From: Capnocytophaga cynodegmi DSM 19736
GTDB taxonomy: Bacteria; Bacteroidota; Bacteroidia; Flavobacteriales; Flavobacteriaceae
DNA: 64,000 nucleotides
NCBI RefSeq assembly: GCF_000379185.1
Contig: NZ_KB900703.1
Span: 156,499 to 220,498, forward strand
Reading direction: 5' to 3'
Shown here: in pieces, positions 1 to 64,000 of the stretch
How positions within the stretch are numbered: position 1 is the first letter of the stretch
How the letters are laid out: each line of letters opens with the position of its first letter
The notes under the pieces: generated by a model
The model's input: only the letters and a program-made list of their open reading frames with translations
Told to the model about the DNA's origin: nothing
Database searches by the model: none
Made by a program: the position numbers and the translations under genes

Positions 1-140
1 AAGCTTCTGGGCAAACCTATGAACAAGCATCTAAAATATATTTGGAGTCATTTGAACATTTGCTAAAGGAAACTCTTCCAAAAGGATTTAAAATAGAACA
101 AAAAGTTAAAAAAGGTTTTTTTGCTCGGTTATTCGGATAA
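1..140 (+). CDS. C-terminal end of an unknown protein (5' end outside window)
   Basis: An open frame enters at the left edge (codons from position 3) and ends at TAA 138-140, giving about 45 residues ending in KKGFFARLFG. The tail is amphipathic and lysine-rich. It lies 38 nt before the protease gene on the same strand, so the two may be cotranscribed. The fragment is too short to assign a family. Confidence 0.55.
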   Translation, partial: ASGQTYEQASKIYLESFEHLLKETLPKGFKIEQKVKKGFFARLFG

Positions 141-178
141 AAGGTTTCAGTTAGTAATGCAAACAAAAAATAGAAAAG

Positions 179-1249
179 ATGGAACAACATAAAAAATATA
201 TATACAAAGTAATTACTTCGGAAGGAACAGGAAGTGGCTTTGCTGTTAAAGGACATAACTTCTTGATAACGAACTATCACGTTGTTGAAGGTACAAAACA
301 ATTAGCAATTGAAGACCAAGAACGCAATCGATATTTGGGAGATGTGGTGATGGTAAATCCGCAGTTGGATTTGGCTTTTGTACGCGTTGATGAGCTTCCT
401 CTTTCCGATTCTTCAATCACAATTGATGATGATTTGGAAATTACAAATACACAAAAAATTTTCATTAACGGATTTCCTTTTGGAATGCCTTTTACCATCA
501 CTGAGGGGATAATTTCTTCCACAAACCAACCGATGAATAATCGTCACTATATCCAAACAGATGCTGCGGTAAATCCAGGTAATTCGGGCGGACCAATGCT
601 AAATCAAGCAGGTGTTTTGGTAGGAGTGACGACATCTAAATTCAACAATGCTGATAACGTTGGTTTTGGTATTCGTTTCAATGAAATTATCAAAGAAATT
701 AATGATTTTAACTTTTCGGATAAGCTTTATCGGGTAAAATGTAACTCGTGTGATCATTTTATTGAAACACCTACCAAATTTTGTCCGCATTGTGGAAATA
801 AAATAGATATTTCTGTTTTTGAAGAGTTTGAAAAGTCTCCTTTTGAAGAATTTATCGAATCAGCAATTGAAGGAATGGGTGCGAATCCTGTATTGTGCCG
901 TGCGGGGCGTGATACTTGGGAGTTTCATCAGGGGAGTGCATTAATCCGTATGTTCGTGTATCAACGTAATTATCTGATAGTTACTTCTCCTTTGGTAAAA
1001 CTTCCAAAGCAAAATCTGAAAGTTATTTATGAGTATATGTTGTCACATCCATATGCTCCATATCATTTCGGTGTGTCGGATAGTATTGTTTATATCTCTT
1101 ATCGCGTACATATGTCAGATGTATTTTCAGATGATGCTGAAAGGATTAAAGGTTACGTTCGCGACATACCACAATTGGCTGATGATTTGGATAATATGCT
1201 TGTAGAAAAGTATGGTTGTGAGTTTTCCATTGACGCAAAAGTAAATTAG
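179..1249 (+). CDS. Trypsin-like serine protease with zinc ribbon and YbjN-like C-terminal domain
   Basis: The 356-residue protein starts with a DegP/HtrA-type (S1C) trypsin fold. The apparent catalytic triad is His34 (TNYHVV), Asp64 (QLDLAF) and Ser136 (GNSGGP). A four-cysteine zinc ribbon follows (Cys188, Cys191, Cys202, Cys205: CxxC...CPHC). The last ~130 residues resemble YbjN/secretion-chaperone-like domains (W...GSA.I pattern followed by SPL.KLP). There is no signal peptide, lipobox, membrane segment or PDZ domain, so it probably acts in the cytoplasm, unlike ordinary DegP. It may form a unit with the truncated gene 38 nt upstream. The protease call is firm, the C-terminal domain call is by pattern, and the substrate is unknown. 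Confidence 0.82.
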   Translation: MEQHKKYIYKVITSEGTGSGFAVKGHNFLITNYHVVEGTKQLAIEDQERNRYLGDVVMVNPQLDLAFVRVDELPLSDSSITIDDDLEITNTQKIFINGFPFGMPFTITEGIISSTNQPMNNRHYIQTDAAVNPGNSGGPMLNQAGVLVGVTTSKFNNADNVGFGIRFNEIIKEINDFNFSDKLYRVKCNSCDHFIETPTKFCPHCGNKIDISVFEEFEKSPFEEFIESAIEGMGANPVLCRAGRDTWEFHQGSALIRMFVYQRNYLIVTSPLVKLPKQNLKVIYEYMLSHPYAPYHFGVSDSIVYISYRVHMSDVFSDDAERIKGYVRDIPQLADDLDNMLVEKYGCEFSIDAKVN

Positions 1250-1283
1250 ATTTTTAAGTTGATTTTAGTTTGAAATGTAATGC

Positions 1284-1319
1284 AGAATCCAGAATGTATC
1301 CAACCTCATTTTGGATTCT
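1284..1319 (+). other. Inverted repeat between protease and symporter genes
   Basis: AGAATCCA (1284-1291) is the exact reverse complement of TGGATTCT (1312-1319), with a 20-nt loop. No T-run follows, so it is at best a weak terminator or an mRNA structure just before the symporter start at 1334. Confidence 0.35.
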
Positions 1320-1333
1320 AATGTATAAATATT

Positions 1334-3208
1334 ATGAATATTATTGACGTTTTAATTGTAGTTCTTTACATTGTTTTAACAGTTGGTGTGGGTGTTTGGA
1401 TTTCAAAACGAGCATCAAAAGGGTTAGATTCTTATTTCTTGGGAGGAAATTCCATCAAATGGTATTACTTAGGGCTAAGTAACGGTTCGGGAATGTTTGA
1501 TGTGGCAGGAACGGCTTGGATGGTCGGGATTTTATTCCTCTACGGGGTAAAGAGTTTTATGTTTATGTGGATTTGGCCTATTTGGAATCAAATCTTTGTG
1601 ATGATTTTCTTGGCGGCTTGGATTCGTCGCTCGAACATAATGACGGGCTCTGAATGGATTTTAACTCGTTTTGGAAATGATAAAGCCGGAAGGGCCTCGC
1701 ACTTAATTATTGCCATTTTTGCCATTATTACTTCTATCGGATTTATTGCTTATTTCTTTGAAGGAGTTGGTAAGTTTATGACAATCATTCTTCCTTGGGA
1801 TATGACTTTGGCTTTTGGCAATGCAACCATACTGACTTCCGAGCAAAGTTACGCACTTATCGTTATTTTACTTACCACGATTTATACCATCAAAGGAGGA
1901 ATGTTTTCGGTGGTAGCAACCGAAGTTCTTCAATATGGAATTATGGTACTTGCAGGAATTTTGATTGCAGGATATGCTTTCTTCACTATTAGCGATGCAG
2001 AAATCACTTCGATTATTCCCGAAGAATGGGAAAATATCTTTTTTGGTTGGGAGCTTACTCCTTTTTGGAACGAAAAATATCAAGCTTTCAACGATTTGAT
2101 TGATACACAAGGATATAAAATGTTTGGAGCTTTCATAGGAATGTCGCTTCTGAAAGGATTTTTTGCCAGTGTTGCAGGTCCTACACCAAGTTACGATATG
2201 CAACGTATTCTTTCTACCCGAAATGTGAAAGAGGCATCTTATATGAGTGGCTTTACAAATCTTATTTTGTTTATTCCCAGATATTTGCTTATAGGAGGGA
2301 TTGTTGTGATAGCTTTGGTACACATTGCTCCTGAAATGTTAGGAGGCGTGGTTACTAACAACGATTTGGAAACAATCTTGCCGAAAGTTATTAATTTTCA
2401 TATTCCTGTGGGAATCAAAGGATTGCTTTTAGCAGGGCTTTTAGCGGCTTTTATGTCCACATTCTCTGCGTTTGTGAATTCAGGTCCTGCGTATATTGTA
2501 AATGACATTTATAAGAAATACTTTAAGCCAGAGGCTTCTGTTAGGCATTATATTAACGCATCATATTGGGCTTCATTCGGAATTGTTATTCTGGGAGTGA
2601 TTATGGGTTTTTTTGCAGAGTCTATCAACTCCATTACTTTGTGGATTACCAGTGCTTTATACGGAGGTTATGTGGCAGCTAACTTTCTAAAATGGGTATG
2701 GTGGCGTTTCAACGGTTGGGGATACTTCTGGGGAATGCTTGCAGGATTACTTATAGCCACACTTCAATTTATTTTGGACGGAAATAAGGAAAACTTCACA
2801 CCAGGTACTTGGCTTTATGACTTGGCTCACATTCCACCAATATATTTGTTTCCAATATTTTTTGTGTTTTCACTGATAGGTTGTTTCTTAGGAACGTACC
2901 TTTCTAAACCAACAGAAATGAGCGTGTTAGTGAATTTCTATAAGAATATTCGCCCGTGGGGTTGGTGGCACCCAGTGTACTTACAATTGCGAAAAGAGGA
3001 TAATACAGCCAGTAAAAATCATAATTTTTGGAAAGATATGGGGAATTGTGTTATTGGTGTTGTATGGCAATCCAGCCAGATATTAATCCCGATTTTCCTA
3101 CTGATTCGCGATTATCCAAAAATGTGGTGGTCGATTGGTGTGTGTGCAATCACTACCTTAGTGTTGAAGTTCACTTGGTTAGATGTAGTAAAGAGATATA
3201 AAGATTGA
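1334..3208 (+). CDS. Sodium:solute symporter (SSS family)
   Basis: The 624-residue polytopic membrane protein begins directly with a hydrophobic helix followed by the SKRASKGLDSYFLGG segment typical of SSS/SLC5 transporters, and then shows about 13-14 hydrophobic segments. The glycine- and serine-rich NGSGMFDVAGTAW region fits the sodium-binding core helix. It should move an organic solute into the cell with Na+. The substrate cannot be read from the sequence; related Bacteroidota carriers often take up sugars. A good terminator follows. Confidence 0.85.
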   Translation: MNIIDVLIVVLYIVLTVGVGVWISKRASKGLDSYFLGGNSIKWYYLGLSNGSGMFDVAGTAWMVGILFLYGVKSFMFMWIWPIWNQIFVMIFLAAWIRRSNIMTGSEWILTRFGNDKAGRASHLIIAIFAIITSIGFIAYFFEGVGKFMTIILPWDMTLAFGNATILTSEQSYALIVILLTTIYTIKGGMFSVVATEVLQYGIMVLAGILIAGYAFFTISDAEITSIIPEEWENIFFGWELTPFWNEKYQAFNDLIDTQGYKMFGAFIGMSLLKGFFASVAGPTPSYDMQRILSTRNVKEASYMSGFTNLILFIPRYLLIGGIVVIALVHIAPEMLGGVVTNNDLETILPKVINFHIPVGIKGLLLAGLLAAFMSTFSAFVNSGPAYIVNDIYKKYFKPEASVRHYINASYWASFGIVILGVIMGFFAESINSITLWITSALYGGYVAANFLKWVWWRFNGWGYFWGMLAGLLIATLQFILDGNKENFTPGTWLYDLAHIPPIYLFPIFFVFSLIGCFLGTYLSKPTEMSVLVNFYKNIRPWGWWHPVYLQLRKEDNTASKNHNFWKDMGNCVIGVVWQSSQILIPIFLLIRDYPKMWWSIGVCAITTLVLKFTWLDVVKRYKD

Positions 3209-3231
3209 TATTATAAGAAATTTAGATATTA

Positions 3232-3265
3232 AAAAAGGGAGAATTTATATAAATTCTCCCTTTTT
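3232..3265 (+). terminator. Rho-independent terminator after the symporter gene
   Basis: GGGAGAATTTA and TAAATTCTCCC form an 11-bp stem with a 2-nt loop. The stem is flanked by an A-run on the left and a T-run on the right, so it could work from either side. Confidence 0.85.
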
Positions 3266-3319
3266 ATTTAATCCTTTAAAGAAAGAAGTCTTGCGAAAGC
3301 GGAGGATGTTTTTTAGATT

Positions 3320-3351
3320 TTACATCCCCCTAACCCCCTTCTAAGGGGGAA
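3320..3351. repeat. C-rich/G-rich palindromic intergenic element
   Basis: A CCCCCTAACCCCC stretch runs into CCCCCTT (3334-3340), CT and AAGGGGG (3343-3349), making a perfect 7-bp G/C hairpin in otherwise AT-rich DNA. Elements of this form recur between genes in many Bacteroidota genomes. Only one copy is seen here. Confidence 0.5.
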
Positions 3352-3393
3352 TTAGTACGACAAACTATTTTGGGTTGACTATAAAACTCAAAA

Positions 3394-3466
3394 TACAAAT
3401 CTTATCCCTTGTCACTTTTAACTTGTTTCTTGACACTTTTAACTTTATCCTTTCTACTTTATCTTT
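3394..3466. repeat. Pyrimidine-rich intergenic repeat (copy 1)
   Basis: This run of short TTATCC / ACTTTTAACTT / CTACTTTATC units abuts the stop codon of the RND gene. Positions 3441-3463 are identical over 23 bp to 31015-31037 in the maltose locus, so it is a dispersed intergenic repeat rather than chance low complexity. Confidence 0.5.
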
Positions 3467-6400
3467 TTATCTTTCTACCAGAATTGTATTTCCCTCTTTA
3501 TCTTGTTTGTAAACCTTTCCAAAGCGATTTGAAAATTTTGAAGTCAGGTAGAACATCACCGGAACGACAATCAGCGTAAGGAATGTTGAAAATACCAGTC
3601 CGTAGATAACCGTCCAAGCCAATGGTCCCCAGAAGATAACATTATCTCCCCCGAAATAGATATTCGGATTTAGTGAATCAAATAGCGTAAAGAAGTTAAT
3701 ATTAAACCCGATGGCAAGAGGTATTAGTCCCAGTACGGTGGTAATAGCAGTAAGCAAAACAGGACGCAAACGAGCTTTTCCGCCCGATACGATAGCATCG
3801 TAAACCGACTGATTATCAATTTTGTCATACACACTCAAGCCCATTTTTTCCTTTTTGCGGTCAATAAGTAGTTGTGTATAGTCGAGCAGTACCACACCAT
3901 TGTTTACCACAATTCCTGCTAAGGAAATGATTCCCATCATCGTCATCAGAATAACGAAAGGCTGTCCTGTAATAATCAGTCCTAAGAAAACTCCCGTGAA
4001 ACTCAGTAATATCGTAATGAAAATCAGCGTTGGTTTCACTATTGAATTGAATTGATACACCAAAAGGAAAACAATCAGCCCCACAGCGATAAGAAGTGCT
4101 GTTGAAAGGAAAGCCATTTCCTTGTTTTGTTCTTCAATCTGTCCCGTAAAATCAATTTTGATTTCTTGCGGAAGGTCGAAGTTTTTCATCTCTTGCTGAA
4201 TTTGCCGTACAATAGCACTCGCATCGCTAAATCCAGGGCTTAAAGCCGAATACAATGTTACTACCCTATCGGTTTTGTTGTGTTTTATCGTACTGAACGA
4301 CGAGGTATTTTTATATTTCGTTACAGAAGATATCGGAACGTGTCGCCATTCCCCAGTATTGGCATCTCTAAAGATGATATGTTGGTTGAACAAAACATTG
4401 GTATTGTAGCGGTCTGCCTGATTAAAACGAACGTAAATATCGTAGTCGTCACCTTTTTCTTTGTAAACCCCTGCTTTCTCCCCAAATACGGAACGACGCA
4501 ACTGATTGGAAATCTGCCCGACAGAAACCCCTAATTCCCCTGCTTTTACGCGGTCGATTTCTACCTCTATGGCAGGTTTGTTTTTGTTGACATCTATTTT
4601 CAGCTCATCAATTCCTGCTATGTTTTTCTGTTTGATAAAATCACGCATACGCTCGGCGGTAACAATCAGTTCATTGTAATCTTCGCCACGAAGTTCGATG
4701 TTTATCGGATGCCCAGCAGGAGGTCCGTTTTGGTCTTTTTCTACCGAAATGGAAACCCCAGGGTAAACACCCCTTAAGTCGGATTGAATTTTCGCACGAA
4801 GCTGCTCTGAATCTTGTCCTCGACGATATTTAAACTCACGAAGCGTTACCGTCACTTTCCCTCGATTAGGCATTTCAGCCGACGAAGCCCCGTCGGTATA
4901 AGGATTTCCTGCTCCTTCACCCACTTGAGCCACAGCCGATTCTACCATAAAGTTGTAATCACCATCGCGGTATTGGTCGCTATTGAGTAGCGTATATATT
5001 CGTTTTTCAATGTCTTGAGTTACTGCGTTGGTTTTCTCAATGTCTGTTCCTTCAGGATATTCGATGTAAACGATAATTTGATTGGGTTTGTTATCAGGGA
5101 AGAAGTTTATACTTGTACGCCCTGTCCCAACCGACCAACCAAACAACACAAACGACACAACAAGCAACGCCACAGTGGAAACAACCATTATATACGGATT
5201 TTTTCCGCGAAGTGTAAAACGAAGTGTTCTTTCGTACATATCCTCCATCCAAGTTAGGATTTTTCGTTGGAAGTTATCCGCCAATTTTTTGATGAAATAT
5301 TTGTACGACCAAAGTAAAAAGATAGTGAAATAAAGCACCGTTCCTAAGCCTCGAACCGCTCCTCCAATAAGTAAAATGAAGGTTCCAATAACGAAAAGCA
5401 AAATACTGATTTTCACCAATTGCTTAACGCTTAATACTTTTTCGTTGATGTCCATAAATTCCGATACCAACATCGAATTGAAGAAGATAGCAACAAAAAG
5501 TGACGACCCCAACACAATGGAAAGCGTCAGTGGGAAGTACATCATAAAATCTCCCATAATGCCAGGCCACATTGCCAAAGGTAGAAATGCCCCAACGGTG
5601 GTTAAGGTAGAAATGATGATAGGCACGGCAACCTCTCCGATACCTGCTTTGGCGGCTTCGTATCTGCTCATTCCTTCTTTTTCCATCAGTCGGTAAACGT
5701 TTTCAACCACCACAATTCCGTTATCGACAAGCATTCCCAATCCCATAATCAGTCCGAAGAGAATCATCGTGTTGAGCGTGTAGCCCAAAGCATTGATAAT
5801 CATAAAGGACATAAACATCGACATCGGTATGGCAAATCCTACAAAAAGTGCGTTTCTAAAGCCCAAAAAGAACATCAGTACGCCCACAACGAGAAATACC
5901 CCGAAAATGACGTTATTGCTCAGGTCACTTACCATATTTTCAGTCTGTTGAGATTGGTCGTTGGCAATGGTTATCGATAAATCTTTCGGAAAATCGCTTC
6001 GCATTTCGGCTACTAATTCTTTGATTTTCTCACTTGCCTGAATCATATTTTCGCCCGAACGCTTTTTCACGTCGAGCATCACCACGCCCTGACCAAATTC
6101 ACGAGCATACGTAGTTTTGTCCTTATCTCGGAAAGAAACTTCGGCAATATCGCCCAAGAATACGATGCCTTTTTCCGACTTTACGATAAAGTTTTTCAAA
6201 TCAGAAGGTTGCTCAATTTCGCCCACCATTCGTATGGTACGTCTCTGCCCCGAAGCGATGAGATTTCCGGCAGACATTGTTACATTCCCTCTTCCAATGG
6301 CGTTAATCACATCGTCGATGCTCACCTTCGATGCCATCATTTTGTACATATCAATGGCAACTTCTACCTCTTTTTCCTGAGCTCCGCGAATGGTAGCTTC

Positions 6401-6952
6401 TTTTATTTCGGGCAGATTTTCAATTTTCTTTTGCATCTGCTCGGCAAATTCCTTGAGCTTAGCGGTAGGGTAATTTCCGGCAATGTTTACATTCAAAATC
6501 GGGATAAATTCCGAGATGGTAATGTCAAACACATTGGGTTCCACTTTCGCTCCGTTGAAGGTAGGCCAATCCTCGTTGGATACTTCTTTATCCACCTCAT
6601 CTTTTACTTTTTGCAATGCACTTTCGATGGTGATTTTCTCGGTAAATTCGAGGGTTATCATTCCGTAATCTTCCTGTGAGGAGGATTGTATTTTTTTGAG
6701 ATTACTTACCCCTTTGAGTTTCTCTTCCAATGGGTCAATAATCAGTCTTTCAATGTCTTCGGCGGTATTGCCCGGATAGACAACACTGACGTAAATCGCC
6801 GTATCTTTAATTTCCGGAAAGCTCTCGCGAGGCATATTCATATACGCCAACATTCCGGCAAGGAAAAAGATAAAAATCATCACGTAAATGGTGAATTTGT
6901 TGTCAATTGCCCAAGACGACATCTTGAACTCTTTATCTTTGATATTACTCAT
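3467..6952 (-). CDS. RND efflux pump, inner-membrane transporter (AcrB/HAE-like)
   Basis: The 1161-residue protein has the RND plan: an N-terminal TM helix, a large periplasmic loop, a TM2-TM6 block, a second periplasmic loop and a second TM block. The TM4 motif GMLVDNGIVVVEN carries one acidic proton-relay residue (DN rather than DD), a common variant in this family. It should pump drugs, metals or lipophilic compounds through the tripartite complex with the HlyD-type adaptor (7648-8817) and the TolC-type channel (12331-13671). It is the last gene of the tetR-led block, 53 nt after the small gene at 7006-7263. The substrate is not predictable. Confidence 0.93.
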   Translation of the reverse strand: MSNIKDKEFKMSSWAIDNKFTIYVMIFIFFLAGMLAYMNMPRESFPEIKDTAIYVSVVYPGNTAEDIERLIIDPLEEKLKGVSNLKKIQSSSQEDYGMITLEFTEKITIESALQKVKDEVDKEVSNEDWPTFNGAKVEPNVFDITISEFIPILNVNIAGNYPTAKLKEFAEQMQKKIENLPEIKEATIRGAQEKEVEVAIDMYKMMASKVSIDDVINAIGRGNVTMSAGNLIASGQRRTIRMVGEIEQPSDLKNFIVKSEKGIVFLGDIAEVSFRDKDKTTYAREFGQGVVMLDVKKRSGENMIQASEKIKELVAEMRSDFPKDLSITIANDQSQQTENMVSDLSNNVIFGVFLVVGVLMFFLGFRNALFVGFAIPMSMFMSFMIINALGYTLNTMILFGLIMGLGMLVDNGIVVVENVYRLMEKEGMSRYEAAKAGIGEVAVPIIISTLTTVGAFLPLAMWPGIMGDFMMYFPLTLSIVLGSSLFVAIFFNSMLVSEFMDINEKVLSVKQLVKISILLFVIGTFILLIGGAVRGLGTVLYFTIFLLWSYKYFIKKLADNFQRKILTWMEDMYERTLRFTLRGKNPYIMVVSTVALLVVSFVLFGWSVGTGRTSINFFPDNKPNQIIVYIEYPEGTDIEKTNAVTQDIEKRIYTLLNSDQYRDGDYNFMVESAVAQVGEGAGNPYTDGASSAEMPNRGKVTVTLREFKYRRGQDSEQLRAKIQSDLRGVYPGVSISVEKDQNGPPAGHPINIELRGEDYNELIVTAERMRDFIKQKNIAGIDELKIDVNKNKPAIEVEIDRVKAGELGVSVGQISNQLRRSVFGEKAGVYKEKGDDYDIYVRFNQADRYNTNVLFNQHIIFRDANTGEWRHVPISSVTKYKNTSSFSTIKHNKTDRVVTLYSALSPGFSDASAIVRQIQQEMKNFDLPQEIKIDFTGQIEEQNKEMAFLSTALLIAVGLIVFLLVYQFNSIVKPTLIFITILLSFTGVFLGLIITGQPFVILMTMMGIISLAGIVVNNGVVLLDYTQLLIDRKKEKMGLSVYDKIDNQSVYDAIVSGGKARLRPVLLTAITTVLGLIPLAIGFNINFFTLFDSLNPNIYFGGDNVIFWGPLAWTVIYGLVFSTFLTLIVVPVMFYLTSKFSNRFGKVYKQDKEGNTILVER

Positions 6953-7005
6953 AGTATGATATGGGTTTTATTTCTTAATTATGTTGATTATTGTTGTGAC
7001 TTTAG

Positions 7006-7263
7006 CTATTCGTATAGCATTGCACCTTTAAAAATATCGGCAAAAACGCTCCAATTAGGAATATCTGCATCAATATGCTGATTGGTGTTGATGTAATACT
7101 GCTGAACATCTTCTGTATATCGGCTTAGGGCGTCCAGAAAATCAGGTAATGTGGTGTTTTCCCAATCCTGCGGATGATGTTCAAGATTATTTTTAAGCAT
7201 TTCCAAAAACTTTGCGAAATCCTCACGGGTGTTTACTTCTATTTGATGAATATTTGAGTTCAT
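7006..7263 (-). CDS. Small acidic protein, DUF7660-like
   Basis: This 85-residue soluble protein is rich in Asp, Glu and Asn and has a W-E-N-T-x-L-x-x-F-L-D-A-L pattern near the middle, which I associate with small DUF7660-type proteins. That assignment is tentative. It has no signal peptide or membrane segment. It sits between the repeat array and the RND gene and probably shares their mRNA. No function is known. Confidence 0.6.
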   Translation of the reverse strand: MNSNIHQIEVNTREDFAKFLEMLKNNLEHHPQDWENTTLPDFLDALSRYTEDVQQYYINTNQHIDADIPNWSVFADIFKGAMLYE

Positions 7264-7647
7264 ATTCTACATTTATTTTTAGAATCATCGTTACCAATTC
7301 TATTTTTACCTGATATAAATCGATTTTTGCCGCTCATCAATAAATTTTTACCAATAATAATTGAATATTTACTTGTCAGAAATGGATTTTTACCGGTCAG
7401 AATTCATTTCCTGTTGGTCAGAATTCATTTCCTGTTGGTCGGAATTCATTTCCTGTCGGTCAAAATCGATTTCTTGTTAGTCAGAATTCATTTCCTGTCG
7501 GTCAAAATCGATTTCTTGTTAGTCAGAATTCATTTCCTGTCGGTCAAAATCGATTTCTTGTTAGTCAGAATTGATTTCTTGTCAGTAAAAATTGATTTCT
7601 TGTCAGTAAAAATTCATTTCCTGTCGGACGAATCAAAAATCTGAACC
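7264..7647. repeat. 21-bp tandem repeat array inside the efflux operon
   Basis: This 384-nt spacer between hlyD and the small gene is almost entirely tandem repeat. From 7375 to 7626 there are twelve 21-bp units. Type A is GTCAGAATTCATTT + CCTGTCG and type B is GTCAAAATCGATTT + CTTGTTA. Units 5-9 (7459-7563) alternate B-A-B-A-B as a 42-bp higher-order repeat. The 21-nt period continues in decayed form back to about 7299. The plus strand is open in one frame as a heptad (VRIHFLS/VKIDFLL) because the unit is a multiple of three, but there is no credible start, so I treat it as noncoding. The operon mRNA is transcribed across it from the minus strand. Confidence 0.85.
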
Positions 7648-8817
7648 TTACAAAGTCGAAACACGTTGTCCTTCTTGCACACTTCTCGCTCCTTCGCGAA
7701 TAACTTTATCTCCTTTTTGAATTCCTGACAGAATTTCGGTAAATCCGTTTTGCGTTTTTCCGGTAGAAATCACAACACGCTCAGCAACGTACTGATTTTC
7801 ATTATCTCCCTTTTTGGCAAGAAAAACATATTGTTCGCCCTGTGCATTTTCCGAAATGATATCCGTTGGTAGCAAGATAGCTTCTTTGTTCTGATAATCA
7901 TTTACTTGCAAACGAGCCGTCATATTAGGTTTGATAGCGTTATTTTTGTTAGGCAAACGGATTTCAACCTTAAATGAACGATTTGCAGGATTGATAAAAT
8001 TGGAAACTTGGCTTATTTTGGTGTCGAGCTGTTCGCCCAAAACGGAAATATCCACTTTGGCTTGTGAACCTTTTTTTACGTTAGCGACGTACTGCTCAGG
8101 CACTTCCGATTCCAAATACATATCCGATAAGTTTACGAGTCGAAGTACGGGCATTCCAGGGGCAACCACCGTTCCCACGTCGGTTATCACGTCGTCGATT
8201 ACTCCCGAAAACGGAGCATAAATGTTGGCTTTGGCAACTTGTTTTTGCATCTGTTCCACGGCACTTTGTTGCGTTTCGTAAGCCGATTTGGCTTGTAAGT
8301 ATTGAATTTCCGACCCGATTTTATTCTCCCACAATCGTGATTGACGCTCAAAAGTAGTTTTTGCTAGTTCGGCTTGGATTTTTAGTTGAGCCAGTTGTTG
8401 GGAAATTCCACCATCTTGAATTGATGCCAGGAGTTGTCCCTTTTGTACGTTTTGTCCTTTTTGTACGTGTATTCTTTCCAAAACGCCTCCGAATTCCGCA
8501 TTTAGGGTGATATTTTGAGTGGTTTTTATCGTTCCTTGCAACTCCAAAAAGTGGTTGAAAAGTGTATCTTTCACTTCCAAAAGCGATACCAACACCTGAC
8601 CCGACCCCTCTTCGGGGAATTTGCTGAGGGAAGCATCAAGGGAAGCGATTTGCGTTTCAAGCTCTTTTATTTTTGCAGAAATTTCATCTCTTTTCTGACG
8701 GATTTCCGTTTTTGAACCCTTCCCGATGACCTCTTCCACCGACGGATTTTTGGTTTCTCCGCACGATGCCAACAACACCAAAGCGGAAACGATAAGTTGA
8801 ATGTTAATGTATTTCAT
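7648..8817 (-). CDS. RND efflux periplasmic adaptor (HlyD/AcrA family) lipoprotein
   Basis: The 389-residue protein starts with a lipoprotein signal peptide ending in the lipobox LASC (Cys about 19). A coiled-coil region (residues ~35-65), a lipoyl/barrel-sandwich pair (FGGVLERIHVQKGQNV and IYAPFSGVIDDV), an alpha-helical hairpin with SEIQYLQAKSAYE, and C-terminal beta-barrel and membrane-proximal domains follow. It bridges the RND pump (3467-6952) and the TolC channel (12331-13671). It is unusual that five unrelated genes separate it from tolC and a repeat array separates it from the pump gene. Confidence 0.93.
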   Translation of the reverse strand: MKYINIQLIVSALVLLASCGETKNPSVEEVIGKGSKTEIRQKRDEISAKIKELETQIASLDASLSKFPEEGSGQVLVSLLEVKDTLFNHFLELQGTIKTTQNITLNAEFGGVLERIHVQKGQNVQKGQLLASIQDGGISQQLAQLKIQAELAKTTFERQSRLWENKIGSEIQYLQAKSAYETQQSAVEQMQKQVAKANIYAPFSGVIDDVITDVGTVVAPGMPVLRLVNLSDMYLESEVPEQYVANVKKGSQAKVDISVLGEQLDTKISQVSNFINPANRSFKVEIRLPNKNNAIKPNMTARLQVNDYQNKEAILLPTDIISENAQGEQYVFLAKKGDNENQYVAERVVISTGKTQNGFTEILSGIQKGDKVIREGARSVQEGQRVSTL

Positions 8818-8828
8818 TATATCTGATT

Positions 8829-9662
8829 TTATTTGTTGTTTGAATTATTTTTGTTTTGTAACATTTTTTTTGCACTTGCCAAAGAAACTACTTTTTTGCC
8901 TGTTCGGGCTTCAAGCTCTTCCCGAGCAACTTTGGCAACATTACCATCCTGCTGAGCCACAGCAATATTTTGCTCAAAGGTTTCGGGTTGTGTGACTTGT
9001 GAAATATCTTTGGTAGAGGCTTCGGCTAACATATTTAAAATAAGCTCCGTGTTAGTCATATTATCTCGCAAATTTTCTTTTTTCAATCCTTTAAGAACTT
9101 TGTATTCTTTGGTGGTTTTGCCTGACCAAGTTTTGGTAATAATATCGGTTAGGGTAGCGAATTGTTGTCCTTCTTTTACACCTCGTTTTTTCCACTCGTC
9201 GGTAAGTTCTTTACGAATTTCAATGCTTTTTAGCCGTTGGTTAATCCAATTTTCGGAATACCCGAGTTGAAGATATTGCTGTAAAGCTCGGTCTATGGAA
9301 ATTTCGGGGTCTTGCATTTCGTCCAAACGTTCGCTACCTACCTGAGCCAACCAAAGTTTAAAAGGTTCGGCTTTGGGTGAGGGTACGGATTGGATAAGTC
9401 TTAGCAATTGTTCAGTATCAGCAACATCGGTTACACGCATTTTGCCATCCCGTGCTTCCATTTTCAACGTGTGACAATTCGTCACGGTTTCATTTCCTTC
9501 TTCTTTTAATCGTTGTTTAAGTTTTCTCCAATAAGCTGACGCATCAATACTTTCTGTTAAAACCTCAATCACATCAACGATGGAAAACCACCACTTTTCT
9601 TGTTGCTCGTCCCACTGCGAACGCACTTTTTTCTGTTCAAATATTTTTATGTTATTTTCCAT
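8829..9662 (-). CDS. Bro-N domain protein, DinD-like
   Basis: The 277-residue protein has an N-terminal BRO-N/prophage antirepressor domain (residues ~1-110; WWFSIVDVIEVLT and YWRKLKQRL are typical) and a helical C-terminal part resembling bacterial DinD-type proteins (EWKKRGVKEGQQFATLTDIITKTWSGKT). Bro-N proteins bind DNA, and DinD of E. coli is SOS-induced and inhibits RecA. No phage genes are nearby, so it is a free-standing gene. It ends 11 nt before hlyD and lies inside the efflux block as a passenger. Confidence 0.8.
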   Translation of the reverse strand: MENNIKIFEQKKVRSQWDEQQEKWWFSIVDVIEVLTESIDASAYWRKLKQRLKEEGNETVTNCHTLKMEARDGKMRVTDVADTEQLLRLIQSVPSPKAEPFKLWLAQVGSERLDEMQDPEISIDRALQQYLQLGYSENWINQRLKSIEIRKELTDEWKKRGVKEGQQFATLTDIITKTWSGKTTKEYKVLKGLKKENLRDNMTNTELILNMLAEASTKDISQVTQPETFEQNIAVAQQDGNVAKVAREELEARTGKKVVSLASAKKMLQNKNNSNNK

Positions 9663-9759
9663 TTTTCGTTTCTATTTTTTTGAGAAATTAAATTATTATT
9701 CCTAAAAACGGCTTCTCAATACGTTGAATCAATGCTATGAAATTGCGTTTGTAAAATAC

Positions 9760-10377
9760 TTATCTTGTCTTAACCTCAATCTGTTCTCCACGAATGCAAA
9801 TTGCTTGTGAATTGGTAATCGGGTATAAATCAAGTGCGTTGCCGTAAGTTGTTATAATTTTTTCAACAGCTTTTACAAACGGAAAGTTTGTGTAATGTGG
9901 TACAGGATAGAAATCAATCACATTAAGTGCTGAAAATGATGATAATTCAGGTGCTTCTTTAATGCTATCCATCTTTGCAACATATTCAATATTAGGAGAA
10001 AGAATCATAGAACCTGCTGACTCGCCAATGTAGGTCTTTCCTTTTAAAATTTCTTCCACGATGATTTTGTCTGCTCCTGATTTTTTCAATTCTTGAAGCA
10101 GAAAAAATGTATTTCCACCAGTGACATATATCAAGTCATTCGTTTGAAGTTTTTGTTTAATTTCGTCAGTTGTTGCGGTAGAGATTTCCAATTTATCAAT
10201 AACGAATCCCATTTTTTCTAATGCTTTTTGACCAGCTTCAACATAAAAAGTTACTTTCTCCACCAAACTTGCTGTGGGGATAAATGTTATTTTTTTGCCT
10301 TCATTTCCCAAACCTATAAAATCCTCAAAAACAGAAGCTACATCCTTAAAAGATGAACATAAAAATATATTTTTCAT
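9760..10377 (-). CDS. Peptidase S51-family protein (dipeptidase E-like)
   Basis: The 205-residue cytoplasmic protein has the glutamine-amidotransferase-like fold of family S51. The nucleophilic serine lies in the elbow GESAGSM (residues ~118-124), preceded by the YVTGGNTFFLL strand, and a likely catalytic His is in YPVPHYTNF. Family members hydrolyse Asp-X dipeptides or cyanophycin. The gene is visibly more AT-rich than the efflux genes around it and has ~90-nt gaps on both sides, which fits a separately acquired passenger. Specificity is unknown. Confidence 0.82.
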   Translation of the reverse strand: MKNIFLCSSFKDVASVFEDFIGLGNEGKKITFIPTASLVEKVTFYVEAGQKALEKMGFVIDKLEISTATTDEIKQKLQTNDLIYVTGGNTFFLLQELKKSGADKIIVEEILKGKTYIGESAGSMILSPNIEYVAKMDSIKEAPELSSFSALNVIDFYPVPHYTNFPFVKAVEKIITTYGNALDLYPITNSQAICIRGEQIEVKTR

Positions 10378-10441
10378 ATTTTCTAACTTTTTAAATATTG
10401 AACTTTTATATTGTGAATGTCTTGCGTTCTTTTCTTATGGC

Positions 10442-10461
10442 GGAATGGATACATCCATTCC
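10442..10461. other. Perfect hairpin between nitroreductase and S51 peptidase genes
   Basis: GGAATGGA (10442-10449), loop TACA and TCCATTCC (10454-10461) form a perfect 8-bp stem just 3' of the nitroreductase stop on the minus strand. No U-run follows, so it looks more like an mRNA-stabilising or processing structure than a terminator. Confidence 0.45.
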
Positions 10462-10469
10462 CTACATTT

Positions 10470-11195
10470 TTACACCTGATGATATATCTCTTCAAACGGA
10501 ACGCGGAATCTTTCGCCCCAAATGCCGCCCTCTTTTCGGATGCCACAAGTGATAATCATATTGATTTCTGTGTCGGAAGGAAGTTTCAACGCTTTTTTAA
10601 CCAATTTGCTATCAAATCCTTCTAACGGACAGGTATCGTATTGTTTTTCAGCCATTGCTATCATAAAAGTTTGTACTGCCAATGCACAACTTTTATGCAC
10701 AACGGTTCGTACTTCGGCTTCGGATACTTGCCTTACTATCGGGCGAAATAGTCCGATGCTGAGCACCATTATTTTGCGAACCCAACCTAACAAACCGAAA
10801 CATCTGCGATATAAAAAAGGCATCAATTTACCATAATAGGTTTCTCGGTCTTTTATTCTCTTGGCTTGTCTTTCCGAGGGGCTGTTGCGTTGTACATTGC
10901 CTTTTTCAAACTCCAAAATGGCTTTGGCTCTTTCTTTATATAAATCTTGCCGAGTGACGAAAACCACCATTTGCTGAGCCGTTTTTGCAGCACTTTGCGA
11001 CAAACAAGCTTCGGTTAGTTTCGCCAAAACGGATTTGTCGGTAACGTGATACGCCTCCCACAATTGCATATTGGAGCTTGTGGGAGCGAGCTGTGCAAAC
11101 TCCAAACATTCGCGGACTTTTTCCGTTTCGATGGGTTGGGTTTCGTCATACAAACGCACGGCACGGCGGTAGTTTAATATATCTTTTAGGTTCAT
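10470..11195 (-). CDS. Nitroreductase-family flavoprotein
   Basis: The 241-residue protein has the family N-terminus (RRAVRLYDETQPIE: the FMN-binding Arg region, then LEFAQLAPTSSNMQLWEAYHV). The C-terminal CPLEGFDSKLVKKALKLP...MIITCGIRKEGG is also typical. It should be an FMN-dependent NAD(P)H oxidoreductase acting on quinones or nitro compounds, in the cytoplasm. It lies 11 nt after the GNAT gene in the passenger block. A role in detoxification beside an efflux pump is plausible but inferred. Confidence 0.88.
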   Translation of the reverse strand: MNLKDILNYRRAVRLYDETQPIETEKVRECLEFAQLAPTSSNMQLWEAYHVTDKSVLAKLTEACLSQSAAKTAQQMVVFVTRQDLYKERAKAILEFEKGNVQRNSPSERQAKRIKDRETYYGKLMPFLYRRCFGLLGWVRKIMVLSIGLFRPIVRQVSEAEVRTVVHKSCALAVQTFMIAMAEKQYDTCPLEGFDSKLVKKALKLPSDTEINMIITCGIRKEGGIWGERFRVPFEEIYHQV

Positions 11196-11206
11196 AATTT
11201 TTGTAA

Positions 11207-11704
11207 TTATGTTTTATTTTTGAATTTCAGCCTAAGAATTTCGCCGGGCAATCCGTCAAAATCCTTATATTCCTGATGTTCAAAATGATTGTTTGTTAAT
11301 ATCTTCCTTGAAGGAATGTTTTTAGGGTCAATAATAGCAAAAAGTTCCTCTATTTGCGGATGATTTCGGGCAAAATCAATCAATCGTTTGGCGACTTTTC
11401 CTGCAAAGCCCTTGCCCCAAAATTCGGGTAAAATCATATAGCCTAATTCGGCTTCTTTGCTATCCGATGCTTCAATCTCTAATTTTGCAAATCCTACAAA
11501 AGATTGATTTTCAGGATTTATGATTTTAAAAATTCCAAAATCGTGATGTATTTGGTTTTTCGTCAATTCCTTATCAAAGTCACTTTTCGCTTCCTCCAAC
11601 GGAATGGCTCGTTCGGTAATCATCTCCATTACACGAATATCGCCAACCAATTGAAAATAATGCTCAAAATCTTTATCTTCAAATTTACTTAAAATAAAAT
11701 CCAT
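11207..11704 (-). CDS. GNAT-family N-acetyltransferase (RimJ/RimL-like)
   Basis: The 165-residue protein has the RimJ-type GNAT layout: TERAIPLEEA near the N-terminus, the ELGYMILPEFWGKGFAGKVAKRL acetyl-CoA-binding turn (residues ~85-107) and IDPKNIPSRKILTNNHFEHQ at the end. It transfers an acetyl group to an amine of unknown identity. Its start lies 5 nt after the truncated DUF1016 gene, indicating cotranscription. Confidence 0.88.
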   Translation of the reverse strand: MDFILSKFEDKDFEHYFQLVGDIRVMEMITERAIPLEEAKSDFDKELTKNQIHHDFGIFKIINPENQSFVGFAKLEIEASDSKEAELGYMILPEFWGKGFAGKVAKRLIDFARNHPQIEELFAIIDPKNIPSRKILTNNHFEHQEYKDFDGLPGEILRLKFKNKT

Positions 11705-11709
11705 AGTTT

Positions 11710-12315
11710 TTACAACAATTTTTCTAATTCGCTTTCTAAATATTGATGTTGCATCGGAAGGTTCAAAAATTCTAAAACATAAGGGTCTTTCAGTATGTCT
11801 TGAGGTTTGTGTATTTCTTGTCCTTTTTCAGCCAATTCCAAAATGCCCTTTTTATCTTTACTCAATGCTAAGCGATGAAAAAGCATACTTTTCATTTGTC
11901 TTTTAAGTTCCCTTACACTCCAATTGTCTTTTTCAGCCTGAATGGTATAGAATTTAATCGCCAAAGGCTGTTCCGCTTTCAGAATTTCAAAATAATGAGA
12001 CCAACTCAATTTGTGAGACAATGTCTCACTATTTGGGAAACTTATATATAATTTTCTCATATAAAATAAGTTAGATCTGCTAAATCCTTTCCCATACACA
12101 GCAGTTAAGTCTTTTGATAATCGTTCTAAAAGTTCACTTCCATAAGTTGCTTTTTCTTTTCCTTTTTGTTCAAACTCCACAATATATCTACCTATCAACC
12201 AATAGGTATGTACCAAAATTGTATTAACAGAAGTAGCGGCTTGTTCTCTTCCTTTTTTAAGCAAGTTTCCTATTTCTGAAACTAAATTAGTATAATTTGT
12301 AGGTTCGATATTCAT
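11710..12315 (-). CDS. DUF1016 (YhcG-type) protein, N-terminal domain only
   Basis: The 201-residue protein matches the N-terminal half of YhcG-type proteins (VNTILVHTYWLIGRYIVEFEQKG, SRSNLFYMRKLY, SWSHYFEILK). Family proteins of ~340 residues continue into a PDDEXK nuclease domain. Here the frame stops right after LPMQHQYLESELEKLL, the point at which the nuclease domain would begin, and the GNAT gene starts 5 nt later. The product therefore lacks the catalytic half and is either a remnant or a non-nuclease variant. It starts 15 nt after tolC. Confidence 0.82.
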   Translation of the reverse strand: MNIEPTNYTNLVSEIGNLLKKGREQAATSVNTILVHTYWLIGRYIVEFEQKGKEKATYGSELLERLSKDLTAVYGKGFSRSNLFYMRKLYISFPNSETLSHKLSWSHYFEILKAEQPLAIKFYTIQAEKDNWSVRELKRQMKSMLFHRLALSKDKKGILELAEKGQEIHKPQDILKDPYVLEFLNLPMQHQYLESELEKLL

Positions 12316-12330
12316 AATTTTTTCGTTTTC

Positions 12331-13671
12331 TTAATTAACCTGCAACGACTTTAAAACCTCTTTTTTATTTAACAGATTAACCATTGATTGCAGAAATTCT
12401 TGTTGGGCAGCATAGAGTTGCAATTGAGCTTGACGCAGGTCGAAACTCGTTGCCAAACCTTCGGTGTATTTGATTTGATTTTTGTTTTCGATTCGTTTTG
12501 CCAAGTCCAAATTTTCACGCAAGGTTTGATGTTCTTCTATGGAGAACTGCAAGTCACTCAATGCTTTATCGTGTTGCATTTGCAATTGTTGTTTGGTTAA
12601 ATTCAAATTGTTTTTTGACTTTTCTAACTCAATTTGAGAGCGTTGCACCTTACTTGAACGCATAAATGAACTGAAAATTGGGATTTCTAAACTTACACCA
12701 AAAAGAGCACTCCCGAACCATCTTTTGTTCGTGTCGAAAAACGAAAATTTGTCGTCAAAAGCGTTGTATGCTCCGTTGAGGAAAGCACTCAAACGAGGCA
12801 AAGATTGACTTTTTTCAAACTTTACTAACAATTCCTGCGAACGTACACTATTGGAAGCAATTTTAAAATCAATATTCGATTCCAAATTGAAATTTGTTTC
12901 ATTTTCAATACTTTCGGCTATGGTTTGTGTTGTGAGTTGCTCCAAATTGTCTTTTAGTTGCACTTGGTCGTCCAAATTTAAACCCAAAGTGATGTTGAGC
13001 ATTTTTTTGGAAAGTTCGTACAAACGCTTGGTATTGTTTAAGTTATTGTTGATGTTCGCCAATGTGATTTGTAGCTGTTCCACATTTTCTTCTTCGCCCA
13101 ATCCGTTTTCAAAAATGGCTTTGGTTTCGTTCAAATTTTTCTCCAAAACACGCTTATTTTCTTCTAAAATTCGGATACTTTCTTCCGAAAGCAGCACATT
13201 GGCATAAGCATCAACAACGGTTTTTCGCAATTCGATGTCGCTTTTCTGTTTGGAAAGTTCTGAAATTTGTAAATATACCTTAGCACTTTGTAAACCAACC
13301 AAATAAGAGCCATCGAAAATCAATTGCGAAAGTGTGGCAGAAGCATTTACGTTTTGCTTCGTTCCGAAAGTGGCTTCGGCAAATTCGCCTTTCTGTCCTC
13401 CGAAAAATTCCGCAGGAATAAGCGTAACTTGTTGTTTTAAAAAGTGTTGATAATCTACTTTTGCGTTGATTTGAGGCAATCCGGTAGCGGTGGCTTCCCA
13501 TTTCTTTTTTCGGGCAGCCTCAATGTCTGCTGCTGCATTTTTGGATTTTAAATTGTTTTCAATGGCAAAAGCAACGGCTTCTTCCAATGAAAATCGATAT
13601 ATTTGAGTCTCTTGCGAAAATCCTGACAATCCGCAGAAAACCAGTAAAATAAAAATAAATTTATGATTCAT
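12331..13671 (-). CDS. TolC-family outer-membrane efflux channel
   Basis: The 446-residue protein has a Sec signal peptide (about 20 residues, ending before QETQIYRF) and the duplicated long-helix organisation of TolC proteins (LEEAVAFAIENN motif near the N-terminus; TEGLATSFDLRQAQ near the C-terminus). It forms the outer-membrane exit duct for the RND pump. It follows tetR by 42 nt. The next five genes on its transcript are unrelated passengers before the adaptor gene appears. Confidence 0.92.
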   Translation of the reverse strand: MNHKFIFILLVFCGLSGFSQETQIYRFSLEEAVAFAIENNLKSKNAAADIEAARKKKWEATATGLPQINAKVDYQHFLKQQVTLIPAEFFGGQKGEFAEATFGTKQNVNASATLSQLIFDGSYLVGLQSAKVYLQISELSKQKSDIELRKTVVDAYANVLLSEESIRILEENKRVLEKNLNETKAIFENGLGEEENVEQLQITLANINNNLNNTKRLYELSKKMLNITLGLNLDDQVQLKDNLEQLTTQTIAESIENETNFNLESNIDFKIASNSVRSQELLVKFEKSQSLPRLSAFLNGAYNAFDDKFSFFDTNKRWFGSALFGVSLEIPIFSSFMRSSKVQRSQIELEKSKNNLNLTKQQLQMQHDKALSDLQFSIEEHQTLRENLDLAKRIENKNQIKYTEGLATSFDLRQAQLQLYAAQQEFLQSMVNLLNKKEVLKSLQVN

Positions 13672-13713
13672 TGTATTTATTATGAATTTTTTAATTATAT
13701 GATTTTTAGTTTT

Positions 13714-14322
13714 TTAATTCTTTTTGTTTTTTCTTAAAATCTCTTCCAACGTGGTAACGCCTTTCGGGGTGGCAATGGCTCGAATGTGGAATTCCAGATA
13801 ATTTGCCGAAATGATGTTTTTGTCATAATCCTTGAAAAAGAGTAAATCATTACCCGATTCAATCATAATGTGCAAGTATAATCGCATTGTAAAATCCAAG
13901 TTGATATCTTTTCGGTACATTCCCAATTCAATACCTCTTTTTAAGTTTTCCAGAATTAATCCGCCAACTTCTTGCAATTGTTTGTTTTGTAGCTCTTTGT
14001 ATATTTTGGGGTAATATTTCTGTAGCTGTTTTTGGGGCGAATTATTCACAATTACAGGCTGACACGAAAAGAAACGCTCCACTTCGTAAAGCTGCTTGAT
14101 GGGACTCTGTTCATTGGTCATAATTGCTTTGGTTTGTTCGTTGAGTTCCTTACTAACGTATAGAACCACTGTTTGGATAAGGTCGGTTTTATCCTTAAAG
14201 TGATTGTAGAGCGTTTTTTTGGAAACTCCCGCTTTTCGGGCAATATCGTCCATCGTAACGGATTTGATACCTAAGTCAATCAGAAGGTCACGTGCTATTG
14301 TAATGAGTTGTTCTTTTGCCAT
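13714..14322 (-). CDS. TetR/AcrR-family repressor of the efflux block
   Basis: The 202-residue protein has an N-terminal helix-turn-helix (residues ~5-50: LGIKSVTMDDIARKAGVSKKTLYNHF) and an all-helical ligand-binding C-terminus. It is the first gene of the block and so probably represses its own transcription and that of tolC and the pump. A perfect inverted repeat (14349-14382) overlaps its promoter and is the likely operator. The ligand is unknown. Confidence 0.92.
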   Translation of the reverse strand: MAKEQLITIARDLLIDLGIKSVTMDDIARKAGVSKKTLYNHFKDKTDLIQTVVLYVSKELNEQTKAIMTNEQSPIKQLYEVERFFSCQPVIVNNSPQKQLQKYYPKIYKELQNKQLQEVGGLILENLKRGIELGMYRKDINLDFTMRLYLHIMIESGNDLLFFKDYDKNIISANYLEFHIRAIATPKGVTTLEEILRKNKKN

Positions 14323-14339
14323 CGTTTTGTTTTTCGGTG

Positions 14340-14369
14340 CAAAAATAGCAAGGAAACTGAAAAAACCAA
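14340..14369 (-). promoter_or_regulatory. tetR/efflux promoter
   Basis: Reading the minus strand, TTG (14369-14367), a 19-nt spacer and TATTTTTG (14347-14340) match the Bacteroidota -33/-7 promoter. The predicted transcript starts near 14335, about 12 nt before the tetR ATG. Confidence 0.7.
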
Positions 14370-14382
14370 ATTAGTTTCCTTG
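14349..14382. promoter_or_regulatory. Probable TetR operator (10-bp inverted repeat)
   Basis: CAAGGAAACT (14349-14358) and AGTTTCCTTG (14373-14382) are perfect inverted half-sites separated by 14 nt. One half lies between the -33 and -7 boxes of the tetR promoter and the other just upstream of -33, a good position for repression by the adjacent TetR protein. Confidence 0.65.
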
Positions 14383-14456
14383 TTTTTATGATATATTTAA
14401 CTTACTTGATAAATTTGATTTTTCTGAAAATAACATTCGTTTATCATTTGTTTTTT

Positions 14457-14464
14457 TACCTTTG
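14457..14464 (+). promoter_or_regulatory. -7 box upstream of carbonic anhydrase gene
   Basis: TACCTTTG matches the TAnnTTTG consensus 30 nt before the ATG at 14494. No clean TTG lies at the proper distance upstream, so the promoter is imperfect. Confidence 0.45.
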
Positions 14465-14493
14465 TCGCTAAAGATTTTTTAAAAAAGTAATTT

Positions 14494-15147
14494 ATGCCTA
14501 CATATAAGTGTATCTTTGAGAATAATAAAAAATGGGTGGAGAGAAAAAGAGGAGAAAATATGAATTTTTTCAAAGAATTGGCTAAAAATCAAAATCCAGA
14601 TTTTTTGTACATTGGGTGTTCAGATAGCCGTGTAACTGCCGAAGAATTAATGGGTTTGGGTCCTGGAGAGGTGTTTGTACATCGAAATATTGCCAATGTG
14701 GTTAATACTCTTGATATGAGTTCAACAGCTGTAATTCAGTATGCGGTGGAGCATCTGAAAGTAAAACACATTATCGTTTGTGGGCATTATGGTTGCGGTG
14801 GAGTAAAAGCAGCGATGCAGTCAAAAGATTTTGGATTGTTAAATCCTTGGCTTAGAACCATTCGTGATGTGTATCGTTTGCATCAAACGGAATTGGATAA
14901 TATTAGCGATGAAGAACTCCGCTACCAACGTTTGGTAGAATTAAACGTTTTAGAGCAATGCCTAAATGTTATCAAAATGGCTTGTGTACAAGAAAGTTAT
15001 CTTAAACATAAATTTCCAACTGTTCACGGTTGGGTTTTTGATTTGAAAACAGGACGTTTGATTGATTTGAATATCAACTTTGAAGAAGTTTTGAGCGAAG
15101 TTCAAAAAATATACAACCTTACAGGACAGGAAAAGTGCAAGGATTAG
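14494..15147 (+). CDS. can: Beta-class carbonic anhydrase
   Basis: The 217-residue protein carries the beta-CA zinc ligands Cys and the Asp-Arg dyad in GCSDSRVTAEELM (residues ~41-53) and His/Cys in HYGCGGVKAAM (~98-108). It interconverts CO2 and bicarbonate in the cytoplasm, supplying bicarbonate for carboxylations; Capnocytophaga are CO2-dependent organisms. It is transcribed away from the efflux block and lies before the PiT gene. Confidence 0.95.
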   Translation: MPTYKCIFENNKKWVERKRGENMNFFKELAKNQNPDFLYIGCSDSRVTAEELMGLGPGEVFVHRNIANVVNTLDMSSTAVIQYAVEHLKVKHIIVCGHYGCGGVKAAMQSKDFGLLNPWLRTIRDVYRLHQTELDNISDEELRYQRLVELNVLEQCLNVIKMACVQESYLKHKFPTVHGWVFDLKTGRLIDLNINFEEVLSEVQKIYNLTGQEKCKD

Positions 15148-15303
15148 AAAATAGGATTTTGTCTTTTTATGAAAGAATGATATTTTATGGCTCTGAAAAT
15201 CATTTTTTGGTATAATAAAAGTAATAAAAAACGGCTATTGTTAACGATTTGATAACATATATTATGTTCGATTAGCGGATATTTGCCTCAAAAAAGAATA
15301 AGT

Positions 15304-17565
15304 ATGGAACAAGTGTACATCTTTATGCTCTTCGTTTTCTTTGTCCTTGCTGTTGTTGATTTGACGGTGGGGGTGAGTAACGATGCAGTAAATTTTTTAA
15401 ACTCGGCAGTGGGTTCAAAAGTAGCAACCTTACGAACTATTATGATTATAGCCAGTATTGGTGTGGCTTTTGGAGCTATTTTTTCAAGTGGAATGATGGA
15501 AATTGCCCGAAAAGGAATTTTTAATCCAACAGAATTTTATTTTGATGAAGTGATGGTCATTTTTATGGCAGTTATGCTCGCCGACATATTACTTCTCGAT
15601 CTTTTCAATACGTTAGGATTACCGACATCAACTACCGTTTCTATTGTATTTGAATTACTTGGAGCTGCGGTTTGTTTGGCAATTATTAAAATCAGTACGA
15701 ACGGAGAATCACTTACAACACTTGGGCAGTATATTAACACAAAAGAAGCAACCAAAATAGTAACGGGGATTTTTACATCAATTGTAATTGCCTTTACAGT
15801 GGGGACAATTGTTCAGTATTTAGCTCGATTGGTTTTTTCTTTCCGTTATGAAAAAAATATCAGATATGTAGGAGGTATTTTTGGTGGAATTGCTTTAACA
15901 GCACTTACTTACTTCATTATTTTTAAAGGATTGAAAGGAGTTGCTTTCGTCTCAAAAGAAGCAATTAACTGGATGGATACAAACATCGTCTATATTTTGC
16001 TCGGATGTGTTGTTTTTTATTCAGTACTTTCTCACATTTTAATTCAGCTAAGAATTAATATATTCCGAATAGTTATCTTGAGTGGTACGTTTGCCTTGGC
16101 GATGGCTTTTGCTGGAAACGATTTGGTTAACTTCATCGGGGTTCCTGTGGCTGCTTGGCAATCGTTTGAGTTATGGCAACATTCAGGAGAAGAGCATAAT
16201 AGTTTCTTGATGTCTGGCTTGAGTGAAGGAATGACGGCACCAACATCTTTGTTGCTTTTGGCGGGGTCTATAATGGTTCTGACGCTTTGGTTCTCTAAAA
16301 AAGCACGTAATGTGATGGAAACAGAGGTAAGCCTTTCACATCAGGGCGATGGAGATGGAGAAGAAAAATTTGCTTCGAATATGCTGTCTCGCCTTATTGT
16401 CAGGATTACGGTATTCATTTCCTACGTGGTTAATGCTGTTATTCCAAAATCGTTGAGCAAGAAAATAGACAAACGTTTTGAGAAGCCAGAGGAAGATTCA
16501 AAAACTCGTAAAGAAGATTTACCCGCATTTGATTTGGTTCGTGCGGCAATGAATCTGGTTGTTTCGAGTAGCTTGATAGCGATGGGAACTTCTTTAAAAC
16601 TTCCATTATCAACAACTTATGTTACTTTTATGGTGGCGATGGGTTCTTCTTTGGCTGACAGAGCTTGGGGGAGAGATAGCGCCGTTTATCGTGTGGCGGG
16701 AGTAATCAGAGTTGTTGGAGGCTGGTTTATGACTGCAATTGTTGCCTTTTTCGGAGCGTTTATTGTTGCTGCTGTTTTGTATTATGGTGAGATTATCGGA
16801 TTAATTTCTCTGATTTCGTTTGTTGGATTTTTGTTATTCCGCAGTGCGATGAGTTACAAGAAAAAACAAAAAGAAAAAGAAGAGAATAAAAGAAATATGT
16901 TCGAACAGGCTGATTTAGCGACTATTAGTGGAGTTATCAAAGAAAGTTCAAATTATATAGCAACTACAATTTCGAAGATTGAAACTGTTTATGGTGAAGT
17001 TGTTAAAAACTTAGGAACTCAGGATTTGGGCAATTTGACTAAGGACAAAAAAACAACTAAAAAGTTAGAAAAAGAACTCGATGGTTTGAAAGGAAACGTT
17101 TTTTACTTCATTAAGTCTTTGAATGAGAGTTCTGTGGCTTCGAGTAAGTTTTACATAATGATTTTGGATAACTTACAGGATATGGCACAATCGCTACACG
17201 CCATAACTACGCATAGTTACGAACACGTTAATAATAATCATAAGAATCTAAAATTTAATCAGTTAAGAGATTTGAAGTGGATTTCAGAAAGTCTTGAAAA
17301 ATTACTTCAAAACGAAGCGAAATTGTTCACAGGAGAAAATTACTCGAATCTAAATCAAATCTTGCAAGAAGGTATGATTTTGAAAAAAGATGTTTCGAGA
17401 ATGGTACAAAAGCAGATTGATAGAATCCGAACCTCTGAAACAAGTCCGAAAAATACCAAATTGTATTTCAACTTGTTACTCGAAACGAATGCTTTAGTAC
17501 GTGCAAATAACAATCTCTTATTACAATTCAAAGAGTTTCAGGAGGAGCAAAAGAAAGTGAAATAA
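15304..17565 (+). CDS. Inorganic phosphate transporter (PiT family) with cytoplasmic helical tail
   Basis: The 753-residue protein shows both PiT signature repeats: GVSNDAVNFLNSAVGS near residue 25 and AGNDLVNFIGVPVAAW near residue 275. About 11 TM segments are followed, after residue ~520, by a ~230-residue soluble helical region resembling PhoU-type domains. It should import phosphate with H+ or Na+. I chose the ATG at 15304; the frame extends to a TTG at 15283, but MEQVYIFMLF is the natural N-terminus. A strong terminator follows. Confidence 0.9.
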   Translation: MEQVYIFMLFVFFVLAVVDLTVGVSNDAVNFLNSAVGSKVATLRTIMIIASIGVAFGAIFSSGMMEIARKGIFNPTEFYFDEVMVIFMAVMLADILLLDLFNTLGLPTSTTVSIVFELLGAAVCLAIIKISTNGESLTTLGQYINTKEATKIVTGIFTSIVIAFTVGTIVQYLARLVFSFRYEKNIRYVGGIFGGIALTALTYFIIFKGLKGVAFVSKEAINWMDTNIVYILLGCVVFYSVLSHILIQLRINIFRIVILSGTFALAMAFAGNDLVNFIGVPVAAWQSFELWQHSGEEHNSFLMSGLSEGMTAPTSLLLLAGSIMVLTLWFSKKARNVMETEVSLSHQGDGDGEEKFASNMLSRLIVRITVFISYVVNAVIPKSLSKKIDKRFEKPEEDSKTRKEDLPAFDLVRAAMNLVVSSSLIAMGTSLKLPLSTTYVTFMVAMGSSLADRAWGRDSAVYRVAGVIRVVGGWFMTAIVAFFGAFIVAAVLYYGEIIGLISLISFVGFLLFRSAMSYKKKQKEKEENKRNMFEQADLATISGVIKESSNYIATTISKIETVYGEVVKNLGTQDLGNLTKDKKTTKKLEKELDGLKGNVFYFIKSLNESSVASSKFYIMILDNLQDMAQSLHAITTHSYEHVNNNHKNLKFNQLRDLKWISESLEKLLQNEAKLFTGENYSNLNQILQEGMILKKDVSRMVQKQIDRIRTSETSPKNTKLYFNLLLETNALVRANNNLLLQFKEFQEEQKKVK

Positions 17566-17585
17566 AATATTAAGACAACAAAGTG

Positions 17586-17629
17586 AAACTCCAAATTTCG
17601 TGAAGAAGTTTGGAGTTTTTCCTTTTTTT
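17586..17629 (+). terminator. Rho-independent terminator after PiT gene
   Basis: AAACTCCAAA (17586-17595) pairs with TTTGGAGTTT (17609-17618), followed by a T-rich tract. Confidence 0.85.
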
Positions 17630-17641
17630 AAGATTAATTAT

Positions 17642-17671
17642 TTGTTTTCTTAGCAAAAAGGCATATCTTTG
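17642..17671 (+). promoter_or_regulatory. Promoter of the NAD(P)HX repair gene
   Basis: TTG (17642-17644), a 19-nt spacer and TATCTTTG (17664-17671) match the Bacteroidota consensus exactly. The gene starts at 17728, leaving a leader of about 50 nt. Confidence 0.75.
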
Positions 17672-17727
17672 AGGAATTATTAATTAGTAATTTCGGATTT
17701 TTAAATCTTTGTTTCATCTGCATATTT

Positions 17728-19239
17728 ATGAAAATTTTATTTACAGAACAAATACAGCAGGCATATAATCAAACTATTAAAAAACAGAACATAACTTGCA
17801 AGAAGCTTATGGAGAGGGCTTCTAGGCAGGTTTTTTTGTGGTTACAAGAGAACACGGATTTAAATAAAAAAGTAGTAATTTATGTTGGTGTGGGCAACAA
17901 TGGCAGTGATGGGTTGGCTGTTGCTCAAATGCTTTCCAAAGCCAAGAGAAATGTAGAGGTTTTTATAGTAAATTTTAATGAAAATCCAACAGAGGAATTT
18001 TTGAAAAATTTAGGTACACTTGTCCGAAATAAAAAAGTAAAAATAAATGATTTGTATTCCTGTTCGGAAATTCCTGAAATTCCATCAGATGTGATCGTTG
18101 TAGATGCTATTTTTGGAGCGGGTTTTAATCGATATGTTTCCGATTGGATGCAATGTATTTTTGAAAAAATCAATGAATCAGGAGCTTATGTGGTAAGCAT
18201 TGATATTCCTTCAGGTCTCTATTTGGATAGAATACCGATGATGGATGAAGTTTTTGTTCAACCTAATGTTGTGCTTACATTTCAAGTCCCAAAATTGATT
18301 TTCTTACTGCCCGAAACAGGAAAATATATTCCCAATTGGCAAATGTTGGACATTGGTCTGGATACATCTGTTATAGATGAAATAGATTCTGATTACCAAT
18401 TTGTTACTGATGAGGATGTTGCCAAAATATATAAGCCGAGAGATAAATTTTCACACAAAGGTTCGTTCGGACACGCTCTACTAGTTGGAGGAAGCTATGG
18501 TAAAATGGGGGCAATGGTTTTGAGTGGAAATGCAGTGTTAAGGTCAGGAGCAGGTTTGTTGACGATGCTCTCGCCCCAATCTGGATATGAAATCTTGCAA
18601 ACCGCTGTGCCTGAAGCAATGGTAATTACCTCAGAGGGGAAAAAATATCTTTCTCCTACAAAAGTATTTTTTGAACCCTCTGCAATAGGGGTAGGAGTGG
18701 GTATGGGAACTCAGTCGCAAACAGCGGAAACCTTGTTTGACCTATTTGAACAATATCCTAATACACCATTTGTAATTGATGCCGATGCACTGAATATTCT
18801 TTCCGAAAACCCAAAAGAATTTTCTAAAATCCCTAAAAGTGCTATCTTGACACCACATCCTGTTGAGTTGGAACGACTTATTGGTTCTTGGAAAGATGAT
18901 TTTGATAAGATAAAGAAAGCAAAAAAATTCGCGAAAAAACATCAAGTAATTGTAATTATAAAAGGAGCTTATACAATGATTACCGATGGATCTCATTTTT
19001 GGGTGAATTCTACAGGTAATGCTGGAATGGCAACAGCAGGTAGTGGCGATGTGCTTACAGGAATTTTGATAGGATTACTATCTCAGGGATATAGTTCTTT
19101 GGAATCAAGTATTTTAGGTGTATATTTACACGGAAAGGCAGGTGATAAAATTGCCTCCGAAAAAGGGCAAGAGAATCTCATTGCAAGTGACTTATATAGA
19201 GAAATAAAATTTAACTATTTTTTAAGATTGTACAATTAA
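17728..19239 (+). CDS. nnr: Bifunctional NAD(P)HX epimerase/dehydratase
   Basis: The 503-residue protein fuses an N-terminal YjeF_N epimerase domain (residues ~1-215; VGVGNNGSDGLAVAQ and VVDAIFGAGFNR motifs) to a C-terminal ADP/ATP-dependent dehydratase domain of the ribokinase-like fold (~225-500; HKGSFGHALLVGGSYGKMGA and ATAGSGDVLTGIL). It repairs damaged NADH/NADPH hydrates in the cytoplasm. It has its own promoter and lies upstream of the glycan initiator and mutS. Confidence 0.95.
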   Translation: MKILFTEQIQQAYNQTIKKQNITCKKLMERASRQVFLWLQENTDLNKKVVIYVGVGNNGSDGLAVAQMLSKAKRNVEVFIVNFNENPTEEFLKNLGTLVRNKKVKINDLYSCSEIPEIPSDVIVVDAIFGAGFNRYVSDWMQCIFEKINESGAYVVSIDIPSGLYLDRIPMMDEVFVQPNVVLTFQVPKLIFLLPETGKYIPNWQMLDIGLDTSVIDEIDSDYQFVTDEDVAKIYKPRDKFSHKGSFGHALLVGGSYGKMGAMVLSGNAVLRSGAGLLTMLSPQSGYEILQTAVPEAMVITSEGKKYLSPTKVFFEPSAIGVGVGMGTQSQTAETLFDLFEQYPNTPFVIDADALNILSENPKEFSKIPKSAILTPHPVELERLIGSWKDDFDKIKKAKKFAKKHQVIVIIKGAYTMITDGSHFWVNSTGNAGMATAGSGDVLTGILIGLLSQGYSSLESSILGVYLHGKAGDKIASEKGQENLIASDLYREIKFNYFLRLYN

Positions 19240-19251
19240 ACGGAATTAAAA

Positions 19252-19282
19252 TTGTGGTGTTTCTTTTATTTCCTTACCTTTG
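19252..19282 (+). promoter_or_regulatory. Promoter of the glycan-initiating transferase gene
   Basis: TTG (19252-19254), 20 nt and TACCTTTG (19275-19282) match the consensus. The -7 box covers the alternative TTG start at 19280, which shows that the ATG at 19301 is the true start. Confidence 0.75.
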
Positions 19283-19300
19283 CTCGGTGCAGATACTAAT

Positions 19301-20479
19301 ATGAAAGAATTTACTTTTTTACAAAGTCCAGAAATAACCGCAATTTGGATTTTTGTGTTGTCGTTTGCGGTCTGTTATTTGGCAATGCCCAGTATCATAT
19401 ATGTTGTGAGGCAGAGAAATTTGATGGATAATCCCAACGAAAGAAGCTCTCATTCACAAAAAACACCAACAATGGGAGGTATAGCCTTCTATATCAGCTT
19501 GATTTTTACCCTCTTTTTCATTGGTAGATATGATGTTAATTATACGGGAATTAATATCGTTTCGGGTGTTAGTATTATGTTTTTCTTAGGACTTAAGGAC
19601 GACTTAACAGGAGTGAATCCAAGCACTAAAGTTGTAGCCCAGATTGTAGCCACTTTCATATTACTTTTGTTCGGAACAGAATTGAGAATATATTCTTTGT
19701 CTGGTTTTCTGTGGTTTGACGAAATTCCCTTCTGGTTTTCAATGCTTTTCAGTTGCTTCGTTGTAATGACTATTGTTAATTCTTTTAATTTGATTGATGG
19801 AATCAACGGTTCGGCGGCAATGGTAGGTATTGTTATCTTTGCGTGTTTTGGTTGTGTTTTTTATCAATCTGAAGATATATATTATTTCTTATTTTCGATT
19901 TTGTGTATTGGTTTTTTATTGGCTTTTTTAAGATATAATTTATCTTCCAAGAAGAAAATCTTTATGGGAGATACTGGCTCAATGGTTGTGGGTTTCATTA
20001 TTGGTATTTTGGCATTAAAGTTTCTCTCGTTGTCTTCCACAGATTTGGAAAAAGCATACATCAATCCGCTTAATAAAATATGGGTTTTATTGGCTATCGT
20101 TTTTATTCCTTTCTTTGATACCACACGTGTTTTCATTGCAAGAACCATTCGAGATGGAAAACCCTTCAAAGCTGACCGAAATCATATTCATCACGTGATG
20201 ATTGATTATATGGCACTTTCACACGGGAGAGCAAGTCTTTTGTTGGCTACAATCAATTTGGTGATTTTTCTTATCGTTATGTTTCTAAATACAATTTTTT
20301 CGCCTATTCACCTGTTTGCTTCAATATTTCTGATTTTCATAGGATTGGTGATAACATTGTTTTATTTTAACAGAAGTTATATAACAAGAAAAAGCAAACA
20401 TAAGATTCGAAAAATATTAAACTCATCAGGATTAAACAAAATCAATAAAAAACAAAAACACAGTGACAAAGCAGACTAA
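19301..20479 (+). CDS. Undecaprenyl-phosphate glycosyl-1-phosphate transferase (WecA/MraY family)
   Basis: The 392-residue polytopic membrane protein carries family motifs in order: [18 protein letters not shown], the catalytic [32 protein letters not shown] and the RNHIHHVM histidine motif near the end. It transfers a sugar-1-phosphate (likely GlcNAc-P or a related sugar) from a UDP-sugar to undecaprenyl phosphate, starting a surface polysaccharide or LOS unit. The glycosyltransferase cluster 3.2 kb downstream may extend this glycan. Its 3' end overlaps mutS by 17 nt. Confidence 0.92.
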
Positions 20480-23060
20480 GAAAGAAACTCCCTTAATGAA
20501 GCAATACAATCAGATTAAAGCAAAATATCCTGATGCGTTGTTGCTTTTCAGGGTGGGGGATTTTTATGAAACGTTTGGTGAGGACGCTGTAAAGGCTGCC
20601 CAAGTGCTTGATATTGTGCTTACCAACCGAAATAATGGTAGCGAACGCACGGAACTTGCTGGGTTTCCGCATCATTCGATAAACAACTATTTGCCAAAAT
20701 TAGTCAAGGCAGGTTATAGGGTTGCGATTTGTGACCAACTTGAAGACCCTAAAACTGTGAAAGGCATCGTGAAACGCGGTGTTACTGAGCTGGTTACCCC
20801 TGGTGTGGCTTTAAATGATGATATTCTTCATTCAAAATCGAACAACTTTTTGGCTTCCGTATGGTTTGCAAAAAATATAAACGGAGTCAGTTTTCTGGAT
20901 ATTTCCACAGGTGAATTTTTGGTAGCACAAGGAGATAAAGCTAACATTGATAAGTTATTACAAAACTTCAAGCCGAGCGAAGTTCTGGTGGCGAAAAAGC
21001 AAAAAAAAGAGTTTACAGAAAGCTTTGGTGATGATTTTCATCTTTTCTTTTTAGAAGATTGGGTGTACAAGGAGGATTACGCTCGTCAAATTCTAACGCA
21101 ACATTTTCAAACCAATTCTTTAAAAGGATTTGGCGTAGAGGAACTTACAGAATCTTTATTAGCTGCGGGTTCTATCCTTTATTATTTGACTGAAACACAG
21201 CATAATAAATTACAACATATTACTTCCATTCAGCGGATTGTGGAAGATGCTTACGTGTGGTTGGATAAGTTCACTATTCGCGATTTGGAGCTTTATACAG
21301 GAACTTCCAGCCAATCGGTAACGCTTTTGGACGTCATTGACAAAACGATTTCCGCAATGGGTAGCCGAACCTTAAAACGCTGGTTAGCACTTCCGTTGAA
21401 GGATATTGCCAAAATAAAGCAACGTCACGAGGTGGTTTTGCACTTTATGGGGCATATTGATATGTTGCAAAAGATTAAAGAGCATATTTCAAAAATAAGT
21501 GATATTGAGCGACTTATTTCAAAAGTTGCGACAGGGAAGATTACGCCTCGTGAGGTCGTTCAGCTGAAAAATTCACTGGAAATGATTCCTCCGATAAAAG
21601 AAATATGCAATCAAGCTAAAAATCACGATTTGAATGTTTTAGCCGATAAATTGCATTTGTGTGAAGAGCTTTGTAATCAGATTGCTGTAACGCTTAATGA
21701 GGAAGCTCCCGTCAATATTCTGAAAGGAAATGTTATAAAGGAAGGAGTTTCTGCGGAATTGGACGAACTTCGCAAACTTTCTGTTTCAGGGAAAGCCTAT
21801 TTGGACGAGATGCTCAAAAGAGAGACCGAAAAAACTGGAATTTCATCTTTAAAAATCGATTATAACAACGTTCACGGATATTATATTGAGGTTCGTAACA
21901 CGCACAAAGACAAGGTTCCGCAAGATTGGATTCGTAAACAAACCCTCGTTAATGCCGAACGATACATTACGGAGGAATTAAAAACTTACGAAGCTAAAAT
22001 TTTAGGAGCAGAAGAGAAAATAGCACAACTTGAACAAGCTATTTTTGCCGAATTGATTATTTCGATAGGAAATTATATTGCTCAGGTACAGCAAAATGCA
22101 ACGCTTATTGGTCAGTTGGATTGCCTCTGTGGATTTGCTTCACTTGCTCTTGAAAATAATTACAATCGCCCTGAAATGGACGAATCTTTCGTTCTGGACA
22201 TCAAAGATGGAAGGCATCCTGTCATTGAAAAACAGTTGCCTGTGGGCGTTCCTTATATCGCCAATGATGTATATCTTGACCGTGATTCACAGCAAATTAT
22301 AATGATTACAGGACCCAATATGTCAGGTAAATCGGCGATTTTGCGTCAGACGGCACTCATTGTTTTGTTGGCACAGATTGGAAGTTTTGTTCCAGCAGAT
22401 TCAGCACGAATAGGCATTGTAGATAAGATTTTTACGCGTGTTGGGGCTAGTGATAATATTTCAATGGGAGAATCAACTTTTATGGTTGAAATGAACGAAG
22501 CAGCCCTGATTTTGAATAATATATCAGAACGAAGTTTGGTTTTACTTGATGAAATAGGCAGAGGAACAAGTACTTACGACGGGATTTCTATCGCTTGGGC
22601 AATAGCTGAATATTTGCACGAACATCCATCAAAGGCAAAAACCTTATTTGCAACACATTACCACGAACTTAATGAAATGACTGATAGTTTCGATCGGATT
22701 AAAAACTTCAACGTTTCAGTCAAAGAAACTAAGGATAATGTACTGTTTATCCGAAAGTTAGTTTCTGGGGGTTCTGCTCATAGTTTTGGTATTCACGTAG
22801 CAAAAATGGCAGGAATGCCTCAATTTGTTATTCAGAAGGCCAATAAAATGCTTAAAAAACTGGAAAGTTCACACGCTTCGCAAGATACTTCACAAAAGTT
22901 AAAATCGGCTCAAAAAGAAATGCAACTTAGTTTTTTCAATATGGACGACCCACTTCTGGAAGAAATAAAGTCAGAGATTTTGCAGTTGGATATCAATACA
23001 TTAACTCCCGTTGAAGCATTGATGAAACTTAATGAACTTCGAAGAATGATAAGTCAGTAA
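20463..23060 (+). CDS. mutS: DNA mismatch repair protein MutS
   Basis: The 865-residue protein recognises base mismatches. The N-terminal domain has the [11 protein letters not shown] mismatch-reading motif (Phe-x-Glu), and the C-terminal ATPase has Walker [14 protein letters not shown], Walker [17 protein letters not shown] and [10 protein letters not shown]. The start is taken as GTG 20463, which overlaps the preceding gene by 17 nt; the next ATG, at 20496, would cut into the conserved N-terminus ([16 protein letters not shown]). Length is normal. Translational coupling to the upstream gene is likely. Confidence 0.96.
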
Positions 23061-23075
23061 ATTTAAAATGTTTCT

Positions 23076-23681
23076 GTGAAGTATTTAAGTTACGTCATAT
23101 CATTTTTGTTTCACCCAATATGGTTTCCCATATATGGAACGATACTTTTTTTGCTAGCGGTCCCTGTGTTTTTGCCTATTGAAGAAATGAAAAACACTTG
23201 GACACTGTTAGTTATCGTTTCAGTGGCTGCTCCTACTTTGTTATATCTTATTTTGTACACGATAAATTGGATAGATTCTCCGTTTGCAGTTTCGGCTGAG
23301 AAGCGGAAATGGGTTCTTTATGGTTATATTTCTCTTTTGGTGATTATTGCTTTGAAAATCATAACAATAGATAAATATCCCATATTGTATCTGTATATAA
23401 TAAATCTGGCATTAGGTTGCTTTATAATTATATTTATGCAATTTTTCAAGCTATTAGGAAGCTTGCCTGTAATGTTGATGGGAGGAATTACAGGTTTTGC
23501 AGTATTTTTAAGTATATTTTATAATATTGATTTATTGTATGTAATATCAACTTTGGTTTTTATCAGTGGGTTGGTAGCTTCTTCACAAATCTATCTGTTT
23601 GGAAAGACGCTTTTGGTTTGTTTTCTGAGTTGGATTATAGGTTTTTTACCGCAAATATGTCTACTTTGGTTGAAGTTTTAG
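23076..23681 (+). CDS. Conserved multi-pass membrane protein
   Basis: The 201-residue protein has five to six hydrophobic helices and a conserved-looking polar loop, NWIDSPFAVSAEKRKWVLYG, between helices 2 and 3. It resembles uncharacterised Bacteroidota membrane proteins that begin with an SFLFHPIWFPIYG helix, possibly distant PAP2-phosphatase relatives, but no catalytic motif is visible. It starts with GTG 15 nt after mutS, so it is cotranscribed. It ends 1 nt from the opposing glycosyltransferase operon. Confidence 0.65.
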   Translation: MKYLSYVISFLFHPIWFPIYGTILFLLAVPVFLPIEEMKNTWTLLVIVSVAAPTLLYLILYTINWIDSPFAVSAEKRKWVLYGYISLLVIIALKIITIDKYPILYLYIINLALGCFIIIFMQFFKLLGSLPVMLMGGITGFAVFLSIFYNIDLLYVISTLVFISGLVASSQIYLFGKTLLVCFLSWIIGFLPQICLLWLKF

Positions 23682-23682
23682 A

Positions 23683-24759
23683 TTAGTTATCTTCAAGTAC
23701 TTTTTTGTATAAATCCAAATATTTTTTTGCCATTATTTGATAATCAAACTGTTTTGCCCAAAGTTTAATTTTTTCACTAAAATCATTCGGGTTTTGGTTG
23801 AATGTGTCTATTCCCTTTTTATAAGTTTCAACCATTTCTTTTGGATTGAAATTGTCAAAATAAAAAGCTAAACTACCACCTATTTCAGGCAAACTTGTCT
23901 TGTTGCTTAAAAAGACAGGCTTCCCGAAGGCCATTGCCTCAATGGGTGGAATACCAAATCCTTCAGCGATGGACGGATGACAGAGGGTCTTACAATTCTG
24001 TATAATTGCATATTTCTCTTCTTCGGATACATTCTTTAGAAAATGGACACGGTTTTCCATTCCCAATTGCTTAATTCTTTCCTTCAGTTCGCTTGTATAA
24101 GGTTCTTTTTCTTCGGAAGAAATTGATACAAAATCCTCCTCTATGTACGGAAGCATCTCAATGAGAGATTTTTGATTTTTCTTCTCAAACAAAACCCCTA
24201 TGTTCAAAATATATTTTTTATTCTTCAAAAAGTTGTATTTTCCTAACTCGTAGGTTCGACTCTCTGGAAGTTCTATTCCATTATAGATAACAGAAACTCC
24301 TTTGAGTTTTTTAAAGTTGAAAAGATGTTTGTTTTTTAAGAAATCGTCTTTTACAAAATTTGATATACATACCAAGTAATCTACAGTTTCAAAACTTTTA
24401 TTTATTCTGTTGTATATTCTCTTTTTTTTAGCTTCTGTAAGGTTTTCATACAAGAAATTCAAATCGTGAAGTGTTAGAATTTTAATGGTATTTGTGTAAT
24501 TTTTCCTAAAGTGAGGCGTTCCTTGATTACTGATGTGAATCAATTGAAAATTCTGACTGAAGTTCTCGAAATATTTGTGCCATTTTCTGTAGGGCACGAT
24601 ATTATTTCTGTTGATATATTTTGCTAACTCATCTTCAGGGCCAAAGTAATGCACCTCAAAAGGTTTGTTTTGAGTTTCAATGCCTTTAGCTATATTTCTA
24701 AATACATTGGCGAGTCCTGAATTTGGATAACGAAGTCTTTCTAAATCTATGAGAATCAT
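23683..24759 (-). CDS. Glycosyltransferase, GT-B fold (GT4 type)
   Basis: The 358-residue protein has the C-terminal nucleotide-sugar site CHPSIAEGFGIPPIEAMAFGKPV (residues ~265-290), with the E-x7-E motif of GT4 enzymes, and ILNIGVLFEKKNQKSLIE before it. It is the last of five minus-strand transferase genes; its start overlaps the previous stop by 1 nt. It adds a sugar to a surface glycan at the inner membrane; donor and acceptor are unknown. Confidence 0.88.
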   Translation of the reverse strand: MILIDLERLRYPNSGLANVFRNIAKGIETQNKPFEVHYFGPEDELAKYINRNNIVPYRKWHKYFENFSQNFQLIHISNQGTPHFRKNYTNTIKILTLHDLNFLYENLTEAKKKRIYNRINKSFETVDYLVCISNFVKDDFLKNKHLFNFKKLKGVSVIYNGIELPESRTYELGKYNFLKNKKYILNIGVLFEKKNQKSLIEMLPYIEEDFVSISSEEKEPYTSELKERIKQLGMENRVHFLKNVSEEEKYAIIQNCKTLCHPSIAEGFGIPPIEAMAFGKPVFLSNKTSLPEIGGSLAFYFDNFNPKEMVETYKKGIDTFNQNPNDFSEKIKLWAKQFDYQIMAKKYLDLYKKVLEDN

Positions 24760-25913
24760 TATGAACTTAAAAATCGATTAAAAAATTTTTTTTCGGTGGC
24801 TAAATTATGATTTTGGCTGAAAAAGTCAAAGGCTAATTGCTGTTGATGTCTGTAATAATCATCATCAGATATTAATTGATTAATAGCTTCTGCAAACTTT
24901 TGCGGACAATCAGCCACAACACACCCATTGTCGGATTTGTTAGATAATCCATCAACACCTCTGCGATTAGTTACTACAGGGATATTGTATGATAGTGATT
25001 CTAAAACTTTGATTTTGATTCCAGTACCACTTAGCATTGGACAAATAGTAATTCGGCAGTTCTGATAAAAATCTGTAATATCATCTACCAAACCGTGTAT
25101 TGTTACATTGTGATAAGGTTGTTTAATTTCTTGTCCTATTCTACCGATGATGTGTACTTTATGTTTTGAATCAATCAAAGGCAAAACTTCGTTCAGGAAC
25201 CAATTAATTCCTTTGATGTTATGAGGATTTCTACTTGCCACATAAATTATATCGTATTTGTAGACAGATTTTTTTACCAAAGGTTGGTGTTCAAAAGCAA
25301 TAGGCTGATGCACTACTTTTTTATCTGAAAATTGCTCAAAAATATACTTTTCCTCAGAAGAAAATGTCCAAATTTCGTCAAAACGATTTATTATGTCTAT
25401 TTCTGTCTGAAAATATTTGCCTATTTTTGACTTCTTATTCCGATTCTGAGCTGTTATAAAATCGTGTGTGTCTACTATTAAATAAGATTTGTACTTAATA
25501 TCTTTAATCAAACTTCCCCAAGTAGCATAGCTTATAATGATTTTGTCGTAATGTTTTGAGTTAATAATTTTGGTAAACTTCCTATGAAGGAAAGGATTTG
25601 AAATATCTATACTTGTTCCTCGCAATAACTTTGGAATAGCATTGGGAATTTTATACAGAAAAATAGATTTTAGAACCTTCTTTTTGTCTATTTTTCTCGG
25701 TAAAAGGATAAGATTGATATTTGGATAAACAGTATTGAATTTTTCTATGGTATCAGAATTCCATTCGCCCCAATCACTAATAGAAACAAAATCTACCTCG
25801 CACGACTCAGATGCTTGGTTCAGGTAACCGAGCATTTGTTTAAACCGAGTGATGTTTCCAGCAGCACCAGCCACAGGGCAATCAGGTACAAAATAAAGTA
25901 TTTTTTGTTTCAT
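24759..25913 (-). CDS. Glycosyltransferase, GT-B fold
   Basis: The 384-residue protein has a C-terminal domain of the Glyco_trans_1_4 type (CPMLSGTGIKIKVLESLSYNIPVV near residue 290), with the glutamate of the donor site. The N-terminus (YFVPDCPVAGAAGNITRF) has the glycine-rich acceptor loop of GT-B enzymes. It overlaps the preceding gene by 4 nt and the following one by 1 nt, so the operon is translationally coupled. Confidence 0.86.
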   Translation of the reverse strand: MKQKILYFVPDCPVAGAAGNITRFKQMLGYLNQASESCEVDFVSISDWGEWNSDTIEKFNTVYPNINLILLPRKIDKKKVLKSIFLYKIPNAIPKLLRGTSIDISNPFLHRKFTKIINSKHYDKIIISYATWGSLIKDIKYKSYLIVDTHDFITAQNRNKKSKIGKYFQTEIDIINRFDEIWTFSSEEKYIFEQFSDKKVVHQPIAFEHQPLVKKSVYKYDIIYVASRNPHNIKGINWFLNEVLPLIDSKHKVHIIGRIGQEIKQPYHNVTIHGLVDDITDFYQNCRITICPMLSGTGIKIKVLESLSYNIPVVTNRRGVDGLSNKSDNGCVVADCPQKFAEAINQLISDDDYYRHQQQLAFDFFSQNHNLATEKKFFNRFLSS

Positions 25914-27157
25914 TTTTTACTTCCGTTAATTACTTCAGAAACTAATTCCTCCCATTGTTCGGCTATTTTTTCTGGATAAAAGTCTTTTACAAATTCTTTT
26001 CCTTTGGCACCCATCAATTCGCGAAGATTACTATCCTCCATAAGTTGCACCAAATATTCTTCCATTTCTGACTCATTATTAGCTAAATAACCATTTTCTT
26101 GATGTTGTACTAGTTGGTTTACTCCCGAACAGTCTGTAAAACCAATGACGGGTAGTCCAGTTGACATAGCCTCCATAAGAGCGAGAGGAAAACCTTCGTA
26201 CTTACTGGGAAAGATAAAAATATCCGCCTCTTGTAACTTCTGTAGAGGTGAGTCTGTAAATCCGTGTAAGAAAATTCGATTGCTAAGATCTTCTTTCTCT
26301 ATCAATTCTTTCAAATACAAATAATCATTCCCTTCTCCCCAAAAGTGTAAATCCCATTCTGGATATTTTCTTGCATTTTTTGAAAAAATTCTTATAGCTA
26401 CATCCTGTTGTTTACAACTTATTTGTAACGATGCGATATGTATTATAATTTTTCTTTCTTTATTTGGTGGAGTAATTTTATCTTCTACTTTCGGAGCAGG
26501 ATTTCCGATAACCTTAATGTTACCTCGAAATGTTTCAGGTAAAAAATCTTTATAATTGTCAAATAGAATTTGAATAGCTGTCAATTTTTTATACGATTCC
26601 TTCAAATGGAAGATATCTATTTTGCTTCTGTGCCAAAGTAAATCTGTATAGTCGTAGTCTGGACGCCCATTGGTGGAATTGATAATAGGAATATCATATT
26701 CATTTTCAAAAGTGATTTCTAATAACGAACCTATTGACATTGTGATGATTAAATCCGGATTGGTAATTTCAATATATTTCTTCCAAGCTTTGGCTCGCTG
26801 TCTTAAATTAAACTTGTACAATTCATCCTCGCCACCCACTTTATTTAATATTGTTTTATTCAGAAATTTAGCCTTTTTCTTTTGGAATTTATATTTTAAC
26901 CACAAAAAAGGATTTTTTCCTTTATAACTATATATAGGATTAAGGGTAATTTGCTTTATATCAGTAGAATATATATTTACAAGTTTAATTTTATTATTTA
27001 ATGGATAAACTTCTTTCCCTTGTATATTTTCATTGGTAGCAACCTCTACATCATATCCCAAAGAACAGAAATGATTTGCCAGAAAGGAGCAAATTTTTTC
27101 TGTACCTCCTCTGCCATTGATAAATGAAGTATGCTGAATTAAAACTATTTTTTTCAT
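25910..27157 (-). CDS. Glycosyltransferase family 4
   Basis: The 415-residue protein has an N-terminal acceptor domain with INGRGGTEKICSFLANHF and a C-terminal donor domain with FIFPSKYEGFPLALMEAMSTG (E-x7-E), typical of retaining GT4 enzymes. There is no signal peptide, and it likely works on the cytoplasmic face on a lipid-linked glycan. It overlaps both neighbours by 4 nt. Confidence 0.9.
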   Translation of the reverse strand: MKKIVLIQHTSFINGRGGTEKICSFLANHFCSLGYDVEVATNENIQGKEVYPLNNKIKLVNIYSTDIKQITLNPIYSYKGKNPFLWLKYKFQKKKAKFLNKTILNKVGGEDELYKFNLRQRAKAWKKYIEITNPDLIITMSIGSLLEITFENEYDIPIINSTNGRPDYDYTDLLWHRSKIDIFHLKESYKKLTAIQILFDNYKDFLPETFRGNIKVIGNPAPKVEDKITPPNKERKIIIHIASLQISCKQQDVAIRIFSKNARKYPEWDLHFWGEGNDYLYLKELIEKEDLSNRIFLHGFTDSPLQKLQEADIFIFPSKYEGFPLALMEAMSTGLPVIGFTDCSGVNQLVQHQENGYLANNESEMEEYLVQLMEDSNLRELMGAKGKEFVKDFYPEKIAEQWEELVSEVINGSKK

Positions 27158-28209
27158 AATTCGGGGCGATTGCGCATAGCAGAGCGTATTTTTTCTCTTT
27201 TTTGTTTTCGAATTTTTTTTACAGGGACAAATTTTAGCAAAAATAATTTTATTTTTGTTTCTATCCTAAAAATGCACTCTTTTGTCTGGGTAAATTTTGT
27301 ATATCTTTCAAAAAATAAATCAAACTTCTTATGATTTTCAGCCTTTATAAAGTGACGAAATGGTTTGTTTAACTTTTGAAATTCTTCTTCCGTAATGTAT
27401 GGAGCAACATTTTTATTGTAAAAATTATTTATTGTCTCAAAAAGTTGTTTTTTCTGTTCTTCTGTAAAAGGCATTTTAAGATACCTATCAAAGGGCTCAT
27501 ATTGTAAAAAAAGAGCTAAATGCAAACTTTTTTGCTCAAATAACTGTCGCTTTACATAGAAATTATTCAAAATGCTTAGCCATAGTGGGATGTCTGTTAA
27601 TATTTTAGTTGTTTGTTGAATTATAGTTTTATGATTTTGATTTTCGTGCATTCGATAATGGTATATTCCTTTCGGATTAAAACCAATTTTATTTGTTAAA
27701 GCCAAAAGTTGATGTGAAAAAATGCCATCTTCACAAGGTTGAATTCCTTCTGGAAAACGAATGTCAACAAATTTTTCTAGTAAACTTTTCCTTAAGAATA
27801 GTGCACAAGTTGGGAGTAAAGCCACATCTGGAAATCGCCTACCATAATATTCTCCTACTACTATGATGTCATAATGCCCTTGTTCTGCTACTTTTACAGA
27901 TGTTTTAATAAAATCTTTTTCTATAGTATCATCAGAATCTAAAAAGTAAATGTAATCTCCTTTTGCTACTTGAATTCCTCTGTTTCTTGTAACAGAAACT
28001 CCTCTATTTGTTTGTGATATAAACACTACATTGTGTTCTACGCTGTATTTCTGGCAAACCTCAGTGGAGCCATCCGTACTACCATCATCTATCAAAATTA
28101 ATTCTATTGCTGAGTAACTTTGTTGAAGAACACTAAGGATAGTTTCTTCCACAAAATTCTCTACATTGTAAATAGGTATAATAACAGATACTAATGGATT
28201 CATTTTCAA
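27154..28209 (-). CDS. Glycosyltransferase family 2
   Basis: The 351-residue protein has a GT-A N-terminal domain: VSVIIPIYNVENFVEET, ELILIDDGSTDGS and the metal-binding YFLDSDDTIE (DxD region, residues ~92-101). The C-terminal third is Lys/Phe-rich and helical. It is an inverting transferase in the same operon and overlaps its neighbours by 4 nt. Confidence 0.92.
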   Translation of the reverse strand: MKMNPLVSVIIPIYNVENFVEETILSVLQQSYSAIELILIDDGSTDGSTEVCQKYSVEHNVVFISQTNRGVSVTRNRGIQVAKGDYIYFLDSDDTIEKDFIKTSVKVAEQGHYDIIVVGEYYGRRFPDVALLPTCALFLRKSLLEKFVDIRFPEGIQPCEDGIFSHQLLALTNKIGFNPKGIYHYRMHENQNHKTIIQQTTKILTDIPLWLSILNNFYVKRQLFEQKSLHLALFLQYEPFDRYLKMPFTEEQKKQLFETINNFYNKNVAPYITEEEFQKLNKPFRHFIKAENHKKFDLFFERYTKFTQTKECIFRIETKIKLFLLKFVPVKKIRKQKREKIRSAMRNRPEL

Positions 28210-29144
28210 TTATCAAAATATTTTTCCAAAACCATCAAACTGCACAAATCTTCAATATTTTGATTCCAAAATTGTTCACAATGTTTGTGTGCATTTTTTA
28301 TAATTTCCATACATTTTTCAGGGTGAGAAATATAAAAATTTAGCCGTTCTTCTAAATCCGAGTAATCAGGTTTTATTTCAATATAATGTTTTCCTCCGAT
28401 AAGAGTGCCTTCCATAAACCAAGTTTCGATGGTAGGTCTGGGCATCACTGCAACTGAATTAGAAGACATTATCCACTTTAAGTTTGTTGCTACATCATTG
28501 CCTTGCAAACTTAAAATGAATTTATAATCTAAGTGTTCTTCAATAGAAATTTTAGGTTTAAGCCATTCGCTTTCAGTTATTCCAACCTTGCCTACAGCTC
28601 CCAAATCACAAAGTGGATGACCGAAATATTTTTGATAAAAATCATATCGATGTTGTTGATAAATTGCTCCTCTACCAATCAATAAATTTTTCTTTTCATA
28701 GAAAGGTTTGTCATTTTCTATCCAAACAAAATGTCGAGCTTTGTCCAAATTTAGCAAAACACTATTTTGATTATCATCGGAAATCGGACGGCTTTTCACG
28801 ATAGAAGGTGTATCTGGGATGTGTGTAACATCACCAAAGACAAAGTCAATCGGTTGGTTTTTATCAAAAAAACGGGCATACTCATAAGTGTCAAAATAAT
28901 AAGCCTTTGGCGTTTGAGGCGTTCGTAGGTCCTTAATAGATCTTTTTCCTGACAAAAAAACAGAAGCATTACTGGTTTTGCAGTAATAATTCAAACGACT
29001 TTCTACATTTTTGAGCTCTATTTCAGTTGCTTTTGATTTTAAATTTGAAATTTGTCTTTTATAATCCCCACCGCGATTACCAAAAAAACACAATCCATAA
29101 TTGCGTATATAATACCAAAACTTAACTTGTTTGTTAATTTTCAT
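28206..29144 (-). CDS. Glycosyltransferase family 90 (CAP10-like)
   Basis: The 312-residue protein matches the GT90/CAP10 family: VKSRPISDDNQNSVLLNLDKARHF, the FILSLQGNDVATNLKWIMSS core (residues ~210-230) and the WFMEGTLIGGKHYIEI segment. In bacteria GT90 proteins modify LPS, and in fungi and animals they are xylosyl- or glucosyltransferases. It is the first gene of the five-gene operon. A glycan with a xylose or glucose branch is possible but not shown. Confidence 0.85.
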   Translation of the reverse strand: MKINKQVKFWYYIRNYGLCFFGNRGGDYKRQISNLKSKATEIELKNVESRLNYYCKTSNASVFLSGKRSIKDLRTPQTPKAYYFDTYEYARFFDKNQPIDFVFGDVTHIPDTPSIVKSRPISDDNQNSVLLNLDKARHFVWIENDKPFYEKKNLLIGRGAIYQQHRYDFYQKYFGHPLCDLGAVGKVGITESEWLKPKISIEEHLDYKFILSLQGNDVATNLKWIMSSNSVAVMPRPTIETWFMEGTLIGGKHYIEIKPDYSDLEERLNFYISHPEKCMEIIKNAHKHCEQFWNQNIEDLCSLMVLEKYFDN

Positions 29145-29173
29145 AACTTTATGTTCACCAAAAGTCCTTTCGG

Positions 29174-29181
29174 CAAAAATA
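29174..29181 (-). promoter_or_regulatory. -7 box of the glycosyltransferase operon
   Basis: On the minus strand TATTTTTG (29181-29174) lies 30 nt before the GT90 ATG. A clear TTG is not seen at the usual distance. A plus-strand promoter starts 34 nt away, so the region is a divergent control site. Confidence 0.45.
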
Positions 29182-29214
29182 CAGAAATAATTTTAAAAAT
29201 ACTTTATCTCTCTT

Positions 29215-29244
29215 TTGTTTTACAAGAAAATATTCATACATTTG
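29215..29244 (+). promoter_or_regulatory. Promoter of the maltose operon
   Basis: TTG (29215-29217), 19 nt and TACATTTG (29237-29244) match the consensus. The first gene starts at 29430, giving a leader of about 180 nt, which is long for this window and could hold regulation. No conserved riboswitch fold was recognised. Confidence 0.6.
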
Positions 29245-29429
29245 CCCCAACAATTTTACTTCTCAAAAATAATTAAATCAAGGGTTGGAGTTTATCTGTA
29301 GAATGCAGAGGATTCTCCAGTGTTTTTCTTTTGTTTCTTGATTTATTTAAGTTTTATCCTTTTTTATTTTTAGGTGTTTTGAAAATCTGATTGTAAAGTA
29401 TATCAGGTTTTGATACAATTAGGTCTGTT

Positions 29430-30923
29430 ATGGAAAAACGAAGATTAAGTTTTTGGGAAATATGGAATATGAGTTTTGGTTTTTTGGGTATCCAATTTGG
29501 GTTTGCCTTACAGAATGCCAATACATCTCGTATTTTTGAAACATTAGGAGCCAAAGTTGAAGATATCCCAATTTTGTGGATTGCTGCTCCTGTTACTGGG
29601 CTAATTATTCAGCCTATTATTGGATATATGAGCGACCGAACGTGGACGCGATTGGGTCGCCGTCGTCCGTATTTTTTAATCGGTGCGATTCTCTCTTCTA
29701 TCGCATTGTGTATTATGCCGAATTCGCCTTCACTGTGGATTGCCGCTGGAACACTTTGGATTATGGATGCCTCCATCAATATTTCAATGGAGCCTTTCCG
29801 TGCTTTCGTAGGTGATAATCTGCCTGATGAACAACGTACTACTGGATTTGCAATGCAAAGTTTCTTCATCGGAGTGGGAGCGGTGGTAGGTTCAGCCTTG
29901 CCTTATATTTATACGAATTATTTGGGAATCAGCAATACAGCTCCCGAAGGGGTCATTCCCGATTCGGTAAAATGGTCATTCTATGCAGGAGCTATCGTTT
30001 TTCTGGTGGCTGTACTATGGACGGTTTTCTCTTCTAAAGAATATTCTCCTGCCGAGTTGGAAGCCTTTGAAAAGAAAGATGTCAATACCTACAAAAACGA
30101 AGTTTCTTCCGAAGAAAAAGCAAAAAAACTAAACTTTTATGGAGCAATTTTTGCTGTCGTGGGGGTTATTTCAACAATTTTTCTTTATTTTTTCAAAATG
30201 GAAAAAGAGTTGTACATTTTGGCTATCGGACTGGCAATGTTAGGATTTTCGTTCTTGTTTACGTCTTATCTGCATAAAAGGAAGGTGAAAGAGAATGGCT
30301 TTATTTCTATCACTACCGATATGCTTTATATGCCCAAAACGATGAAACAACTAGCTTTGGTTCAGTTCTTTTCGTGGTTTTCGCTTTTTGCAATGTGGAT
30401 TTACACTACGGCAACGGTAACGGGGCGTATCTATGGAACTACGGATACTTCCTCTCCTTTGTATAACGAAGGAGCAGATTGGGTTACGTTGCTTTTCGCT
30501 GTGTACAATGGGGTAGCAGCATTGGTGGCATTCTTGCTTCCTGTTTTGGCAAAAGCTACTAGCCGTAAGGTTACTCACTTTATCTGTTTGTTATTGGGAG
30601 GATTAGGGCTTATTTCGGTGTATTTTATAAGTGACCCAAATATGCTTATCGTTTCGATGGTTGGTGTAGGAATTGCTTGGGCGAGTATCCTTTCGATGCC
30701 GTACGCAATTCTTTCTGGAGCATTACCTTCGGATAAAATGGGGTATTATATGGGCGTATTTAACTTCTTTATTGTACTTCCACAGATAGTTGCCGCAACA
30801 ATTTTGGGAGTTATCGTACACAATTTGTTTAATAACGAACCTGTATATGCGTTAGTTGTAGGAGGTGTAGCGATGATTTTATCAGGATTTTTGACTCTTG
30901 GAGTGAAAGATTCTATAAAGTAG
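29430..30923 (+). CDS. MFS/GPH-type sugar transporter, probably for maltose
   Basis: The 497-residue, 12-TM protein has the SLC45/GPH-like N-terminus (WEIWNMSFGFLGIQFGFALQNAN), the cytoplasmic loop YMSDRTWTRLGRRRPYFLIG between TM2 and TM3, and a long central loop. Close relatives in flavobacteria sit beside maltose phosphorylase genes. The downstream pgmB and GH65 genes suggest that it imports maltose or a similar disaccharide; this substrate call is by context. Confidence 0.85.
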   Translation: MEKRRLSFWEIWNMSFGFLGIQFGFALQNANTSRIFETLGAKVEDIPILWIAAPVTGLIIQPIIGYMSDRTWTRLGRRRPYFLIGAILSSIALCIMPNSPSLWIAAGTLWIMDASINISMEPFRAFVGDNLPDEQRTTGFAMQSFFIGVGAVVGSALPYIYTNYLGISNTAPEGVIPDSVKWSFYAGAIVFLVAVLWTVFSSKEYSPAELEAFEKKDVNTYKNEVSSEEKAKKLNFYGAIFAVVGVISTIFLYFFKMEKELYILAIGLAMLGFSFLFTSYLHKRKVKENGFISITTDMLYMPKTMKQLALVQFFSWFSLFAMWIYTTATVTGRIYGTTDTSSPLYNEGADWVTLLFAVYNGVAALVAFLLPVLAKATSRKVTHFICLLLGGLGLISVYFISDPNMLIVSMVGVGIAWASILSMPYAILSGALPSDKMGYYMGVFNFFIVLPQIVAATILGVIVHNLFNNEPVYALVVGGVAMILSGFLTLGVKDSIK

Positions 30924-31134
30924 GCAATAGAAAATAGGCAATAGGGATTAGTGATTAGTAAATAGTGGTTAGTAGTTAGCAAATAGTGATTAGCAATTAG
31001 CAGATAGCACTTGCAACTTTATCCTTTCTACTTTATCCTTGTAGCTTGGTACTTGTAACTTGTTCCTTTTTACTTTATCCTTTATCCTTGTAACTCAGTA
31101 CTTGTTTCTTAAAACATTTAAATTTATACTTAAA
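30924..31134. repeat. Intergenic repeat region (copy 2)
   Basis: This 211-nt spacer begins with repeated 8-10-nt units (GTGATTAG, AATAGTG, AGCAATTAG) and continues as a pyrimidine-rich tract. Positions 31015-31037 are identical to 3441-3463. The rest consists of variants of ACTTTATCC and CTTGTAACT. No gene or terminator is visible. Confidence 0.5.
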
Positions 31135-31767
31135 ATGAAAGCATACATATTTGATTTAGATGGTGTTATTGTCGATACAGCAAAATTTCACTTTATAGCG
31201 TGGAAGAAAATTGGACAAGAATTTGGGTTTGAACTCACACACGAACTCAACGAACAGCTTAAGGGCGTAAGCCGTGTTGATTCGCTTCAAAAAATATTGA
31301 ATTGGGCAGGTGTTTCTGTTTCTGAAGAAAAATTTGATGAGTTAGCAACACGCAAAAATGAAGATTATTTAAGCTATGTAGCTCAGATGAACGAAAACGA
31401 TATCTTACCTGGTGTAAAAACATTTTTGGAACAGGCAAAGCAAAAAAATATAAGGATTGCTTTGGGTTCGGCAAGTAAAAATGCTCGTCCGATTTTGCAA
31501 AAGCTCGGAATCATTTCGTATTTTGATGCCATTGTTGATGGAAATGACGTTAGCAAAGCCAAACCCGACCCCGAAGTTTTTGTGATTGCAGCTCAAAAAT
31601 TAGGTGTTCAAAATGAAAATTGCGTGGTTTTTGAAGATTCGGAAGCAGGAGTTCAAGCGGCCAAAACGGCAGGAATGAAAGCTATCGGAATTGGAAGTGC
31701 AGACGTGCTACATCAAGCCGATGAGGTTTTTTCCGGTTTTGAGGAAATATTACGTGTGGAAAAATAG
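31135..31767 (+). CDS. pgmB: Beta-phosphoglucomutase
   Basis: The 210-residue HAD hydrolase-fold protein has the nucleophile and acid/base pair in FDLDGVIVDT (Asp8, Asp10), GSASKNA, KAKPDPEVF and FEDSEAGVQAA. It converts beta-glucose-1-phosphate, the product of maltose phosphorylase, to glucose-6-phosphate. The ATG at 31135 is chosen because the upstream extension to 31060 lies in repeat DNA. The GH65 phosphorylase is three genes downstream. Confidence 0.93.
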   Translation: MKAYIFDLDGVIVDTAKFHFIAWKKIGQEFGFELTHELNEQLKGVSRVDSLQKILNWAGVSVSEEKFDELATRKNEDYLSYVAQMNENDILPGVKTFLEQAKQKNIRIALGSASKNARPILQKLGIISYFDAIVDGNDVSKAKPDPEVFVIAAQKLGVQNENCVVFEDSEAGVQAAKTAGMKAIGIGSADVLHQADEVFSGFEEILRVEK

Positions 31768-31802
31768 AAATCCTATGTTTTTTAATTTTAAAACTTATAA
31801 AT

Positions 31803-32297
31803 ATGTATATTACAGGTAAATACTGGAATAACTATATTGGTGATACAGATGATAGTTTGACATTAGTGGATTATCTTTTAGACAAGCAAAAGGAAGAAAT
31901 TACCTTGAGTGAAATCTTCTCTGATACACGTTTAGAACGCCTGAATTGGAATTTTCGTCAAACAGATACTTTACTTATTTATACGGATAAACAAGGAATT
32001 GAACGCGAGTTTTATTATGCAATTGATTTAATTACTGATTTAGCGGCATTACTTTTGGAATGCAAAAAGAATGGAAGTGTTAATTTGAGCGAACTTTCTG
32101 AAGGAAATTTTGATGCTACTTCATTGAATATTAAAATCATTTCAACTCAAGAGGAAAATAAACAAATGAATAAAGCTTTGAAAGATTTTGTAGCAGAACC
32201 TTTATCATACGATTTGAGTGAAATGTGTCCGGAAGAAGTGATGTTGGAAATAGCAGAAATCTGTGAAGAATTAAGAAAAGAACTTTTTGAAGAGTAA
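31803..32297 (+). CDS. Hypothetical acidic protein
   Basis: The 164-residue soluble, strongly acidic protein has no signal peptide or TM helix. It has a mixed alpha/beta N-terminal part (YWNNYIGDTDDSLTLVDYLLDKQ) and an acidic helical C-terminus (MLEIAEICEELRKELFEE). I do not recognise the family. It lies 35 nt after pgmB and is the first of three genes that separate pgmB from the phosphorylase. Confidence 0.6.
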   Translation: MYITGKYWNNYIGDTDDSLTLVDYLLDKQKEEITLSEIFSDTRLERLNWNFRQTDTLLIYTDKQGIEREFYYAIDLITDLAALLLECKKNGSVNLSELSEGNFDATSLNIKIISTQEENKQMNKALKDFVAEPLSYDLSEMCPEEVMLEIAEICEELRKELFEE

Positions 32298-32375
32298 ATT
32301 TATCAGTAAAAAATAAAATCCTGTCGATTTAAGTTTTTAATCTGATGGTATAAAGCTATAAACCATATATGACCG

Positions 32376-32873
32376 ATGAAAAACATTGTGAATATACGTC
32401 CGATGAATCCGAGCGAGTATTCGTTATTGCAGGATTTTTTGTACGAAGCCATATTTTTGCCCGAAGACGTTACACCGCCACCGCGTGATATTGTCTTTCA
32501 CCCCGAACTACGCATCTATTTTGCTGATTTTGGTTCACAAAAAGGTGATGTAGCCGTAGTGGCAACAGCTTCGGAACGGATAATTGGTGCGGCGTGGGCA
32601 AGAATTATCAACGATTACGGACATATTGACGACCAAACTCCCTCACTTTCTATTTCGCTTTATTCAGAATATCGAAATCAAGGTATTGGTACAAAATTAT
32701 TTCAAAAATTGCTTGACCAACTTGCTGAGGAGGGCTACGAAAAAGCTTCATTATCTGTGCAGAAAGCCAATTATGCAGCAAAAATGTATTTGAAAATGGG
32801 GTTTTATGTCGTCAAGGAAAATGACGAAGATTATGTGATGGTGATTGATTTGAATTCGACAAACACACATTAA
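32376..32873 (+). CDS. GNAT-family N-acetyltransferase
   Basis: The 165-residue protein has the acetyl-CoA loop YRNQGIGTKLFQKLLDQ (residues ~108-124), then KASLSVQKANYAAKMYLKMGFYVV, typical of GNAT enzymes. An aromatic, acidic N-terminal half probably gives specificity. The substrate is unknown. It is cotranscribed with the maltose genes by position only. Confidence 0.88.
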   Translation: MKNIVNIRPMNPSEYSLLQDFLYEAIFLPEDVTPPPRDIVFHPELRIYFADFGSQKGDVAVVATASERIIGAAWARIINDYGHIDDQTPSLSISLYSEYRNQGIGTKLFQKLLDQLAEEGYEKASLSVQKANYAAKMYLKMGFYVVKENDEDYVMVIDLNSTNTH

Positions 32874-32896
32874 CAATTGAACGAGATTTGAATAAA

Positions 32897-33427
32897 ATGT
32901 CAGAATTACAATTACTTATGGTGTTGCTTCCTGTGGTATTTATGGTGCACGATTTTGAGGAAGTTGTAATGTTCGAGACGTGGCTTTCCAAAAATCGAGA
33001 TGAATTGAGGCAACGTTTCCCGAAACTGGAAAAATTCCTGACTCGCAATAATTTTTTTGCATATTCCACAGCCGATTTCGCGGTAGCAGTAGCCCACGAA
33101 TTTTTATTGCTTTCAGTTGTTTGTTATTTGTCGGTTTGGTTTGGAAGTTATGGTTGGTGGTTTGCTGGATTTATGGCGTTTTTCATTCATTTATGGATGC
33201 ACATCGTGCAATGGCTTGTGTATGGAAAGTATGTCCCAGTGATAATCACCTCCCTACTGTCGCTTCCATATTGTTTTTATACATTTTGGAAGTTTGTTGA
33301 ATCTGATATTCTGTCTTTTGAAGAGATGTTTTGGTGGACAGTCGTAGGAATTGTAGTAACTATTGTAAGTTTTCCGTTAGCATTCTTTTGGGCGTCGAAA
33401 TTTCATAAGTTTCGTAAGAAAATGTAA
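32897..33427 (+). CDS. HXXEE-domain membrane protein
   Basis: The 176-residue membrane protein carries the HDFEE motif near residue 18-22 for which the HXXEE family is named, then four to five TM helices with further histidines (VAHEF, IHLWMHIVQW) that could bind a metal. The function of the family is unknown. The ATG at 32897 is preferred over the in-frame TTG at 32888. It is the third intervening gene in the maltose operon. Confidence 0.75.
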   Translation: MSELQLLMVLLPVVFMVHDFEEVVMFETWLSKNRDELRQRFPKLEKFLTRNNFFAYSTADFAVAVAHEFLLLSVVCYLSVWFGSYGWWFAGFMAFFIHLWMHIVQWLVYGKYVPVIITSLLSLPYCFYTFWKFVESDILSFEEMFWWTVVGIVVTIVSFPLAFFWASKFHKFRKKM

Positions 33428-33531
33428 ATTTGTTTAAGGAATTATGTTTGAAAATGAAAAATTTTTAAACGAATACTCAAAAAAATAAATATTTTATAAG
33501 AATTAAGTGAAAAAATAAAATCATACATAGA

Positions 33532-35838
33532 ATGAATCAAGATTATATCGTGCCGGATAATTGGTGCATCATAGAAGAAGGATTTGAAAAAGACCGCGTA
33601 ATGCAGTCCGAGAGTTTGTTCAGTTTGGGTAACGGAGCGATGGGGCAACGTGCTAATTTCGAGGAAGATTACTCAGGAAAAACCTTTCAAGGAAGTTATA
33701 TCGGAGGGGTCTATTATCCCGACAAAACCAAAGTAGGTTGGTGGAAAAACGGCTATCCGGAGTATTTTGCCAAAGTGTTAAACGCTCCAAGTTGGATAGG
33801 TATTCGTGTGAAAATCAACGGAGAGGAATTGGATTTGAATATGTGCAAATCGGTCAGAAATTTCAAACGTGTGTTAAATATGAAAGAGGGTGTTTACACG
33901 CGTTCGTTTGTGGCGACACTTCCAAGCGGAATGGAAATTCAGGTGAACGTAACTCGTTTTCTTTCATTGCAATACGATGAAGTGGGTGTAATTCGTTATG
34001 AGGTTACTCCTCTTAGCGAAAAAGCTACTATTACGTTTGAGTCGTATTTGGATAGCTCTATTGAAAATCACGACACAAACTGGGAAGAAAAATTCTGGAA
34101 TACTCTCGATGTCAAACAAGTAGGAAACAGAGGCTTTATCGTGGCAGAAACCAAGAAGACAGCCTTTCGTGTTTGTACCTTTATGGAAAATCGGTTGGAA
34201 GTAAATGGCGTAGTTTCTAACATTCAAAAGGTAAATCAAAAAGAGAACTACATCGGTTTCGTATATGAAACTTCGGCAGAGAAGAATCAAACCGCTCAAT
34301 TTGAAAAGTACGCAGGATATGTAACATCATTCAATCATCCGAAAGAAAAATTGATTGAAGAAACGGAGCAATTATTGCTGAAAATTACTGCTTTAGGCTT
34401 CAACGAATTATTGAAAAAACAGAAAGAAGATTGGGCTGAGGTTTGGCAAATGGCGGATATCACTATCGAAGGCGATGTCAAAGCACAACAAGCAATTCGT
34501 TTTAATATTTTCCAATTGAATCAAACGTATTCGGGTAAAGATGCTCGTTTGAATATTGGTCCGAAAGGATTTACAGGTGAAAAATATGGCGGAAGCACCT
34601 ATTGGGATACCGAAGCCTATTGTTTGCCTTTCTATATGGCGACCAAAAACGCCGAAGTGGCTCGTAATTTGTTGAAATATAGATATGACCAATTGGGGAA
34701 AGCCATCGAAAATGCTGAAAAATTAGGCTTTAAAAACGGAGCAGCGCTCTACCCAATGGTAACGATGAATGGCGAAGAATGTCACAACGAATGGGAAATC
34801 ACCTTTGAGGAAATCCACCGCAACGGAGCTATTGCGTTTGCGATTTACAATTATGTGCGTTACACGAATGACTTTGCGTACGTTCCTGAAATGGGCTTGG
34901 AAGTACTTATCGGAATTGCACGTTTCTGGCACCAAAGAGCGACCTTTTCAAAGGATAAGAATAAATACGTAATTCTCGGAGTAACAGGTCCTAACGAATA
35001 CGAAAATAATATCAATAACAATTTCTATACGAACTACATCGCTCAATGGTGTATCAAATATGCTAAGGAATGTTTGTATAAAGTGAAAACTTCTTATAGT
35101 AGTGATTTTGAGCGAGTTTGGAAGAAAACCAATCTTTCCGAAAACGAAATAGAGCAATGGTTAGCGGTTGCCGAAAATATGTATTATCCGTATTCGGAAG
35201 AATTGAATATTTATCTGCAACAAGATGGCTTTTTGGATAAAGAACTTATCACAGTGGCAGAGTTGGATAAAAAAGAACGTCCTATCAATCAGCATTGGTC
35301 GTGGGACAGGATTTTGCGTTCGCCTTACATCAAACAAGCCGATACATTGCAAGGTTTCTACTTCTTTGAAGACCATTTCACGAAGGAAGAATTGGCTCGT
35401 CATTACGATTTTTACGAACCTTTTACGGTACACGAATCGTCACTTTCTCCGTGCGTACATAGCATTTTGGCGGCTTCTTTGGGAAGAATGGAACACGCTT
35501 ACACGTTCTATTTGCGTACTTCTCGCCTCGATTTGGACGATTACAACAAAGAAGTTCACGAAGGATTGCACATTACCTCAATGGCAGGAACGTGGATGAG
35601 TATCGTGGAAGGCTTTGGCGGTTTGCGTATGCGAAACGGAATGTTACACCTGAATCCGCAAATTCCATCGCAATGGAAAAGTTATTCGTTTAAAGTGAAT
35701 TTCCGAGGGCAAATCCTTAAAGTTTCAGTGTCACCAAAAGAAACAAAACTTTCGCTCGAAGGAATATCTTTACAATTGAGCATCAACGGAAAAGATGTTA
35801 CTGTTGAAAACGGAAAAGAAATGATAGTGAGCTTGTAA
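33532..35838 (+). CDS. Glycoside hydrolase family 65 phosphorylase, probably maltose phosphorylase
   Basis: The 768-residue protein has GH65 structure: an N-terminal beta-sandwich (~1-270), an (alpha/alpha)6 catalytic barrel and a small C-terminal domain. The catalytic-acid region is GVTGPNEYENNINNNFYTN (residues ~482-500), and the phosphate-site HESSLSPCVHSILAA lies near residue 640. It splits maltose with phosphate into glucose and beta-glucose-1-phosphate, which pgmB uses. Trehalose or kojibiose phosphorylase activity is possible, but the transporter and pgmB context favours maltose. It lacks a signal peptide and is cytoplasmic. Confidence 0.9.
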   Translation: MNQDYIVPDNWCIIEEGFEKDRVMQSESLFSLGNGAMGQRANFEEDYSGKTFQGSYIGGVYYPDKTKVGWWKNGYPEYFAKVLNAPSWIGIRVKINGEELDLNMCKSVRNFKRVLNMKEGVYTRSFVATLPSGMEIQVNVTRFLSLQYDEVGVIRYEVTPLSEKATITFESYLDSSIENHDTNWEEKFWNTLDVKQVGNRGFIVAETKKTAFRVCTFMENRLEVNGVVSNIQKVNQKENYIGFVYETSAEKNQTAQFEKYAGYVTSFNHPKEKLIEETEQLLLKITALGFNELLKKQKEDWAEVWQMADITIEGDVKAQQAIRFNIFQLNQTYSGKDARLNIGPKGFTGEKYGGSTYWDTEAYCLPFYMATKNAEVARNLLKYRYDQLGKAIENAEKLGFKNGAALYPMVTMNGEECHNEWEITFEEIHRNGAIAFAIYNYVRYTNDFAYVPEMGLEVLIGIARFWHQRATFSKDKNKYVILGVTGPNEYENNINNNFYTNYIAQWCIKYAKECLYKVKTSYSSDFERVWKKTNLSENEIEQWLAVAENMYYPYSEELNIYLQQDGFLDKELITVAELDKKERPINQHWSWDRILRSPYIKQADTLQGFYFFEDHFTKEELARHYDFYEPFTVHESSLSPCVHSILAASLGRMEHAYTFYLRTSRLDLDDYNKEVHEGLHITSMAGTWMSIVEGFGGLRMRNGMLHLNPQIPSQWKSYSFKVNFRGQILKVSVSPKETKLSLEGISLQLSINGKDVTVENGKEMIVSL

Positions 35839-35849
35839 TACATAAAAAT

Positions 35850-35886
35850 AAAAGGCTACTTTACTGAAAAGTAGCCTTTTATTTTT
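35850..35886. terminator. Bidirectional terminator between GH65 and the zinc peptidase gene
   Basis: AAAAGGCTACTTT and AAAGTAGCCTTTT form a long stem with an A-run on one side and a T-run on the other. It serves the two convergent genes. Confidence 0.88.
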
Positions 35887-35904
35887 ATGAAAATTGTATT
35901 AATA

Positions 35905-36597
35905 TTAATCCCTTGAAGAGGCAAAAACTTTCAAAGCCCAGTAAATAAGAGTTGCTAAAGAACCTAAAGCTGCTACTAAGTAAGTTCGAGCTGCCCATTT
36001 CAGTGAGTCTTCAGCTCCTTTGTATTCTTCCTGAGAAACCATATTTTTGTTTTTAAGCCACGCTAAAGCTCTGTTACTTGCATCATACTCAACAGGTAAT
36101 GTGATAAAGCTGAATAGGGTAGCAAGAGCAGACATAATAAGTCCTGCAATAGCTACATAAATTCCGAATTTGGAAGCAGCCATAAGTGCTAATCCTCCAA
36201 TAATTACCCAAGTTGATAAATTTGACGAAATACTAACAAGAGGTACTAATTTTGAACGCATTGTAAGCCACTTATATGCTTGAGCGTGTTGCACGGCGTG
36301 TCCGCATTCGTGTGCTGCTACTGCCGCTGCCGCTGCATTTCTTTCATTATAAACAACATCGCTTAAGTTTACGGTTTTATTCATTGGGTTGTAATGGTCC
36401 GTAAGCATACCTGGAGTTGAAATAACCTTAACGTCATAAATTCCGTGGTCGTGTAGCATTTTTTCGGCAATCTCAGCACCTGACATATTGTTGCGTAAAC
36501 GAACATTTGAATAATGCTGAAATTTTCGCTTTAACTGCCAACTTACAGCCATACTAATCAAACCAAATAAACCAAGAATAACATAATATCCCATCAT
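35905..36597 (-). CDS. YugP-like membrane zinc metallopeptidase
   Basis: The 230-residue protein has an N-terminal TM helix, a zinc site HECGH (HExxH, in AAAAVAAHECGHAVQHAQ, residues ~93-110) and three more TM helices. It belongs to the Zn_peptidase_2 / YugP family, and its likely targets are membrane proteins. It is a single-gene unit, convergent with the GH65 gene and divergent from the protease pair. Confidence 0.88.
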   Translation of the reverse strand: MMGYYVILGLFGLISMAVSWQLKRKFQHYSNVRLRNNMSGAEIAEKMLHDHGIYDVKVISTPGMLTDHYNPMNKTVNLSDVVYNERNAAAAAVAAHECGHAVQHAQAYKWLTMRSKLVPLVSISSNLSTWVIIGGLALMAASKFGIYVAIAGLIMSALATLFSFITLPVEYDASNRALAWLKNKNMVSQEEYKGAEDSLKWAARTYLVAALGSLATLIYWALKVFASSRD

Positions 36598-36766
36598 AAT
36601 GTTTTGTGTTTTTAAAAGTTACTTTCTATTCTCAGCAAAATCTTTGCCAAATTTGATGCAAATATATTCTTTTTTGTAACAAGTAGAATTTCTTACAGAA
36701 TTATTTTTTATGGAATTTCTTTGTTGATGGTTTTTAAATATATTTGTCAGCTAAAAAACACAATGT

Positions 36767-37900
36767 ATGCGAAAGAACATTTTCATTTTTCTGTTTCCTT
36801 TCCTTTGTTTTGCACAAAAGCAATATAGTTATGAGAATATACAACTCAATAGTCCCTATCTTTTTTATGAGGATAAACGTGAGGAACAAGAAATTATTTT
36901 ATCACTCATAGATGCCTATTTTTCCAAAAATCTTTCCTTACAAGAGAAAACTACCTTTTGGAAAATTCCCAAAAACTCTGTTTTTTTGAGAAGCTACGAT
37001 TTGTCCTGGATTCAACAAGAAGCTAGCATAAGAGGAGACTACATACCTACTATCTTGTCAATGTTATATATTGATGAAAAATATCAAATTCGAATAGCTT
37101 GGGTGGGAAATACTCCCGAAGATGACAAAATATTAGCTACTTACAATTTTTTAGTAAATAAAGATTATCAGTTCGAAAATATGTTTGATAATCAGTTCGA
37201 TACATTTACAAAAAGAAAAATTAAAAATCTGACATTTTATTACAAAAACTCGAAACTTTTCCGTAAAGAAGATGTGAAAAAAGCTTTGAAATTTAACAAG
37301 GAAATGGCTGATTTTTTTGAGCTACCCGAAATTGATTTTTCGTGTTTTATTTTTGATAATTATTTCGAGCAAAAAAATTTGAGAGGTTTTGATTTTGATA
37401 CAGATATGAGGGTAGGGCGTGAAAAAGGAGGCGTGGCTTTTCCTTATTTAAAAGTTATTTTCTCGGGAAATGGTACGGCTTATTATCCACACGAAATAGC
37501 ACATCTGTACACTCGCTAAAAGGCAAAAAACGAAAATTCATATCTTGATGAAGGGATAGCTGTCTATTTTGGTGGTTTAGGGGGACTCTATTTTCCTCAA
37601 ATTATGCGAGAATTATATTCATTTTTACAGCAAACGGATATTGATATTTACCAAATTATTGAAACAAAAGACAATCTGTTTGTTAAAACGGATATAGACT
37701 TTCATTATGCTTTTGCTGCTTTGTTATACCACACTATTTTGGAACATCACGGCAAAGAAAAACTCTTTGAGTTATTGGATTCAGGCGATAATTTGGATGT
37801 TTTTTGGGACAAAATCAAAGCCACTTTTAGCCTGAAAACGGAAGAATTTCATAATTTCTTTTTGAAAGAATTGGAGAAATATGTAAAAAGTAAACCATAA
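36767..37900 (+). pseudogene. Secreted HExxH protease paralog split by a nonsense codon
   Basis: The frame begins with a Sec signal peptide (MRKNIFIFLFPFLCFA) and runs through the zinc motif HEIAH to TAA at 37517-37519. It then continues in the same frame to 37900 with the missing C-terminal part (SYLDEGIAVYFGG...). The intact paralog 37916-39055 has GAA at the matching position, so a single G-to-T change explains the stop. Truncation falls between HExxH and the third zinc ligand Glu, so the short product (250 residues) should be inactive. The two frames flanking the stop are otherwise well preserved, indicating recent loss. Confidence 0.8.
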
Positions 37901-37915
37901 AATAACTCTGTGACG

Positions 37916-39055
37916 ATGTTAAAATATTTGAAAATCATTTTATTAATCCCTTTTCCTGTCTTTTGTTTTGCACAAAAGCAATATAATTATGAGAATATAC
38001 AACTTAATAGTGCATATCTTTTTTATGAGGATAAACGTGAGGAACAAGAAATTATTTTATCACTTATAGATGCGTATTTTTCTAAGAATCTTTCTTATCA
38101 AGATAAAACAACCTTTTGGAAATACAATGGAGAGGAAATAGACATTAGAGGAGGAGATTTATATTTTATAGAAGAAAAGGCAAACATAGGGAGTTACACC
38201 CCCACCATTTTATCAATGTTATATATTGATGGGAAATATCAAATCCGAGTGGCTTGGATGGGAAATACTCCAGAAGATAATAAAGTATTATCCACCTATA
38301 ACTTTTTAGTAAACAAAGATTATCAGTTCGAAAATATATTTGAAAATCAAATAAAAACATTTACAAAAAGAAAAATCAGAAATCTAACATTTTATTACAA
38401 AAACCCGAAACTTTTCCGTAAGGAAGATGTGAAAAAAGCCTTGAAATTTAACAAGCAAATGGCGGAGTTTTTTGAGCTGCCCGAAATTGGTTTTTCGTGT
38501 TTTATTTTTGATAATTATTTGGAGCAAAAAAATTTGAGAGGTTTTGATTTTGATACGGATATGAGAATAGGTGAAGCTTATGGAGGCTTAGTTTCCACAG
38601 ACCAAAAAGAAATTTTCTCAGGAAATGGCACAGCCTACTATCCACACGAAATGGTACATTTATATACAGCTGAAAAAGTCGAAAACAAAAACCATCTAGT
38701 GGATGAGGGTATCGCTACCTATTTTGGAGGTGCACGAGGACTAAACTTTTCTGAACTAACGCAAATTTTTTATTCATTTTTACAAAAAGAAAATGTTGAT
38801 ATTTACACGATGCTTAATAAAGGAGAATTTACTGTCATCAATACAAAGGTTGATTCATATTACGCTTTCTCGGCTTTATTATGTCACACCATTTTGGAAC
38901 ATCACGGCAAAGAAAAACTTTTCGAACTACTTGATTCAGGTAACGATAGGGAAGAATTTCTTTGCAAGATTGAAGAAACTTTTAATATACAACCTTCTGA
39001 ATTTCATTCGTTTTTTATGAAAGAATTAGCAAAGTATGTTCAATGTAATAAATAA
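37916..39055 (+). CDS. Secreted HExxH (gluzincin-like) metallopeptidase, intact paralog
   Basis: The 379-residue protein has a Sec signal peptide (about 20 residues, ending CFA before QKQYNYEN), the zinc motif HEMVH (residues ~246-250) and the downstream third-ligand segment LVDEGIATYFGG typical of gluzincins such as M1-like peptidases. The start is the ATG at 37916; an upstream GTG at 37910 would add two residues. The gene follows its broken paralog by 15 nt, and long stretches are almost identical in DNA, so this is a recent tandem duplication. It has no type IX C-terminal domain; periplasmic location is likely. Confidence 0.82.
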   Translation: MLKYLKIILLIPFPVFCFAQKQYNYENIQLNSAYLFYEDKREEQEIILSLIDAYFSKNLSYQDKTTFWKYNGEEIDIRGGDLYFIEEKANIGSYTPTILSMLYIDGKYQIRVAWMGNTPEDNKVLSTYNFLVNKDYQFENIFENQIKTFTKRKIRNLTFYYKNPKLFRKEDVKKALKFNKQMAEFFELPEIGFSCFIFDNYLEQKNLRGFDFDTDMRIGEAYGGLVSTDQKEIFSGNGTAYYPHEMVHLYTAEKVENKNHLVDEGIATYFGGARGLNFSELTQIFYSFLQKENVDIYTMLNKGEFTVINTKVDSYYAFSALLCHTILEHHGKEKLFELLDSGNDREEFLCKIEETFNIQPSEFHSFFMKELAKYVQCNK

Positions 39056-39058
39056 GCA

Positions 39059-39091
39059 GAAAGGCTCAGAAATTTTAATTTCTGAGCCTTT
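39059..39091. terminator. Bidirectional terminator
   Basis: GAAAGGCTCAGAAAT and ATTTCTGAGCCTTTC form a 15-bp stem with a 3-nt loop between the convergent protease and TerC genes. T-runs are short. Confidence 0.75.
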
Positions 39092-39112
39092 CATACACTG
39101 AAAAAATTTGTC

Positions 39113-39892
39113 TTAATTTGATTTTTTACGCATTCGCATATTCAGGAACTCAACTCCTAACGAGAAGGCAATTGCGAAATACAGATATCCTTTTGGAACG
39201 GCTCCCACTTCTTGTCCTGCAAGTACAGCGTGTGATAAGTGCATACTTTCCGTGATAAGCATAAATCCAATCAAAATCAAAAAGGCAAGTGCCAAAATTT
39301 GAATGGAAGGATTGCGATTTACAAAACTTCCAACAGGATTTGCAAACAGAATCATAACTCCTACAGAAATTACTACAGCTGTAATCATAATGTACAACGC
39401 ACCTTCCAATCCATTGGTCATTCCCACAGCAGTTAGGATGCTATCTACCGAGAAAATGAGGTCTATTATCAAAATTTGAGCGATGATATTACTGAAAGAA
39501 GCTCCTCTTGATTTTTCTGCTTCTTTTGAGTCGGTAACGTGGTCAATATGATTTACTTTTGAATGAATTTCTTTAGTAGATTTATACAATAAGAAAATAC
39601 CCCCCACCAACAAAATGAGTGCCTGTCCGTTGAAGGCTGCCTTGAACCAACCCCAATCGAAACTTATCCAAGGCTCTTTGAGTTGAACAAGCAGTGAGAT
39701 ACTGAAAAGCAAGGCAATACGCATAAACATTGCCAAAAAAAGCCCCAATCGAGTGGCTTTTTTACGTTGTTGTTCAGGAAGTTTTCCTGTTACAATTGAA
39801 ATAAAGATAACGTTATCTATCCCCAGAACTATCTCCAGAAAAGTTAAAGTAAGTAATGCTACGATGGCGTCAGCTGTGAATAAAAATTCCAT
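39113..39892 (-). CDS. TerC-family integral membrane protein
   Basis: The 259-residue protein with about seven TM helices shows the TerC signatures LEIVLGIDNVIFISIV near the N-terminus and IDLIFSVDSILTAVG in the middle, each with the acidic residues thought to bind metal. Family members are linked to tellurite resistance and manganese export. It is the last gene of a dxs-DUF3078-tdk-terC run. Confidence 0.9.
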   Translation of the reverse strand: MEFLFTADAIVALLTLTFLEIVLGIDNVIFISIVTGKLPEQQRKKATRLGLFLAMFMRIALLFSISLLVQLKEPWISFDWGWFKAAFNGQALILLVGGIFLLYKSTKEIHSKVNHIDHVTDSKEAEKSRGASFSNIIAQILIIDLIFSVDSILTAVGMTNGLEGALYIMITAVVISVGVMILFANPVGSFVNRNPSIQILALAFLILIGFMLITESMHLSHAVLAGQEVGAVPKGYLYFAIAFSLGVEFLNMRMRKKSN

Positions 39893-39940
39893 AGGTAAAA
39901 TTTATTATTTAGTGTATTAGATTGATTTTTAGTTTTTATT

Positions 39941-40522
39941 TTACTTGTTTTTCATCGCTTTAAAAAATGCGGCTCTACTTAAAGGCTCATAAGAATCTTG
40001 CTCTCCTAACATATACAAATTCTCATCGTTAGATTTTCTATAACTGAAATGAGCTAAGTTGCCAGTACGTGTACAAACAGCGTGTACTTTAGTCACGTAT
40101 TCGGCGGTAGCCATTAATGCGGGCATAGGACCAAAAGGCTTTCCTTTGTAATCCATATCCAACCCAGCAACGATTACACGCATACCTCTGTTAGCCAAAT
40201 CATTGCAAACATTCACAATTTCGTCATCAAAAAATTGAGCTTCATCAATGCCTACAACGTCACAACCATCGGCTAAGAGCAAAATATTTGTAGCTGCAGG
40301 AACAGAGGTTGATTGAATTTCGTTGGAATTATGCGAAACTACTTTTCCTTCGTCATAACGAGTGTCGAATGCAGGTTTAAAAATTTCTACTTTTTGTTTT
40401 GCAAATTGAGCTCGTCGAAGTCTTCGAATTAATTCTTCCGTTTTTCCGGAAAACATTGAGCCACAGATAACTTCTATCCAGCCAAATTTTTCCGAATGAT
40501 TTGTAGTATTTTCTAAAAACAT
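39941..40522 (-). CDS. tdk: Thymidine kinase
   Basis: The 193-residue type II thymidine kinase phosphorylates thymidine with ATP. It has the P-loop GSMFSGKTEELIRR (residues ~22-35), the DEAQFF motif (~94-99) and a C-terminal lasso. The lasso, which usually carries four zinc cysteines, keeps only one (AVCTRTGNLAHFSYR), and the last pair is replaced by YEPLSRAAF, so the structural zinc is probably absent. Length is normal. It lies 51 nt after the DUF3078 gene. Confidence 0.94.
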   Translation of the reverse strand: MFLENTTNHSEKFGWIEVICGSMFSGKTEELIRRLRRAQFAKQKVEIFKPAFDTRYDEGKVVSHNSNEIQSTSVPAATNILLLADGCDVVGIDEAQFFDDEIVNVCNDLANRGMRVIVAGLDMDYKGKPFGPMPALMATAEYVTKVHAVCTRTGNLAHFSYRKSNDENLYMLGEQDSYEPLSRAAFFKAMKNK

Positions 40523-40573
40523 TTTTCAGTTTAGTGATTTTCTAGTTAAGACTCAAGAATATGATTCCTGAAT

Positions 40574-41605
40574 TTAAAAAGTGTACGAAAGCCCAATTCC
40601 TAAAACCTGCTTCAATTGAGTTCTTGCTCCGTATTTGTGTGTTTGTCCGTTAGTGTCCTTGTATGAGTAGAATTTTACATCATCGTCGTATTTTATATGT
40701 AGCCCAATTCTGGCTTGTACATAGCTATTGACTTTGAAGTTAAGGTTTGCTTCCCAGTCTAAATCAATATTTCCAAAGTTTTTAAGATAATCTCCATAGA
40801 AGTTGAAAATATTTTCCAAACGAATATTTTCTGCAATTTTTTCATTCCATCTTCCTGAAATAGAGAAACCAAGTTCGGAATTCGATTTTTTTCCAGATTT
40901 AATTTTTCTTCCGTCAGAGGCATACACAGCTCCTTCAACACCAAAAAAACCTTGGTCAGCCAAGTTTTTATCCAAAACCAGAGTTGTTTTCATTGTTAGG
41001 GGAGAAAGAAAAAGATTGAATCTGTTTTTTTTAGGAGCATATTCAACCCCCAATCCTAAGTAAATATACGCGGGAGCCAAAAGTTTGGAAATTGGCTTTT
41101 CTGTATTGGGATATGAATAACCATTACTGAATTGAGTAAGAAATTGAAAACGAGCCGTGTAATACCAAAAAGATTGAGCATTTCCTCGATAACCTAAAGC
41201 AGAAATTAATGACAATTTGTCATCTGTTTTACGAGGTTCTCTCCCTTTTTGGGCATTTACTCCATAATTTATTTCTAATTCATTGTCCCAGAAATAAGTA
41301 CGCTCAGAATACCTACGACGAAATTTCGCATTGAATAATGCTGAAATGGAATTTTCACCCCCAGCACTCCAATTTGAAAAAGCTACTTCACTAAGATTTA
41401 GGTTTAATTGGTTGAATTTGAACCACTTTTCCTGAGTTTTGTTGAAGCGATTGAATGTAAATTTTAAAGCCTCTTCATTTTCTTGTACCCTGATGGTGTC
41501 TACTTTTGCAGGTAATTCCACCCCCTTTGCACGACGAATCTGTGCAGAGATTGTTGTGAAACCTGTGATAACTGTAATGAGTAATAGTAATGCGATTTTC
41601 TTCAT
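40574..41605 (-). CDS. DUF3078 outer-membrane-type protein
   Basis: The 343-residue protein has a Sec signal peptide (about 21 residues, ending ISA before QIRRAKG) and a beta-rich body with alternating strands ending in an aromatic residue (GIGLSYTF), as in outer-membrane beta-barrels. The LSEVAFSNWSAGGENSISALF segment is typical of DUF3078 in Bacteroidota. Its role is unknown. It lies 21 nt after dxs. Confidence 0.85.
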   Translation of the reverse strand: MKKIALLLLITVITGFTTISAQIRRAKGVELPAKVDTIRVQENEEALKFTFNRFNKTQEKWFKFNQLNLNLSEVAFSNWSAGGENSISALFNAKFRRRYSERTYFWDNELEINYGVNAQKGREPRKTDDKLSLISALGYRGNAQSFWYYTARFQFLTQFSNGYSYPNTEKPISKLLAPAYIYLGLGVEYAPKKNRFNLFLSPLTMKTTLVLDKNLADQGFFGVEGAVYASDGRKIKSGKKSNSELGFSISGRWNEKIAENIRLENIFNFYGDYLKNFGNIDLDWEANLNFKVNSYVQARIGLHIKYDDDVKFYSYKDTNGQTHKYGARTQLKQVLGIGLSYTF

Positions 41606-41626
41606 TTATATACTGATTTTTGAGAT

Positions 41627-43387
41627 TCAAATATCTTTATTATTTAATATTTCACTTATTGATATGTGATCTAAAGCAATCGTTTTTTGTAATTCATTAA
41701 TACTTCCGTGAGGAATGAATTGGTCAGGTATGCCTATGATTTTTAATGGTTTGTTATAACCATTTTTCGAAGCAAACTCAGCAATGGCACTTCCTAAACC
41801 ACCTTTTTCCGAACCTTCTTCAACGGTAAAAATAATTTTATAGGTCGCAAAAATAGTGTGTAAAAGTGATTCGTCCAAAGGTTTTAAGAAACGTATATCA
41901 AAATGAGCATAATCTTCGGGATTTTTTAACAAATGTATTGCTTTTGTAACATTATCTGAAATATTTCCGATGCTTAGTATAGCATATTTTGAACCTTCTT
42001 TGAGTTGTTCTGCTGTACCAATTTTAATTTCCTGAAAAGGCTGTTGCCAATCCATTTCATTACATCTTCCTCTTGGATAGCGAATTACAAAAGGAAAATT
42101 TACGCCAAGTTGTGCCGTGTATAGCAAATTCCTAAGCTGAGAAGCATTTCGTGGAGAAGCAATTACTAAATTGGGAATAGGCCGTAAAAAAGCCATATCA
42201 AATACTCCGTGATGTGTGGGACCATCTTCTCCTACCAATCCTGCACGGTCAATACAGAAAATTACAGGAATATTTTGTAAAGCCACATCGTGAATAAGTT
42301 GGTCATAGGCACGTTGCAAAAATGTAGAGTATACAACACAAAATGGAATGAAACCCTCCAAAGCTAATCCTGCAGAAAATGTAACTGCGTGTTGCTCAGC
42401 AATTCCTACATCGAAGACGCGTTCAGGAAAAGATTTTTGCATAAAAGTAAGTGAACTGCCACTTGGCATTGCAGGTGTGATGGCTACAATTTTTTGATTT
42501 TCTTGAGCTAACTCGTTGATTGTTAATCCAAAAATATCTTGATATTTTGCAGGAAGAGAGCTGTCTTCCGATAATTGTTCTCCTGTGATTTTGTCAAATC
42601 TTCTCGGTGCGTGGTATGTAATTTGTTCTTTTTCGGCTTTTTCAAGTCCTTTTCCTTTGGTGGTAATTACGTGTAATACTTTTACACCTTGTTCATTTTT
42701 AAGAATATCAAACGCATCTATTAATTCAGTAAGGTTGTGTCCGTCAATTACTCCATTGTATTTAATATTCAGATTATTGAAAAAAGTTTCATTCTCTCCC
42801 TTTTCGGATTTCATTTTAGCGAAATAATCTTTTAAAGCTCCGACCGAAGGGTCGATTCCTATTGCGTTATCGTTCAGTATGATAAGTAGGTTAGCTTGAG
42901 TTGTTCCTGCGTGGTTCATTGCCTCGAAAGCCATTCCACTTACGATAGAAGCATCGCCAATAACAGCAATATGATTTCGGTGGGGATTCCCTTGTAAAGT
43001 AGAAGCGATAGCCATTCCTAAAATAGCTGATATTGAAGTAGATGAATGCCCTGTGCCGAAAGCATCGTATAGGCTTTCATCAATTTTTGGAAATCCGCTA
43101 ATTCCTCCAAACTCTCGATTAGTTTGGAATTGTTTTTTTCTGTTTGTCAGTATTTTATGAGCGTAAGCCTGATGCCCCACGTCCCAAACAAGTTTGTCAT
43201 CGGGGGTGTTGAAGACATAGTGTAGGGCAATGGTAAGTTCTACCACACCTAAACTTGCTCCTAAGTGTCCTCCTTTTTCAGAAACTACATCAATGATAAA
43301 TTCACGTACTTCCCTTGCCAAAGAAGGAAGCTCTTCTTTTGGGATTTTACGTAAGTCATCGGGTGAATTTATATCGGATAAAAACAT
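41627..43387 (-). CDS. dxs: 1-deoxy-D-xylulose-5-phosphate synthase
   Basis: The 586-residue thiamine-diphosphate enzyme makes DXP from pyruvate and glyceraldehyde-3-phosphate, the first step of the MEP isoprenoid route. Motifs: KGGHLGASLGVVELTIALHYV, the TPP-binding GDASIVSGMAFEAMNHAG...LNDNAIG, and VFDVGIAEQHAVTFSAGLA and DRAGLVGEDGPTHHG in the C-terminal half. The start at 43387 (MFLSDINSPDD) is chosen because family proteins begin here; the open frame runs back to a GTG at 43456. A promoter box sits 4 nt before this ATG. Confidence 0.94.
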   Translation of the reverse strand: MFLSDINSPDDLRKIPKEELPSLAREVREFIIDVVSEKGGHLGASLGVVELTIALHYVFNTPDDKLVWDVGHQAYAHKILTNRKKQFQTNREFGGISGFPKIDESLYDAFGTGHSSTSISAILGMAIASTLQGNPHRNHIAVIGDASIVSGMAFEAMNHAGTTQANLLIILNDNAIGIDPSVGALKDYFAKMKSEKGENETFFNNLNIKYNGVIDGHNLTELIDAFDILKNEQGVKVLHVITTKGKGLEKAEKEQITYHAPRRFDKITGEQLSEDSSLPAKYQDIFGLTINELAQENQKIVAITPAMPSGSSLTFMQKSFPERVFDVGIAEQHAVTFSAGLALEGFIPFCVVYSTFLQRAYDQLIHDVALQNIPVIFCIDRAGLVGEDGPTHHGVFDMAFLRPIPNLVIASPRNASQLRNLLYTAQLGVNFPFVIRYPRGRCNEMDWQQPFQEIKIGTAEQLKEGSKYAILSIGNISDNVTKAIHLLKNPEDYAHFDIRFLKPLDESLLHTIFATYKIIFTVEEGSEKGGLGSAIAEFASKNGYNKPLKIIGIPDQFIPHGSINELQKTIALDHISISEILNNKDI

Positions 43388-43391
43388 AGGG

Positions 43392-43399
43392 CAAAGGTA
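43392..43399 (-). promoter_or_regulatory. -7 box immediately before dxs
   Basis: On the minus strand TACCTTTG ends 4 nt before the dxs ATG. With the usual spacing to the transcript start, the mRNA would have almost no 5' leader. The -33 box is weak. Confidence 0.5.
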
Positions 43400-43584
43400 T
43401 GTAAAATTTAAAAACTGAGAATAAAATATTTCTCCTTTCAATATAATACGTATCACGTGGAAATGTCAAAAAAGCCAAAGTTTAACTTTGGTGCTTCTGT
43501 TGTTTAGGATTAAGTTTACTTCACTTCTGTGAACAGGAAGGATAATTTGGAAACGGAAAAATAGTTATCTGATGTAACTCTTTT

Positions 43585-43615
43585 TTGTTTTTCAAATAAA
43601 AAATTAATACCTTCG
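43585..43615 (+). promoter_or_regulatory. Promoter of the beta-helix/prolyl oligopeptidase pair
   Basis: TTG (43585-43587), 20 nt and TACCTTCG (43608-43615), one mismatch from consensus. The ATG follows at 43632. Confidence 0.6.
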
Positions 43616-43631
43616 TTGCAAAAATTGTTGT

Positions 43632-44621
43632 ATGGCAAATATAAAGCAATTTTGGATTCTACTGTTTGTTTTTATTTCCTGTAGTGAAAAGGAACTTTTA
43701 CAAGAAGATTCTAATAAGATTAATGTAACTAAGTTTGGAGCTACAGGCAATGATAATGAAGATGATACAGAGGCTATTCAAAATGCGATTAATGAAGCTT
43801 CTAAAAAAGGAGGCGGAGTTGTGTACATTCCTGAAGGTACTTATCTCATTGAAGCAAAACAATCTCTGGTAATTCGTAGTAATGTCACATTGCAATTAGC
43901 AGCAAATGCCATCTTAGAAGCTAAAGCAAACACAAATGAACGATACGACATTCTATATATAAAAAATGTAGAGAACGTGAAAGTTGTAGGGGGAACTATA
44001 AAAGGAGATAGAAATATCCACATTGGTAATAGAGGAGAATGGGGAATGGGAATAGGTATTTATGATGGAAAAAATATTGTCATTGGGAATGTTTTAGTTA
44101 GAGATTGCTGGGGAGATGGAATTTATATTGGTAAAAATCGTAGTAGAAGTGAAAATATCATTTTAGAGAAAGTCAAATGTATAAATAATCGTAGGCAAGG
44201 AGTGTCCATAACAGCAGCTCACAAGGTAACAATCAATCATTGTGTATTTTCGCAAACTAATGGAATTCCCCCACAAGCAGGAGTTGATATAGAACCAAAT
44301 GCTACAGATACTGTTTCAAATGTTGTAATTAAGAATTCTATTTTAGATAGTAATGAAAACTCGGGAATATTGATTTATACAGGAGCAGAAAGAAGTTTTG
44401 TGTCGGATGTTTTCGTAGAAAAGTGTTTTTTTGTGGACAATCGTAATTGGGCAGGATATATCATTGAAAAAGGAGGATTACCAAGTGTCAAGAATATTCA
44501 TTTTTTGGATAACAGATTGAAAAACAATATTCAAAAAGCAACAAAACTTTCTGCAAATGAATTTGTTATCAAAGGAAAATGCGTTGAGTGTGTTATGAAA
44601 AATAATATCGTAATCAAATAA
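43632..44621 (+). CDS. Right-handed beta-helix (pectate lyase superfamily) lipoprotein
   Basis: The 329-residue protein has a lipoprotein signal ending FISC (Cys ~17) followed by a charged S-E-K-E stretch. [23 protein letters not shown] is the classic Pectate_lyase_3 entry motif, and short beta-helix rungs ([27 protein letters not shown]) follow to the end. It probably binds or cuts a polysaccharide on the cell surface; the substrate is unknown. It is 26 nt before the prolyl oligopeptidase gene. Confidence 0.87.
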
Positions 44622-44647
44622 ATAGAATTTTCAAATTAAGAAAGACT

Positions 44648-46774
44648 ATGCAAAAAAGAATAATTCCTTTAGGATGTTTACTTTTGATGGTGGCTTGTCA
44701 AAAGACGCAACAATCAGAAGCTGTTAAAGTTACGTATCCTGAAACTAAAAAAGTGGATAGTGTAGACGTTTACTTTGGTACAGAAGTAAAAGACCCTTAT
44801 CGTTGGTTGGAAGATGACCGAAGTGAGGAAACTGCTAACTGGGTTAAAGCTCAAAATGAAGTTACTTTTGGGTATTTAGCACAAATTCCATACAGAGAAA
44901 CAATTAAAAAACGTTTGGAAAAGTTATGGAATTACGAAAAAATAGGAGCTCCTTTTAAAGAAGGAGAATATACCTATTACTATAAAAATGATGGATTGCA
45001 AAATCAGAGTGTGCTCTATCGAAAAGATAAAGATGGAAAAGAGGAAGTATTTCTCAATCCTAATGAGTTTTCAAAAGATGGAACCACTTCGTTGGGAGGG
45101 GTTAGTTTTTCAGAAGATGGGTCTTTGGTAGCCTACTTAATTTCAGAAGGAGGAAGCGACTGGCGTAAACTCATTGTAATGAAAACCCAAAATAAAGAGA
45201 TTGTGGGTGATACGTTAGTGGACATCAAATTTAGCGGAGCTTCGTGGAATGGAAATGATGGTTTCTATTACTCAAGTTATGACAAGCCCAAAGGAAGCGA
45301 ACTTTCTGCGAAAACAGACACACATAAGTTGTATTATCACAAATTAGGGACTTCACAAAAAGAAGATAAACTAATCTTTGGAGGAACACCAGAGCAAAAA
45401 TATCGTTATGTTTCAGGGTACGTTTCTGATGATAAGAATTATTTGTTTATTTCAGGAGCAAACTCTACTTCTGGTAACAAGCTATTTGTGAAAGACTTGA
45501 GAAATCCAAAATCTGATTTTGTGGCTATCACGGAAGATTTCAACAATGATACACAAGTGGTAAATAATAAGGGTTCAAAATTCTTTCTAGTTACGAATCT
45601 AAACGCTCCAAACAAGCGTTTGGTAAGTGTAGATTTTTCAAGTCCTAAGCCTGAAAATTGGAAAGATGTGATTCCTGAAACTGAGAATGTTTTGTCTGTT
45701 TCTTTGGCAGGGGATTACATTTTTGCTAAGTATATTGTTGACGCTGTTTCAAAAGTAAAGCAATACGATTACGATGGAAAACTAATCCGTGAGGTAGAGT
45801 TGCCTGGGGTAGGTTCGACTGGAGGATTTTCTGCAAAAGAAGAAGATAAGGAGACTTATTTTTCATTTACAAATTACAGTACACCAGGTAAAATCTATAA
45901 AATGGATTTAGATTCTGGTAAGTACGATTTGTATTGGGAACCTAAAATCGATTTGAAATCAGAAGATTATGAATCCAAGCAAGTTTTTTACACATCAAAA
46001 GATGGTACAAAAGTTCCAATGATTATTACCTATAAGAAAGGAACTAAGTTAGACGGAAAAAATCCTACTATTTTGTATGGTTATGGAGGATTTAACGTGA
46101 GTTTGACACCTTCTTTTAATACTTCAAACGCTGTGTGGTTGGAAAATGGAGGTGTTTATGCGGTAGCAAATCTGCGAGGCGGTGGCGAGTATGGTAAAAA
46201 ATGGCACGATGCGGGTACAAAAATGCAAAAACAAAACGTTTTTGATGATTTCATAGCAGCTGCAGAATATTTAATCGCTGAGAAATATACATCTTCTGAC
46301 TTTTTAGCAATTCACGGAGGTTCCAACGGAGGGCTATTGGTTGGAGCAACAATGACACAACGTCCAGAATTATTTAGAGTGGCATTGCCTGCCGTTGGTG
46401 TTTTGGATATGCTTCGTTATCATACATTTACAGCGGGTGCTGGTTGGGCGTATGATTATGGTACAGCTAACGACAGCAAAGAAATGTTCGAATATTTGAA
46501 AGAATATTCCCCTATTCATAATGTTAAAGAAGGTGTTGCGTATCCCGCTACGATGGTAACTACTGGTGATCACGATGATCGTGTTGTTCCCGCACATAGT
46601 TTTAAGTTTGCAGCGGAATTGCAAAGCAAACAAACAGGAAGTAACCCGACACTTATCCGTATTGAAACTAATGCGGGACACGGAGCAGGAACTCCAATAA
46701 GTAAAATTATAGAACAAGCTGCTGATATGCAGTCATTCATTCTTTGGAATGTGGGAATTAAGGAGTTAAAATAG
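44648..46774 (+). CDS. Prolyl oligopeptidase (S9A) lipoprotein
   Basis: The 708-residue serine peptidase has a lipoprotein signal peptide (LLLMVACQK), an N-terminal beta-propeller domain (~80-430) and an alpha/beta-hydrolase domain. Apparent catalytic residues are Ser in HGGSNGGLL (residue ~560), Asp in [13 protein letters not shown] (~645) and His in NAGHGAGT (~680). It cleaves short peptides after proline. Length matches flavobacterial prolyl endopeptidases. It follows the beta-helix gene in an operon. Confidence 0.94.
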
Positions 46775-47109
46775 TAAAAATTTGAAGTGATTTGAGCAAA
46801 AATAACTAAAAATGAAAGATGTTTTTCTGAATATCTTTTCTGAGAAAAAGTTAAATTTACAATGAAAAGATATTCGTTATTTCTTGCTTATTTTTCTGTT
46901 AATAAAAACTGCTTTATTGTTGAAAAATAGTTTGTAATGCTGGTTTTTAATCCTGAAAAAATTTTTTTAGATATGGTAGGGATTAGTATTAAAGAATTCT
47001 AAATATAGTGTTAAACTTAATTCGACAATATTAAATAAAAATGAATAGTTATTGCAGGTTTCAAAATAATTATATACGTTTGCAACCTGAAATAATGTGA
47101 ATTTAAATA
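46775..47109. other. 335-nt AT-rich spacer before the gldK operon
   Basis: This spacer holds no open frame of note. It contains a perfect 12-bp inverted repeat, GAATATCTTTTC (46829-46840) and GAAAAGATATTC (46864-46875), with a 23-nt loop, which may end the upstream transcript, and the gldK promoter near its end. Confidence 0.5.
47052..47082 (+). promoter_or_regulatory. Promoter of the gldKLMN operon
   Basis: TTG (47052-47054), 20 nt and TACGTTTG (47075-47082) match the consensus 28 nt before the gldK start. Confidence 0.72.
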
Positions 47110-48486
47110 ATGTTTATGGCAAGGAAAATATTTGTAATGCTACTAATGCTTACTGTAGTTTATGCGTGCGGCCGTGGTGGAGATAACAAAGGAGAACTTG
47201 TAGGCGTTAAAGGAAAGAGTTGGAAACAACCAAGACCTTATGGAATGACCCTTATTCCAAGTGGATCTTTTATTATGGGTAGCTCCGACGACGATAAAGC
47301 AGGAAGCTTAAATGCACCTGTCAAAACAGTTAGTGTGGGCTCGTTTTATATGGATGAAACAGAAATTACAAACAGCGAGTATCGCCAGTTTGTTAATTGG
47401 GTGCGTGATTCCATAATCCGAACAAATCTCGCGGAATTGGCTGACGAAACGGGGCAATCTCAAGGGGGGGGAGGAGGCATAGGAGACTATGCTTATCTGG
47501 ATGCAAATACTGAAAATATGAGTGCATACGAACAGTACTTGCAGAATACTTATGGAGATGAACGTAAGCGTAAGTTAAACAGAAAAGTGCAATTAATTTG
47601 GGATACAAAGAAATTTCCAGATGAGTACTATTCTGAGGTAATGGATAAAATGTACCTGCCAGAAGAGGAATCTTACAATGGTAAGCGCATTATGGATGTT
47701 GAGAAGTTTGTTTTCAAGTATCAGTGGCTAGATATGGAGAAAGCTGCTCGTGCCAAAGGCAACAGAAAAGATTTCTTTAAAGAAGAACTTATAAAAGTAT
47801 ATCCTGATACAACAGTTTGGGTTCGTGATTTCAATTATTCGTACAATGAGCCAATGCATAATCAGTATTTTTGGCATGAAGCTTATGGTGATTATCCTGT
47901 AGTTGGTGTTAATTGGATGCAGGCAAAGGCATTTTGTGAGTGGAGAACCTTAAATAAAAATACGTATCAAAAAGCTAAAGGGCAAGATGAAGTTAATGCT
48001 TTCCGTTTGCCTATTGAGTCTGAGTGGGAGTATGCCGCCAGAGGAGGTCTTGAGGGAGGTACATATCCTTGGGGAGGACCTTATACGACGGATGATAGAG
48101 GTTGTTTCTTAGCAAACTTTAAGCCGTTACGTGGTGACTATGCCTCAGATAATGCATTGTACACTGTTGAGGCTAAGTCCTACGAGCCTAACGGATACAA
48201 TCTCTATAATATGGCGGGTAACGTATCTGAATGGACAAACACTTCGTATGACCCGAATTCGTATGAATATATGTCAACAATGAATCCAAGTGTTATTGAT
48301 GAGAAGAATAAACGTAAGGTAATCAGAGGAGGTTCTTGGAAAGATGTAGCATATATGTTACAAGTTAATACTCGTGATTTTGAGTATCAGGATTCTGCTC
48401 GTAGCTACATTGGTTTTAGAACGGTTCAGGATTTTATGGGAGTTAGTGAGGGAGCGCAAAGCAAAGGAGTAAGAGGTTTCAGATAA
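47110..48486 (+). CDS. gldK: Gliding motility lipoprotein GldK (T9SS)
   Basis: The 458-residue lipoprotein (signal ending VVYAC) has the sulfatase-modifying-factor (FGE-like) fold: MTLIPSGSFIMGSSDDD, FRLPIESEWEYAARGG, YPWGGPYTTDDRG and KVIRGGSWKDVAYML in order. GldK forms the periplasmic ring of the type IX secretion system with GldN. The start may be 47110 or the ATG at 47116 (MARKIFVML). It is the first gene of the operon. Confidence 0.96.
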   Translation: MFMARKIFVMLLMLTVVYACGRGGDNKGELVGVKGKSWKQPRPYGMTLIPSGSFIMGSSDDDKAGSLNAPVKTVSVGSFYMDETEITNSEYRQFVNWVRDSIIRTNLAELADETGQSQGGGGGIGDYAYLDANTENMSAYEQYLQNTYGDERKRKLNRKVQLIWDTKKFPDEYYSEVMDKMYLPEEESYNGKRIMDVEKFVFKYQWLDMEKAARAKGNRKDFFKEELIKVYPDTTVWVRDFNYSYNEPMHNQYFWHEAYGDYPVVGVNWMQAKAFCEWRTLNKNTYQKAKGQDEVNAFRLPIESEWEYAARGGLEGGTYPWGGPYTTDDRGCFLANFKPLRGDYASDNALYTVEAKSYEPNGYNLYNMAGNVSEWTNTSYDPNSYEYMSTMNPSVIDEKNKRKVIRGGSWKDVAYMLQVNTRDFEYQDSARSYIGFRTVQDFMGVSEGAQSKGVRGFR

Positions 48487-48545
48487 AAACAAGTTAATTT
48501 AGTAAACAAAAATATAATTAAATAAACATTTAAATACTTAATCTT

Positions 48546-49211
48546 ATGGCAAAAGGGAATAAAGGAAGAAAAAAAATCTTCAACGCAGTTTACAGTCTTG
48601 GAGCATCAGTTGTAATTCTTGGTGCATTATTTAAGTTAACTCACTGGAGTTTTGGGCCTCTTAACGGAACTGTTTTGTTGGCTGTCGGTCTGATTACAGA
48701 AGCAATTATATTCTTTATAGCTGCTTTTGAGCCAGTTGAAGAAGAATACGATTGGTCATTGGTTTATCCTGAATTAGCTGGAGGTATGGCTCGTCAAGGA
48801 GTTGCAAAGTCAGCTCCTGTTCAAGAAAAAGAGGATAAACTACTTAAAGAATCTTTGTCTGAGAAATTAGATGGTATCTTGGCAGAAGCTAAGGTTGATG
48901 CTAATTTGATGCGTACATTAGGTAAATCAATTGAGAATTTTGCAGGTGCTGCAAAAGAAATTACTCCGGTTGCTAATTCAATGGCTGCTACTCACAAATA
49001 TGGAGAAGAGCTTTCATTGGCTGCTACTCAGTTGGAATCATTAAATAGTCTTTACAAATTACAATTAGAAAGAACAGAAAATCAAGTTACTGCTCAAGCT
49101 GGAGTTGTAGATAATTTGAACTCTTTGAATGAGCAAATGTTGTCTTTCAAGAACAACTTGAAATCGTTGAATACTGTTTATGGGGGAATGCTGTCTGCTA
49201 TGGGGAAATAA
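48546..49211 (+). CDS. gldL: Gliding motility protein GldL, T9SS motor subunit
   Basis: The 221-residue protein has two TM helices (residues ~15-32 and ~40-62) with a glutamate in the second (about residue 52) that fits the proton-carrying residue of the GldLM motor, followed by a cytoplasmic coiled-coil tail. It forms with GldM the rotary inner-membrane motor for type IX secretion and gliding. It lies 59 nt after gldK. Confidence 0.96.
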   Translation: MAKGNKGRKKIFNAVYSLGASVVILGALFKLTHWSFGPLNGTVLLAVGLITEAIIFFIAAFEPVEEEYDWSLVYPELAGGMARQGVAKSAPVQEKEDKLLKESLSEKLDGILAEAKVDANLMRTLGKSIENFAGAAKEITPVANSMAATHKYGEELSLAATQLESLNSLYKLQLERTENQVTAQAGVVDNLNSLNEQMLSFKNNLKSLNTVYGGMLSAMGK

Positions 49212-49248
49212 TTTAGTTTTCTAATTAATAACTTAAAAAAATAGTACT

Positions 49249-50823
49249 ATGGCAGGAGGAAAATTAAGTCCCAGACAGAGGATGATTAACCTTATGTATT
49301 TGGTCTTTATCGCAATGCTTGCATTGAATATGGGTAAGGAAGTTTTAAATGCATTCGGATTAGTCAACGATAAATTTGAAGCATCGAATATTAAAGCTAA
49401 TGAGGATAACTTGGCTGCAATGCAAGCTTTGCAAGAAAAAGTAAATGAAAATGGTGCATTGTGGAAAGAAAGTCACGAAAAAGCAAAACTTATAAAAGAG
49501 ACTTCAGATGGTTTCTACAATCATATCCAGCAAATCAAAGGTGGATTAAATGAGGAGGTAGAAAAAGCGAGAGACCCTAAAACAGGAAAGATTGACTATC
49601 AAAAATTGGATAAATCAGAGTACACTGATGGTATATTCTTCAAGGGAGAAGGATATGCTGATGGAGGTAAGAAGTTTATAGAGGCAATAGAAGCTTATAA
49701 AAAATCAATGGCAGAAATTTTGGGTAATGATCCAAAATACAAGTCTATTGTTGATAAAATAAATAGAGAATTCAGTACAGCAGATGAGAAGAAAACAGAT
49801 GGGACTACTCAAAAATGGTTAAATTATAATTTTGAAGGTTTCCCTTATGTAGCATCACTTGCTAAACTTTCAATGATGCAGTCTGATGTTCGTTCAGTGG
49901 AGCAGAACTTTTATGAAGCTGCATTGTCAGGAGCTTTGAAACAACAAGTTTCGATGACGAATTATACAACCTTGCTTGAGCAATCAAAAGGTGCATACTA
50001 TCAAGGTGAAAAATTTGATGGAGCGATTGTATTAGGAAGAAAAGATGCTACTACACGTCCAAATTCTGTTGAATTAAAATTAGATGGACGTACATTGTCA
50101 CCTTCTGATTATACAATTGAAGATGGTCGTGTGAAGTTGAATGTGGGAGCAGGAAATGCAGGTGAGCATAAAATCACAGGTAGTTTGCATTTTGACCAAG
50201 ATGGTGAAAGAATTTCTGTTCCTGTTGAACAATCATTTTCAACGATTCCGAAACCTAACTCTGCGGTTATTTCTGCTGATAAGATGAACGTAGTTTATCG
50301 AGGAGTTTCTAACCCAATTACAATTTCAATGCCAGGTGTGCCAAATAATAAAATTTCGGCTTCTGGTGCAGGTTTAAGCAGAAGTGGTAATGGTTGGGTG
50401 ATGAATCCTGGCACTGGTAGGGAAGTAACAATCAATGTTTCAGGAGAGATAGACGGACAAAAATTTAGTTCTTCAAGATTGTTCAGAATTAAAAATATCC
50501 CTCGTCCGCTGGCATCAATAGGTGGACAAGTAGAGAGTGTTAAATTGCCAAAATCGAACTTAGGTGCTGCTACTATAACAGCGAAGTTTGAGGATTTCGA
50601 TTTTGACTTGAATACAAGAATTACTTCATTCAAAGTTTCAATTCCTGGACAGCCTACAATTTCCGTACAAGGAAATAAAATGAATGATCAAGTAAGAAAT
50701 GCTTTAAATAGAGCAAGAAAAGGGGATATAGTTAATATATTCGATGTAAAAGCTGCTATTGTAGGAAATTCGGATTATAAAATGCCAACCGTTATTCCTA
50801 TAAATGTTGAAATAACAAATTAG
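49249..50823 (+). CDS. gldM: Gliding motility protein GldM, T9SS motor subunit
   Basis: The 524-residue protein has a single N-terminal TM helix (RMINLMYLVFIAMLALNMG, residues ~10-28) and a long periplasmic part of a helical domain followed by Ig-like domains (VVYRGVSNPITISMPGV and later). It couples the GldL motor to the GldKN ring. It lies 37 nt after gldL and 13 nt before gldN. Confidence 0.96.
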   Translation: MAGGKLSPRQRMINLMYLVFIAMLALNMGKEVLNAFGLVNDKFEASNIKANEDNLAAMQALQEKVNENGALWKESHEKAKLIKETSDGFYNHIQQIKGGLNEEVEKARDPKTGKIDYQKLDKSEYTDGIFFKGEGYADGGKKFIEAIEAYKKSMAEILGNDPKYKSIVDKINREFSTADEKKTDGTTQKWLNYNFEGFPYVASLAKLSMMQSDVRSVEQNFYEAALSGALKQQVSMTNYTTLLEQSKGAYYQGEKFDGAIVLGRKDATTRPNSVELKLDGRTLSPSDYTIEDGRVKLNVGAGNAGEHKITGSLHFDQDGERISVPVEQSFSTIPKPNSAVISADKMNVVYRGVSNPITISMPGVPNNKISASGAGLSRSGNGWVMNPGTGREVTINVSGEIDGQKFSSSRLFRIKNIPRPLASIGGQVESVKLPKSNLGAATITAKFEDFDFDLNTRITSFKVSIPGQPTISVQGNKMNDQVRNALNRARKGDIVNIFDVKAAIVGNSDYKMPTVIPINVEITN

Positions 50824-50836
50824 AAATTGTATTATT

Positions 50837-51736
50837 ATGTTTAACTCGAAAAATATAGGCTTATTAGCTGTTGCAATTTTTGCGTGTCAAATGTCTTTTG
50901 CTCAATTTAATATTTTGAATGCAAAGGAAGTTGAGGAAATTGGACAGAAAAGTGAAGCCCAAATAGAGTCAGATAACGACAAACCATTGCCTTATGGATA
51001 TGTAGATGATAGGGATATCCTTTGGTCTGTGGAAGTCTGGGAAATCATTGACTTAAATGAGAGAATGAATTTTCCACTTCTATTTCCTACCGACACGATG
51101 GACGTTGATAAGTACAGACGTTCTTTGTATGACGTTTTGGTAAAGAATATGAAGAATGGAAGATTAAAAGATACCTATGCTGATTCTTATTTTACAGAAA
51201 AAAGAACATATGATCAGCTAAGCGGTGCCCTATCTAAAATCGACACATTGTCAGCAGGTTACGACCAATTGAATGCTGGAGAAGCAATTGACCCTGTGAA
51301 CATAGCCAAGAGGGATTTGACTGCAGGGGACATAGTTCAATATCGTATCAGAGGTCTTTGGTATTTTGACAAACGACAAGGAGAGTTAAAGTATCGTTTA
51401 TTGGGAATTGCTCCTGTAGCTCCAGACGTACATTATGTTGACTCTGAAGATGCTCAAAATAGATTGGTAGAACTATTCTGGGTGTTTTATCCACAAGCAA
51501 GGGAAATTTTGCATGAGGCGAAGACGTTCAACCGAAAGAACAACGCAAGACCGATGTCTTTCGATCACTTGCTAAATGCGAGATTGTTTAGTGCGGTAGT
51601 TTACAAGGAAGCCAATGTATATGGCGACAGGAAAATTAGGGACTATCTGCCTGATAATTCACTCTTCCAGCTTTTGGAATCCGATAAGATTAAAGAATCT
51701 GTTCGTGATAAAGAGCAAGATATGTGGGCAAACTAA
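50837..51736 (+). CDS. gldN: Gliding motility protein GldN (T9SS ring)
   Basis: The 299-residue periplasmic protein has a Sec signal peptide (about 22 residues, ending SFA before QFNILNA) and the GldN core (DDRDILWSVEVWEIIDLNERMN, GLWYFDKRQGELKYRLLGIAP, LVELFWVFYPQAREIL). It completes the gldKLMN set and precedes a terminator. Confidence 0.95.
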   Translation: MFNSKNIGLLAVAIFACQMSFAQFNILNAKEVEEIGQKSEAQIESDNDKPLPYGYVDDRDILWSVEVWEIIDLNERMNFPLLFPTDTMDVDKYRRSLYDVLVKNMKNGRLKDTYADSYFTEKRTYDQLSGALSKIDTLSAGYDQLNAGEAIDPVNIAKRDLTAGDIVQYRIRGLWYFDKRQGELKYRLLGIAPVAPDVHYVDSEDAQNRLVELFWVFYPQAREILHEAKTFNRKNNARPMSFDHLLNARLFSAVVYKEANVYGDRKIRDYLPDNSLFQLLESDKIKESVRDKEQDMWAN

Positions 51737-51760
51737 TTTAAATTCACAGAATATTTATAT

Positions 51761-51800
51761 AACTGTTTTAAAGCAAGTAATTGTTTTAAAACAGTTTTTT
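51761..51800 (+). terminator. Terminator of the gldKLMN operon
   Basis: AACTGTTTTAAA and TTTAAAACAGTT flank an ~11-nt loop, followed by a T-run. Confidence 0.8.
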
Positions 51801-51848
51801 ATTGTAGAAATATAGATTATTTTTGCGTACAATTTTATTAATTTGTAT

Positions 51849-52898
51849 ATGTTTGATTTTATCATTGTTGGTGCTGGTTTGGCAGGAGTCACTTTTGCGA
51901 ACATCTTGGAGAAAAATAATAAATCATTCTGCATTATTACTGATAATTCTCAGATTGCGAGTTTAGTTGCCGGAGGTGTTTATAATCCTGTTGTTTTGAA
52001 GCGATTTACGCCTGTTTGGAGAGCTAATGAGCAAATGGATTTGTTGCATTCTTTTTATGATGAAATCGAGAAAAAAATCAATAAAAAGATTATAATCCCA
52101 ATTCCTATTCTGAGAAAATTTGCTTCAGTAGAAGAGCAAAATAATTGGTTTTTTGCCTCTGATAAGCAGGTTCTTTCCTCGTATTTGAGTTCTGAAATAA
52201 TTTCGGAAAAAAATAGGCACATTCAAGCTCCTTTCGGATTTGGAAAAGTACTCCAAACAGGTAGGTTGGATGTAAAAACTTACCTGCAAGAGTGTACAAA
52301 ACTGTGGAAAGATGAAAGCATATTTCACCAAAGGAGATTTAATTATGAGGAGTTGAAAGTAAGCTCAGATAAGATAGATTATCAGACTATTTCTGCTAAA
52401 AATATCGTTTTTTGTGAAGGTTATGGAATTGTAAAAAATCCGTATTTCAATTATCTACCAATGAAACCTTGCAAGGGAGAAACTTTAACGTTTTATGCAC
52501 CCGATTTGTGTCTTGAGGAGATTGTAAAAAGCGATGGTGTAATCTTACCAATTGGAGATAATTTTTATAAAATAGGAGCAACATACGAATGGGAAGATTT
52601 GAGTGATACAATCACTGAAAAAGCAAAAAATGAGTTGTTGGAAAAACTCAATAAATTGATTTCCTGTAGATATGAAATCGTAGAGCAAGAAGCCTCTGTT
52701 CGCCCAACAGTTGCTGACCGTCGTCCGTTGGTTGGAAAACATCCTGATTATGATAATATGTGGATTTTGAATGGTTTAGGTACACGTGGTGTAATGAATG
52801 CTCCCTTTGTGGCAAAAAATCTTTATGAAATGGTTTATGAAAATAAGCTGATAGACAGAGAGATGAATGTGGAAAGGTACAGGAAATATAAAATTTAA
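51849..52898 (+). CDS. FAD-dependent oxidoreductase (D-amino acid oxidase/glycine oxidase-like)
   Basis: The 349-residue protein has the N-terminal FAD-binding GAGLAGVTFANIL motif, a middle substrate domain, and the DAO-family C-terminal segment VRPTVADRRPLVGKHPDYDNMWILNGLGTRGV. It probably oxidises an amine or amino acid. The ATG at 51849 is preferred; the upstream TTG at 51843 adds only two residues. A possible -7 box TATTTTTG lies at 51818. Confidence 0.86.
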   Translation: MFDFIIVGAGLAGVTFANILEKNNKSFCIITDNSQIASLVAGGVYNPVVLKRFTPVWRANEQMDLLHSFYDEIEKKINKKIIIPIPILRKFASVEEQNNWFFASDKQVLSSYLSSEIISEKNRHIQAPFGFGKVLQTGRLDVKTYLQECTKLWKDESIFHQRRFNYEELKVSSDKIDYQTISAKNIVFCEGYGIVKNPYFNYLPMKPCKGETLTFYAPDLCLEEIVKSDGVILPIGDNFYKIGATYEWEDLSDTITEKAKNELLEKLNKLISCRYEIVEQEASVRPTVADRRPLVGKHPDYDNMWILNGLGTRGVMNAPFVAKNLYEMVYENKLIDREMNVERYRKYKI

Positions 52899-52925
52899 TA
52901 TTAAAAAGTTTTAAAGATACAAGAT

Positions 52926-53870
52926 ATGAAAATACTTCATTTGGATACAAATCATCCACTGATGATTTCCCAACTTGCGGAAAATGGATTTGAGAATTAT
53001 GAAGATTATACAAGTTCTAAAGCTGAAATAGAATCGAAAATACATTTGTATGATGGAATAATAATTCGAAGCAGGTTTTCGATTGACAAAAATTTCATAC
53101 AGAAGGCTACAAACCTGAAATTTATAGGAAGAGTAGGAGCAGGATTGGAAAATATTGATTGTGAGTTTGCTGATAGTAAAGGAATTATGTTAATTTCTTC
53201 TCCTGAAGGAAATCGAAATGCTGTAGGAGAACACACTTTAGGAATGTTGTTGGCTTTGCTTAATAAATTCAAAAAAGCAAATAAGGAAATTGAGCAAGGA
53301 AAGTGGCTACGTGAGGAAAATCGAGGTTGGGAATTGGATTACAAGACAGTGGGAATCATCGGTTATGGGAATATGGGGAAATCTTTTGCGAAGAAATTAA
53401 GAGGATTTGATTGTAAAGTGATTTGTTATGATATAAAACCCAATGTAGGAGATGAAAATGCCACGCAAGTTTCATTAGAAGAGTTTTTTAGTCAAGCAGA
53501 AGTAGTAAGTTTGCATACGCCTCAAACTCCATTGACAATGAATATGGTAAATACGGATTTTATCAATAAGTTTTCAAATCCGTTTTGGTTGCTGAACACA
53601 GCACGAGGCAAAAGTGTAGTTACAGATGATTTAGTAAAAGCTTTGAAATCAGGAAAAATACTTGGGGCGGGATTAGATGTTTTGGAATATGAAAAATCAT
53701 CATTCGAAGATTTTTTTACAGATGATAACCTTCCTGAAGCATTTAGATATCTATTAGAGTCTGATAATGTTATTCTTACGCCACATATTGCTGGTTGGAC
53801 TATGGAAAGCAAAGAGAAGTTAGCTCAAGTTATAGTGGATAAAATTATTGAAAATTTTAAAACGAGATAG
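52926..53870 (+). CDS. D-2-hydroxyacid dehydrogenase (phosphoglycerate dehydrogenase-like)
   Basis: The 314-residue protein has the NAD-binding GIIGYGNMGKSFAKKLRGF motif (residues ~143-161) and the active-site trio Arg (NTARGKSVV), Glu and His (TPHIAGW). The short form lacks an ACT domain. It oxidises or reduces a 2-hydroxyacid; a role in serine synthesis is possible, but other hydroxyacids cannot be excluded. It lies 27 nt after the flavoprotein gene and probably shares its transcript. Confidence 0.88.
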   Translation: MKILHLDTNHPLMISQLAENGFENYEDYTSSKAEIESKIHLYDGIIIRSRFSIDKNFIQKATNLKFIGRVGAGLENIDCEFADSKGIMLISSPEGNRNAVGEHTLGMLLALLNKFKKANKEIEQGKWLREENRGWELDYKTVGIIGYGNMGKSFAKKLRGFDCKVICYDIKPNVGDENATQVSLEEFFSQAEVVSLHTPQTPLTMNMVNTDFINKFSNPFWLLNTARGKSVVTDDLVKALKSGKILGAGLDVLEYEKSSFEDFFTDDNLPEAFRYLLESDNVILTPHIAGWTMESKEKLAQVIVDKIIENFKTR

Positions 53871-53880
53871 AAAGTAACTA

Positions 53881-53920
53881 AAAGGTGATAAGGTGAGAGT
53901 TTGCGTTATCACTTTTTTTT
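53881..53920. terminator. Terminator between the dehydrogenase and the second PiT gene
   Basis: GGTGATAA (53884-53891) pairs with TTATCACT, followed by eight Ts. Confidence 0.8.
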
Positions 53921-53921
53921 A

Positions 53922-54968
53922 TTAATGATTGTGTATAAATCCACCCATATCAGCAAGATAGATTAATAAAAGTGACAATAAAAAGGAAATGATAGGGGCA
54001 ATCATCCACATAGTGAAAAAGCGTTTTACTTGGGTTTTATTAAAGATGTTCTTTGGTCCCATTTTTGCGACTCCAATTCCTAAAATAGCTGCTATGTTTA
54101 CCTGAACCAGCGAGGAGGGAATTCCTTTTGTTACAGAAGCTAAAAGTAGCAAACTTCCTGAAATAAAAGCGATTATAACTGCTTCAAATTTTCCGAAGAG
54201 GATAATCTCTTTTCCTGTATTTTTCACAATTTTATGACCAAACAAAGAACTTCCAATACCAAAACAAGGAGCAACAATTAATGATGATAATATAAGAATT
54301 ACCATAAAATCATTTTCATTTTGTAATCCTAATTCATTGATAGTCATTGCTGCAATAGGTCCCGCACCATTGGCTACGTTGTTTGAACCAATGGAGAAAG
54401 AAACATAAATAGACATTACAATCAGAATGGTATTCCAAACAGGGTTAAGATTTTCATTCTGAGCTCGTTGCATAGTGAACCCTCTCTTCCGCATTGGTTT
54501 ATAGATATATTTTCCGCATAAGTAACTCAAAATAAATGAAATAATAGGGAGAATGAACCAAGTAGGAATAATTTCGTAAAATAATTTTCCTGAGTCTAAT
54601 TTATTGAAATATAGGGAGGGAGCAGCAAATGCAAGAACAGCAGCCTGGCTTGTTGACTGAGGGATTCCTGAAATATTAGCTATCAGAAGCGTAATCGCAA
54701 CAGAAAGTAGAGCTACAGATACAACTGTGAAAGTCATATAGTTAGCAGGTAAGATGCCATTTCCCATTGTGGTTGCTGTATTTTTACCAGCAACAAAAGC
54801 TCCTAAAAAAACTGCAATGCCGAAAATACCTGGAATTAAGCTCCTTCGTATAACATTTGCTCCATAACTTGCAGAAAATGCAGGTGCTGTACCACTTCCT
54901 CCCATAGTTATAGCAAGTGCCATAGCAATGAGATATGGAATTAGTAATTGGTTATAAATGGGCGACAT
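53922..54968 (-). CDS. Inorganic phosphate transporter, PiT family (short form)
   Basis: The 348-residue polytopic protein has the second PiT signature GSNNVANGAGPIAAM (residues ~190-204) and GGSGTAPAFSASYGANVI at the N-terminus. It lacks the cytoplasmic tail of the longer paralog at 15304-17565. It should import phosphate or sulfate. Confidence 0.86.
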   Translation of the reverse strand: MSPIYNQLLIPYLIAMALAITMGGSGTAPAFSASYGANVIRRSLIPGIFGIAVFLGAFVAGKNTATTMGNGILPANYMTFTVVSVALLSVAITLLIANISGIPQSTSQAAVLAFAAPSLYFNKLDSGKLFYEIIPTWFILPIISFILSYLCGKYIYKPMRKRGFTMQRAQNENLNPVWNTILIVMSIYVSFSIGSNNVANGAGPIAAMTINELGLQNENDFMVILILSSLIVAPCFGIGSSLFGHKIVKNTGKEIILFGKFEAVIIAFISGSLLLLASVTKGIPSSLVQVNIAAILGIGVAKMGPKNIFNKTQVKRFFTMWMIAPIISFLLSLLLIYLADMGGFIHNH

Positions 54969-55014
54969 CTTTCTACTTCAAAATGTTTAAATAAATATTA
55001 AATGTTTGGTAGGT

Positions 55015-55482
55015 TTAAAGAAAATAGTTTAAGGAAATTATTGAACCTAAATGCATACTTTCGTGTATATTATTGAAGTTTATGGCGTCTTCAATACAGG
55101 TAAGTTCAAAGCCATAACTGGTCATATATGTATTATACTGCTGAAAAACTCCTTTTTCGTAATCTGATTTGAGTTGTTCTTGTGTTGAAATTAATAATTC
55201 TTTTATGTTATTAATTTCTTCTTTTGTAGGAAGATATTCTTTAGGGAAAGTACCTTTTCGATATGTTTCGATGAATTCATCGGTAACTAGAGGAGTGATG
55301 TTTCCAAGTTTGTAGCATAAAAGTTGTTGAGTTACAATGCAGTGAGCTATGTTCCATAGTACGTTGTTGTGAAACCCATTAGGGACTTTTGCCAATTGTT
55401 CGGGAGATAATTTCTCTAAAAAATCTACAAGTCTAAGGCGTGTAGCTTTATGTAATTCAAATGTTTGTTTTGTAAGTAACAT
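55015..55482 (-). CDS. DinB-like family protein
   Basis: The 155-residue four-helix-bundle protein has histidines placed as in DinB/YfiT metal-binding proteins (HNNVLWNIAHCIVTQQ, residues ~43-58; ESMHLGSI near the C-terminus). Members are putative metal-dependent thiol transferases; the substrate is unknown. It is 46 nt upstream of the PiT gene on the same strand. Confidence 0.8.
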   Translation of the reverse strand: MLLTKQTFELHKATRLRLVDFLEKLSPEQLAKVPNGFHNNVLWNIAHCIVTQQLLCYKLGNITPLVTDEFIETYRKGTFPKEYLPTKEEINNIKELLISTQEQLKSDYEKGVFQQYNTYMTSYGFELTCIEDAINFNNIHESMHLGSIISLNYFL

Positions 55483-55673
55483 TATTTTTTCTGATAAAAT
55501 ATTGTCGCAAAAATAGAAAAATTTAATGTATAAACCTTGTTTTCGGATTAAAAAATAGGAAAAAGAATACCAAAAAATGAGTGGTTTGATATATCATTAT
55601 TTTTTCAAATTGATTGCGTTTTTGTTGTTATTTTCTTTTTCATTACTTTTACGGCTTAAAAATTATTTCTGAG

Positions 55674-56126
55674 ATGGCGAACATACGCATTACTAAAAAG
55701 TTTGAATTTGAGGCGGGACACGCTTTGTATGGTTACGACGGGAAGTGTAAAAATCTGCACGGACATAGCTATAAGCTGCACGTTACCGTAGTTGGTAAGC
55801 CTATAAATGACCCCAATAATGTAAAATACGGAATGGTGATTGATTTTGGTGACTTGAAACGCATCGTGAAGCAGGAAATTATCGATGAATTTGACCACGC
55901 GATGATTTTCAATGCCAATTCACCACATTTGGAGTTGGCAAACGAACTTAAAGCCAAAGGGCATCATATTATCTTGGTGGATTATCAGCCTACGAGTGAA
56001 AATTTGGTTGCTGATTTTGCCAATCGTATCAAAAAATATTTACCCGAAAATGTAACTTTATTTTCGCTTCGTTTGCAAGAAACCGAAAGCTCTTACGCTG
56101 AATGGTTTGCTTCGGACAATTTGTGA
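55674..56126 (+). CDS. queD: 6-carboxytetrahydropterin synthase-like protein
   Basis: The 150-residue protein has zinc histidines in FEAGHALYG and NLHGHSYKL, the likely catalytic Cys in GKCKNLHGH, and the substrate-anchoring Glu in LQETESSYAEW. It makes the queuosine precursor 6-carboxy-tetrahydropterin. The ATG at 55674 is chosen over the frame start at 55614, since the extra N-terminus is not family-like. Confidence 0.9.
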   Translation: MANIRITKKFEFEAGHALYGYDGKCKNLHGHSYKLHVTVVGKPINDPNNVKYGMVIDFGDLKRIVKQEIIDEFDHAMIFNANSPHLELANELKAKGHHIILVDYQPTSENLVADFANRIKKYLPENVTLFSLRLQETESSYAEWFASDNL

Positions 56127-56129
56127 TAG

Positions 56130-56224
56130 ATTATAGACATTAGGCAATAAGCTGTTATTGTTCATTGTTAATTTCTTTCCCTTATAACTTGTAACTTGGA
56201 TTTTTCCCCTTTATACTTAAAATT
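56130..56224. repeat. Pyrimidine-rich intergenic repeat (related to copies 1 and 2)
   Basis: The spacer holds ATTAGGCAATAAG, TTCATTGTTAATT and ACTTGTAACTTGG stretches resembling the intergenic tracts at 3394-3466 and 30924-31134, but with no long identical block. Confidence 0.35.
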
Positions 56225-56983
56225 TTGAATTTACAACTTCAACCAAATAAAAAGATTTATTTCGCTTCTGACAATCATTTGGGAGCACCTGATTTCGTGG
56301 CAAGTCGTCAGCGAGAATTGGCTTTTGTGAATTGGCTTGACCAGATTGAAGCAGATGCAGGAGCGATTTTTCTGTTGGGTGATTTGTTTGATTTTTGGTT
56401 CGAATATAAAACAGTCGTTCCAAAAGGATTTGTACGTGTTTTAGGGAAATTGGCAGCTCTGACCGATAAAGGAATTCCGATTTATTTTTTTGTTGGAAAT
56501 CACGATTTATGGATGAACGATTATTTCCAAAAAGAATTGAATATTCCTGTTTTTCATAAACCGCTGGAATTTGAATCTTGTGGGAAACGCTTTCTGGTGG
56601 GACACGGCGACGGACTCGGACCAGGCGACAAAGGTTTTAAACGGATGAAAAAAGTGTTTACCAATCCAGTAGCAAAATGGTTTTTCCGATGGCTACATCC
56701 TGATATTGGAGTGCGACTGGCACAATATCTTTCAGTAAAAAATAAGTTAATTTCAGGAGATGAAGACGTGAAATTCTTAGGGGAAGATAACGAATGGCTG
56801 GTACAATATTGCAAACGCAAGTTAAAAACCAAACATTATGATTATTTTCTTTTCGGACATCGGCATTTGCCAATGGAAATTGAGCTTTCGAGTAATTCCA
56901 AGTACATAAACACAGGCGATTGGATTCACTATTTTACCTATGCCGTTTTTAACGGGAAAGAAGTAAACTTATTGAAAATCTAA
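56225..56983 (+). CDS. UDP-2,3-diacylglucosamine hydrolase (LpxH-like)
   Basis: The 252-residue calcineurin-fold phosphoesterase has metal-binding motifs SDNHLGAPD, GDLFDFWFE, GNHDLWM, GHGDG and GHRHLP in order. It probably cleaves UDP-diacylglucosamine to lipid X in lipid A synthesis. It appears to begin at TTG 56225, since no ATG precedes the first conserved motif. Confidence 0.85.
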   Translation: MNLQLQPNKKIYFASDNHLGAPDFVASRQRELAFVNWLDQIEADAGAIFLLGDLFDFWFEYKTVVPKGFVRVLGKLAALTDKGIPIYFFVGNHDLWMNDYFQKELNIPVFHKPLEFESCGKRFLVGHGDGLGPGDKGFKRMKKVFTNPVAKWFFRWLHPDIGVRLAQYLSVKNKLISGDEDVKFLGEDNEWLVQYCKRKLKTKHYDYFLFGHRHLPMEIELSSNSKYINTGDWIHYFTYAVFNGKEVNLLKI

Positions 56984-57004
56984 TTTTTATCTATAACTCA
57001 CCCA

Positions 57005-57682
57005 ATGTTAAAAAGAATTCTCAGTTATATTATTCCTATTACAATTCACAAACGAGAATCGTCTGTTAGTAAGTCAATTGAAGTGGTTTTTCGTGATGGA
57101 CGTTTGGTTTTGGATACGCCCAACACAAACTATTCTTACGGAAGTTTACAACGGATTTTACGAAAAGGCTTGAAAAAAATAGGTTTTACAGAAATACAAA
57201 AGATGGAAAGTATTTTAGTTTTGGGTTTGGCTGGAGGTAGCGTTGTAAAAACTTTGGTTGATGAAATTTCATACAAAGGAAAAATAACCGCTGTTGATAT
57301 TGATAAAGAGATTGTTGAAGTTGCGAAAACATATTTTAATCTTGATGAAATTGAAAATTTAGAAATTATTGTTGATGATGCACAGCAATTTGTGCATAAA
57401 TCAAAATCAAAATATAATTTGATTATTATTGACGTTTTTCAAGATGATAAAATGCCTGAGTTTTTGTTCTCCCCAGAATTTGTAAATAGAGTACTTTCTT
57501 TGCGGACATTTAATGGAAAAATATTGTTTAATACAATGAAAAACAATAAGAGACAATCTGAAAGGAATGCAAATTTTATCAGATTTTGCGAACAAACTAA
57601 TTTGGTAAAAGTAATTCCAAATGTGGAAGGAAGCAACGAATTAATAATTATTTCAGAGAAAGAAAGTAATTTTGCTGAATAG
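57005..57682 (+). CDS. Spermidine-synthase-like SAM-fold protein
   Basis: The 225-residue protein has a Rossmann methyltransferase core: ILVLGLAGGSVVKTL, ITAVDIDKEIVEVAKTYFNL and YNLIIIDVFQDDKMPEFLF. Family members transfer aminopropyl groups, but the glycine loop GLAGGS differs from the GGGDGG of true spermidine synthases, so activity is uncertain. It lies 21 nt after the LpxH-like gene. Confidence 0.78.
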   Translation: MLKRILSYIIPITIHKRESSVSKSIEVVFRDGRLVLDTPNTNYSYGSLQRILRKGLKKIGFTEIQKMESILVLGLAGGSVVKTLVDEISYKGKITAVDIDKEIVEVAKTYFNLDEIENLEIIVDDAQQFVHKSKSKYNLIIIDVFQDDKMPEFLFSPEFVNRVLSLRTFNGKILFNTMKNNKRQSERNANFIRFCEQTNLVKVIPNVEGSNELIIISEKESNFAE

Positions 57683-57722
57683 AATTTATTGTCTTTGAAG
57701 TTTATTTTTTTTTGAGCAAAAT

Positions 57723-57753
57723 TTGTGAGTTTCAGAAAAAAAATGCATATTTG
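57723..57753 (+). promoter_or_regulatory. Promoter of rpsU
   Basis: TTG (57723-57725), 20 nt and CATATTTG (57746-57753), one mismatch from TAnnTTTG. The ATG is at 57783. Confidence 0.6.
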
Positions 57754-57766
57754 CAGCCCAAATGAG

Positions 57767-57774
57767 AGGAGGTG
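57767..57774 (+). promoter_or_regulatory. Perfect Shine-Dalgarno of rpsU
   Basis: AGGAGGTG is fully complementary to the CACCUCCU anti-Shine-Dalgarno of 16S rRNA and lies 8 nt before the ATG. I see no site of similar strength before the other genes of the window. Confidence 0.85.
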
Positions 57775-57782
57775 TGTAGATT

Positions 57783-57977
57783 ATGTTAATAATACCAGTA
57801 AAAGACGGCGAAAGCATCGACAAAGCGTTAAAACGTTACAAAAGAAAATTTGACAGAACGGGAGTTGTTCGTAAACTTCGCGAAAAGCAGCATTTTACAA
57901 AAAATTCTGTGAAGAGAAGAAATGAACTACAAAAAGCTCGATACATCCAATATTTGAGAGATCAAGAGGAAGTATAG
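57783..57977 (+). CDS. rpsU: Ribosomal protein bS21
   Basis: The 64-residue basic protein (IPVKDGESIDKALKRYKRKFDRTG) is bS21, bound to the 30S platform beside the 16S 3' end. In Bacteroidota it is known to help hide the anti-Shine-Dalgarno. Its own gene has a perfect Shine-Dalgarno, which fits feedback control: ribosomes lacking bS21 would translate rpsU best. It is followed by two terminators. Confidence 0.96.
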   Translation: MLIIPVKDGESIDKALKRYKRKFDRTGVVRKLREKQHFTKNSVKRRNELQKARYIQYLRDQEEV

Positions 57978-57995
57978 TCATTTTAAAGATAAATT

Positions 57996-58030
57996 AAAAA
58001 TCCGTTTCTAAAACAGAAACGGATTTTTTT
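57996..58030 (+). terminator. Terminator 1 after rpsU
   Basis: AAAAATCCGTTTCT and AGAAACGGATTTTTTT form a strong stem ending in a T-run. Confidence 0.9.
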
Positions 58031-58068
58031 GTACAAATTTTACAGATTGATAAAAGATAGTAAGTTCA

Positions 58069-58098
58069 AGCAGAGATTTTTCTCTGCTTTTTATTTTT
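58069..58098 (+). terminator. Terminator 2 before lepA
   Basis: AGCAGAGA (58069-58076), TTTT loop and TCTCTGCT (58081-58088) followed by a T-rich tract. Confidence 0.8.
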
Positions 58099-58124
58099 CT
58101 TCTTTTTCCTTTGCACTTTTTTCG

Positions 58125-58132
58125 TATCTTTG
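58125..58132 (+). promoter_or_regulatory. -7 box of lepA
   Basis: TATCTTTG matches consensus, 29 nt before the lepA ATG. It sits downstream of two terminators, so lepA needs its own promoter. Confidence 0.6.
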
Positions 58133-58161
58133 CCAATTACAACAAATTGAAAACAAGAGAA

Positions 58162-59958
58162 ATGAAAAACATACGCAATTTTTGCATCATCGCACACATT
58201 GACCACGGAAAAAGTACGCTGGCTGACCGCCTTTTGGACTTTACCAAAACCATCACCGAACGCGAAAAACAAGACCAACTCCTTGATAATATGGACTTAG
58301 AGCGTGAACGAGGGATTACCATTAAAAGTCACGCCATCCAAATGGAATACGAATACAAAGGCGAAACCTATATTCTGAACCTCATCGATACGCCGGGTCA
58401 CGTGGATTTCTCTTACGAAGTGTCGCGTTCCATTGCTGCTTGCGAAGGAGCATTGCTTATCGTTGATGCGGCACAAAGCATTCAGGCTCAGACGATTTCA
58501 AACCTGTATTTAGCTTTGGAAAACGATTTGGAAATCATTCCTATCTTAAATAAAATCGACCTTCCTTCGGCTAATCCTGAGGAAGTGAAAGACGATATCG
58601 TGGACTTGCTTGGCTGTTCACCTGATGATATTATTCCAGCTTCTGGAAAAACGGGCTTAGGCGTGGAACAAATCCTCGAAGCTATCATCGAACGCATTCC
58701 TGCACCGAAAGGCGACCCCGAAGCTCCGTTACAAGCCCTGATTTTCGATTCGGTTTATAATCCGTTTCGTGGGGTGGAAACGTATTTCCGTGTGATGAAC
58801 GGGAAAATTTCCAAAAACGACAAAATCAAATTTATGTCTTCCGACAGGATTTACCAAGCCGACGAGGTGGGAACGCTCAAACTCAATCAAGTACCTAAAC
58901 CTTTCGTGGGTTGTGGCGATGTGGGCTACCTCATCACGGGGATAAAAGACGCTCGTGAGGTAAAAGTGGGCGACACCATTACCACCGCTCAAAATGGTTG
59001 TACCGAAGCCATCGACGGATTTGAAGATGTTAAACCGATGGTGTTTGCTGGAATCTATCCTGTTGATACAGAGGATTATGAAGAGCTTCGGGCTTCAATG
59101 GAAAAACTGCAACTTAATGATGCGTCGCTCGTTTTCACGCCAGAAAGTTCGGCGGCGTTAGGCTTTGGTTTCCGTTGTGGTTTCCTTGGGATGTTGCATT
59201 TGGAAATCATTCAAGAGCGATTGGAACGCGAGTTCGATATGACGGTAATTACCACCGTTCCGAACGTTAGCTACTTGGCTTATACGAAGAAAGACCCTGA
59301 AACGCCTATCGTGGTAAATAACCCGTCTGACCTTCCCGACCCATCGAAATTGGACAGAGTGGAAGAGCCTTACATCAAGGCGTCGGTGATTACCAAAGCA
59401 GATTTTGTGGGGCAAGTGATGTCGCTTTGTATCGAAAAACGCGGACAAATTACCAATCAAACATATTTAACTCCCGAGCGTGTAGAACTGAATTTCGATA
59501 TGCCATTGGCGGAAATCGTGTTTGATTTCTACGACCGATTAAAAACAGTATCAAAGGGTTACGCTTCGTTCGATTATTCGCCAATCGGAATGCGTGCCTC
59601 AAACTTGGTAAAAGTGGATGTGCTTATCAATGCCAATTCGGTGGATGCCCTTTCAGCTTTGATTCACGCCGATAATGCGTATAACATCGGGAAGAAAATG
59701 TGCGAAAAACTCCGCGAACTGATTCCGCGTCAGCAGTTTGACATTCCAATTCAGGCGGCTATCGGAGCGAAAATCATCGCTCGTGAAACCATCAAAGCCC
59801 TCCGCAAAGACGTTACCGCAAAATGTTACGGAGGTGATATCTCCCGTAAACGTAAACTCCTTGAAAAACAGAAAAAAGGAAAGAAACGTATGCGCCAAAT
59901 CGGAAATGTAGAAGTGCCACAATCTGCTTTTATGGCGGTGTTGAAACTGAATGATTAG
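58162..59958 (+). CDS. lepA: Elongation factor 4 (LepA)
   Basis: The 598-residue translational GTPase has G1 [14 protein letters not shown]2 RGITI, G3 DTPGH and G4 NKID, then EF-G-like domains and the LepA-specific C-terminus ([19 protein letters not shown]). It back-translocates or frees stalled ribosomes. I chose ATG 58162, giving the standard 598 residues; the open frame reaches TTG 58111 but covers the promoter. Codon use is richer in G/C-ending codons than in neighbouring genes, as in highly expressed genes. Confidence 0.97.
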
Positions 59959-60005
59959 CGGTGAGCTACTGTAGATAAATTGTTGATTAATTCTAAGATA
60001 GGGAT

Positions 60006-60911
60006 ATGTTTAATTTTCAGTTTGGAGACTTTTATAACTCAAGTCCTAATTGGTTTGATTGGCTTAACTTTTTAGGAACTATTGTTGTGAGTACATTTTC
60101 TATTTTTTTTGCTTATTGTTTAGGTGAAAGAAATTACAAACGAGATAAGAAAGAAAAAGCTAAACAAGAGGAAGAATTGATGATCTCGGAAAATAATCTT
60201 TTTAGAGAAAACCTGAAAGAGTTAAAAAAACAAATTTCGAAACAGGAAAGCTATTTTAAAAAATATTTAACAGAAAAAGAGTTTAATCAACTATGTGTTA
60301 ATTCATCTGTCCAAGTAAACTTTTTGAAAAATATTGATGTGAAACAACTTTACAGAAAAGTTAAGAATAATAAAAATAAAGTTGAACAAATAAATACTTT
60401 ATTTTCTTATTTGTATGGTATATCTAATTTTGAAAGTGCCATTCAGGATGAGTATAGAACATTTGTAAAAAGGTATAATGAGTTGGAGATTATATTCAAG
60501 AATAATTATGGAACTGTTTTTTACCATCTTTTTCATCAGATAAATAACAAGAGAATTGTTAATTATCCGAAAGTTAATGGGGGAATAGGGTGGGAATATG
60601 ATTCAAAGGATGAATTTATGCTTGAGTATGTTCAACTTCGTTCAAAGTTTATAAAAGAGAATAAAATTAAAGTTGATAGGAAACGAATTTCTGAGTTATT
60701 GAAGGAGATTGCAGAAAAGTCAAACAAATATATACCCAAAGATTTTGATGCAATTCAAGTAAATCATTTTGCAAATGAAGCATACTGTGCTTTCGTTGAT
60801 ATGGAAGCAAAAAGAAAATCTCATTATAAAGTTATTGATTCTTATTTGAAGGTTTTAGAAAAATTAAAGAAAAAAATTGAGGAATATGAGGAGCTAGTAA
60901 ATGTGACATAA
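60006..60911 (+). CDS. Hypothetical membrane-anchored coiled-coil protein
   Basis: The 301-residue protein has one TM helix near residues 16-38, followed by a Lys/Glu-rich coiled coil (about 45-90, KKEKAKQEEELMISENN) and a C-terminal helical region with further Lys/Glu repeats. I recognise no family. It is AT-rich and sits between lepA and a decayed gene, in a region that looks accessory. Confidence 0.6.
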   Translation: MFNFQFGDFYNSSPNWFDWLNFLGTIVVSTFSIFFAYCLGERNYKRDKKEKAKQEEELMISENNLFRENLKELKKQISKQESYFKKYLTEKEFNQLCVNSSVQVNFLKNIDVKQLYRKVKNNKNKVEQINTLFSYLYGISNFESAIQDEYRTFVKRYNELEIIFKNNYGTVFYHLFHQINNKRIVNYPKVNGGIGWEYDSKDEFMLEYVQLRSKFIKENKIKVDRKRISELLKEIAEKSNKYIPKDFDAIQVNHFANEAYCAFVDMEAKRKSHYKVIDSYLKVLEKLKKKIEEYEELVNVT

Positions 60912-61160
60912 AGATTTACTATTCTTGTTCCCAAGTTGTTTTAATGAGAAGACGATTGCTGGAAAATAATGAATTAATTTTGTTGGTTTAAATGTTTGAT
61001 TTTTGTTAGTTAATGCAATGAGTTTAACAATCCTTGAATAAATAGACATCTTTCAGTGGCAGGGTAGACCAAAAACTTTAAAACTAGCTACTCCCACAAA
61101 CCTCCAAACCACGGAAATAGAAAACAAAAGAGACGGAAAAAATAGAAAAACAAATCAGTT
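60912..61160. other. 249-nt spacer with no visible gene
   Basis: No convincing open frame, terminator or promoter was seen here. It starts AT-rich and becomes more mixed near its end. Confidence 0.4.
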
Positions 61161-61517
61161 ATGAAAAAACCTCCGTATCCGTACACCAAAAGTATGTTCA
61201 GGAAACGCCGTCCTTTAAGAACAGCCGTGTTTACCGCAATGTTGAAATGTGTGCATATTTACGAGATTCGGGATACGTCTTACCAATCGTTCAAAAATCC
61301 TAAATCGTACGAAGATATCGAGTTGATGACGCTTCTTATCAACGAAATTTATGAAGGCAATCTTTCGCAAGATGAGCTTTCCCCTCCCGAAGATGTTATA
61401 GTAAATCGAATCATCGACTATACCAATGCCCCCACTCAGCTTAAAGAAGCAATGCGTGAAGGGCTTTGCATTGAAAAGGAATATGTGGAATATTTCACCG
61501 AAAAAGCTAAAACGTAG
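61161..61517 (+). CDS. Conserved hypothetical protein
   Basis: The 118-residue soluble protein has a basic N-terminus (PYPYTKSMFRKRRPLRTAVF) and a mixed-charge helical body (KSYEDIELMTLLINEIYEGN). There is no signal peptide or TM helix. I do not recognise the family. Confidence 0.6.
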   Translation: MKKPPYPYTKSMFRKRRPLRTAVFTAMLKCVHIYEIRDTSYQSFKNPKSYEDIELMTLLINEIYEGNLSQDELSPPEDVIVNRIIDYTNAPTQLKEAMREGLCIEKEYVEYFTEKAKT

Positions 61518-61599
61518 GACGAGTTATATAAATCTATTCGGTAAATTGGGGGGAGGTTTGCTCCATATATGAGGTGATTTGACAATATGAATAGACTAA

Positions 61600-61752
61600 T
61601 TTACAAAGGAAGAATTTGAAGAAAAGGTGCAGTCCTTCGTGCATTATAATCCAGTGCAGGAAATAACAGCAACCAGACTTCGGCGAATGTTTGAGTAGTT
61701 TTATAATACAGATGTGAATGCTCCTTTCGTTGAAGATGAGCCTTTAAGTTAG
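61600..61752 (+). pseudogene. Decayed coding remnant
   Basis: A frame from 61600 reads FTKEEFEEKVQSFVHYNPVQ, then passes TAG at 61696-61698 and continues as FYNTDVNAPFVEDEPLS to TAG at 61750-61752. The amino-acid composition looks like real protein on both sides of the stop, and no start codon remains. It fills most of the 328-nt gap 61518-61845. Confidence 0.5.
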
Positions 61753-61788
61753 AGGTATACCACCGTCATAATAATCGCTGAGCAACAT

Positions 61789-61818
61789 TTGTTTTCTTGC
61801 GAAAAATACGTACCTTTG
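61789..61818 (+). promoter_or_regulatory. Promoter of trxB
   Basis: TTG (61789-61791), 19 nt and TACCTTTG (61811-61818) match the consensus exactly. The ATG is at 61846. Confidence 0.75.
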
Positions 61819-61845
61819 TAAAGTTGAATTCAAAAAAATAGAATA

Positions 61846-62793
61846 ATGGCTGAGATAGAAAAAGTAAAATGCCTTATAATAGGTTCAGGACCTGCAGGAT
61901 ACACTGCTGCAATTTACGCTTCACGTGCTAATATGCATCCTGTGTTATATCAGGGGGAACAACCTGGAGGACAGCTAACTACAACAAACGAAGTTGAAAA
62001 TTTCCCTGGGTATCCTAACGGAATTACTGGTACAGCAATGATGATGGAGTTACAACAACAAGCTGAACGCTTCGGAACTGAAATACGCAACGGATGGGTA
62101 ACAAAGGTTGATTTTTCACAAACTCCTCATAAAGTGTGGATTAATGAAGAAAAAGAAATTCACGCACAAACAGTAATTATTGCTACGGGAGCTTCTGCTA
62201 AGTATTTAGGATTACCTTCAGAGCAACATTATTTGAAAACAGGTGGAGGCGTTTCTGCTTGTGCTGTGTGTGATGGTTTCTTCTACAGAAAGCAAAAAGT
62301 AGCCATTGTTGGGGCGGGAGACTCAGCCTGTGAGGAAGCGTTGTATTTAGCGAATATCTGCGAGAAAGTAACGATGCTTGTTCGTCGTAATGAATTCCGT
62401 GCTTCTCGAATTATGAAAGAACGTGTGTTAAAAGCAGAAAATATAGAAGTACTTTATAACACTGAAACAGAAGAAGTTTTAGGTGATGGACAGGTAGTTA
62501 CAGCTTTGAAAGTGCGTAATAATAAAACAAATGAAGTTTCCGAAATTCCTGTTACAGGCTTTTTTGTAGCAATAGGGCATACACCTAATACAGCTGTTTT
62601 CAAAGATTTTATTTCTCTTGATGAAACGGGCTACATCAAAAATGTGCCAGGAACATCTCTAACAAATGTGAAAGGTGTTTTTGTTGCGGGTGATGCCGCT
62701 GATAGTCGTTACAGGCAAGCAATTACGGCTGCGGGTTCGGGATGTATGGCAGCATTGGACGCTGAAAGATATTTAATGACTTTGGAAGATTAA
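61846..62793 (+). CDS. trxB: Thioredoxin reductase
   Basis: The 315-residue flavoprotein has the FAD-binding GSGPAGYTAAIYASRA, the redox pair CAVC (residues ~139-142) followed by DGFFYRKQ, the NADPH-binding GAGDSACEEALYLA, and VFVAGDAADSRYRQAITAAGSGC at the end. It reduces thioredoxin with NADPH in the cytoplasm. Length is normal. Confidence 0.97.
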   Translation: MAEIEKVKCLIIGSGPAGYTAAIYASRANMHPVLYQGEQPGGQLTTTNEVENFPGYPNGITGTAMMMELQQQAERFGTEIRNGWVTKVDFSQTPHKVWINEEKEIHAQTVIIATGASAKYLGLPSEQHYLKTGGGVSACAVCDGFFYRKQKVAIVGAGDSACEEALYLANICEKVTMLVRRNEFRASRIMKERVLKAENIEVLYNTETEEVLGDGQVVTALKVRNNKTNEVSEIPVTGFFVAIGHTPNTAVFKDFISLDETGYIKNVPGTSLTNVKGVFVAGDAADSRYRQAITAAGSGCMAALDAERYLMTLED

Positions 62794-62813
62794 TAGTTTA
62801 ATACAGATATTTT

Positions 62814-62851
62814 AAAAGTCTTAATTTTTGCTAAAAAATTAAGACTTTTTT
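62814..62851. terminator. Bidirectional terminator after trxB
   Basis: AAAAGTCTTAATTTTT pairs with AAAAAATTAAGACTTTTT between the convergent trxB and sulfatase genes. Confidence 0.85.
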
Positions 62852-62882
62852 ATTAATAAAATCTTAAAGAAAAAGTTGGATT

Positions 62883-64000
62883 TTATTCTAATTTTCGGTT
62901 GATAATTCTATCCATATAATCCTGAATGAAAGCCTGTAAGTCTTTAATGCCTTTTTCTATTTCTGGATTATTTTCTTTGCCTATTAAGTTGTTTTTCAGT
63001 GCTTCATCTTCTTTTTGAAAAATTCCATTTACGCTTCCATCTTCATTTAAAACATAAATGTAATTTCCTTGCATTAGCCTATAAACGTGTGAATCAGAAA
63101 TATATGCTCGAGGGGTTTCTTCTTTATCAGAGAACAAACTACGTCCCCACGAACGAAAAGGTTGATTGTAACCAATTAAATCAACAACTGAAGGATAAAT
63201 ATCTATTTGCTGAGCTATTTCTGACGAAATTCCTTTGCCAACCAATTCAGGATTAGGGCTATAAAAAATTAGAGTAGCTCCAGTAGTTGTGATGGGCTGT
63301 TTGTAAAGGTCATAAAAAATTTGATTTGGGTGGTCGTTAGTAAAAACAAAAATAGTATTGTTGTACCAACTTTCTTTCTGAGCTGACTCAAAAAACTTTT
63401 TCAGAGCGTAGTCTGTATACTGAATGCATTGGTGCATTTCAACATTTCCTTTATCGAATTTACCTTCATATTTTTCTGGAATTTTGAAAGGATGGTGTGA
63501 TGAGACGGTAAATATTGTTCCTAAAAAAGGCTGTTGTTTTTTGCTTAATTCATCGTTCATAAACTGAAGGAAAGGCTCGTCCCAAATACCCCATACACCG
63601 TCAAAATCAGCATCGTTATTATATTCATCTTTTCCAAAGTAATTATCAAAGCCTAGAATATTTGAAAAACCTAAAAATCCCATAGAACCATTAGGTGCGG
63701 AATGGAAAAATGACGTGTTGTATCCCATTTTTTTGGCAATTGAAACAACAGATTCAGTAGGTTGTTGCACATAAGGAGAGGAGGTATAAGCCACCTGAAA
63801 GGTAGGGATTCCTGCGTAAATTGACGACATTCCGTGAATGGATTGTCTTCCGTTACCATACGCATTGTCAAATATATAGGAATGCTGAGCTAATGAGTCC
63901 AAAAAGGGAGTGTACGATTTGTAATTAGGAATATTTCTTGAAGAGTTTAGGCAACCTACATATTCTCTTCCAAAACTTTCCAAAATGAAAATTACGATAT
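62883..64000 (-). CDS. LTA-synthase-family sulfatase, C-terminal part (5' end outside window)
   Basis: At least 372 residues are open to the right edge, reading IVIFILESFGREYVG at the border, the usual nucleophile-side segment of LtaS-type alkaline-phosphatase-fold enzymes. NGRQSIHGMSSIYAG holds the likely catalytic Ser/Thr position; FTVSSHHPFKIP and FVFTNDHPNQ are metal-site motifs. The TM N-terminus lies outside. It likely transfers phospho-glycerol or phosphoethanolamine, or hydrolyses sulfate; the exact substrate is unknown. An apparent start at 63983 is an artefact of truncation. Confidence 0.88.
   Translation of the reverse strand, partial: IVIFILESFGREYVGCLNSSRNIPNYKSYTPFLDSLAQHSYIFDNAYGNGRQSIHGMSSIYAGIPTFQVAYTSSPYVQQPTESVVSIAKKMGYNTSFFHSAPNGSMGFLGFSNILGFDNYFGKDEYNNDADFDGVWGIWDEPFLQFMNDELSKKQQPFLGTIFTVSSHHPFKIPEKYEGKFDKGNVEMHQCIQYTDYALKKFFESAQKESWYNNTIFVFTNDHPNQIFYDLYKQPITTTGATLIFYSPNPELVGKGISSEIAQQIDIYPSVVDLIGYNQPFRSWGRSLFSDKEETPRAYISDSHVYRLMQGNYIYVLNEDGSVNGIFQKEDEALKNNLIGKENNPEIEKGIKDLQAFIQDYMDRIINRKLE

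Follow-up and report, generated by a model that had tools for sequence, protein, structure and literature searches.

The rpsU gene in the Capnocytophaga cynodegmi window (the whole stretch of 64,000 nucleotides that was analyzed) is preceded by a Shine-Dalgarno (SD) site that we take, with a probability of about 93%, to be the autoregulatory extended SD of Bacteroidota rpsU (Table 1). The mechanism of this autoregulation is already known, and the addition made here is a genus-level confirmation of its sequence hallmarks in Capnocytophaga.

In F. johnsoniae, ribosomes without bS21 preferentially translate rpsU via its extended SD, which has been shown by reporters, by bS21 mutants and depletion, and with purified ribosomes (McNutt et al., 2023; PMC9976891). 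On rpsU mRNA, initiation by purified ribosomes is faster when they lack bS21 (PMC9976891), and a 2024 review restates the same mechanism (PMC10931766). The preliminary description of the window had proposed that the SD ties translation of rpsU to ribosomes lacking bS21; given the experiments in F. johnsoniae this interpretation is right and already published (PMC9976891). It shows that the mechanism could be inferred by a reader who had nothing but the sequence. The literature search found no paper joining Capnocytophaga, rpsU and Shine-Dalgarno, and Capnocytophaga is not named in the main text of PMC9976891.

From homology and sequence, we infer that the loop operates in this Capnocytophaga genome as well. 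Ribosomes replete with bS21 would hold the 3' tail of the 16S rRNA in a pocket of bS21, bS18, and bS6 and ignore SDs. At low levels of bS21, the anti-SD of ribosomes lacking the protein would be free to form about 12 bp with the leader of rpsU, and bS21 would be made until the ribosomes are replete. Anti-SD sequestration in the Bacteroidetes ribosome is known from structural work in F. johnsoniae (Jha et al., 2021, via PMC8710568 and PMC9976891) and explains why other genes lack SDs. The genome of the window shares with the F. johnsoniae rpsU loop a standout extended SD, the 16S anti-SD and Tyr54, and solo transcription from a ~25-nt leader is predicted for it; it differs in belonging to another genus, not in kind. 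A clear case of specialized ribosomes in bacteria, in which one gene is regulated by ribosomes missing one protein, has its sequence hallmarks in Capnocytophaga.

Table 1. Features at the rpsU locus of the window.
Feature	Coordinates	Strand	Details
Candidate -7 promoter element CATATTTG	57746..57753	+	TAnnTTTG with one mismatch; 29 nt separate it from the start codon
Predicted short 5' leader, ~25 nt	57758..57782	+	From the promoter element and the 25-nt leader predicted in F. johnsoniae
Extended Shine-Dalgarno GAGAGGAGGTGT	57764..57775	+	Forms 12 bp with the 16S rRNA tail; AGGAGGTG core at 57767-57774
rpsU, ribosomal protein bS21	57783..57977	+	64 aa; Tyr54 present
Terminator-like hairpin	57996..58030	+	After rpsU; 15-pair stem, 3-nt loop, T run

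The rpsU locus and its transcription unit

The identity of bS21 is supported by a profile search (PF01165 at 65.3 bits, where the cut-off is 27), and rpsU is the single bS21 match in the whole 2.66-Mb genome. The Tyr54 it encodes is the residue that stacks on the 16S tail. Among the matches listed, the named organisms with the most similar bS21 are Capnocytophaga, and the protein of C. felis is 100% identical. The gene lies between a methyltransferase-like gene upstream and lepA downstream.

A promoter-like element upstream and a terminator-like hairpin downstream suggest that rpsU probably forms a transcription unit of its own with a ~25-nt leader; the native leader in F. johnsoniae is likewise predicted to be 25 nt long (PMC9976891). 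TAnnTTTG, which we take to be the Bacteroidota-type -7 consensus, occurs in the 90 nt upstream of rpsU in 76 of 81 leaders (the window and 80 relatives among the matches listed), while shuffled leaders carry it in a mean of 5.7 and a maximum of 13 of 81. The looser NAnnTTTG alone is found in four of these leaders, the window included, and neither form in the remaining one. The hairpin was reported on the minus strand only, yet the plus strand likewise has a T run behind the stem, and it is probably the end of the rpsU transcript.

A structured leader or a known RNA element was considered and dropped. The leader with the early codons folds no better than shuffled sequences (z 0.34), and of seven Rfam matches at E-values up to 1 in 57400-58300 none reaches the gathering score and none lies over the leader. 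The lowest E-value (1.1e-06) belongs to AsrC, which scores 29.1 of 111 bits and lies antisense at the start of lepA.

Pairing with the 16S rRNA

The core of the SD is separated from the rpsU start codon (57783-57785) by a gap of 8 nt (57775-57782), in agreement with the spacing originally described. The 16S rRNA of the same genome ends in GGAACACCTCCTTTCT and carries the canonical anti-SD. Leader and tail form a duplex of 12 contiguous base pairs, including one G-U pair, at -21.3 kcal/mol. This energy, computed with ViennaRNA where McNutt et al. (2023) used free_scan, passes the published mark of -13 kcal/mol, below which rpsU pairing typically lies, with 9-13 bp; about 80% of Flavobacteriales fit the published criteria (PMC9976891). 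Among 54 other ORFs of the window (at least 90 aa, with the ATG start chosen freely within roughly the first 30 codons) the next best value is -9.4 kcal/mol, and scoring each ORF at its first ATG gives a mean of -1.9 kcal/mol.

Three ribosomal genes that were scored individually pair less well: the leaders of rpsR, rpsF, and rplI give -5.1, +2.1, and -8.8 kcal/mol, respectively. For Flavobacteriales, rpsU has been described as the only ribosomal gene with an SD (PMC8710568). The claim of the preliminary description that rpsU alone carries a perfect SD is slightly overstated where moderate sites are concerned, as the rplI leader (L212, G000:C5) contains the moderate SD-like site AAAAGGAGT.

Strong SD sites in the genome

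Across the genome, AAGGAGG-N(3-10)-ATG occurs 58 times compared with 81 times for the reversed control, and AGGAGGT-N(2-10)-ATG, with rpsU among its matches, 58 times compared with 77. Both patterns thus fall below their reversed controls and such sites are not enriched. The 91 stretches around the pattern matches hold 109 pattern rows, corresponding to 92 distinct sites besides rpsU, with the nearest ATG to the site taken per row and each site counted once per pattern. Of these rows, 102 are entirely contained in open frames that span at least 120 codons on either strand, and the other seven precede ORFs of just 3-40 codons; the strongest row besides rpsU reaches -18.2 kcal/mol. Three sites (L103, L128, and L177) stand before long frames whose opening lies fewer than 60 codons upstream, and their ATGs were judged to be internal methionines because each frame has earlier ATGs. 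Under the two patterns, ATG starts and open-frame rules used here in place of gene annotation, which put short genes, other starts and other SD forms outside the check, none of the 92 sites yielded a second convincing gene behind a strong SD. Within this scope, many other genes with equally strong sites, which the preliminary description had named as speaking against its reading, were not seen.

Strong SDs boost initiation in many bacteria, and the site might accordingly provide only strong constitutive translation of rpsU, with no feedback. We consider this very unlikely, since both SD patterns are rarer in this genome than their reversed controls, and since in F. johnsoniae SDs are otherwise avoided and mutation or depletion of bS21 lifts an rpsU'-gfp reporter by a factor of three to more than four, while SD-less reporters remain nearly flat (PMC9976891).

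The anti-SD has another probable use in the same genome. A prfB-type programmed frameshift also relies on anti-SD pairing with an internal SD and differs in acting in elongation, not in initiation (PMC8710568). Such a site, with the perfect internal SD AGGAGGTATCTTTGAC (L211, G000:C9:311-326), is found in frame before an RF2-like sequence. From this internal SD it follows that rpsU is not the sole place where the anti-SD probably matters. We presume the frame after AGGAGGTATCTTTGAC to be RF2.

Conservation in relatives

The extended rpsU SD has been surveyed across Bacteroidota (PMC9976891). Both kinds of check that the preliminary description had proposed, reporters under altered bS21 and a survey of rpsU leaders, are already covered by that work. 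Here, the extended SD is present in all 20 Capnocytophaga genomes found (-17.8 to -21.5 kcal/mol) and in all 80 relatives kept of at least 501 (-17.6 to -21.9 kcal/mol), with every energy computed with the 16S tail of the window genome and not the relatives' own. Both sets were picked by similarity to the bS21 of the window and therefore consist of close relatives and are not a survey of the phylum. Some of the 80 are metagenome-assembled, and ten are Capnocytophaga, so that the two sets overlap. Among the matches listed, the DNA flanking the SD varies between relatives while the SD stays.

An ATG upstream of the SD opens a mini-ORF over it (ATG AGA GGA GGT GTG TAG, 57762-57779), which is in frame with rpsU and ends 3 nt before its start. 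Translation of this leader frame could in principle control rpsU. The stop-terminated form is present in the window, in six of the 20 genus leaders as read by eye, and in four of the ten Capnocytophaga among the 80 relatives (among the matches listed). By the same reading, an ATG is missing at this place in nine of the 20 genus leaders, and in five the frame runs into or overlaps rpsU. None of the 70 relatives outside Capnocytophaga among the matches listed has the stop-terminated form; 39 of them lack an ATG in the last 30 nt, 27 have one out of frame, and four have one in frame without a stop. Control by the mini-ORF is highly improbable and was dropped, its stop-terminated form being confined to part of Capnocytophaga. 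A purine-rich motif arising by chance deserves next to no credence: 51 of 18,280 window 23-mers sampled on both strands do reach -13 kcal/mol, but the SD is the strongest of them (minimum -21.3 kcal/mol), is correctly spaced from the start codon, and is kept in 80 of 80 relatives among the matches listed with varying flanks. The reading as an autoregulatory extended SD agrees with these patterns of conservation.

Covariation between the 16S rRNA and the leader was also tested, by comparing the 16S base that follows the anti-SD core (E. coli position 1532) with the leader base after AGGAGGTG, which is T in Capnocytophaga and A in many relatives. The idea was rejected because all listed matches carry A at that 16S position; these matches came from 56 of 149 family genomes, and the other 93 gave no match, so that genomes with draft gaps or different tails would escape this comparison.

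One provirus-bearing contig (L213:2975-3198) has an rpsU leader with TGAGATG in place of AGGAGGTG. Its rpsU lies beside genes for a tyrosine recombinase and a Ribosomal_S30AE family protein, and these neighbors suggest that it belongs to the host chromosome at a provirus. A phage bS21 with a decayed SD was rejected on the same neighbor genes, and the locus was left out of the phage count below. With a 16S tail that has the alternative anti-SD core UCUCA, the duplex of this leader reaches -13.6 kcal/mol, compared with -4.5 kcal/mol for the canonical tail. It would fit the leader/anti-SD covariation described for Chryseobacterium-like species (PMC8710568).

Phage-borne bS21

None of 90 phage bS21 loci is at or below -13 kcal/mol, in contrast to 80 of 80 host loci (among the matches listed). 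The 90 viral loci (among L214-L325) comprise 29 loci, 56 further contigs and five more, with 38 distinct leaders and 41 distinct proteins, and many are near copies. The 56 contigs are a set of 80 loci (80 kept of 122) minus 24 already in the source of the 29-locus set; the five were taken from 12 records, of which H4 equals H3 in length and coordinates, and H7-H12 were left out. For two contigs the neighbors were checked, and in each three of five ORFs match portal, terminase or head-protease families and two match none; the remaining contigs are classed as viral by their source collection. The best phage leader, AAAGGAGG on a 735-kb phage record, reaches -12.1 kcal/mol and the next -5.1 kcal/mol. 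With the alternative anti-SD tail, 0 of the 90 phage loci reach -13 kcal/mol (best -3.3 kcal/mol).

Phage bS21 has been reported to carry an aromatic residue at position 54 (Chen et al., 2022; PMC9723584). Tyr is found at this position in 87 of the 90 phage proteins by script, and the other three show Tyr by eye. The accessible part of PMC9723584 holds no discussion of the leader of the phage bS21 gene, and the host-phage contrast in bS21 leaders is possibly new.

Since phage bS21 leaders lack an SD while the protein keeps Tyr54, phage bS21 should stay free of the loop and might turn off the bS21 of the host. If it is taken up into host ribosomes and holds the 16S tail there, its presence should silence host rpsU via the host's feedback. 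A tentative and rather doubtful extension is that phage bS21 both escapes and exploits the loop: phage genes that lost the extended SD, or never possessed it, would be freely translated by bS21-replete, SD-blind ribosomes, and their Tyr54-bearing product, after incorporation into ribosomes, would silence host rpsU and take over. McNutt et al. (2023) instead speculate that the loop lets the host replenish bS21 as a counter-defence (PMC9976891). The contrast is best read as phage genes standing outside the loop and not as selection removing the site, because lacking an SD is the default in SD-blind hosts. It opens a more direct way to test why bS21 genes are carried by phages.

Immediately before the start codon, many phage bS21 leaders have a TATATTTATTATCAT-like motif in common, which is perhaps a phage promoter.
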